Shown here: positions 1 through 35,949 of the stretch, one piece after another
Layout: every line of letters starts with the position of its first letter
Numbering within the stretch: the stretch's first letter is position 1
Origin: an uncultured Lachnospiraceae bacterium
GTDB taxonomy: Bacteria > Bacillota > Clostridia > Lachnospirales > Lachnospiraceae
DNA length: 35,949 nucleotides
NCBI GenBank assembly: GCA_902790935.1
Contig: CADATP010000020.1
Span: 1 to 35,949 of the forward strand
Direction of reading: 5' to 3'
Program-made: the position numbers and the translations under genes
Notes under the pieces: generated by a model
The model's database searches: none
What the model saw: only the letters and a program-made list of their open reading frames with translations
Told to the model about the DNA's origin: nothing

Positions 1-142
1 AGGGGCAGTAATAGCAATATGCATATAATGACAACTCTTTTTTTATTCAAAACAACTCTCCGCTTTAAACTTCATTACTGGCGTCCTAAGGCTTCTTGTA
101 GTAAAATACTAATAGCTTTGTAAAAACCAAAGGATGAGAATA

Positions 143-1609
143 ATGCTGTTCAATTCACAATTTTTTATTTTCATATTCCTTCCGATTTGTCTGGTAGCTT
201 GGTACCTGTTACGGAAGTTTAAAAGGTATGATCTTTCTTTGGCTTTTTTAATCGGGATGTCTCTTTGGTTCTACGGTTATTTCGATATCCATTACCTTTA
301 TATAATCATCCTCAGTATTGCCATCAATTATCTTATCAGTTTTTTGATCAAAAAAATAGAAAAGCTGAAAAAAATTTTCCTGATCACCGGTTTGGTGTGC
401 AACCTTGTTCTCTTAGGCTACTTTAAGTATTTTGATTTTTTTGTTTCAAATATCAACGCGGTATTTAAAACAGATTTTGCCCTAAAACACATCGTCCTTC
501 CATTAGGTATAAGCTTTTTTACTCTTCAGCAGATTTCCTATATCGTTGACAGGTATAAAGGCTCGGCTCCCCACGTAAACATACTTAAGTATGCTTCCTT
601 TGTAACATTCTTCCCTCAGCTGGTAGCCGGTCCCATAGTCCTGCACAGCACCTTGCTTCCGCAGTTTGAGGCAGAAAATGCCCGTAAGTTTGATATAAAC
701 AGCTTTCTTGAGGGCTCTGTCCGTTTTATTCTCGGACTTATAAAGAAGGTTCTTATCGCCGATCTTTTTGCCCTTCCGGTGGATTACGGCTTCGATAAGC
801 TTTACTACCTCGATACGCCGTCAGCCTGGATCGTAGCGATCTGCTATACTTTAGAGATTTATTTTGATTTCAGCGGATACTCCGATATGGCTATAGGTCT
901 TGGAAAGATGTTCGGGATCGATCTTCCGGAAAATTTCAATTCACCTTATAAAGCTACAAGCGTGCGGGACTTTTGGAAAAGGTGGCACATCACCCTTACA
1001 AGTTTTCTTACAACCTACCTTTACATACCTCTCGGCGGTAATCGTAAGGGTTCCTTCCGTACAGCACTTAATACGATGATCGTATTTGCGGTAAGCGGGT
1101 TTTGGCACGGAGCCAGCTGGGCTTTCGTTCTCTGGGGCGTACTGCACGGTCTCGGAGTACTTTGGTCAAGAAGGAAATTCTTAAAAGTTAAGCACAAACT
1201 TCCCGCACAAGTATTTACTATGTTTTTCCTTGTCGTCACATGGACGATCTTTAGAAGCGAAACCTTAAATACAGCGCTTATAATGCTGAAGAAAATGTTC
1301 ATCCCTTCATATACAGGATTCATAATAGATATAGGCTCTACTATGTCCCTTTTACCGGAGCTTAAAGGAGTGATGGAAAAGATACTTCACATCGGAGCGC
1401 CAACCCTTTATATAATCTATGCATCGCTCCTTGGGGTATTTATTGTTATAGCCTTTATTCTATGCAATCTGAAAAACGCCCGTGAGATTACGGCTGAGCA
1501 AAAGCAAAAAAACTACTCCTTCGGATTTATAATATGTCTTGGAGTCGCATTTGCGCTTTGCGTTATATTTATGACAAGAGTAAGTACTTTTCTATACTTT
1601 AACTTTTAA
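143..1609 (+). CDS. MBOAT family O-acyltransferase (AlgI/DltB-like)
   Basis: This polytopic membrane protein belongs to the membrane-bound O-acyltransferase family, which moves acyl groups (often acetyl) onto extracellular polysaccharides or teichoic acids. The family hallmarks are visible: DFWKRWHITL followed by YIPLGGNR, then SGFWHGASWAFVLWGVLHG, whose histidines (about residues 322 and 335) are the expected catalytic site. Hydrophobic segments run through the whole 488 residues. I start it at the ATG at 143 (MLFNSQFF), not the in-frame ATG at 134, because AAAGGATGAG lies at proper distance before 143 and homologues usually begin MLFNS. The carboxypeptidase gene follows after 14 bp, so the two are probably co-transcribed. 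No AlgJ/AlgX/DltD-like partner is visible; one could lie upstream of the window. The acyl donor and acceptor cannot be told from the sequence. Confidence 0.9.
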   Translation: MLFNSQFFIFIFLPICLVAWYLLRKFKRYDLSLAFLIGMSLWFYGYFDIHYLYIIILSIAINYLISFLIKKIEKLKKIFLITGLVCNLVLLGYFKYFDFFVSNINAVFKTDFALKHIVLPLGISFFTLQQISYIVDRYKGSAPHVNILKYASFVTFFPQLVAGPIVLHSTLLPQFEAENARKFDINSFLEGSVRFILGLIKKVLIADLFALPVDYGFDKLYYLDTPSAWIVAICYTLEIYFDFSGYSDMAIGLGKMFGIDLPENFNSPYKATSVRDFWKRWHITLTSFLTTYLYIPLGGNRKGSFRTALNTMIVFAVSGFWHGASWAFVLWGVLHGLGVLWSRRKFLKVKHKLPAQVFTMFFLVVTWTIFRSETLNTALIMLKKMFIPSYTGFIIDIGSTMSLLPELKGVMEKILHIGAPTLYIIYASLLGVFIVIAFILCNLKNAREITAEQKQKNYSFGFIICLGVAFALCVIFMTRVSTFLYFNF

Positions 1610-1623
1610 GCAGGGGAATTGAC

Positions 1624-3183
1624 ATGAAATTTAAGAACATTGCAAAAACACTGATCGTCTCTCTACTGACAGTTAGCTTTTTATTCTCTACGTCTCTTCC
1701 CTCCTACGCGGAGGATGACTACGAATACCTTCGAAATATGAATGTATCCGCCGACGGCGGGGCGACGAAAAACGTTAAATACATCGACATGTACTATGAC
1801 CATGACGCCTACGTATCCTTACGGGATATGGCTGCAGCCCTTTCGGGAACCGGTTCCGCTTTTGATGTTTCCATCGAAAAGGATACCATTCGCCTGACAA
1901 GGGGCGGCGTATATTCCCCCGTTGGCGGAGAAGGCTCCGCATTCACCGTTCTTACAAGAGACCCATCAAGTAAGGAATACGTAAGGAGAAGAAATACTTT
2001 TATCTTAGACGGGCAGAATGTCCACTACTACACCTTTATCTACAAGGATGAGGAAACCGGTTACTACGACTGCTTTATGTACCTGCCGGATTTTGCACTC
2101 CTTCTGAACAAAAACCTGAGCTTTACCGGAAATACTCTTTCCATAGATTCTTCCGCCCCCCTTAGTATCTCCCCCCAAGAGCTGGAAAAAAGCGGATATT
2201 TTCTTGCAACAAACGCCGTTCTTCTCGGAGATATAACCAATGGAGAAATCTACTATTCATACCGCGGCGACCTCTCAGTGCCCATGGCAAGTACCACAAA
2301 GCTTATGAGCTATATTGTTGCTATGGATGCGATCACGAGCGGTGCCATTAGCTACGATACCGTCGTAACAACCTCTGCTTCGGTAGAAAAGCTTTCCAAT
2401 TCCATCGACGGCGGATTTCTTATAAAAGAGGGAACAAGCGTAACAGTTGAAGAGCTTTTGTACGCTATGCTCCTGCCCTCGAGCAACGAGTGCACACTTG
2501 CCCTGGCTGAAGCCGTGGCCGGAAGTGAAAAAGCCTTCGTCGGAAGGATGAACGAAAAAGCAAAAGCCATAGGTCTTTCCGAAGGAACGGAGTTCTTTAC
2601 CTGCAACGGACTTCCTGTTTATACCGAGGACGTACTTCGGAGTAAAGTTCAAAACCGGATAACCGCAGAGGATATGTTTAAGCTTGTCTGCTATCTGATG
2701 TCCCGCTATCCCCAGGTTACGGATATCACATCCTGTACGTACAAAACGCTGCCCTCTTTCAGCCGCACGGTCTACAATACTAACCCTATGCTCTACAATG
2801 TCGCCGGCTGCATCGGCTTCAAAACCGGTACGACCAACAAGGCCGGCTCTTGCCTTGTAAGCGCAGTTTCCGTTTCCGGAGATAATGGAATTCACACTAT
2901 CTGCTGCATAGAGCTTGGTGCCGAAGATATCGTTACAAGAAACAATGTTTCCCAACTGATGTTAACCTACGGAAAAAACGTATACAAAAACGGCGGCGCC
3001 TCCTCCATCCCCGAATATACAGAGGATGAAGGAAACACCACCGATGAAATTTTTGTTCCCATAACGGGAGAGCTCCCCAAGTCAGGAGATGAGCTTGCAA
3101 GACTACTTATCTGGAGCGCAAGAAACGCCTTCCCCATCCCGGAGCCCGAGCTTATTGAAGTACCTGAAGGCGAGGGCGAATAA
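1624..3183 (+). CDS. Secreted D-alanyl-D-alanine carboxypeptidase (serine, peptidase S11 family)
   Basis: This is a low-molecular-weight penicillin-binding protein that would trim terminal D-Ala from peptidoglycan stem peptides outside the membrane. It has a signal peptide with likely cleavage after SYA at residue 29. Residues 40-175 resemble a copper-amine-oxidase-N-like stalk (YVSLRDMAAALSG). The S11 catalytic domain follows with all three active-site motifs: STTK (S223, K226), SSN (286-288) and KTG (400-402). The C-terminus is acidic and proline-rich; no PBP5-type C-terminal domain or membrane amphipathic helix is evident, so it may be released or loosely held. The start follows an AGGGGA site. 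It lies 14 bp behind the MBOAT gene and converges with mfd, with only two bases between the stop codons. Confidence 0.92.
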   Translation: MKFKNIAKTLIVSLLTVSFLFSTSLPSYAEDDYEYLRNMNVSADGGATKNVKYIDMYYDHDAYVSLRDMAAALSGTGSAFDVSIEKDTIRLTRGGVYSPVGGEGSAFTVLTRDPSSKEYVRRRNTFILDGQNVHYYTFIYKDEETGYYDCFMYLPDFALLLNKNLSFTGNTLSIDSSAPLSISPQELEKSGYFLATNAVLLGDITNGEIYYSYRGDLSVPMASTTKLMSYIVAMDAITSGAISYDTVVTTSASVEKLSNSIDGGFLIKEGTSVTVEELLYAMLLPSSNECTLALAEAVAGSEKAFVGRMNEKAKAIGLSEGTEFFTCNGLPVYTEDVLRSKVQNRITAEDMFKLVCYLMSRYPQVTDITSCTYKTLPSFSRTVYNTNPMLYNVAGCIGFKTGTTNKAGSCLVSAVSVSGDNGIHTICCIELGAEDIVTRNNVSQLMLTYGKNVYKNGGASSIPEYTEDEGNTTDEIFVPITGELPKSGDELARLLIWSARNAFPIPEPELIEVPEGEGE

Positions 3184-3185
3184 GC

Positions 3186-6100
3186 CTAACCTTCGGGTAT
3201 CAATATTTTCATCTCATCAAGGAGCTGCTCTGTAAGTCTAAGGAGCTGCTCCTCTTCTTTTTCCATGAGAGTTTCTTTTTCGTAGCTGTAAAGAAAAGCC
3301 GGCTTTCCGTAATGATTAAACTTCAAATTCTTTCCGACCTTAAGCATCACATCCGGAACCTTTGCGGCATCAAGCTTTGCATCCGGTTTAAATATAAAGC
3401 TTATAACACCGTCAGAGTTTCTGACCTCTGTGATATAAAGCTTATGAGCCAGAGCACGCATAAGAGAAATACGAAGGAGATTATCCGCCGGTGCAGGGAC
3501 ACTTCCGAATCTGTCTATAAGTTCATCCCTTATCTCACCCAATTCCTTTTCGGTTTCGATTCCCGCAATACGCTTGTACATATCAAGCTTTTGCTCTTCG
3601 TTAAAGATATACTCCTGGGGTATATAAGCGCTGACGCCTATATTTATAACGGTATTGAAGGACTCGTCTATCGTAATGCCCTTCATCTTTGAGACCGCTT
3701 CGTTCAGCATCTTGCAATACAGCTCATATCCCACAGCCTCCATATGACCGTGCTGGGTCTTTCCGAGAAGATTTCCGGCTCCCCTGATCTCCAGATCGCG
3801 CATCGCTATCTTAAATCCGCTTCCGAGGTCGGTAAACTCTCTTATAGCTTCAAGCCTCTTTTCCGCTACTTCCGTAAGGATCTTGTTCTTGCTGTACATA
3901 AGGAAAGCGTAGGCAACCCTGTTGGACCTTCCGACTCTTCCTCTTAGCTGATAGAGCTGTGAAAGGCCAAATCTGTCGGAATCCTGGATTATAAGTGTAT
4001 TGACATTGGAAATATCCATTCCCGTTTCGATTATGGTGGTGGAAACAAGGACATCGATCTCGCCGTTTACGAAATCGTACATGATATCCTCCAGTTCCCT
4101 CTCGTTCATCTGACCATGGGCATATGCGACATTTGCATCAGGGATCATATCCTGTATCTTTGCCGCCACCTCCGCTATCTGGTTTACCCTGTTAAAGACA
4201 TAATAAACCTGTCCGCCGCGGCCAAGTTCCCTTGTTATCGCTTCTCTTACAAGCTCATCGTTATGTTCGCAGACGAAGGTCTGTATCGGCAGTCTGTCAT
4301 TAGGCGCCTCCGTTAAAAGGCTCATATCCCTTATTCCCACAAGGCTCATATGAAGAGTCCTTGGGATAGGTGTGGCAGATAACGTCAAGACATCAACATT
4401 CTCTCTTAGCTTTTTGATCTTTTCCTTATGTCCTACGCCGAATCTTTGCTCCTCGTCTATGATAAGGAGTCCAAGATCCTTGTAGGTTACATCTTTTGAT
4501 AATAACCTATGGGTACCGATAACGATATCAACCTGGCCCTTTCTAAGATCCTCCACTACTTTCTTTATCTCGGAAGCAGTCCTGAAGCGACTTAAAAGTT
4601 CAACCCTTACCGGGAAGTCCTTCATACGCTGCACAAAGGTATTGTAATGCTGCTGCGCAAGGATCGTGGTAGGTACAAGATAGGCGACCTGTTTGTTCTC
4701 CTGTACGGCTTTAAAAGCGGCTCTGATGGCGATCTCTGTTTTGCCGAATCCGACGTCCCCACAGATCAGTCTGTCCATAATACGTCGGCTTTCCATATCC
4801 GCCTTTGTATCGGCGATGGCTGCCTTCTGGTCCTCGGTCTCCTCGTAGGGGAACATCTCCTCGAACTCCTGCTGCCATACGGTATCCTTACCGTACATAA
4901 AGCCTTCGGTCTGCTGCCTCTTAGCGTAGAGCTCAACAAGGTCCTGGGCGATCTCGTCAACAGCCGCTCTGACCTTTCCTTTTGTACGTTCCCACTCCTT
5001 GGTACCCAGCTTATTGATCTTCGGAACCTTTTCCGCATCCGCAGAGGCGTACTTTTGTATCTCATCAAGCTCTGTTGCAAGGACGTAAAGAACCCCGCCG
5101 TCCTTGTACTCAAGCCTTATATAATCCCTTACGATATGGTCGGACTCGACTTTCTCGATACCCTTATATATACCGAGTCCGTATACCTCGTGAACAACAT
5201 AGTCGCCGGGCTTTAAATCCTCAAGGGAGCTTATCTTGGTTCCCTGAAGATTAACCTTTCTTCTTCTCTTTTTCCTGCGCTCAGCCCCGAATATATCAGT
5301 TTCCGCAAGTACGACAAACTTGATCAAAGGATATTCAAATCCCTTTGAAATACGACCGTATGAGACAAGCACCTCGCCCTGTGCTATCTCTCTGTCCTCA
5401 TCCTCTGAATAAGCCGCAGGGATATCCATGTTCCGGATTTCTTCCGCAAGCCTCTTTGCTCTCGTTCTCGAAGGCGAGAGGAGGAGTACCGAATACTTTT
5501 TCTTGCGATAACCTTCAAGGTCCTTGGAAAGAGCCTCAAAGCTTCCGTTGTATGAGGCTATGTTTCTGGCACCGATGTCATATTTATAATCTGCCTCAAA
5601 ATATCCTAACCCCGGAGACAATGTGGACATAGCTATAGCGTTACATCCCGAAATACACTCCGCTATCTCCTCACCGCTGCAAAGAAGATTAAGCTGCCCG
5701 GGAAGACAATATCCCATTTCCAGTCTGTGCTTATAGCTTTCGGTAAATTCATACCATACCGCTTCGGCCTGTTCCTTAAGTCTTGCAGGCTCCTCAAGGA
5801 ATATAAAAGCCTCTTTTCCCGTTATCTCCGAGATCCACTGCGGCAGCGACATTATCTCGGCATTTTCATTGTCCTCGTAAAAATACTTTATATAACTCTC
5901 AAGGTTAACCTTAAGTCCAAGTTCTAATGCCTCTTCTTTAAGAGTCGCCATTATCTTTGAAAGCCGGTGTGCCTCTTCAGTCTTAAAACTATCGCGGAGT
6001 TTTTTCTCCTGTTTTTCCCCTTCGGCGCAGATTTTCTCAATTCCGGCTCTTAATTCATCATCCGAAAGTATAAACTCTGTCGCAGGATAGATGCAGACTT

Positions 6101-6752
6101 CCTCTAAGTTTTCCATTGACCTCTGGGTAAGAACATCGAAGGACCTGATGGACTCTATATTATCTCCCCAAAGCTCTATACGATATGGGTTTTCCTCTGT
6201 AAGATCAAATATATCGATTATATCTCCGCGCACAGAAAACTGCCCCGGACCTTCTACCTGCGGCATTTTCTCGTAGCCCAGGCTGACAAGGTCACGGGAG
6301 AGCTTTTTCGTATTAATCTCTGTATCAGGCGACAGTTCGATGCAGGATTCTTCCCTGGCTCTTACTGCGACAGGGTTCATTAATGCAGCGTAGGTTGTTA
6401 CGATAGTAACCTTATCCCCTTCATAAAGGCGGCGCAGCGTGCTTACTCTTTCCCTTGTAAGCTCGTTTCCGTGGATGTCCGCCTGGAAAAAAATAAGATC
6501 CTTGGCAGGGAAAAAGCAGGCCCCGGAATCGTAGAAAAGATACTCCTCGTACAATTCCCTGGCCTTGATATCATCGTATGTTACTATAAGCGTAATCTTT
6601 GAGTCCGCGGAAAGCGCTCTCATAAGGTGTAGCTTTTGAGCATCTACGCAGCCGCTTAAAGCAATGATGCCTTTATTCTTTTTTCTTTTTAAGACGTCCT
6701 TAATGCTTTGAAAATCGGACAGTCCCTCAAGTGGAGAAAATAATGCTTTCAT
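3186..6752 (-). CDS. mfd: Transcription-repair coupling factor Mfd
   Basis: Mfd is the ATP-dependent DNA translocase that removes RNA polymerase stalled at lesions and recruits UvrA. The 1188 residues match the family's usual size. Visible in order: the N-terminal UvrB-like region, the RNAP-interaction domain (LKPGDYVVHEVYGLGIY), helicase motif I GDVGFGKTE near residue 665, the DEEQ box near 766, SATPIPRTL, then QLRGRVGRS and the translocation region RGAGNLLGKTQHGHM, and the C-terminal TRCF domain. It starts one base after the pth stop codon with only a weak purine tract before the ATG, which suggests translational coupling to pth. No terminator separates it from the convergent carboxypeptidase gene. 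Confidence 0.98.
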   Translation of the reverse strand: MKALFSPLEGLSDFQSIKDVLKRKKNKGIIALSGCVDAQKLHLMRALSADSKITLIVTYDDIKARELYEEYLFYDSGACFFPAKDLIFFQADIHGNELTRERVSTLRRLYEGDKVTIVTTYAALMNPVAVRAREESCIELSPDTEINTKKLSRDLVSLGYEKMPQVEGPGQFSVRGDIIDIFDLTEENPYRIELWGDNIESIRSFDVLTQRSMENLEEVCIYPATEFILSDDELRAGIEKICAEGEKQEKKLRDSFKTEEAHRLSKIMATLKEEALELGLKVNLESYIKYFYEDNENAEIMSLPQWISEITGKEAFIFLEEPARLKEQAEAVWYEFTESYKHRLEMGYCLPGQLNLLCSGEEIAECISGCNAIAMSTLSPGLGYFEADYKYDIGARNIASYNGSFEALSKDLEGYRKKKYSVLLLSPSRTRAKRLAEEIRNMDIPAAYSEDEDREIAQGEVLVSYGRISKGFEYPLIKFVVLAETDIFGAERRKKRRRKVNLQGTKISSLEDLKPGDYVVHEVYGLGIYKGIEKVESDHIVRDYIRLEYKDGGVLYVLATELDEIQKYASADAEKVPKINKLGTKEWERTKGKVRAAVDEIAQDLVELYAKRQQTEGFMYGKDTVWQQEFEEMFPYEETEDQKAAIADTKADMESRRIMDRLICGDVGFGKTEIAIRAAFKAVQENKQVAYLVPTTILAQQHYNTFVQRMKDFPVRVELLSRFRTASEIKKVVEDLRKGQVDIVIGTHRLLSKDVTYKDLGLLIIDEEQRFGVGHKEKIKKLRENVDVLTLSATPIPRTLHMSLVGIRDMSLLTEAPNDRLPIQTFVCEHNDELVREAITRELGRGGQVYYVFNRVNQIAEVAAKIQDMIPDANVAYAHGQMNERELEDIMYDFVNGEIDVLVSTTIIETGMDISNVNTLIIQDSDRFGLSQLYQLRGRVGRSNRVAYAFLMYSKNKILTEVAEKRLEAIREFTDLGSGFKIAMRDLEIRGAGNLLGKTQHGHMEAVGYELYCKMLNEAVSKMKGITIDESFNTVINIGVSAYIPQEYIFNEEQKLDMYKRIAGIETEKELGEIRDELIDRFGSVPAPADNLLRISLMRALAHKLYITEVRNSDGVISFIFKPDAKLDAAKVPDVMLKVGKNLKFNHYGKPAFLYSYEKETLMEKEEEQLLRLTEQLLDEMKILIPEG

Positions 6753-6753
6753 T

Positions 6754-7326
6754 TTACTTTTTCTTTGTATTAAACTTATTCATAGCGGTTTCCGTACCGC
6801 TTTCAATAATAGTCTGTGCGGCGGATACAGCGTTATCTATAGCTTCCGTAAAGGTTTCAATATCCTTTTTATCTATTCCGCCAAGAACATGGGAAACAAG
6901 GTCTCCCCCAACTCTTTTGGCTCCGACACCAACACGGATCCTTATAAACACCTCACTTCCGAGGTGGCTGATTATATTCTTAAGCCCGTTATGCCCTCCG
7001 GCGCTTCCTTTAGGTCTGATGCGGAGCTGTCCCACATCAAGATCGATATCATCGGATATAACGATAAGCTCGCTTTCCGGGTCTGCTTTGTAGTAATCAA
7101 CAACCTCACGGATGCTTTCACCGCTTAAGTTCATATATGTCTGAGGCTTAACAAGCACAACCTTTTCCCCGGCAAAGGTACCCTTTCCGATAAGAGCTTT
7201 ATGCTTTTTCTCAGTAACCCTGATACCCGCTTTGTCAGCGATTGCATCTATAACCATAAACCCGGCGTTATGCCTCGTTTTTTCATATTCTTTACCCGGA
7301 TTTCCGAGACCGGCAATAATATACAC
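6754..7326 (-). CDS. pth: Peptidyl-tRNA hydrolase
   Basis: This cytoplasmic enzyme cleaves peptidyl-tRNA released by stalled ribosomes, recycling tRNA. The 190 residues carry the family signatures: GLGNPGKEYEKTRHNAGF with N9 and catalytic H19, the substrate-binding KPQTYMNLSG with N66, SDDIDLDVG with D92/D93, and GGHNGLKNI. It starts at GTG (7326), supported by an AGGAGG site eight bases upstream; no ATG start fits. It is the first gene of a pth-mfd pair with a likely promoter at 7362-7390. Confidence 0.98.
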   Translation of the reverse strand: MYIIAGLGNPGKEYEKTRHNAGFMVIDAIADKAGIRVTEKKHKALIGKGTFAGEKVVLVKPQTYMNLSGESIREVVDYYKADPESELIVISDDIDLDVGQLRIRPKGSAGGHNGLKNIISHLGSEVFIRIRVGVGAKRVGGDLVSHVLGGIDKKDIETFTEAIDNAVSAAQTIIESGTETAMNKFNTKKK

Positions 7327-7361
7327 TTTTTCTTCCTCCTGTTTTTCCGTAGCTAGATTTT

Positions 7362-7390
7362 ACTATAAATAAATTTTTTAGTACAGTAAA
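7362..7390 (-). promoter_or_regulatory. Predicted sigma-A promoter of pth-mfd
   Basis: On the minus strand TTTACT (7385-7390) and TATAGT (7362-7367) are separated by exactly 17 bp. Transcription would begin near 7355, leaving a leader of about 28 nt before the GTG of pth. The -35 lies directly beside the U-tract of the spoVG terminator. This is sequence matching only. Confidence 0.5.
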
Positions 7391-7444
7391 AAGCAAAAAA
7401 CAGAAAAAGAAACCGGAGCCAAGCTCTTCCTTCCCTTTCTGTTT
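7390..7444 (-). terminator. Intrinsic terminator downstream of spoVG
   Basis: A long imperfect hairpin spans 7398-7444 on the minus strand. The outer arms are AAACAGAAA and TTTCTGTTT, the tip is GAGC-TTG-GCTC, and between them are G:U wobbles and about three mismatches (roughly 19 pairs out of 22). It is followed on the minus strand by TTTTGCTTTTT. It lies about 80 nt past the spoVG stop. Confidence 0.7.
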
Positions 7445-7526
7445 TCTTTACTCTTATTCAATTGTAAGTACCTGCCGTTCCCAAGCAGGATTTTCTTTAC
7501 GACTCTTTCAGTTTCGAACCGCTGCC

Positions 7527-7787
7527 TTAGTTATCCTCTGCATTTTCGTATGCTTCAAGGATGATTTTCTGTATTTTCTCTCTCGTTGCTGAATTAATCG
7601 GATGTGCGATGTCGCGATATTCACCGTCTGCTGACTTCTTGCTGGGCATTGCGATGAATAATCCTCTTTCGCCTTCAATCACCTTGATATCATGGATTAC
7701 AAACTCATCCTCAAGAGTAATTGATACTACTGCACGCATTTTACCTTCTTTGGTAGTCTTGCGAACTCTAACATCCGTAATTTCCAT
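7527..7787 (-). CDS. spoVG: Septation/regulatory protein SpoVG
   Basis: SpoVG is a small nucleic-acid-binding regulator, first known from septation and sporulation in Bacillus and present in many non-sporulating Firmicutes. The 86 residues match the whole family: [10 protein letters not shown] at the start, [19 protein letters not shown] in the middle, then [20 protein letters not shown] and a helical end. An AGGAGAG site precedes the ATG. It sits alone between glgD and pth with its own terminator. I could not find a convincing sigma-H promoter. Its presence alone does not show that the organism sporulates. Confidence 0.97.
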
Positions 7788-7847
7788 TCCGTACTACTCT
7801 CCTGTATTTATTTTTTATTAGAGCATTTACATGCCCCCTTAATCACA

Positions 7848-7882
7848 AACCGACCGGGCGCTTTTTAAGACGTCGGTCGGTT
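7848..7882 (-). terminator. Hairpin downstream of glgD, possible terminator
   Basis: A perfect 9-bp inverted repeat (AACCGACCG / CGGTCGGTT) with a 17-nt loop lies 18 bp after the glgD stop. On the minus strand it is followed only by a short TTTGTGATT tail, so termination may be partial and some readthrough into spoVG is possible. Confidence 0.5.
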
Positions 7883-7900
7883 CTATGATGTAAGCAAAAT

Positions 7901-9019
7901 TTAAATTGTGTACCGCTCGTTCCTCTCAACCACGATTTTTACGCCGTTATCGCCTTTGTAATAGGAACCGGCCTTAATAGTACTGTGACTTTCTATGATA
8001 CAATTTTCTATTGTTACGTTATCCGCAATATAGACATCATTGAGAATAATTGAATTCTTGATAGTCGTATTATTGCCGATATAACTCTTTTTAAAGATGA
8101 CCGAATCCTCGATCACTCCATTTACGATACAGCCACTGGATACTAAGCTGTTACTAATGGCTGCACCTGGATTATACTTCGCCGGAGGCAAATCGTCAAC
8201 CTTTGAGTAAATATCCGGGTGTGACCTGAAGAAGTAATCTCTTACTTCCTTCTTGAGGAAGTCCATATTTGTATTGAAGTAATCATCGACTGCAGCGATG
8301 TTTCTCCAGTACTCTGTGGTCTTGTATCCGTATATTCTCTTGATATCCTTGTATCTTATCAGGATATCTCTTACGAAATCGTAACGGTCTTCCTGTGCGC
8401 TCTTTTCGATCATCTCGATGAGCTGTCTGCGGCGGATAACATAAACTCCGCAGGAGACGATAGTGGATTTAGCCTGCAGGGGCTTTTCCTCGAACTCCTC
8501 GATACGATTATCTTCGTTCATTGTGATGGTTCCGTATCTCTCGATTGCGGATCCTTCGGGAAGATCCGAGCAAACTACTGTAATATCAGCTTTCTTGTCT
8601 ATATGGTATTCCAAAACCTTATTGAAATCCATCTTATAAACGCAATCACCATTGGCTATTACAACATATGGTTCATGACTCTTTTTTAAGAAACTGATAT
8701 TTTGATAAATTGCATCTGCCGTTCCACGGTACCAGTTACTGTTCTCAGCGGTAACAGCAGGAGTAAGTACGTAAAGTCCGCCCTGCTTACGTCCGAAGTC
8801 CCACCATTTGGATGAATTAAGGTGTTCATTAAGGCTGCCTGCATTGTACTGTGTAAGTACCGCAACCTTTTGAATATGGGAGTTGGACATATTACTTAAT
8901 GTAAAGTCTATACTTCTGTAGCTTCCGGCTATAGGCATTGCGCATACCGCTCTTTTCTGTGAAAGAACATCCATGCGATGATTGCTTCCGCCGGCTAAAA
9001 TAATACCGATTGCTCTCAT
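7901..9019 (-). CDS. glgD: GlgD subunit of glucose-1-phosphate adenylyltransferase
   Basis: This is the second, GlgD-type subunit of ADP-glucose pyrophosphorylase; in Firmicutes it pairs with GlgC to activate ADP-glucose formation for glycogen synthesis. The 372 residues have an N-terminal nucleotidyltransferase fold (IILAGGSNHRMDVLS, where catalytic GlgC proteins have GGxGxRL), the sugar-phosphate region ANGDCVYKMDF, and a C-terminal left-handed beta-helix of hexapeptide repeats. The altered N-terminal loop compared with its neighbour GlgC is typical of the regulatory GlgD subunit. It begins two bases after the glgC stop, so the two are surely one transcript. No glycogen synthase or branching enzyme gene is in the window. 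Confidence 0.95.
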   Translation of the reverse strand: MRAIGIILAGGSNHRMDVLSQKRAVCAMPIAGSYRSIDFTLSNMSNSHIQKVAVLTQYNAGSLNEHLNSSKWWDFGRKQGGLYVLTPAVTAENSNWYRGTADAIYQNISFLKKSHEPYVVIANGDCVYKMDFNKVLEYHIDKKADITVVCSDLPEGSAIERYGTITMNEDNRIEEFEEKPLQAKSTIVSCGVYVIRRRQLIEMIEKSAQEDRYDFVRDILIRYKDIKRIYGYKTTEYWRNIAAVDDYFNTNMDFLKKEVRDYFFRSHPDIYSKVDDLPPAKYNPGAAISNSLVSSGCIVNGVIEDSVIFKKSYIGNNTTIKNSIILNDVYIADNVTIENCIIESHSTIKAGSYYKGDNGVKIVVERNERYTI

Positions 9020-9021
9020 GG

Positions 9022-10290
9022 TTAATCACCTACCTTAATCAATGTTTTTCCACTGGGCAAAACGCCGTTCGGATAATCGGCCGCTGTGGTTTCGCCAAAG
9101 ACAACAGAGTTCTTGCCGACCGATACGCCGTCCGGGATTATACTCCGTTCTCCGACTGTGACTATTCCGTGATTATAAATATGAGGAGCGGTATCATTCT
9201 CAACTTCCTCGCCTATACCGAGCTTTACGTTATTACCTATCACGGTATCCTCGGCAACGATTGCTTTGTAGAGTTCACTGCCATCGCCTATCCTCGTCTG
9301 GTTCATAATGATCGAATCTCTGACGACGGCGCCCTTGCCAATGGTTACTCCGCATCCTATTACCGAATTGTAAACTTCTCCATATATTTCAGATCCTTCT
9401 CCGATTATACTCTTTTCAACTTTACTCTCTTTGGAGAAATACTGAGGAGGCTGGATCTCGGATTTTGTGTAAATCTTCCAATACTCTTCGTAAAGGTTAA
9501 ACTCCGGAACGATGTCGATAAGTTCCATATTGGCTTCCCAATAGGAGTTTAAGGTCCCTACATCCTTCCAATATCCGTTGAACTCGTAAGCATAAAGCAG
9601 CTTGCCCTTTTCATGGCAATACGGGATAACATGCTTACCAAAGTCGAGATTTGGTTGATCCTTTAGGGCTGTGAATGCAGCTTTAAGGGTTTTCCAGGTG
9701 AAGATGTAGATGCCCATACTTGCGAGATTACTGCGAGGATGTGCCGGCTTTTCTTCAAAGTCTGTAATTCTCTTGTTCTCATCGGCTATCATGATTCCGA
9801 ATCGGCTCGCTTCCTCCATAGGAACCGGCATAACCGCAATAGTTACGTCAGCTTTGTTAGCCTTATGGAAATCAAGCATAACCTCGTAATCCATCTTGTA
9901 TATATGGTCTCCGGAAAGGATAAGAACATAATCCGGATTAAAGCTTTCCATATATTCAATGTTCTGGTAAATAGCGTTAGCCGTACCGGTATACCACTCG
10001 CTGTTTTCACTCTTTTCATAGGGAGGAAGAACGCTGACACCGCCGATATTACGGTCCAGATCCCACGGAATTCCGATTCCGATGTGGGTGTTCAAACGAA
10101 GAGGTTGGTACTGAGTAAGTACTCCGACAGTATCTACACCGGAGTTGATACAACTAGATAGCGGAAAGTCAATGATCCTGTATTTTCCGCCAAATGCAAC
10201 CGCAGGTTTTGCAACTTTTGATGTTAATACACCAAGACGGCTGCCTTGTCCGCCAGCCAGAAGCATGGCAATCATTTCCTTTTTAACCAT
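9022..10290 (-). CDS. glgC: Glucose-1-phosphate adenylyltransferase GlgC (catalytic subunit)
   Basis: GlgC makes ADP-glucose and pyrophosphate from ATP and glucose-1-phosphate, the committed step of bacterial glycogen synthesis. The 422 residues show the intact pyrophosphorylase loop [10 protein letters not shown] (11-20), [20 protein letters not shown], the active-site [15 protein letters not shown], and a C-terminal beta-helix with hexapeptide repeats ([19 protein letters not shown]). A strong GGAGGG site precedes the ATG. It is the first gene of glgC-glgD. Confidence 0.98.
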
Positions 10291-10352
10291 ACACCCTCCA
10301 GTTCTCAGGTTCGTTTTTTAGCGCCCCGAAGAACTCTAATAAATATGGAGAT

Positions 10353-10358
10353 ATTATA
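10353..10358 (-). promoter_or_regulatory. Predicted extended -10 promoter of glgCD
   Basis: The minus strand has TGTTATAAT, an extended -10 element, about 62 bp before the glgC ATG. No good -35 lies 17 bp upstream (TTCCAT). The surrounding 150 bp are very AT-rich and contain the inverted repeat AATTGA-CTAA...TTAG-TCAATT at 10446-10469, which could be an operator or a weak bioY terminator. Confidence 0.45.
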
Positions 10359-10513
10359 ACACTATTTAGGAATATATGGAATAATTTACACAAAACCTTT
10401 TGAATTTTTGTGAATTTTCTATCTAATTTATACAATTTTTAGCCAAATTGACTAAAGATTAGCTCAATTATATACAGAAACGCTCTAAATATGTTTCAAA
10501 TTTTTGACAACTA

Positions 10514-11089
10514 TTACCACTTTATTACTTTTCTAAGGGTTTTTCCGAGGCCAAGAGCTAAGGCGATCTTTGCAAGGTCGGGAATAATAAAGGGAACTAC
10601 GCACCAGCCGAGAGCTGTTGCAAGTGTGATGGCATCCTTTGTGTGGGCGTATACTACCATAAACCAAACTGTTCCGAATGCATAGCAAACAAGAAGTCCA
10701 AGGACCATTGCTACAATTTCTACCCAAAGTTTTCTACCCAAAAGGGAAGTTAAAAGCCAGAATACAAGTGCAGAAAAAATAAATCCGATAATATAACCGC
10801 CGGTTGTTCCGATAAGTGCTCCAAATCCGCCCTTAAATCCTGCAAATACCGGTACTCCCACTGCTCCGAGGAGAATATAGATAAGTACAGAGATCGTTCC
10901 CTTTTTACCGCCGAGGAAATAAACCGCAAAAAATACCGCAAATGTCTGAAGTGTAAAAGGTACGGTTGTAGGAATGGAAATCCATGAACATACAGCCATA
11001 AGTGCTGCGCATACCGCTATGAACACAAGGTCGATAGTTCTGAATTTACTGTCGTTGTTTGTTTTTGTTAATGCTTTTGCTTCGCTCAT
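10514..11089 (-). CDS. bioY: Biotin ECF transporter substrate-binding component BioY
   Basis: BioY is the membrane S-component that binds biotin and works with an ECF energy module. The 191 residues have about six hydrophobic segments and family motifs: FIAVCAALMAVCSWISIP near the N-terminus, VPFTLQTFAVFFA, and the glycine-rich GTTGGYIIGF loop. No bioM/bioN or EcfAAT genes lie nearby, so a shared ECF module elsewhere is likely. Two BirA-type operators around its promoter independently support a biotin role. No biotin synthesis genes occur in the window. The gene is monocistronic. Confidence 0.95.
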   Translation of the reverse strand: MSEAKALTKTNNDSKFRTIDLVFIAVCAALMAVCSWISIPTTVPFTLQTFAVFFAVYFLGGKKGTISVLIYILLGAVGVPVFAGFKGGFGALIGTTGGYIIGFIFSALVFWLLTSLLGRKLWVEIVAMVLGLLVCYAFGTVWFMVVYAHTKDAITLATALGWCVVPFIIPDLAKIALALGLGKTLRKVIKW

Positions 11090-11120
11090 TTTTTAATTTC
11101 TCTCATTCTTTCATATTAAA

Positions 11121-11153
11121 TTGTTAACCAAGCCCTAGAAATAAGGTTATCAA
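11121..11153. promoter_or_regulatory. BirA (biotin repressor) operator, proximal
   Basis: TTGTTAACC - 15 bp - GGTTATCAA matches the Firmicute BirA operator form (TTGTTAAC and its complement about 15 bp apart) with one mismatch in the second arm. It starts just past the predicted bioY transcription start (about 11155), where bound BirA-biotinyl-AMP would block initiation or elongation. Confidence 0.85.
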
Positions 11154-11161
11154 TCTTTAAG

Positions 11162-11190
11162 ATATTAACATTAGGGAAGAGTATTGTCAA
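11162..11190 (-). promoter_or_regulatory. bioY promoter (sigma-A type)
   Basis: The minus strand has a consensus TTGACA (11185-11190), a 17-bp spacer and TAATAT (11162-11167). The -35 hexamer lies inside one arm of the distal BirA operator and the start site abuts the proximal operator. Confidence 0.8.
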
Positions 11191-11216
11191 CCTTGTGTTC
11201 TGTTTATGGTTAACAA
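11184..11216. promoter_or_regulatory. BirA operator, distal (overlaps -35)
   Basis: TTGTCAACC - 15 bp - GGTTAACAA is a second BirA-type operator with the same 15-bp spacing. One arm contains the -35 of bioY. The other arm runs into the U-tract of the prs terminator. Confidence 0.8.
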
Positions 11217-11241
11217 AAAAGGCAGGTGCTAAGCACCTGCC
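11215..11241 (-). terminator. Intrinsic terminator of prs
   Basis: GGCAGGTGC / GCACCTGCC form a perfect 9-bp stem (11221-11241) with a 3-nt loop, followed on the minus strand by TTTTTTG. It lies 35 bp after the prs stop codon. Confidence 0.92.
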
Positions 11242-11276
11242 CTATGTTCATGCATTAATATCTATAAAATATTCTA

Positions 11277-12464
11277 TTATCCAAGCTCACCGTTTTTGTA
11301 TCTTGTAACGATGTTCTGGATTCTCTCGTTAGGATTGAGGAGATCGGAGATCGACGAATCGTGGTTCAAGGTATCAATGATGTATGCGATGTACTTACTG
11401 AGGTCGCAATTAATGTACCACTCGCGCTCTAAAAGCTCGGGAGTCTGGTAAATAAGGTTCGTAGTAAGTACTCTTGTAATAAGTCCCTCTTCAAATGCCT
11501 TGTCAAACTTATCAAGTCCGCTTGTAAAGAGACCGAATGTTGCAAATACAAAGATACGATTTGCCTTTCTCTCTTTAAGTGCAGCGGCTACCTCAAGTAC
11601 GCTCTCACCGGATGAAATCATATCATCGATAATGATCATATCCTTTCCTTCAACATCGCTTCCGAGGAATTCATGTGCAAGGATAGGATTTCTTCCGTCA
11701 ACGACTCTTGTATAATCGCGTCTCTTGTAGAACATACCCATATCAAGGCCAAGTACGTTGGCAATATAGATAGCTCTCTTCATTCCGCCTTCATCGGGGC
11801 TGATAACCATCATATGGTCGGCATCGATCTGAAGTCCCTTGTAATTCTTAAGGAGTCCCTTAATAAACTGATAAGCGGGCTGAACAGTCTCAAATCCGTT
11901 AAGAGGAATAGCATTCTGTACTCTGGGATCATGCGCATCAAAGGTAATGATGTTATCTACGCCCATCTTAACAAGTTCCTGAAGCGCAATGGCACAGTCA
12001 AGAGACTCTCTTGCTGTTCTCTTATGCTGGCGGCTCTCGTAGAGGAACGGCATAATAACTGTAATTCTTCTTGCCTTACCGCCGACTGCAGCGATGATTC
12101 TCTTTAAATCCTGATAGTGATCATCAGGTGACATATGGTTCTCATGGCCGCAAAGTGAATAGGTCTGAGAATAGTTAAGTACATCAACAAGAAGGAAAAG
12201 GTCGGTACCGCGAACAGACTCCAATATCTGTCCCTTTGCTTCTCCGGATCCGAATCTGGGTACCTTTGCCTCTAAGATATATGTATCTCTCTGATATCCT
12301 GCGAAAGCAAGGGAGCCTTTGTGCTCACTTTCACGCTCGGCGCGCCACTTTACAAGGTAAGCATCAACCTTGTCTCCAAGTTCTCTGCATCCTTTAAGAG
12401 CTATAATTCCAAGCGAGCCTACGGGTATAGTCTCAAGGTTTCTCTTTTCTTCACGATTGCCCAT
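11277..12464 (-). CDS. prs: Ribose-phosphate pyrophosphokinase (PRPP synthetase, long form)
   Basis: Prs transfers pyrophosphate from ATP to ribose-5-phosphate, giving PRPP for nucleotide, His and Trp synthesis. The signature FDAHDPRVQNA is at 175-185 and the PRPP loop IIIDDMISSGESVLE near 277-291. At 395 residues it is clearly longer than the usual 310-320 residue enzyme: the N-terminus carries an extra basic/acidic region and there is an insertion before the active core. An AGGAGAA site precedes the ATG. It follows the DnaI-like gene by 86 bp, has its own promoter overlapping the end of that gene, and ends in a strong terminator. PRPP made here would feed Upp, encoded further along the window. 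Confidence 0.95.
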   Translation of the reverse strand: MGNREEKRNLETIPVGSLGIIALKGCRELGDKVDAYLVKWRAERESEHKGSLAFAGYQRDTYILEAKVPRFGSGEAKGQILESVRGTDLFLLVDVLNYSQTYSLCGHENHMSPDDHYQDLKRIIAAVGGKARRITVIMPFLYESRQHKRTARESLDCAIALQELVKMGVDNIITFDAHDPRVQNAIPLNGFETVQPAYQFIKGLLKNYKGLQIDADHMMVISPDEGGMKRAIYIANVLGLDMGMFYKRRDYTRVVDGRNPILAHEFLGSDVEGKDMIIIDDMISSGESVLEVAAALKERKANRIFVFATFGLFTSGLDKFDKAFEEGLITRVLTTNLIYQTPELLEREWYINCDLSKYIAYIIDTLNHDSSISDLLNPNERIQNIVTRYKNGELG

Positions 12465-12532
12465 TAGATAAATTCTCCTGTATAAACAAACTGTTAACGA
12501 TTATTTACCCCGGTCCCCCAAAGACCTTTGCC

Positions 12533-12561
12533 ATTATATACGAAGTACCGCTATTTGACAA
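12533..12561 (-). promoter_or_regulatory. prs promoter
   Basis: On the minus strand TTGTCA (12556-12561), a 17-bp spacer and TATAAT (12533-12538) form a good sigma-A promoter. The -35 lies in the last codons of the upstream helicase-loader gene, so prs can be expressed apart from the replication genes. Confidence 0.7.
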
Positions 12562-13519
12562 GCATTCTTGTATCTTTACCTGTAAGTTGCAGGAAAATAA
12601 AGTTGCCGGTAAGTCTTGAGAGTACTCTTTCCGAATACCTTTCTCCGAGCTCCCTAAGGTCAAGATTTGTAGAGATGATCGTCGACTTTCTCTTTAAGTT
12701 GCGTTCATTAATAAGTCCGAAGAGGGCTGACGCAACAAAACTGTTTGAAAGCTCAGTTCCAAGATCATCGATAATAAGAAGATCGCAATCGTAGAGATTG
12801 CCCGTTTCCTCAGCGCTGTCCGCACTGTCTTTCGAAAACTGCTTTTTGGCGAGAATATCAAACAGTGATATGGAACTTAAGTATATCACAGAATGATAGG
12901 TTTCGAGAAGTTCCGACGCGATACAACAGCTTAAAAAGCTTTTTCCCGTACCGACCGTACCGTTAAACAAAAGGTTCTTATACTCGGTATCAAAGGTCTC
13001 CACAAAGTTTTTACAAACGCTTGCGGCCGTCTTTAGCCTCTCTAAGTCCTCCCCTTCCTGGTAAGAGAAACTGAGCTTTGAAAAGTTTTCAGTCTTAAGA
13101 AGCTGCCTGATTCCCGACTGGTTATAAAGGATATTTATCTCCCTGTCTTTGAAACAATGGCATTTATACCTTGTCCCGTCCGGTTCGTAGACATATCCCG
13201 TATCCTTACAATACTTGCAGTCGTATATCGGCTCGAAATCCTCATTGGAAAGACCGTTGCTCTCCAAAAGAGCCATACGGTTTACCAAAAGCTCCGTAAC
13301 CTCATTCTCAATATCTTCTATCTGTCTCTCATCCGCGCCTTCCATCTTAAGTCTCGCTTCCCGGACCTTAAGCGTAACCGCTCTGTTTTCCCAGGCCTTT
13401 ATCTCCGGGAACTTCGCGTAGAGCATCTTTTGTTTCTCGGCGGTAGCTCTGGCGTTGCGGTTTCTGATCCTGTCGTACTCGCGCATTATGGAATCGTATT
13501 GTTCGTTAGTCAGTGACAT
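12551..13519 (-). CDS. DnaC/DnaI-like helicase loader ATPase
   Basis: This AAA+ ATPase probably loads the replicative helicase. The 322 residues have a charged helical N-terminus (1-95), a four-cysteine zinc-finger-like element (C101, C104, C120, C122), and an AAA+ core with Walker A GTVGTGKS (187-194) and Walker B LLIIDDLGTE (D251, D252), followed by STNLDLREL (sensor 1) and ERVLSRL (arginine-finger region). It lies 14 bp behind the DnaD-domain gene, the typical Firmicute pairing of DnaD/DnaB-like and DnaI-like proteins. A DNA-transposition-type DnaC homologue is unlikely because no transposase is near. Confidence 0.9.
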   Translation of the reverse strand: MSLTNEQYDSIMREYDRIRNRNARATAEKQKMLYAKFPEIKAWENRAVTLKVREARLKMEGADERQIEDIENEVTELLVNRMALLESNGLSNEDFEPIYDCKYCKDTGYVYEPDGTRYKCHCFKDREINILYNQSGIRQLLKTENFSKLSFSYQEGEDLERLKTAASVCKNFVETFDTEYKNLLFNGTVGTGKSFLSCCIASELLETYHSVIYLSSISLFDILAKKQFSKDSADSAEETGNLYDCDLLIIDDLGTELSNSFVASALFGLINERNLKRKSTIISTNLDLRELGERYSERVLSRLTGNFIFLQLTGKDTRMLVK

Positions 13520-13533
13520 TTTTGACCTCTGTA

Positions 13534-14688
13534 TTAATTGGCGTAAATTCTCTTAGCCAGCTCATCGTAATCGATATCGTTCTGTTTGAAATTACCGAAG
13601 CTTCCCGCAAGGTTCTTTCTTGCAGATGTATCAGCAGTGTATGTCGTTCCGCCTAAAGCCTGCTTTCTTTCCGTCTGCTGGTGCTTCTTGAACTCCTCGT
13701 CAACCTTTTTAACGTCTTCAAGAGTATTTATATTTTGCTCTTTCCATCTGTTTAATATGCCCTGAACATAGCTGAATCTGTTGTTGTCGGTGGAAAGTAC
13801 AGCTCTATCGCAGGCTTCCATTATAAGAGCGTCGGAAAATCCGTCTTTCTTTCTCCAGCCCGTGATAAACTCCATCTCCTTTACGGTAGGTGAGCTGTTC
13901 TTTCCGAGTCTCTTCATTATATCATAAACGCCCTTGTCGTATCTTTGACTTCCGTTTTTGGCCTGTTCGGGAGTTTCGATGCCGCTCTGTTTCCAACCAA
14001 TGGCTACTTTTTCGGCGTATCTGAAATCCTTCTTTCCCTTCTCGGCACAGTACTGGAGAAGATAATCCACGAGATCGTCGGAAAACTCAAGAGTCTGGCT
14101 TATATAGCAAAGGGTCTGCAGATCCGACTGGGTAACGGGCTTTCCAAAATACATCTGCGCAAGGAAAACCAGCCCGTTTCCTCCTTCATTAGAGAAAACA
14201 GTCAGTTCTTTTGCACCAAAAGAAGGCTTAATGGGAATTGCGACAGCTTCCTCATTTGCTTCTTCAGTCTTTACGCCTTCAGCCTTTACAATCTCCCCGG
14301 GCTTTTCAGCGGTCTTAGCAGGCGCCGGGCTCTGAGCGGGGGCCTTAACAGACTTATGGGTAGATTCAACGGTAGGACCGTTTAGATCTTCCTTGCAGAG
14401 ATTTACAAGGTGCACTCCGCAAATATTATTATCCCCATCGTAATCGATGGTAAGAACGCCCTTCTTCTCCCAGTACTTAAAAGCACGTATAACATCTTTT
14501 TCGGTATGATTAAACCTGTCGGCTATATCTCCGAGACTGGTCTCAAGATGCGCATTAAGCATACGCACAAGGTAGAGATATACCTTGAGCTGTGCATCAT
14601 TGGCCTCAGTCATATATTCATCTATAAATCTGTTGGAAACAATCGTAGCTCCGATATAACTATCCTGAAAAACTGTGAAACCGGACAT
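13534..14688 (-). CDS. DnaD-domain replication initiation protein
   Basis: This is a DnaD/DnaB-family primosomal protein. After an N-terminal winged-helix region (TEANDAQLKVYLYLVRML, later AFKYWEKKGVL) comes a low-complexity Ala/Pro/Lys/Glu linker (about residues 110-155), then two DnaD-type helical domains, the second ending in SYVQGILNRWKEQNI (the YxxxIxxxW motif). I choose ATG 14688 (MSGFTVFQDS), preceded by a G-rich tract. An upstream in-frame TTG at 14736 has AAGGA five bases before it and would add 16 residues; it cannot be excluded. The helicase-loader gene follows 14 bp later. A DnaA-box-like cluster lies upstream. Confidence 0.88.
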   Translation of the reverse strand: MSGFTVFQDSYIGATIVSNRFIDEYMTEANDAQLKVYLYLVRMLNAHLETSLGDIADRFNHTEKDVIRAFKYWEKKGVLTIDYDGDNNICGVHLVNLCKEDLNGPTVESTHKSVKAPAQSPAPAKTAEKPGEIVKAEGVKTEEANEEAVAIPIKPSFGAKELTVFSNEGGNGLVFLAQMYFGKPVTQSDLQTLCYISQTLEFSDDLVDYLLQYCAEKGKKDFRYAEKVAIGWKQSGIETPEQAKNGSQRYDKGVYDIMKRLGKNSSPTVKEMEFITGWRKKDGFSDALIMEACDRAVLSTDNNRFSYVQGILNRWKEQNINTLEDVKKVDEEFKKHQQTERKQALGGTTYTADTSARKNLAGSFGNFKQNDIDYDELAKRIYAN

Positions 14689-14750
14689 CTGACAAACCCC
14701 CGGACGTAATAATGATTTTGCTCTTTTCTTTCGCAATTAAGTCCTTCATA

Positions 14751-14759
14751 TATATAGCA
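14751..14759 (-). promoter_or_regulatory. Possible extended -10 promoter of the dnaD-dnaI genes
   Basis: The minus strand has TGCTATATA, an extended -10-like element, with no good -35. Initiation near 14744 would cut off the ribosome site of the TTG start and favour the ATG at 14688. Weak evidence. Confidence 0.3.
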
Positions 14760-14836
14760 TACGAGGGCTTCATAAATAAATAGACAAAGTGACTATTTGG
14801 TTTTTGAGGGAAATAAATCGGACACTTGGTGGATGC

Positions 14837-15009
14837 TGTGGATTATGTGGATAATATGTGACTAAGTTGTCACTATGCACCTCTCAAATCTGTTAACAGT
14901 CAAAAGCAGGTCAAAAAAACAGCTCACAAAAATATCCACAGATAACAAAAAAATATCCACAAATCGGTTTAGTCAAATCTTTAAAACCGTTTGTGGATAT
15001 TGTGGATTA
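14837..15009. promoter_or_regulatory. Cluster of DnaA-box-like 9-mers between murC and the dnaD/dnaI genes
   Basis: Six 9-mers match TTATCCACA exactly or with one mismatch: 14837-14845 (-), 14846-14854 (-, exact), 14932-14940 (+), 14953-14961 (+), 14992-15000 (-) and 15001-15009 (-). Two pairs are head-to-tail without a gap. The inverted repeat GTGAC-6-GTCAC (14858-14873) sits beside the exact box. This accounts for the 321-bp gap between genes. It could control the dnaD-dnaI genes or titrate DnaA; there are no dnaA, dnaN or rpmH genes nearby to suggest oriC. Confidence 0.6.
14947..15000 (-). terminator. murC intrinsic terminator built from DnaA-box-like repeats
   Basis: Arms 14953-14970 and 14984-15000 form an 11-bp plus 6-bp stem with a single bulged T at 14964 and a 13-nt loop. 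The outer arm is ATATCCACAAA / TTTGTGGATAT. On the minus strand the stem runs into seven consecutive T (14947-14953). It begins 9 nt after the murC stop codon. Confidence 0.8.
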
Positions 15010-16422
15010 TCACTTGCTCATAATGAGCGCATCGCCGATTTTATTGGCTTCTCCCGCGCCCATGGTTATCACCAGATCACCCTTTGTGCAATTTTTCAGA
15101 AGGAAATTTTCAATTTCCTTAAAATCCGGAATATAGTAACTCTCAGTTCCTTTTTTACTTAAAGCGTCGCAAAGATCCTTAGAGCTTATTCCGAGATTAT
15201 CCTTTTCTCTTGCGGCGTAGATATCCGGCATTATCACCACATCCGCAGCGGAAAGCTCATTTACAAACTCATCGAAAAAGCTTCTGGTACGGGTATAGGT
15301 GTGAGGCTGAAATACAACGTAAAGCTTATTGTACTCGATCATCGATGCCGCTTTCATGGTAGCGTGTATCTCCGTGGGATGGTGTGCGTAATCGTCGACT
15401 ATGGTAAATCCGTTAACCTCTCCCTTATATTCGAATCTTCTGTCGGCTCCCGTAAACCTGTTTAAAGCACAGGCTCCGGACTGGTACTCTGTGTTTACGA
15501 TATCTCCGACGGCAAGTGCAGCAAGCGCGTTTGTGATATTATGCTCTCCGGGAACCTTCAAGGATATCTTTCGCATTCCCCTTTTGTTTATCTCATCAAA
15601 CTCGGCGCATCCCAGTCTGTTAAAGCTGATGTTTTCAGCCTTATAATCCGTAGGATTTCCGTATACGTCCTTGCCCTTTGCAGAGAAGGTGACAACTCTG
15701 CATTTAAGGTCCTTTGTGATCTCATGGTAATCTTCGATATCTCCGCAGATAACAAGGGCCCCGTCGTCGGGTAAAAGATTCGCAAATTCCCTAAAGGATT
15801 TTCTTATGTCATCAAGGTCTCTGAAAAAGTCCAGATGGTCCTCCTCGATATTCATAATAACTCCAATCTTTGGAAGAAAATGCAAAAAGCTGTTTGTGTA
15901 CTCGCAGGCCTCTGCTACAAAGTATTTATGCCCGCCTACTCTCGTGTTTCCTCCGATGGATTTAAGGACTCCTCCGTTGTTGATAGTTGGGTCGAGTCCC
16001 GCCTCAAGAAGGATCTCACTAATCATTGATGTTGTTGTTGTTTTACCGTGAGTTCCGCTGACAGCGATGGGAACACTGTAATTACTCATCATCTGTCCCA
16101 CGAGCTCTCCTCTCGAAACAGATTTAAGACCAAGCTCCTTTGTAGCGATGTACTCCGGATTGTCGGGACCTATCGCGGCGGTAAAGACAACGCAGTCTAT
16201 ATCCTTTGTAATATTTTCTTTTTTCTGGCCGTAGTATACCTTTACGCCTTTTTTCTCAAGGGCCTCGGTAATAGGGCTTTTATCCCTGTCAGATCCAAGT
16301 ACCTCAAATCCGGCGTCAACAAGGATCTCCGCCAATCCGCTCATACTGATTCCGCCTATTCCGGCGAAAAATATTTTTCCGGGGTGAGAAAAATCAAGCT
16401 TATAGTTCTCTTCTGAAGACAT
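15010..16422 (-). CDS. murC: UDP-N-acetylmuramate--L-alanine ligase
   Basis: MurC adds L-Ala to UDP-MurNAc, the first amino acid of the peptidoglycan stem, in the cytoplasm. The 470 residues have the UDP-binding Rossmann loop FFAGIGGISMSGLAEIL, the ATP-binding GTHGKTTT at 123-130, the central NIEEDHLDFF, and the ligase C-terminal DDYAHHPTEI and FQPHTYTRT. It starts 14 bp after the large membrane-anchored gene, so the two are probably one transcript. Its terminator contains DnaA-box-like sequence. Confidence 0.98.
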   Translation of the reverse strand: MSSEENYKLDFSHPGKIFFAGIGGISMSGLAEILVDAGFEVLGSDRDKSPITEALEKKGVKVYYGQKKENITKDIDCVVFTAAIGPDNPEYIATKELGLKSVSRGELVGQMMSNYSVPIAVSGTHGKTTTTSMISEILLEAGLDPTINNGGVLKSIGGNTRVGGHKYFVAEACEYTNSFLHFLPKIGVIMNIEEDHLDFFRDLDDIRKSFREFANLLPDDGALVICGDIEDYHEITKDLKCRVVTFSAKGKDVYGNPTDYKAENISFNRLGCAEFDEINKRGMRKISLKVPGEHNITNALAALAVGDIVNTEYQSGACALNRFTGADRRFEYKGEVNGFTIVDDYAHHPTEIHATMKAASMIEYNKLYVVFQPHTYTRTRSFFDEFVNELSAADVVIMPDIYAAREKDNLGISSKDLCDALSKKGTESYYIPDFKEIENFLLKNCTKGDLVITMGAGEANKIGDALIMSK

Positions 16423-16436
16423 TTTTTAACCTCTAT

Positions 16437-18986
16437 CTACTCCAATTTTATATAGGTGATGAAATTGTTTCCGTAATCCTCGAACAATTCCGCCGCTTTA
16501 TCGTAGGACATCTTATCAAGAGTACCGGTTACAGGATTAAGCAGTACAACTATTTCCGTTGTGTCGTTATAACCTACGATCAGTAAAGCGTCATTCTCCC
16601 CCGTCAAAGTAAGTACCGGCGTTTCAATATTAACATAGTACAGCATCATGTCAAGTTCACAATCCGTTAAATCCAGAATCTTGCAATTCTCCAGATTGTC
16701 CTCAAGTATCTGCAGTACTGTGTTTCCTTCATCTAAAAGATACTGGGAATTTCTTATAACTCCCTCATTCTCCAGAAGTGCATCCAGACAGACTGCCAAA
16801 GTTGTCTCTCCCTCTTCACAGCCCCTGCCTTCAATCGACATTATCTGGTTTTTAGAGCTTCTCGGAGTCCTCTTCCAGATTATATCACCTTTTTCGTCTA
16901 TAACCCAGCCGGCTTTTAAATTGGCAAGCTCGATGGCATTGGAAGCCACATTGTAGATGTCGGCAACTCCGTATGCATCGTAAACCACATATCTCTTAAG
17001 CTTTTCGATCTCTAAAGCAAGATCTCTTCCTCCCTCGTATACCACTTCTTTCGGAATAGCAACCTTTAAAAGAGTACTGTTTACCTCCGAAGGAAGCTGA
17101 AGCTGAACGTATGTCTTGTATATATCAACAACTGCAGTGGCATCAGTGACATTTACTCCGCTGCTCATATCCTCAGCGGTAATATAGTCTGTCTTTTCCT
17201 CTTTTACCTTGCCCTTATCGTCTATAGATACGCGTTTCAGGGTAAGCTGATTGTCGTTTAATTCTACGCTTACGACATACAGCCCCTCATACTGGTAGTT
17301 CTTGATAAGAGAACCTTCCTCGTCGCAGATGACGATCCTGTACATTGGGAAGAAAAGGCGGCCCGAGCTTTCTCTTCTGACGTCCCGGATATGGGCTATT
17401 CCGTAGATTACATCCGGCCCTATAAATCCCAGGGATCTTATGCAATCTCCCTCCGGAACATTTATCTCTTTATCCTTTTCCGACTTAAGGTTCGTAAGTG
17501 TAATACTTCTCGATAGCTGTGAGTCCTCGTAAGCGCTGCGGCTGATAAGGATTCGATGGTCATAGCTCGTAACCAGCGTATCATCGCCCCCAAGGTCGTT
17601 TCGCACTGTGTAGCTCTTGTCCTCGAGATCTACGCAATATACCTTGTTTTCCAGAGCAAGGAAAAGATGCTCCTCTCTGTTAAGGTACAAAAGCGTATCA
17701 AGCTCGGCAGCCAAAATACCCCAGGATCTCTCGTAGGGAATATATATGAGTTCCTCTATAGTGTTAAGCTTTCCGTCAAAGTTGTATACTTCTATGCCTA
17801 CCTCGCCTTCATGGCGTCCGCTGTTCATATATCCGTAGACGGCAAATTTGATGGTGCCGCTTTCATCAATATCAAGGATCTTTATGCCATGAGCGCTCCG
17901 CATGGCTCTTTCGTCAAAATCATCATCTCCGGAAAAAGCAAATACTCTTGTTAGCTTATTTTCTTTAGCCTGGTAAGAATACAGTCTTCCTGAATAGATA
18001 AAGGCAACCGTATTTCCGTCCTCGCTCTCGGAGTACTCCACTCCTCTGTCTGCGATTCCGAGAACGATCTTATCGTTAACGCAAAGGTTCTTCTCATCCG
18101 GGAGCTGCTCCATAGTTCTTTGATAGTCGATAAGGAGCATCCTCTCTTTTCCGGTCTTAATACGGAAATACTCGGTTAGTCTGTAATACACCCTGTCCTT
18201 TTCATCCCCGGAAAAGACAATATAGTCCGTTGTTACCTCCGCCATCTGGTCGGATATTTCCTTGATCTCGATAGCGGGCTCTTCTGTCTGGGTCAGGTCT
18301 AAATCACCATAGGTTATCTGATCGAGACTGGAATGTATGTCTACGCTGGCGAAGGATGAGTTATCATTAAGGGATGAATTTGTCTCTAAATATTTTCTTA
18401 TCTCCGAGGCATTTTCTTTGTCAAAGAGCTTGTCGTGAAAGTACTGCACAAACTCTAATTTTTCGTCGCATTCAAGCTCGTCACCCCAGATAATATCGGT
18501 ATAGTAGTAATAGTTTTTATCCTCTTCATCGGTCAAAACTATCTCCAGAGAATACAAAACATCCTTTGTCAAAAGGTCTTTCAGTGAAAGATCGAGACTT
18601 AAATACTCCTCGGATTTTTTAATCTCCGGAAGGTCCCCGTACTCGACCAGTCTATCACCATCGGTTGTCCTTACTTCGTAGGAAACTTTTCTTATATCTT
18701 TAGAGTATGTCTTTACTCTAAATGACAGCTTACGGTCACTCGAAAGAACCGTAACATTTTCTCCGGCCTCGCTTACGTTTCTTTTATCTACATATCCAAA
18801 GAGCTTATTATAGGAAAAATCTCCCCGGATCATACTGATAACAGGCAAAGTGGCCGGTTCCATGTCCATTGTTATATTGTCTATATCTCTGTTCAGGATC
18901 TCGGAAGCTATAAACAAAGTAGCGATAAACACGCTTATAAAGACAAATATACGTATTAAGTTTTTCCTTATTACGGAAAAGTTCAT
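16437..18986 (-). CDS. Large membrane-anchored protein of unknown function with beta-propeller-like core
   Basis: I do not recognise a characterised family. The 849 residues begin with a short basic stretch and one transmembrane segment (about 11-28), so most of the chain is predicted outside the membrane. Residues about 300-620 are rich in beta strands with repeats such as NTVAFIYSGRLYSYQ and EHLFLALENKVYCVD, suggesting a WD40- or TolB-like propeller. The last 130 residues (GCEEGETTLAVCLDALL from 722; ENDALLIVGYND near 797-808; LLNPVTG near 815-821) resemble the layout of a papain/C39-like peptidase, but the position where a His before the VGY strand is expected holds D799, so it may be inactive. 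An AAGGTGA site precedes the ATG. It lies upstream of murC in the same direction, hinting at a cell-wall or surface role. Confidence 0.8.
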   Translation of the reverse strand: MNFSVIRKNLIRIFVFISVFIATLFIASEILNRDIDNITMDMEPATLPVISMIRGDFSYNKLFGYVDKRNVSEAGENVTVLSSDRKLSFRVKTYSKDIRKVSYEVRTTDGDRLVEYGDLPEIKKSEEYLSLDLSLKDLLTKDVLYSLEIVLTDEEDKNYYYYTDIIWGDELECDEKLEFVQYFHDKLFDKENASEIRKYLETNSSLNDNSSFASVDIHSSLDQITYGDLDLTQTEEPAIEIKEISDQMAEVTTDYIVFSGDEKDRVYYRLTEYFRIKTGKERMLLIDYQRTMEQLPDEKNLCVNDKIVLGIADRGVEYSESEDGNTVAFIYSGRLYSYQAKENKLTRVFAFSGDDDFDERAMRSAHGIKILDIDESGTIKFAVYGYMNSGRHEGEVGIEVYNFDGKLNTIEELIYIPYERSWGILAAELDTLLYLNREEHLFLALENKVYCVDLEDKSYTVRNDLGGDDTLVTSYDHRILISRSAYEDSQLSRSITLTNLKSEKDKEINVPEGDCIRSLGFIGPDVIYGIAHIRDVRRESSGRLFFPMYRIVICDEEGSLIKNYQYEGLYVVSVELNDNQLTLKRVSIDDKGKVKEEKTDYITAEDMSSGVNVTDATAVVDIYKTYVQLQLPSEVNSTLLKVAIPKEVVYEGGRDLALEIEKLKRYVVYDAYGVADIYNVASNAIELANLKAGWVIDEKGDIIWKRTPRSSKNQIMSIEGRGCEEGETTLAVCLDALLENEGVIRNSQYLLDEGNTVLQILEDNLENCKILDLTDCELDMMLYYVNIETPVLTLTGENDALLIVGYNDTTEIVVLLNPVTGTLDKMSYDKAAELFEDYGNNFITYIKLE

Positions 18987-19053
18987 TGATCGTCACCTTT
19001 TGTTTCGGTCGTTTTTCTTAACAGTTAAAGTCTGCAATTTTCCGTTAAGAAAA

Positions 19054-19080
19054 TAAAGGCGCCCCTGGCGGGCGCCTTTA
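19054..19080 (-). terminator. Terminator of the ATP synthase operon
   Basis: TAAAGGCGCCC / GGGCGCCTTTA form a perfect 11-bp stem with a 5-nt loop, followed on the minus strand by TTTTCTTAAC. It lies 28 bp after the atpC stop. The T-rich flank also forms the inverted repeat TTTTCTTAAC / GTTAAGAAAA (19013-19053). Confidence 0.9.
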
Positions 19081-19108
19081 GGCTTATTAGATTGTATCAC
19101 ACAATCCT

Positions 19109-19510
19109 TTATTTTAAAACATTAATTCGTGCCATAGCTCTCTGAAGCGCAGTCTCCGCCCTTGCAACATCAAGATCCTCGTATCTGTTCTTCAGTCTTT
19201 CCTTGGCACGGGCAAGCGCTTCGTTTGCACGCTTTTCATCAATCTCGTCGGGCCACTCGACAATTTCCGCAAGAATAGAGATAGCATCCGGCAGAATCTC
19301 AGCAAATCCTGAGTGCAGTGCGGCAATCCTCTCTCCGTCTTTTTCATGGATGCGAAGGATGCCGGGCTTAACGATTACCGTAAGAGGAATATGACCCGGA
19401 TAAACTCCGATTTCTCCCTCGGTCGTATTAAATTCTACCATTTGGGCTTCTCCCTCATAAAACACTCTCTCGGGTGTTATTATGCGGAGGTTGAACATAT
19501 TGTCAGCCAT
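19109..19510 (-). CDS. atpC: F1 ATP synthase epsilon subunit
   Basis: Epsilon is part of the central stalk and can inhibit ATP hydrolysis. The 133 residues have the N-terminal beta-sandwich (FNLRIITPERVFYEGEA, EGEIGVYPGHIPL) and the C-terminal helical hairpin (KRANEALARAKERLKN, EDLDVARAETALQRAMARI), full length for the family. It is the last gene of the operon, 68 bp after atpD, and is followed by a strong terminator. Confidence 0.97.
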   Translation of the reverse strand: MADNMFNLRIITPERVFYEGEAQMVEFNTTEGEIGVYPGHIPLTVIVKPGILRIHEKDGERIAALHSGFAEILPDAISILAEIVEWPDEIDEKRANEALARAKERLKNRYEDLDVARAETALQRAMARINVLK

Positions 19511-19578
19511 ATAAACTCCTTTTTAAACCGGCAGGTTGAAAGACACTTGCAGCATCTTACCGATGGCTATAGCAATAA

Positions 19579-20979
<1,401 letters not shown>

Positions 20980-21018
20980 TTATAACCTCATTTCCGCCGC
21001 TTAAGCGGCATAAACTGA

Positions 21019-21867
21019 TTATCCGATTGCTTCCGAGCCTGCGATAATCTCCGTAAGTTCCTGTGTGATGGATCCCTGACGGGCTCTGTTGTACTGGAGC
21101 GAGAGCTTGTCGATCATCTCTTCCGCATTGCTGGTCGCATTGTCCATGGCCTGCATACGGGCTCCGTTCTCACTGGCGATAGCTTCTTTCAGTCCTCCGT
21201 ATATCAGACTGCTGATATACTTGGGGATAATCATATCTATCGCATCCACATCTTCAGGTTCAAAGTTCATTACCGCCGAAGCCTCGTCCTCGTCCTCTGC
21301 CTCTACAGGCAGGAGTTTGATAAGTCTCGGCTCCTGGCTAACGGTATTTTTGAAGAAAGTATATGCAAGGTAGATCTCTCCGATCTCTCCGGCTTCAAAG
21401 GATTTAAGAAGCCTGGCGGTAAGCGCGTTTACCTCCGAATATAAGGGATCTTCGATCACTTCCGGCATATCCTCCCTGATAGTGTATCCGTATCTTGCAA
21501 AAGCCTCGCGGCCCTTGTTTCCGATAGTATAGATATCAAGGTCTTCTTTCTTAAAAGCATCATTTCTGGTAATCAGTTTTACCACATTGGAATTATAGCC
21601 GCCGGCTAAACCTCTGTTGGAAGTTATTACCACCACAGCCTTTCTCTCGGACTCTCCCGGGATAAGGTATCTGTGTTCGATATGTCCGACGCGTGAAAGA
21701 ATACTGTTCACCGTGCGGAACATACTGTCGAAGTAGTACTGGGATTTCTCTGCAGCCGCTCTGGCTCTCTGGAGCTTAACGGTGGATACAAGCTTCATAG
21801 CTTTTGTGATCTGCTGAGTTCCCTGTATACTGGTCTTCCGGCGTTTAATATCACGCATTGATGCCAT
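21019..21867 (-). CDS. atpG: F1 ATP synthase gamma subunit
   Basis: Gamma is the rotating central shaft of F1. The 282 residues have the N-terminal coiled-coil helix (IKRRKTSIQGTQQITKAM), the conserved ITSNRGLAGGYNSNV in the middle and the C-terminal helix (MDNATSNAEEMIDKLS, YNRARQGSITQELTEI). It lies 24 bp after atpA and 39 bp before atpD. Confidence 0.98.
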   Translation of the reverse strand: MASMRDIKRRKTSIQGTQQITKAMKLVSTVKLQRARAAAEKSQYYFDSMFRTVNSILSRVGHIEHRYLIPGESERKAVVVITSNRGLAGGYNSNVVKLITRNDAFKKEDLDIYTIGNKGREAFARYGYTIREDMPEVIEDPLYSEVNALTARLLKSFEAGEIGEIYLAYTFFKNTVSQEPRLIKLLPVEAEDEDEASAVMNFEPEDVDAIDMIIPKYISSLIYGGLKEAIASENGARMQAMDNATSNAEEMIDKLSLQYNRARQGSITQELTEIIAGSEAIG

Positions 21868-21891
21868 AATATATTACCTCATCTTTGTGTT

Positions 21892-23403
21892 TCACGCCTT
21901 AAGGAAATCGGCCTTGAACTGTTCGATCGCTTTCTTAAGCTTCTCTTCGATCTCGTCGGAGATAACCTTATCTGTAGCGATTGAATTCGGAACCTCAGGA
22001 TACTTTGTATCGAGGAACTCGAAGAATTCTTTTTCAAAGCGTGTGATATCCTCAACAGGAACGTCAAGCAGATACTTTCTTGTAACTGCATAGATAATGA
22101 TAACCTGATACTGAACCGGCATAGGTGAATACTGAGGCTGCTTAAGAACCTCTTTGATTCTTTCACCTTGAGCAAGTTTTTCCTTGGTATCATTATCAAG
22201 TTCCGATCCGAACTGCGCGAAGGATGCAAGCTCTCTGTACTGAGCAAGCTCGGTACGGATGGGCGCTGCGATCTTCTTCATAGCCTTGATCTGTGCCGCA
22301 CCACCTACACGGGATACGGAAAGTCCGGCGTTAACAGCGGGACGGAAACCGGAGTTGAACATCTCTGTCTCAAGATAGATCTGACCGTCTGTGATTGAGA
22401 TAACGTTGGTAGGGATGTATGCCGATACGTCGCCTGCCTGGGTCTCAATGATGGGAAGGGCGGTAAGAGATCCTCCGCCGTACTCATCGCTCATACGAGC
22501 CGCACGCTCAAGAAGTCTTGAGTGGAGATAGAATACGTCTCCGGGATATGCCTCACGTCCGGGTGGACGACGGAGGAGCAAGGAGAGTGTACGGTATGCG
22601 GTAGCGTGCTTACTTAGGTCATCATAGATAACGAGCACGTCCTGTCCGCTCTCCATCCATTCCTCACCGATAGCGCATCCGGAATAAGGAGCGATATACT
22701 GAAGGGGTGCAAGGTCGCTGGCTGTCGATACAACAACGGTTGTATATGACATTGCGCCAAACTCCTCCAGAGTTTTAACGATGTTTGCTACGGTAGAAGC
22801 CTTCTGACCGATAGCAACATAGATACATTTTACATTTTGTCCCTTCTGGTTGATGATGGTATCGATCGCGATCGCGGTCTTACCTGTCTGACGGTCTCCA
22901 ATAATGAGCTCACGCTGACCTCTTCCGATAGGGATCATAGAGTCGATAGCCTTGATACCGGTCTGAAGAGGGGTATCTACGCTCTTACGGGTAATAACGC
23001 CGCTGGCAACTCTCTCAATCTTACGATATTTGGTTGTCTGGATAGGGCCTTTGCCATCGATGGGCTGTCCGAGAGCATTAACTACTCGTCCAAGCATTGC
23101 ATCGCCTACGGGAACCTCAACTACTCGTCCGGTCGTCTTAACAAGATCGCCTTCGTTGATGTTCCTGGAGTTTCCGAGGAGAACTACACCGACGTTATCT
23201 TCCTCAAGGTTTAAGACCATTCCGTAGATGTCTCCGGGGAACTCAAGAAGCTCACCCTGCATAGCGTTCTCAAGACCGTGAACACGAGCAATACCGTCCG
23301 CCACCTGAATGACCGTACCTACATCAGCCACATCAAGGGTGGATGCATATCTTTTGATCTGTTCCTTGATGACAGAACTTATTTCTTCAGGTTTTAAATT
23401 CAT
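21892..23403 (-). CDS. atpA: F1 ATP synthase alpha subunit
   Basis: Alpha forms the hexamer with beta and holds the non-catalytic nucleotide sites. The 503 residues contain the Walker A motif GDRQTGKT (169-176), the [10 protein letters not shown] region, and the signature [17 protein letters not shown]. Length and motifs are typical. It follows atpH by 30 bp. Confidence 0.99.
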
Positions 23404-23433
23404 TGCCTTAATAGCACCTTTCTTCCTGCCGGG

Positions 23434-23982
23434 TTACCCCAGCTGGAGTTCTAATAATTCCTTTGTCAAATCATTCAATCTGCTCTTGATACTCGAATCC
23501 ACAACACGGTCACCGATCCGGATAACCATGCCTCCGATAAGAGAAGGGTCAACATCATAATGCATCTCGAGAGTGTTGTAATCGGTAGTCTCAAGAAGCT
23601 TATCCCTGACCTTGCTCTTACCTTCTAAATCAAGCGCTTTCGGTGTGACCACATAGGCAACACCGATTCCGCGGAATTCTTTCTCTTTCTCGATGAAATA
23701 ATCAAATATGGCGTCGATTTCCTTGAATCTTTCTTTTTCGACGATTATACGGATAAATCCTGTGATCTCGTCGCTGGTACGCCCTTTAAATACGTCATCG
23801 ACTACCTTCAGCTTATCCTGCTTAGCTACTCCCGGGTGAAGCATAAGCTGCTTAAACTCGGGATTGGAATCAAGTATCTCGCGCACGGATTGAATTTCCT
23901 CAAGCATCTCAGATGCTTTGTCTTCCTCGTGCGCAAGCTCAAATAAAGCTTCGCCGTAGGTTTTGGAAACTAATTTTGCCAT
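23434..23982 (-). CDS. atpH: F1 ATP synthase delta subunit
   Basis: Delta links F1 to the peripheral b stalk. The 182 residues begin with the family pattern KTYGEALFELAHEEDK and end with the conserved VDPSLIGGMVIRIGDRVVDSSIKSRL. Its ATG overlaps the end of atpF by 13 bp, which implies translational coupling. Confidence 0.97.
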   Translation of the reverse strand: MAKLVSKTYGEALFELAHEEDKASEMLEEIQSVREILDSNPEFKQLMLHPGVAKQDKLKVVDDVFKGRTSDEITGFIRIIVEKERFKEIDAIFDYFIEKEKEFRGIGVAYVVTPKALDLEGKSKVRDKLLETTDYNTLEMHYDVDPSLIGGMVIRIGDRVVDSSIKSRLNDLTKELLELQLG

Positions 23983-24509
23983 GTGCTTTTACCTATTTCC
24001 TTAAGCGTGTCTTCTACCAATTTGTCCTGTATGGTGGTATCGATTTTCTCGGATACTACCTTTTCAGCTATCATAGAAGCTACAACGATCATCTCGCGTT
24101 TTACTTCATCCATTGCCTTTTGCTTTTCAAGCTCTGCTTCAGTACGGGCATGGGCGATGATTCTGTCAGCCTCGCTGCGGGCCTCCTCGAGAACTCTGTT
24201 CTCACCCTCTAAGGCACGCTTTCTGGCGCTGCTTAAGATTTCCTCCGACTCTTTGTCGATGTTCTTAAGCTTATCCTCATACTCCGCCTTAAGTTTCTCG
24301 GCCTCGCTCTTTAGATCCGCCGCATCCTGAATTTCGTCATGGATACGTTGTTTACGGTTATTGAGCATCTTACGGGCCGGATTAAACAAAAGAAAACTGA
24401 ATGCAAAAAACAAAACGAAGATAGCTATTGCGGATAGAAAGAAGTCAGCTCCAAGCTGAAGATCCAGACCAAACAATCTGGATAATGAATCTCCTTCCAA
24501 AAGTATCAT
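23970..24509 (-). CDS. atpF: Fo ATP synthase b subunit
   Basis: Subunit b makes the peripheral stalk. The 179 residues have one N-terminal transmembrane segment (about 22-43) and then a long charged helix predicted as coiled coil (NRKQRIHDEIQDAADLK onward), typical of a single b-type subunit. It lies 28 bp after atpE and its 3' end overlaps atpH. Confidence 0.97.
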   Translation of the reverse strand: MILLEGDSLSRLFGLDLQLGADFFLSAIAIFVLFFAFSFLLFNPARKMLNNRKQRIHDEIQDAADLKSEAEKLKAEYEDKLKNIDKESEEILSSARKRALEGENRVLEEARSEADRIIAHARTEAELEKQKAMDEVKREMIVVASMIAEKVVSEKIDTTIQDKLVEDTLKEIGKSTWQN

Positions 24510-24537
24510 TCGTTTTCTCCTTTCAATTAAACCTTAA

Positions 24538-24873
<336 letters not shown>

Positions 24874-24892
24874 TTACCTAAAGTAGTAATCT

Positions 24893-25621
24893 TTACTTGT
24901 CGCCTCTTGCATTTGAAATATACGTCATGGTCAGCATACAGAAAACGTATGTCTGGATTGCTCCGGAGAAAAGGTCGAAATACACATGCAGTGCAGCCGG
25001 CCATCCTATCGCTATCCACTTAAGCAAGCCGTAGATAAGTGCCATCATAACCGTTCCCGAAAGAACGTTTGCGAAAAGACGAAGGCTCAGTGAGATCGGT
25101 ACCGCAATATCCGAAATGATATTGATGGGCAGCCATATAGGCAGCCATGGCGGCAACGGAGAACACTTATCTTTCCAAATGTCTATAGGCTTATTATGCG
25201 TCCAGGTATTTACATGTATCAGCACAAAGGTGATCACGCCTAACGCAAGAGTCGTTCCGTAGTCGGCTGTGGGGGGCCTTAAGCCCAAAAGTCCTGAAAT
25301 GTTACTGAACAATATAAAGATGAATATTGTTCCGATGTAGTTGTAAAATTTCGGTGCTGCTCGTCCCATGGTTTTGTCAACCATTCCATCAAGCATCTCA
25401 ACTATCATTTCAATGGCATTTTGGAAGCCGGTCGGCTCGTCCTTAGCCTTTGCAAGGCATCTGTTGGCGGCGATGGCAAATCCGATCAGGATAAGCATCA
25501 CTATCAGCAGACAAACATGCGTCGTCGTAATCCACACTTCTCCGAGTCCGAAGAAATTGTACTTGAAAATACCGTGGACCATAAAGTCAATGTCATCGGC
25601 AAGCAAAACACAATAGTTCAT
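24893..25621 (-). CDS. atpB: Fo ATP synthase a subunit
   Basis: Subunit a forms the ion half-channels next to the c ring. The 242 residues have five to six hydrophobic segments and the essential arginine in SLSLRLFANVLSG (R181), with SNISGLLGLRPPT earlier. The ATG follows a near-ideal AAGGAGGTGA site. It lies between the subunit I gene (48 bp) and atpE. Confidence 0.97.
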   Translation of the reverse strand: MNYCVLLADDIDFMVHGIFKYNFFGLGEVWITTTHVCLLIVMLILIGFAIAANRCLAKAKDEPTGFQNAIEMIVEMLDGMVDKTMGRAAPKFYNYIGTIFIFILFSNISGLLGLRPPTADYGTTLALGVITFVLIHVNTWTHNKPIDIWKDKCSPLPPWLPIWLPINIISDIAVPISLSLRLFANVLSGTVMMALIYGLLKWIAIGWPAALHVYFDLFSGAIQTYVFCMLTMTYISNARGDK

Positions 25622-25669
25622 AGCTTCACCTCCTTACCTTTTTTATAGTAGAGCCCGTATTAAATTGTT

Positions 25670-26149
25670 TTAGGTCTGTTTTATATTTTCCGCCTCTTTA
25701 GCTTCCGTAAGAGCCTTGTACTCCTCCTCTGTCATGGGAACAGGGTCGGTTTCGTTAAAGACGCGGTTATATACTTTGTGGGTCTGCGGTTGTATAAGCG
25801 CCCCGACTTTAAGGGACATATATCCTAAAAAGGAAAGGAGCGGATTAAAAAAACCCGTTATACATATAACTGCAAAAGCAGCTACAACCACAGCATATCT
25901 TAAAATATATGAAAATGTAATCTTTTTTTTGGCAGCTCCTTCGGGAAAATCCAGAGCTCTGTCAAGGCTTCTGTACATATGAAGAGAAGCAAGAAGGGCA
26001 AGTATAGTCCCGATCCAGAGCGAAGCCGAATGAATTCCAAGCTTCCTGCTGAATATACATACCGCTATCTGGCAGACAGCCGTAAAAACTATCATCCCGC
26101 TCCAGAGTTCCAAAAGGGTTCTGTTACTTTTTTTAAGAAAGTTAATCAT
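25670..26149 (-). CDS. ATP synthase subunit I-like membrane protein
   Basis: This 159-residue protein has four predicted membrane segments (about 14-33, 42-59, 82-101 and 103-115) and a charged C-terminal tail. Position and topology match the AtpI/subunit I type encoded at the start of many atp operons, which helps c-ring assembly or ion uptake. Sequence conservation in this family is low, so the call rests partly on context. Its start overlaps the end of atpZ by 8 bp. Confidence 0.75.
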   Translation of the reverse strand: MINFLKKSNRTLLELWSGMIVFTAVCQIAVCIFSRKLGIHSASLWIGTILALLASLHMYRSLDRALDFPEGAAKKKITFSYILRYAVVVAAFAVICITGFFNPLLSFLGYMSLKVGALIQPQTHKVYNRVFNETDPVPMTEEEYKALTEAKEAENIKQT

Positions 26150-26510
26150 CTACTTTCTCCGGAGTCTTTTCTTCTTTATCGTTTAAACCCGCCTCATCCA
26201 AAGACCCTTCAGTACGCCTCGGGCGATTTAAGATATTCCGCTCGGGCTCTTTACTCTTTTCATTTGCAATTTTCATCGCAAGCCGGTAAACAGCCTGAGC
26301 GCCGGCTATAGCGCCGACAAAAAAGCATACTATGATAATCCAGGAAGTGTGAAAGTACTTGTCAAGAAAATATCCGCCCGCCGAAAGACCTCCGATGGGT
26401 ACCAGCATGTATAGAGTGAATTGTGTTATAAGGCTTAAATTTCGGTATATGCTGCTGTTATCTTCCCGCTTTTTTCTTTTCTTTCCGTTATCATCAAGTC
26501 TATCAGGCAT
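26142..26510 (-). CDS. atpZ: AtpZ/AtpI-family protein
   Basis: This 122-residue protein has a charged N-terminus (DNGKKRKKRED), two transmembrane helices (about 24-48 with VPIGGLSAGGYFLDKYF and 53-74 with FFVGAIAGAQAVYRL) and an acidic/basic tail, the pattern of AtpZ-type proteins that accompany F-ATPases, especially Na+-coupled ones. I start it at ATG 26510 after a GGGGG tract. The longer frame begins with TTG at 26555, which lies inside the predicted -10 hexamer and so cannot be translated from that promoter. It is the first gene of the operon. Confidence 0.8.
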   Translation of the reverse strand: MPDRLDDNGKKRKKREDNSSIYRNLSLITQFTLYMLVPIGGLSAGGYFLDKYFHTSWIIIVCFFVGAIAGAQAVYRLAMKIANEKSKEPERNILNRPRRTEGSLDEAGLNDKEEKTPEKVDD

Positions 26511-26554
26511 TTTTCCCCCAGCAACCAAAAATAAAGCATTAAAATATATCGACA

Positions 26555-26583
26555 ATTATAACTAAAAATGCTAAAAAAGTCTA
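26555..26583 (-). promoter_or_regulatory. Promoter of the ATP synthase operon
   Basis: On the minus strand TAGACT (26578-26583), a 17-bp spacer and a consensus TATAAT (26555-26560). Start near 26548 gives a leader of about 38 nt. Confidence 0.65.
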
Positions 26584-26600
26584 TAAAAAAAGCGACACTA

Positions 26601-26609
26601 TGCTATAAT
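26601..26609 (+). promoter_or_regulatory. Extended -10 promoter of the DUF402 gene
   Basis: TGCTATAAT is a consensus extended -10 located 24 bp before the ATG. The region where a -35 would lie overlaps the -35 of the divergent atp promoter. Confidence 0.6.
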
Positions 26610-26632
26610 TTATAAAAATTGGAGGTCAAAGT

Positions 26633-27112
26633 ATGGAAAAGCTCAAAATATTCAGAAAACGGATAATTCCTGCAGAATGTATCCTCCTTGATAAAGATAT
26701 TATCGTTGAAAGGACCGACGAGCATATTATCACAAGCTGGCATACAATTCGCCCCAAGGATGAATTTGACCATGGTACGTCCTGCTATTTTTTGAATGAT
26801 GGGATCAAGGTCAGCAAGTTCTATCGAAGCGACGGAAGTCTGCTCTACTGGTACTGTGATGTAGTTCAATACGACTTCTCCGAAGACGGGAACTCTCTTA
26901 CGGTTACCGATCTTCTCGCCGACGTGATCCTCTATCCCAGCGGCAGGATGAAGGTCGTAGATCTTGACGAACTGGCTGACGCCAAAGAGCAGGGGCTGAT
27001 CACAGACGAGCAGATGATAAACTGCCTGCGGCAGCTTGACAATCTGTTGTCACTCATCGCCCGGGATAAATTCGATCGTTTCCAGGCTTGCCTCGATTAT
27101 AAGGGATTGTAA
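26633..27112 (+). CDS. DUF402 domain protein
   Basis: The 159 residues match the DUF402 layout: a beta-barrel with YWYCDVVQYDF, then LLADVILYPSGRMKVVDLDEL and a helical tail (ITDEQMINCLRQLDNLLSLI). DUF402/FomD-like relatives include nucleoside di/triphosphate phosphatases that use the conserved acidic residues with divalent metal. Whether this one hydrolyses nucleotides is not shown. It has a strong GGAGGT site, its own promoter divergent from the atp operon, and a shared terminator with the gene opposite. Confidence 0.85.
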   Translation: MEKLKIFRKRIIPAECILLDKDIIVERTDEHIITSWHTIRPKDEFDHGTSCYFLNDGIKVSKFYRSDGSLLYWYCDVVQYDFSEDGNSLTVTDLLADVILYPSGRMKVVDLDELADAKEQGLITDEQMINCLRQLDNLLSLIARDKFDRFQACLDYKGL

Positions 27113-27113
27113 T

Positions 27114-27153
27114 AAAAAAAGGTGGCGGATTCAAAATATGAATTCGCCACCTT
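27114..27153. terminator. Bidirectional terminator between the DUF402 and Uma2 genes
   Basis: AAGGTGGCG / CGCCACCTT (27119-27127 and 27145-27153) form a 9-bp stem extended by GATTC/GAATT with one G:U pair. The minus strand continues into TTTTTTTATT and the plus strand into AATTGTTTTATTTTT, so it can serve both convergent genes. Confidence 0.9.
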
Positions 27154-27173
27154 AATTGTTTTATTTTTCCGTT

Positions 27174-28013
27174 TTATTGTATAGCCTTACCGATCTCGTC
27201 CAGATCTATCAGGCACTTATCTTTATAAATTGCAAGAGGTTCTTCTCCTTTTAGCGGAACGATCTTGGGTAAATAGTCTTCATCCGTGAAATCATATTTT
27301 ATAAGTGCCTTCTTCTTCGGATCGATCATCCAGTATTCCTTTACCCCTGCCATTCTGTATTTGGGGCATTTCTTTTCCATATCCTTATTTCTTGTAGAAG
27401 GCGAGAGGACTTCAAGGACCAGATCCGGGGCTCCGATTATCCTGTCTTTACGATTTTTCTTGCTATCGCAGATTATAACAGCATCCGGTACAACCATGGT
27501 TTTATCATCATTATCAAGCTGAACATCTACAGGTCCGATAAAGACTTTGCATTTTCCTTTGTTATCATCAATAAAGCGATCAACCTGCTTAACAAATCTA
27601 TAGATGATATCCTGATGCACTACCGTCGGAGAAGCCATATCATAGAATTTACCATCGATAAGCTCTACTCTCGTCCCCTCCGGAAGATTAAGATAATCCT
27701 CTACCGTATACTTACCAACATCTTCACCATAGGCAGCGTCTTCTTCCATAACAATATTCTCGCCATAAATATTTTCGTATGATTTATTAGTCGTTTTAGA
27801 CCGGTCATCATAAGAATGCCTTTTACCAAGGTATTCATACTTAGGATCAGTCAGCATCTTTTCAATTGCATCAAGAGTTGACCTTCTTGGTTTCAGTGTC
27901 TGGCCTGCAAAAATCTTAATAATTGTACCGATAGGCACTCCACTATAGTCACATATCTGAGTGTATGTGTATCCCTTTTTCTCTTTTAAATCCCGCAGTT
28001 CATCTATGGTCAT
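27174..28013 (-). CDS. Uma2-family (DUF820) PD-(D/E)XK protein with N-terminal HTH
   Basis: The C-terminal half matches the Uma2/DUF820 restriction-endonuclease-like fold: RVELIDGKFYDMASP, VVPDAVIICD, GAPDLVLEVLSPSTRNKD and AGVKEYWMIDP. With ATG 28013 as residue 1 the acidic core is near D177 and E201. The first 55 residues form a helix-turn-helix-like domain (YTQICDYSGVPIGTIIKIFAG). I prefer the ATG at 28013 (MTIDELRDL) because GGAGAG lies nine bases before it; an upstream GTG (28040) or ATG (28028) would add 9 or 5 residues. Function is unproven: it may be a nuclease, a mobile-element relic or a regulator. It has its own promoter. Confidence 0.85.
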   Translation of the reverse strand: MTIDELRDLKEKKGYTYTQICDYSGVPIGTIIKIFAGQTLKPRRSTLDAIEKMLTDPKYEYLGKRHSYDDRSKTTNKSYENIYGENIVMEEDAAYGEDVGKYTVEDYLNLPEGTRVELIDGKFYDMASPTVVHQDIIYRFVKQVDRFIDDNKGKCKVFIGPVDVQLDNDDKTMVVPDAVIICDSKKNRKDRIIGAPDLVLEVLSPSTRNKDMEKKCPKYRMAGVKEYWMIDPKKKALIKYDFTDEDYLPKIVPLKGEEPLAIYKDKCLIDLDEIGKAIQ

Positions 28014-28068
28014 AGTCGTACTCTCCATATTTGGCGTCACAATATTACCGTTCCTTACCGTTTGTTAT

Positions 28069-28097
28069 ATTATAACCCACTTTTTTCTTTAGAGCAA
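28069..28097 (-). promoter_or_regulatory. Predicted promoter of the HTH-Uma2 gene
   Basis: On the minus strand TTGCTC (28092-28097), a 17-bp spacer and a consensus TATAAT (28069-28074). The start near 28062 gives a leader of about 49 nt to the ATG at 28013. Confidence 0.6.
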
Positions 28098-28114
28098 GAC
28101 CTTCAAGTATACGC

Positions 28115-28147
28115 AAAATGGCGATTCTGAACCAGCATCGCCATTTT
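28115..28147. terminator. Hairpin between the sleB-like and Uma2 genes
   Basis: A perfect 11-bp stem AAAATGGCGAT / ATCGCCATTTT with an 11-nt loop. It has only four T in either direction, so it is a weak or auxiliary terminator, or a structural repeat. Confidence 0.5.
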
Positions 28148-28198
28148 ACCTCCCTCACTTCTGTTTTCAAGGGCATAAATAGTTTTTCCATCATAGAA

Positions 28199-28236
28199 AT
28201 AAGACGGTTACCATCACACGATGATAACCGTCTTAT
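28199..28236 (-). terminator. Hairpin downstream of the sleB-like gene
   Basis: A perfect 12-bp stem ATAAGACGGTTA / TAACCGTCTTAT, extended by CATC/GATG after one mismatch, starts 13 bp after the stop codon. The minus strand continues TTCTATG, so the U-tract is poor. Confidence 0.6.
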
Positions 28237-28249
28237 GCTTTTATATGCG

Positions 28250-29422
28250 TTAATAGAATATATGTCCACCGATTGATATTCCGGAGAGTCCTTCAACCGG
28301 GGTTCTGAAATATACGCAGGAGCCAACATTCGTATAGCCGCTCATAGCCTCATCGGCCGCTCTGTAGCAGCTGTCGGTAGCTTTATTTTGAGCAAGCGCA
28401 AGAGCCAGTCTACCGCTTCCCGCAGGAGAAAACTGCTTAGGCGAATAAATTACTCCGGATACGGTATCGGGGAAAACGCTACTGAGCACTCTGTTTATTA
28501 CTACCGCTCCCACGGCAACCTGTCCTTCGTAAGGTTCACCTCCGGCCTCGCAATATATGAGATTCGCAAGAAGCGTCCTGTCGCCCTCCGCAAAAGTAAC
28601 TTCTCCGATGCTCCTCCAGGTAGAGTTTTGGGCTAGCCTGGACTTCGCCCTCTCCTCCTCGAGGAGTTTTTTCAAGTACTCCATATCCTTTTCTTTTTCA
28701 GCTATCTGTGCCTCGTAGGCTTCGATAGCTTTTTGAGTGTCGGATATCTGCGCCGTGTAGTTACTGATCTCAGTCTGAGTCTCAGCCACAACCTGCTCTA
28801 CCCTGGCTCTTTCCTCTTCAGCTTCCGCCTTAAGCTCCTCCAATGAAGCGTACTCGGATTCAAGTCTTTCCTTTTCACCCGCAATGTACGCCCTGGTTTC
28901 TTTGAATTCTTTAAGCTTTTTCTGGTCGTATTCTTCTATCTTGCGGTAGTATTCCTCAAGATTTAAAAGATTCGCAAGACTGCCGGCATGGAGTATCGCA
29001 TTTATAACACTCGTGTCATTTCTTTCATAGGTCTGCTTTACTCGAAGCACCATCGCTCTGTACTGATCTTCTTCAATACGTATGGCTTCAGCAAGCTCGG
29101 CTTCAGCGATGCTGATATCCATCTCCTTGATATTGATCTGGTCCTCAAGGTCTTCGAGGTGGTAGCCTACTTCTTCAAGGGTAGTATTAAGTTCATAGAG
29201 CTTGCCCTGAAGCGTGTTTTTCTCCTGCTTCAGTCCGCTCAGTTGGTTTTCATTTTGCTCCTGCTTCTTTTCAAGCTCCTCTTTTTCCTTTTGAGCCTGA
29301 TCTATCTGCTGCTGCAGTGCCGCCGCGTTGTCTCCTTCGGACTTGGTTCCTAATAAATTAAAGGAGCTTACGAATACAATTACTGCCAGCAAAAGAGCAA
29401 AAAGACTGCGCCTTCTTTTCAA
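28250..29422 (-). CDS. Secreted coiled-coil cell wall hydrolase (SleB/Hydrolase_2 domain)
   Basis: This exported protein probably cleaves peptidoglycan. The 390 residues have a signal peptide (MKRRRSLF then a hydrophobic stretch to about 25), a long coiled coil (about 33-265, rich in Glu, Lys and Gln) like that of CwlO/PcsB-type hydrolases, and a C-terminal SleB-like domain from about 284 (LLANLIYCEAGGEP, candidate catalytic E292; GAVVINRVLSSVFPDTV; SPKQFSPAGSG). The start is TTG (29422) with GAGGG seven bases before it. The SleB domain is known from spore cortex lytic enzymes, but the coiled coil suggests a regulated vegetative hydrolase. It lies 13 bp after the deaminase gene, at the end of the operon. 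Confidence 0.88.
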   Translation of the reverse strand: MKRRRSLFALLLAVIVFVSSFNLLGTKSEGDNAAALQQQIDQAQKEKEELEKKQEQNENQLSGLKQEKNTLQGKLYELNTTLEEVGYHLEDLEDQINIKEMDISIAEAELAEAIRIEEDQYRAMVLRVKQTYERNDTSVINAILHAGSLANLLNLEEYYRKIEEYDQKKLKEFKETRAYIAGEKERLESEYASLEELKAEAEEERARVEQVVAETQTEISNYTAQISDTQKAIEAYEAQIAEKEKDMEYLKKLLEEERAKSRLAQNSTWRSIGEVTFAEGDRTLLANLIYCEAGGEPYEGQVAVGAVVINRVLSSVFPDTVSGVIYSPKQFSPAGSGRLALALAQNKATDSCYRAADEAMSGYTNVGSCVYFRTPVEGLSGISIGGHIFY

Positions 29423-29435
29423 TACCGGTCCCTCA

Positions 29436-29921
29436 CTAAATCATTATCTTGATCTCTCGTCCCGTCCTGCTGTAAGGAACGTATTCTACCCCCGCTGCAT
29501 CAAACATCCTTTTGGCCGCTCTGTTGCCGGGAGTTCCCTCATACTTATCACTGTCAAAAACAACTCTCTTTATTCCCGACTGAATGATAGCTTTAGCGCA
29601 TTCATTGCATGGAAATAAAGATACATAAAGGCTTGCCCCCTCTAAGGATCCGCCTCTGTAATTTAAGATGGAGTTCAGTTCGGCATGGGTTACGTAGGCG
29701 TACTTTGTTTCATCGAGTTCGTCGCCTTCTCTGTTCCAGGGAAACTCCTCATCCGAACAGCCCTTGGGTAATCCGTTGTAACCCATTGAAAGGATCTTGT
29801 TGTCCTCGCTGACAATGCAACATCCAACTTGGGTATTGGGGTCTTTGGAGCGAAAGCCCGAAAGCTGCGCTACCCCCATAAAGTATTCATCCCATCCGAT
29901 ATAGTCTTCTCTCTTTGGCAT
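29436..29921 (-). CDS. dCMP deaminase family protein (ComEB-like)
   Basis: This zinc-dependent cytidine/deoxycytidylate deaminase would convert dCMP to dUMP for thymidylate supply. The 161 residues carry the zinc and catalytic motifs HAE (79-81) and PCNEC (104-108), with RSKDPNTQVGCCIV and GYNGLPKGCSD ahead of them. It is full length for the bacterial family. GAGGG precedes the ATG by six bases. It follows upp after 191 bp that are filled by four hairpins, and the pyrimidine context fits the assignment. Confidence 0.93.
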   Translation of the reverse strand: MPKREDYIGWDEYFMGVAQLSGFRSKDPNTQVGCCIVSEDNKILSMGYNGLPKGCSDEEFPWNREGDELDETKYAYVTHAELNSILNYRGGSLEGASLYVSLFPCNECAKAIIQSGIKRVVFDSDKYEGTPGNRAAKRMFDAAGVEYVPYSRTGREIKIMI

Positions 29922-29954
29922 GATAAACCCTCATAATTATATGTTGTGTAATTT

Positions 29955-30107
29955 CAAGATGCCGCAAAGTACGCAGCATCTTGCGCGAGACTCCGTCCAT
30001 ACAACGCGTTAATTCATCGCGTTGTATGTCAACATCACAAAATACGTGATGTTGATCGCTTATAATCGAGACCTTTTCATGAGTCTTGCAAAGTACGCAA
30101 GACTCAT
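29955..30107 (-). repeat. Array of four hairpins with a shared loop, between upp and the deaminase gene
   Basis: Four inverted repeats follow one another. H1: 30079-30089/30097-30107, 11-bp stem, loop AAAGTAC. H2: 30029-30038/30046-30055, 10-bp stem, loop AAAATAC. H3: 29998-30008/30018-30028, 11-bp stem, 9-nt loop TTAATTCAT. H4: 29955-29962/29976-29983, 8 bp, one mismatch and 2 bp, loop AAAGTAC. H1 and H4 have the same GC-AAAGTAC-GC tip on unrelated stems. Loops are written on the plus strand; in the transcript they read GUACUUU or GUAUUUU. No U-tracts follow, so they are not ordinary terminators. H2 and H3 are directly adjacent. Confidence 0.85.
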
Positions 30108-30112
30108 CGCTA

Positions 30113-30742
30113 CTACTTTGTTCCGAAGATTCTGTCGCCTGCATCTCCGAGACCGGGAACGATGTATGCGTTCTCGTTAAGCTTTTCGTCAAGAGCTCCG
30201 ACATAAAGATCAACATCGGGATGAGCCTCAGTCATAGCCTTGATTCCTTCGGGAGCAGCGATAATACACATAAAGTGGATGTTTCTGCATCCCTTGTCTT
30301 TAAGCATCTGGATTGCGGCAACTGCCGATCCGCCGGTCGCAAGCATAGGGTCAACCACGAACACCTCTCTGTCGCAGCAATCTGCGGGAAGTTTGCAATA
30401 GTACTCGATAGGCTTGTGAGTCTCGGGATCGCGGTAAAGTCCGATGTGTCCGACCTTTGCTGCGGGGATGAGATTTAACATACCGTCAACCATTCCGAGT
30501 CCTGCTCTTAAAATGGGAATTACAGCAAGCTTTTTACCTGAAAGTTCCTTAACGGTGGTCTTGCAGATAGGGGTGTCTATCTCAACATCCTTTAACTTTA
30601 AATCTCTTGTAGCTTCATAGCAGATAAGCATTGCTATCTCGCTGATGGTATCTCTGAAATCCTTTGTACCGGTATCGATTCTTCTGATGAAACCGATCTT
30701 GTGCTGGATAAGGGGATGATCCATAACTACTACTTTTGACAT
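30113..30742 (-). CDS. upp: Uracil phosphoribosyltransferase
   Basis: Upp salvages uracil with PRPP to give UMP. The 209 residues match the family throughout: [21 protein letters not shown] at the N-terminus (positions 10-30), [13 protein letters not shown], the PRPP loop [11 protein letters not shown] (130-140) and [13 protein letters not shown] at the C-terminus. AGGAGG precedes the ATG. A short inverted repeat TGACAA-4-TTGTCA (about 30755-30770) lies just upstream of the SD. It is the fourth gene of the presumed operon. Confidence 0.98.
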
Positions 30743-30819
30743 AAATAACCTCCTGATGACAATTCTTTGTCAGTTGTAAAATATATGTTTATCTAAAAGC
30801 AATATGCTTTATAAGCAGA

Positions 30820-31251
30820 TTAATCTTCCTCAAGCTGAGAAATTCTTCTTGAGTGCTTTTCTTCGGCTGAAAAAGGTGTGTTTAAAAATGTGTCCACTAT
30901 TTCGTAAGCAAGGTTGATGCCTATCATCTTTCCGCCGAGAGCAAGGACATTGGCGTCGTTATGAAGTCTTGTCATCTTTGCGCCAAGGGGCTCCGAGCAA
31001 AGAGCGCATCTTACGCCCTTAACTTTATTAGCGGCCATGCTGATTCCGATACCGGTTGTACAGACAACGATACCCTTCTCGGCCTTTCCGTCGGCAACCA
31101 TATGCGCAACGGCCTTTCCGAACTGAGGATAATCACAGCTGTCCAAGCTGTAGGTTCCACAGTCGGTTACCTCTATGCCTTTGTCTAAAAGATACTTTTT
31201 AACGGCTTCCTTCATTTCAAATCCGCCGTGATCGCTTCCAATTGCTATCAT
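30820..31251 (-). CDS. rpiB: Ribose-5-phosphate isomerase B
   Basis: RpiB interconverts ribulose-5-phosphate and ribose-5-phosphate in the pentose phosphate pathway, supplying the substrate of Prs. The 143 residues have the RpiB/LacAB signature: AIGSDHGGFEMKEAV, CGTYS, and VVCTTGIGISMAANKVKGVR with the active-site Cys, then LHNDANVLALGG. I start at ATG 31251; a TTG three codons upstream has its SD too close. It lies 20 bp after the Sua5-type gene. Confidence 0.97.
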   Translation of the reverse strand: MIAIGSDHGGFEMKEAVKKYLLDKGIEVTDCGTYSLDSCDYPQFGKAVAHMVADGKAEKGIVVCTTGIGISMAANKVKGVRCALCSEPLGAKMTRLHNDANVLALGGKMIGINLAYEIVDTFLNTPFSAEEKHSRRISQLEED

Positions 31252-31270
31252 CTTTACCAATCTCCCTGAT

Positions 31271-32344
31271 TTATTTGCAGTTAATGACTTTATGTCCCGC
31301 AGCCTTTAAAAGTCTGTTCATAATGGCTGCGCCAAAACCTTCTTTTTCAAAACTTTCGGAATAGATTCTTTCCACGCCCTCATCGTCGAAGCTTCTAAGG
31401 ATAGAATACAGTCTGTGTGCCGCCTCTTTTTGGTCTCCGCGCTTTCCGGTTATCTTTACGACATCCGCGTCATAGAATCTGCTGTTTTCCTCGCAGACCA
31501 TAACACCGGTCTTCAGTCCGTTTTCTTTATCGGCCTTTATGAGCTCTCCGATAGTCTTGATGACATCTTCGTCATTTCCTTCAACTATAGCAAGCTCTCC
31601 CTTAGGAGCGTAGTGTCTGTACTTCATTCCCGGAGCCTTAGGCTTAATGCCGCTCTTTGGATCGATAATCGCCCTGTCGGTCTCTATCTCTTTTCCGAGG
31701 ACGCTTCCCAGCATCTCGCATGTGATAAATCCGGGCCTTAAGACCATCGGCGGATCCACAGTCACATCAACTATAGTGGATTCAAGGCCGATCTCATCCT
31801 CGCCACCGTCTATTATAGCACATATACGCCCTGACATGTCCTCTATGACGTATTTTGCTTCGGTAGGGCTTGGTTTTCCGGAAAGATTAGCGCTCGGCGC
31901 AGCTACATATCCTCCGGAAAAATCGATCAGAGCTCTTGCAACCTCGTCGGAAGGAAAGCGCACGGCAACTGTTTCAAGGCCTCCCGTTGTCTCCATCGGT
32001 ACGATATCGGATTTTGCAAGTATCATCGTAAGGGGGCCGGGCCAAAATGTATCCGCAAGTTTGCGGGCATCTTCCGGGATTTCCCTGACGATTTTACAGA
32101 TATCCTCCCATTTTGAAATATGGACGATCAGCGGGTTGTCGGAGGGTCTTCCCTTGGCGGCATATATCTTTTTTGACGATTCTTTGTCGAGGGCATTTCC
32201 TCCGAGTCCGTATACGGTCTCCGTCGGGAAAGCCACAAGCCCTCCCGCCTTTATCATATCTCCGGCTCTTTTTATGTTTCTAAGGTCCTTTTCGGTCAGA
32301 GAGCCGTCCTTATTTCTTTCTATGCTGATTATCTCGGTTTCCAT
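31271..32344 (-). CDS. sua5: L-threonylcarbamoyladenylate synthase (Sua5/YwlC type)
   Basis: This enzyme makes threonylcarbamoyl-AMP from Thr, bicarbonate and ATP, for the t6A modification at position 37 of ANN-reading tRNAs. The 357 residues have the YrdC domain (GGLVAFPTETVYGLGGNALD, AKGRPSDNPLIVHI, FWPGPLTMIL, APSANLSGKPSPT) and, after KAPGMKYRHYAPK, a C-terminal Sua5 domain; length matches the two-domain form. It begins one base after the GH18 gene stop, indicating one transcript. Confidence 0.96.
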   Translation of the reverse strand: METEIISIERNKDGSLTEKDLRNIKRAGDMIKAGGLVAFPTETVYGLGGNALDKESSKKIYAAKGRPSDNPLIVHISKWEDICKIVREIPEDARKLADTFWPGPLTMILAKSDIVPMETTGGLETVAVRFPSDEVARALIDFSGGYVAAPSANLSGKPSPTEAKYVIEDMSGRICAIIDGGEDEIGLESTIVDVTVDPPMVLRPGFITCEMLGSVLGKEIETDRAIIDPKSGIKPKAPGMKYRHYAPKGELAIVEGNDEDVIKTIGELIKADKENGLKTGVMVCEENSRFYDADVVKITGKRGDQKEAAHRLYSILRSFDDEGVERIYSESFEKEGFGAAIMNRLLKAAGHKVINCK

Positions 32345-32345
32345 C

Positions 32346-34073
32346 TTAATTAGTACTTTCCGTCTTCATGTTCTTGTACATTCCGATAAGATTCCAAACC
32401 TCGGGAGTACCGTATCCGATACGCCAGACACCTACACCTCCGATGTTTCTTGTATTCATAGCGTTAAGCTTCGCGGTAAGAGACTCCGAATCCTCGAACC
32501 AGACATGATAAGTTGTGGTTCCGCTTTTCCACTCGGCGTAATTTTGACATGTGGCCTCATCCCATTCGTATGAGATATTATATTTTGAAATATACTCTGC
32601 CTGGTTTACAAGAGTAAGGTAGGAATCGCTTATGGTGCTGCCCTCATCCTTCCAAACGATAGTATAGAAAGGAACGGCATTGATGATCCTTTCGGGGGCA
32701 ACATACTGCATTGTCTTGTCCATTCCGCTGCATACATAGTCGAAGCTAGCAACGCTTCCTATATCGCCGCTTCCGTGGTAATGCTCGTCATATCCCATAA
32801 TGAGCACATAGTCAACAAATCCTCCCTGGACATCAAGGCGATAGAATTCGTTATAAGAAAAAGGAACATAGTTGTCCGTTGATAAGACAAGGCCGTTTTT
32901 ATGGGTCAAAACAGACAGTTCTTTTATAAACTGCGCATAGTGCACTCCGCATTCGGTATAAAGCTTCTCAAAGTCGATATTAAGTCCGTCGACGCCCAAA
33001 GCTACGCAGGCATTTACAAGATTATTCTCAAGGTTTCTTCTCGAGACCGTATTGGATAAGAAATCAAGGTCGTTAAAGGAAGTATCTCCGCTTTCATTAC
33101 GATAGTTGAAATCGTCAGCTACCGCCCAGACTTTAACTCCGCTGCTGTGGGCTGTCTGAACATATGAAGAGCTTCCGAGGTTTCTGATAGAGCCGTCTGC
33201 TCCGGTTACGGAAAACCATGTGGGAGCGATAACGTTCATTCCCTTGGCTTCATCAAGGGCTCCGTAAACGGTATCGTTTCCGCCGAGTCCCGCAATTGAG
33301 TTAAATCCAAGAACAACTCTTTCTCCAAGAAGATTGAACGCTGTTTCGCTTATATCCGGAGCAAGCGCCGCTTCGTAGGATCCCGCTCCCGCGTCCTTCA
33401 GCCTTTTGTTCTCAATAAATCCTGTAAATCCGTCCGAGGTAACAACCCTGCTCCACTCGTCCATAGCCTCAACCAGTTCAACGGTTTCTCCCTCTTTAAC
33501 CTCTCTGATAAAAGGACTTGCCTTATCGCCCTCAACTCTTATCTGAGTATCTGAGCTTACCTCTCGCGCATCGAAATCCCCTCCCATGGTTGCCACTCTG
33601 ATATGCTTATCGTAAACTTCAAAGGAGGCCTGCATAAATCTGGAGATATATTTGGTTGAAACATATAACTCCCCGTCCTTTACTGTTGATGCAACATATC
33701 CGAGGTTTTCTTCGATCCCCTCAAGAGTGCAGGCGGATGAACCCGGCGCAGTTTCATAGGTTCCGTCCGCGGTAGTAAACATTAAAGTGCCGGAGTTGTA
33801 TGAAGGGTCGTAGTAGAATCCCTCTCCGATCTTTTCATTAACGGTATCTAAAGGTATGTATACCTCTTCCCCCTCTTTGATTGCCTTCGAAACCAGGGTA
33901 TCGTTTTGAAGGACTATGGCCATCTCACCATCTGATAATCCGAAGTATTCCGAAAGATCAGCTTCTTCTTTACTGTATGAATACTCTTCAAACAGCTGCT
34001 TTCCAAAACCGATCGCTAAAACAAGTACGATTGCCACAATGGCGATGATGATAACTATTACTTTCTTTTTCAT
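32346..34073 (-). CDS. Membrane-anchored GH18 glycosidase-like protein with SH3 domain
   Basis: The protein (575 residues from ATG 34073) has a signal anchor (MKKK followed by about 18 hydrophobic residues), a beta-rich stalk (about 35-165) resembling copper-amine-oxidase-N repeats, a bacterial SH3-like domain (about 175-227, ending SDGFTGFIENKRL) and a GH18 barrel. The catalytic motif DGLNIDFE is at 362-369, with the general acid E369, and VLIMGYDEHY further on. Similar YaaH-type GH18 proteins act on peptidoglycan, spore walls or chitin-like glycans; the substrate here is unknown. The in-frame ATG at 34148 is rejected because it lies at the predicted transcription start. Confidence 0.88.
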   Translation of the reverse strand: MKKKVIVIIIAIVAIVLVLAIGFGKQLFEEYSYSKEEADLSEYFGLSDGEMAIVLQNDTLVSKAIKEGEEVYIPLDTVNEKIGEGFYYDPSYNSGTLMFTTADGTYETAPGSSACTLEGIEENLGYVASTVKDGELYVSTKYISRFMQASFEVYDKHIRVATMGGDFDAREVSSDTQIRVEGDKASPFIREVKEGETVELVEAMDEWSRVVTSDGFTGFIENKRLKDAGAGSYEAALAPDISETAFNLLGERVVLGFNSIAGLGGNDTVYGALDEAKGMNVIAPTWFSVTGADGSIRNLGSSSYVQTAHSSGVKVWAVADDFNYRNESGDTSFNDLDFLSNTVSRRNLENNLVNACVALGVDGLNIDFEKLYTECGVHYAQFIKELSVLTHKNGLVLSTDNYVPFSYNEFYRLDVQGGFVDYVLIMGYDEHYHGSGDIGSVASFDYVCSGMDKTMQYVAPERIINAVPFYTIVWKDEGSTISDSYLTLVNQAEYISKYNISYEWDEATCQNYAEWKSGTTTYHVWFEDSESLTAKLNAMNTRNIGGVGVWRIGYGTPEVWNLIGMYKNMKTESTN

Positions 34074-34156
34074 GATGCTTTCTCTTCTTACTGTAAAAAA
34101 ATAGTGTGCAGAACAATCTGCCGGCTGCAGTATCTGAAAAAACTGCATACAGATTT

Positions 34157-34185
34157 ATTCTAACACACTCTTTTTTTGCCGTCAT
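34157..34185 (-). promoter_or_regulatory. Promoter of the GH18-sua5-rpiB-upp unit
   Basis: On the minus strand ATGACG (34180-34185), a 17-bp spacer and TAGAAT (34157-34162) preceded by TGT, an extended -10. The start near 34150 gives a 77-nt leader to ATG 34073. Confidence 0.6.
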
Positions 34186-34833
34186 TACCTTTTTTTATTC
34201 GCAAAAATGCTTAGCGGCAGTTCCTGCCATTTTTAATGCGAATCTATCAGGAGTTTATGTAAAAACCGGCTTTCCCTTTATCCAAAAGGAATGTGATATA
34301 TTCTCCTGTCTGCAAAGAAAAAGCTACCTTTTAAGACTAAATGTCAAACAGTTATAATTGGAAAAATTTATCGAACGATGTCTAGACGTAAAGTGACTTT
34401 TACTGCGGAAGAATAGGCTGTATCCTATTTACGAGCATATTGCAGATCGCTATCTATTATACAGACCAACAGAACATGATTCGATTATAAAGCTCTCCCA
34501 CCTCCCCTCTGCGGTATGGACTGCTTTGTCTTTGCAGGGGAGATTATAAAGTCGCCGCCTCAGAAGGCGCAACAAAAACTTTTTTTCGTCAATATTTATA
34601 CTACAATCGGTATTTTGCTTTATTATCAGGGCTTTCGATGCGTCTCAGTGCAAGATATTTTCACGGTTTTAAGCCTTTTGTGCAAAATGACGGGAACGTG
34701 CTGATACTTGTGTCACTTTTTGAAAATCTTTGTGAATATTGCATAGTAAAAAAGCGTATATTTCACGGTTTTAAAACTAATATTTTACCTATAAATATTC
34801 GATAAACTTTTTATAAAAAAAGCCCCTCTCTTC

Positions 34834-34862
34834 TTGACTTAATCAGCCTAAAAAGATATATT
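34834..34862 (+). promoter_or_regulatory. Promoter of the mecA-like gene
   Basis: TTGACT (34834-34839), a 17-bp spacer and TATATT (34857-34862). The start near 34869 gives a leader of about 50 nt, in which TCCTAT / ATAGGA pairs just before and partly over the AGGAGG ribosome site. Confidence 0.7.
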
Positions 34863-34920
34863 AGGTAAAACTCACAAAGATGAGCTGATTTCCTATTTCA
34901 TACGATAGGAGGAAAAGATT

Positions 34921-35628
34921 ATGAAAATCGAGAAATTAAACGATAATCAGATCCGCTGCACGCTCACCGGAGAAGACCTGGCCAAGCGCAATCTTCGCAT
35001 CAGCGAACTAGCATACGGCTCTGAAAAGACACAAAGTCTTTTTCGTGAGATGGTAAAGCAGGCAGATTATCAGTACGGTTTCGAAACCGAAAACATTCCT
35101 CTTGTGGTCGAAGCAATACCTACCGCATCCGGAAACATTGTTCTTATTATTACTAAAATAGAGGATCCCGAAGAACTCGATACAAGGTTCTCCCGCTTCT
35201 CTCCATATAACAACCCCGATGAGGACGAGGAAGATTACGACGAGGACGGCGACGATTACGGCAGCATGTTCGCCAAGCCAAAGCCCGTAGAGCCTTCCTT
35301 CGGCGATATGCTCAAAGAAGCCCTTATGGAAGAAGAGCGCAAGTACAGCTTCCTTTTCGCTTTCGCTTCTCTGTCTCAGGTTGTGGGATTCTGCCGCCAG
35401 GCAAGAAATTATCCCGGAGAAAGTAGCCTGTATAAAGCCCAAAGCGGAGAATATCAGCTTGTGATCTCCCCTTCCGGCTCCGATAAAAACGAGTTTAAGA
35501 ATGTCTGCCTCTTAGCTTCCGAGTACGGACGCGGACGCAGCATCCCGGAGTCTGCAAGAGAGTTTCTTAAAGAGCACAGCGATACCCTTGTACCCGCCGG
35601 CGCAATACAGAAGCTTTCAGAGATCTGA
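34921..35628 (+). CDS. mecA: Adaptor protein MecA-like
   Basis: MecA proteins deliver substrates to the ClpCP protease; in Bacillus the best-known one is ComK. The 235 residues begin MKIEKLNDNQIRCTLTGEDL, the usual MecA N-terminal substrate-binding start, followed by LFREMVKQADYQYGFE. A very acidic linker (about residues 95-120, Asp/Glu/Tyr rich) connects to a C-terminal domain (about 140-235) that in the family binds ClpC. An AGGAGG site precedes the ATG. The C-terminal half is diverged, so the target cannot be stated; no com genes are near. Confidence 0.87.
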   Translation: MKIEKLNDNQIRCTLTGEDLAKRNLRISELAYGSEKTQSLFREMVKQADYQYGFETENIPLVVEAIPTASGNIVLIITKIEDPEELDTRFSRFSPYNNPDEDEEDYDEDGDDYGSMFAKPKPVEPSFGDMLKEALMEEERKYSFLFAFASLSQVVGFCRQARNYPGESSLYKAQSGEYQLVISPSGSDKNEFKNVCLLASEYGRGRSIPESAREFLKEHSDTLVPAGAIQKLSEI

Positions 35629-35673
35629 TCCTTTTGGATAGAGATCAAACAGATATCGATAAATAAGAACGAA

Positions 35674-35707
35674 GCCCCCGATCGATTCCTCGACCGGGGG
35701 CCTTTTT
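35674..35707 (+). terminator. Terminator of the mecA-like gene
   Basis: GCCCCCG / CGGGGGC form the stem (35674-35680 and 35695-35701), with inner TCGA/TCGA pairing, followed by CTTTTTG. It lies 45 bp after the stop codon. Confidence 0.92.
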
Positions 35708-35732
35708 GATCTTGATCTTTTTAAGTTTAAGA

Positions 35733-35924
35733 TTAAGCCTCTTCGATAGCTTTCATAAGCTCGTCGATGTCGATACCGTGAACGGCTGCTGCCATCTCAA
35801 GAGACTCGCCTGCGCTTGAAGGGCATCCGATGCAGTGCATTCCTGCGCTCATAAGAATAGGAATAACGTCGGGCTGTGCGGAAACGATCTCACCCATAGT
35901 CATATCTTTTGTAATTCCGGTCAT
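35733..35924 (-). CDS. DUF1858 domain protein (small CxxC protein)
   Basis: This 63-residue protein matches DUF1858, a small helical domain often next to or fused with hybrid-cluster or redox proteins. The motif [10 protein letters not shown] places two cysteines (C31, C34) and H30 in the position typical for the family, suggesting a redox or metal role. GGAGG precedes the ATG. Genes upstream lie outside the window. The precise function is not known. Confidence 0.9.
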
Positions 35925-35949
35925 TGTTTATTTCCTCCGTGTTTACTGT

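Follow-up and report, generated by a model that had tools for sequence, protein, structure and literature searches.

The described family nearest in design to the repeat reported here is Clostridiales-1 RNA (RF01699), which Weinberg et al. listed in 2010 as probably RNA and not cis-regulatory, according to the portion of their paper used here (PMC2864571). The pneumococcal BOX, RUP and SPRITE repeats, as presented in an extract of PMC3049150, resemble our element in being small, interspersed and highly folded, in inserting into one another and in a presumed influence on the genes transcribed with them; by that description they are set apart by their sequence HMMs and variable numbers of boxB modules, whereas the element combines free stems with fixed loops. 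With the bcr repeats of Bacillus cereus the element shares a structured, interspersed nature and a place in UTRs and operon spacers, but these repeats, compared by description from an extract of PMC3446304, belong to another genus. The same extract reports a correlation with mRNA decay for bcr3 alone among the bcr families, so that repeats of this kind cannot simply be assumed to affect decay. REPs are palindromes of 20-40 bp with a terminal GTAG or CGTC, as stated in the part of PMC3733652 drawn on here. The locus studied here carries a repeat that previously had no Rfam entry and is spread through one small clade of a rumen Lachnospiraceae genus. We think it quite likely that this is a small interspersed non-coding mobile repeat of one clade, constrained in sequence by its fold and loops and not by the letters of its stems.

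The window, i.e., the whole stretch of 35,949 nt that was analyzed, is contig CADATP010000020.1 (GCA_902790935.1), and all coordinates are positions in it, numbered on the forward strand. Genomes are labeled G###, loci L###, covariance models R1 and R2, stems of the element P1 to P5, and spacer hairpins hp1 to hp4. The repeat fills most of the 191-nt spacer between upp and a deaminase-like gene, where the following features were placed.

30113..30742, minus strand: upp, uracil phosphoribosyltransferase (NCBIfam TIGR01091, 292.6 bits against a cut-off of 208.35).
30079..30107, minus strand: hp4, P2 of truncated element 1, loop GUACUUU (R1 55.3 bits, being itself an R1 seed; lines up with the complete copies in G013 and G041).
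30065..30078, minus strand: remaining half of the P3 of element 1 (GAAAAGGTCTCGAT), cut in its loop (alignment with the intact G013 and G041 copies).
29955..30059, minus strand: element 2, complete from P1 to P5 (R2 106.5 bits, E 4.8e-20; E 4.5e-19 in the whole-genome search; its sequence is one of the 11 used to build R2).
30056..30059, minus strand: P1 5' arm GCGA of element 2, pairing with UCGC at 29985-29988 (predicted folds).
30029..30055, minus strand: hp3, P2 of element 2, loop GUAUUUU (hairpin scan, fold and R2).
29998..30028, minus strand: hp2, P3 of element 2, loop AUGAAUUAA (hairpin scan, fold and R2).
29989..29997, minus strand: P4 mini-hairpin GAC-GGA-GUC of element 2 (predicted folds and triloop counts).
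29985..29988, minus strand: P1 3' arm UCGC of element 2 (folds and R2).
29955..29983, minus strand: hp1, P5 of element 2, loop GUACUUU, with one U.G pair on the minus strand (sequence, fold and R2).
29436..29921, minus strand: deaminase-like (ComEB-like) gene downstream of upp in the same direction, below the NCBIfam cut-offs (TIGR02571, 74.4 bits against 219.45; top match NF041025, 78.2 bits against 400).

A reading of the sequence alone had proposed that four near-perfect hairpins fill this spacer, and this was borne out by the hairpin scan and by folding. Three hairpins are perfect, namely, 29998-30028 (11 bp, plus-strand loop TTAATTCAT), 30029-30055 (10 bp, AAAATAC) and 30079-30107 (11 bp, AAAGTAC), and in the fourth (29955-29983, AAAGTAC) the only C/A mismatch on the plus strand becomes a U.G pair on the minus, i.e., mRNA, strand. 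The window holds seven hairpins scoring 10 or more, compared with 0, 1, 0, 0 and 0 in five Markov-simulated windows, and the folding z-score of the spacer is -8.3 on the minus strand and -7.9 on the plus strand, with none of 200 shuffles folding equally well. An automated inverted-repeat search (seed 6, distance limit 60) listed none between 29700 and 30400, and the hairpins thus rest on the scan and on folding. The tip GCAAAGTACGC occurs twice in the window and seven times in its genome, as opposed to zero for the reversed control. Four of the seven lie inside such hairpins, two in the window and two elsewhere, and the other three have no such hairpin; of the two outside the window, one presumably stands behind dnaK and the other behind a rubrerythrin-like gene, both names being taken from the reading frame. 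The top-scoring hairpin of the window lies elsewhere, a near-perfect 17-bp palindrome (ATAAGACGGTTACCATC) at 28199-28236, within a 94-aa minus-strand ORF (28045-28329).

On the minus strand, the upp stop codon TAG is directly abutted by TAGCGA of element 1 and followed by hp4, which starts 5 nt beyond the stop codon, GAAAAGGTCTCGAT, TATAA, GCGA, hp3 and hp2, and then by the mini-hairpin GACGGAGTC, TCGCG, hp1, 33 nt and the deaminase start codon. Beyond the four hairpins first described, the spacer also contains a fifth, small one and a closing stem, and the hairpins are one truncated and one complete copy of a folded element of about 105 nt. Taking the four tandem hairpins as the unit is therefore not supported, since the unit is the P1-P5 element, present in the window as a partial copy and a whole one. 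A single intact copy stands at the same place of the upp spacer in G013 and G041, and in alignment with these, element 1 breaks off in the P3 loop, where element 2 begins. Because element 1 is broken in this loop and runs into element 2, it is likely that a second copy inserted here or recombined with the first to give the block in the window.

Read side by side, the copies follow the order of an often present stop codon, GCRA (P1), P2 (GUNYUUU), P3, P4 (C-GNA-G), UYGC (P1) and P5 (GUNYUUU-like), in which the closing stem P1 surrounds P2, P3 and P4 and hairpin P5 comes after it. The P1 arms are GCGA/UCGC in 23 rows, GCAA/UUGC in 19 and GCAG/CUGC in 7, together 49 of 57. P2 has 10 to 11 bp, and its loop matches GU[ACU][CU]UUU in 55/57 rows, so the heptaloop that had been noticed on three of the spacer hairpins proved to be common to the family, as GUNYUUU on the mRNA (minus) strand. 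P3 (about 11 bp) carries a loop of about AUGCNYYAA or AACGCNYUUA. P4 is C-GAA-G or C-GGA-G, at times extended with GCGAAGC, and has a GAA or GGA triloop in 45/57 rows; GNA triloops form stable DNA hairpins. P5, of 10 to 11 bp and joined through a linker after the P1 3' arm, has a looser version of the P2 loop, with GU[ACU][CU]UUU in 26/57 rows and, in the rest, a difference at one or more places or a longer hairpin instead.

Two covariance models were used to follow the repeat, R1 built from five single hairpins and R2 from 11 whole-element sequences (107 positions). With R1, eight matches with E < 1e-5 at five loci were found in the window's genome, the five seeds included, and matches in 5 of 23 other genomes of the genus; over 80 named upp loci, only L096 and L097 gave good matches. 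With R2, 7 of 31 genus genomes were found to carry the element, at as many as 30 matches per genome, and the other 24 had none at E <= 0.01, although most of the genus genomes are drafts, which makes absence from any one genome weak. The seven bearing genomes are those whose upp is at least 93% identical to that of the window, the next genome standing at 89% in a ranking of the 27 with a upp match, and the element was absent from all four unranked genomes without one. Family-wide, R2 returned only the window's own genome and one loopless match in a sample of 397 genomes under stricter filters, through which weak relatives may have escaped. The suggestion that the repeat is genus-specific comes close, though only 7/31 genus genomes carry the element. 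The repeat family with diverging stems and constant loops foreseen in the sequence-only reading did emerge from the Infernal search that it proposed, with many loci and changes on both arms.

The loopless match (G135, E 1.3e-9) has arms but, by eye, no GUNYUUU loop, and was taken as chance or an unrelated structure; in two R1 matches in other families (E 0.01 and 0.07), the rest of the element was missing by eye. Rfam searched at the gathering score gave no match in the whole window, and permissive matches in the spacer, L042 and L065 were to chance families, e.g., MS2, U12 and microRNAs. Among the best matches in open-licence PMC papers, no title described this repeat.

The conservation of the fold was evaluated on 67 aligned R2 matches, 66 of them distinct, amounting to 2356 pair cells. 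Cells were paired in 97.0% of cases, compared with 64.8 ± 0.6% after shuffling and 28.5-41.6% when partners were slid by 1-3 positions; the alignment is fitted to the structure and hence favors pairing, and the slid controls use the same alignment. Both sides had changed in 786 cells versus 204.5 after shuffling, and the covariation score was 0.751 versus 0.211. Two-sided changes were present in 38 of 39 pairs, which says little by itself and is only a modest excess, given a shuffled mean of 33.0. At the upp spacer, the outer stem and P3 are altered on both arms between G013 and G041.

The position of the element relative to genes was examined for 57 copies by recording same-strand ORFs of at least 70 aa ending between -8 and 40 nt from GCRA. 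Such an end was found for 28 of 57, of which 27 lie within -1 to 7 nt and 24 belong to ORFs of at least 100 aa, and on the reverse side an opposite-strand ORF ends near P5 in 6/57. The element usually starts with TAA or TAG, so incoming frames stop there and the stop-codon distance is sharpened accordingly. The remaining copies are second tandem members, are adjacent to tRNA genes or have no such neighbor. According to ARAGORN, a copy in each of G000, G008, G012, G013 and G014 has its 5' end 6 bases away from a tRNA-Arg(acg) gene encoded on the other strand (antisense copies at L045, L085, L092, L064 and L057). Further copies lie antisense beside tRNA-Arg(tct) or tRNA-His genes at L046, L069 and L091, and a weak match at L047 overlaps a tRNA-Arg(acg) gene.

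Judging from its genomic distribution, the element is interspersed and mobile. At a junction between genes that we take to be priA-like and def, only G012 of the seven bearing genomes has a copy, and there the priA-like frame meets TAG two bases before GCAA. G000, G008, G013, G014 and G041 have no copy at this place, and their upstream protein is five codons longer; in G005, the compared stretch stopped short of the upstream gene and R2 had no match on that contig. No clear target-site duplication was seen at this one filled/empty site, and in a second comparison of this kind only one flank matched in four relatives. MITEs are marked by terminal inverted repeats and a target-site duplication; in the element, the P1 arms are inverted and P5 lies outside them. 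The upp-deaminase spacer holds copies in G000, G013, G041 and G008 and, by eye, a decayed-looking copy in G005, whereas G014 (44 nt) has a short resembling stretch without a whole copy and G012 (67 nt) none. By eye, the element is absent from the upp spacer of ten other genus members, in which the upp stop-to-start distance is at most 27 nt in eight, 45 nt in G003 and 110-122 nt in G010. Tandem copies occur in G008 and G012, and five copies of G012 are 89-99% alike over about 150-230 nt.

Shared loci were used to observe how the stems change. Among 353 pair cells, 100 double Watson-Crick changes (64 transitions and 36 transversions) were counted versus 15 single or other changes, and 65 of 279 unpaired cells had changed, with 40 transitions to 25 transversions. 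At these loci, paired positions therefore change at about the rate of unpaired ones, in most cases on both arms together and with a like spectrum. Template switching, which the consulted part of PMC8794818 describes for RNA genes, predicts such concerted change of the arms with a spectrum like that of unpaired bases, and we consider it somewhat more probable, from these patterns, that the palindromes are kept up at the DNA level than that they are not. A DNA hairpin strictly selected for Watson-Crick stems would show a similar picture. Single changes are also found: 48 copy pairs that are 80-99% alike show 71 single changes and 148 double Watson-Crick ones, those with 95% identity or more differ by single changes only, and shared locus L044/L086 runs contrary to the general pattern with 6 single or other versus 3 double changes. 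A path of mutation followed by compensation is thus also possible.

That path belongs to a reading of the element as a functional RNA family, either a cis-acting 3'-UTR element or a processed sRNA, selected at the RNA level, spread mainly by duplication and with its perfect stems maintained through ordinary compensation. We find this unlikely. In its favor, the fold is conserved with covariation over most pairs, about half of the copies stand in sense behind stop codons, the nearest copies differ through single changes, and one P2 pair of the upp spacer runs from C-G in G013 through U.G in G041 to U-A in G000. The pairs themselves point both ways. Among 2389 pair cells (identical rows kept separate), 2271 are Watson-Crick, 47 G.U, 20 A.C and 51 other, so that G.U exceeds A.C on the sense strand; yet G.U pairs are few in all, and in P2 and P3 the excess is little (13 versus 9). 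Strand preference was judged from these consensus pairs and not from folding whole copies, where a G-U pair inside the GUNYUUU loop inflates the test on the sense strand. Compensation through G.U would moreover favor transitions, and the double changes have about the transition share of unpaired bases, which counts against that route. Absence at E <= 0.01 from most genomes of the genus also speaks against a functional RNA. Finally, the antisense copies beside tRNA genes mean that a 3'-UTR role cannot hold for all copies or explain the family, whereas spread as a mobile repeat can explain all of them.

Plain intrinsic terminators or chance palindromes would account for strong intergenic hairpins, but no U-tract follows the hairpins in the spacer, as had been noted when simple termination was called unlikely, and with the family spread and covariation we regard this explanation as hardly credible. 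A REP/REPIN-type palindrome mobilized by a RAYT-like Y1 transposase would be likewise palindromic, extragenic, present in many copies and possibly read as a folded single strand, the REP mode being single-strand hairpin recognition (PMC8266576, in extract), and Y1_Tnp occurs in 5/7 bearing versus 4/24 non-bearing genus genomes. However, the 67 aligned rows have by eye no conserved terminal GTAG or CGTC, the element is several times longer than 20-40 bp, and no linked transposase was found: around the seven Y1 places of the bearing genomes (15 in the genus), R2 had no match and R1 one weak match (15.6 bits). Two of the seven bearing genomes have no Y1 match, among them G008, a draft that is 87% complete and has 19 R2 matches. 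Membership in this class is accordingly improbable.

A descent from Clostridiales-1, as a divergent and reshaped branch of RF01699, is a little less improbable but still rather doubtful. The layout is the same, a P1-closed junction of three arms (P2, P3 and P4 in the element) with a GNA triloop in the last arm and mostly Watson-Crick stems, and G.U pairs are few in RF01699 too, at 28 among the 1284 pairs of the folds predicted for 20 copies. The window's genome has eight RF01699 matches, both families having multiple copies within the same genomes. In 6 of 8 Clostridiales-1 loci (L177, L178, L179, L180, L181 and L183, at about position 1501 on the sense strand), the stop codon of the preceding gene is contained in the first bases of the copy or directly adjoins them, and in three Butyrivibrio loci, chosen because their spacers looked structured, a copy stands directly behind the upp stop (L123:3131-3283, L152:3129-3279 and L155:3130-3299). 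Arms, loops and size nevertheless differ, with 166 model positions versus 107, GAGC-type inner arms that the element lacks and an outer P5 without counterpart, and the element's host range is narrower in the genomes searched, RF01699 being found in 22 of 40 at E <= 0.01 (20 over the cut-off). R2 had no match up to E 10 in 20 Clostridiales-1 copies, and RF01699, searched for with permissive thresholds, had none in L042, in L065 or in the spacer of the window. Because neither model finds copies of the other family where tried, the element is not filed under RF01699, though built like it. In one of the Clostridiales-1 loci (L181:1501-2065), the copy ends 57 nt before a same-strand RNase P RNA gene.

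Returning to the preferred reading of a mobile repeat of one clade, its movement would be helped by an enzyme encoded elsewhere, which would recognize the single strand by its fold and loops. The arms would be kept complementary mostly at the DNA level through template switching between them, and selection for the fold would discard failed copies. Within an operon such as upp-deaminase, the transcript would then carry a stable hairpin block right behind a stop codon. This block should hold up 3' exonucleases acting on the upp mRNA, and expression of the genes downstream may be lowered or uncoupled, as is thought for REP- and BOX-type repeats. An array recognized through GUACUUU and a site of mRNA processing or stabilization, the roles first proposed from the sequence, are candidate functions. 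By analogy with the repeats described in the extracts of PMC3049150 and PMC3446304, decay and the upp:deaminase ratio may be changed.

Covariation is the standard proof of a selected RNA, and this clade-limited repeat covaries strongly yet looks concerted rather than compensatory, which makes it suitable for testing to what extent template switching can imitate RNA selection. It also leads one to ask whether Clostridiales-1 and similar Rfam families might be mobile DNA. As a tentative extension, less likely true than false, the element and Clostridiales-1 could be two branches of a class of stop-codon-capped mobile repeats, whose working form would be a folded single DNA strand and whose covariation would be largely template switching. 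What Rfam lists as an 'sRNA' of gut Clostridia would in that case be a transposable element, and two-arm conversion of palindromes in bacteria could be assayed naturally and rapidly with these repeats. R2 provides a ready annotation model for the repeat, which in rumen Lachnospiraceae lies within gene pairs, e.g., upp-deaminase and dnaK-dnaJ.

Other repeats were observed in the same genomes. Upstream of def on contig C171 of G005 (L256), a short tandem array of ACAGTACAAAAG units was present that was unseen in the other genomes compared. The five recent copies of G012 (L074, L075, L076, L078 and L079) form a subfamily, of which at least three seem, by eye, to be enclosed by an extra outer stem, about 20 bp long and different in sequence from copy to copy.
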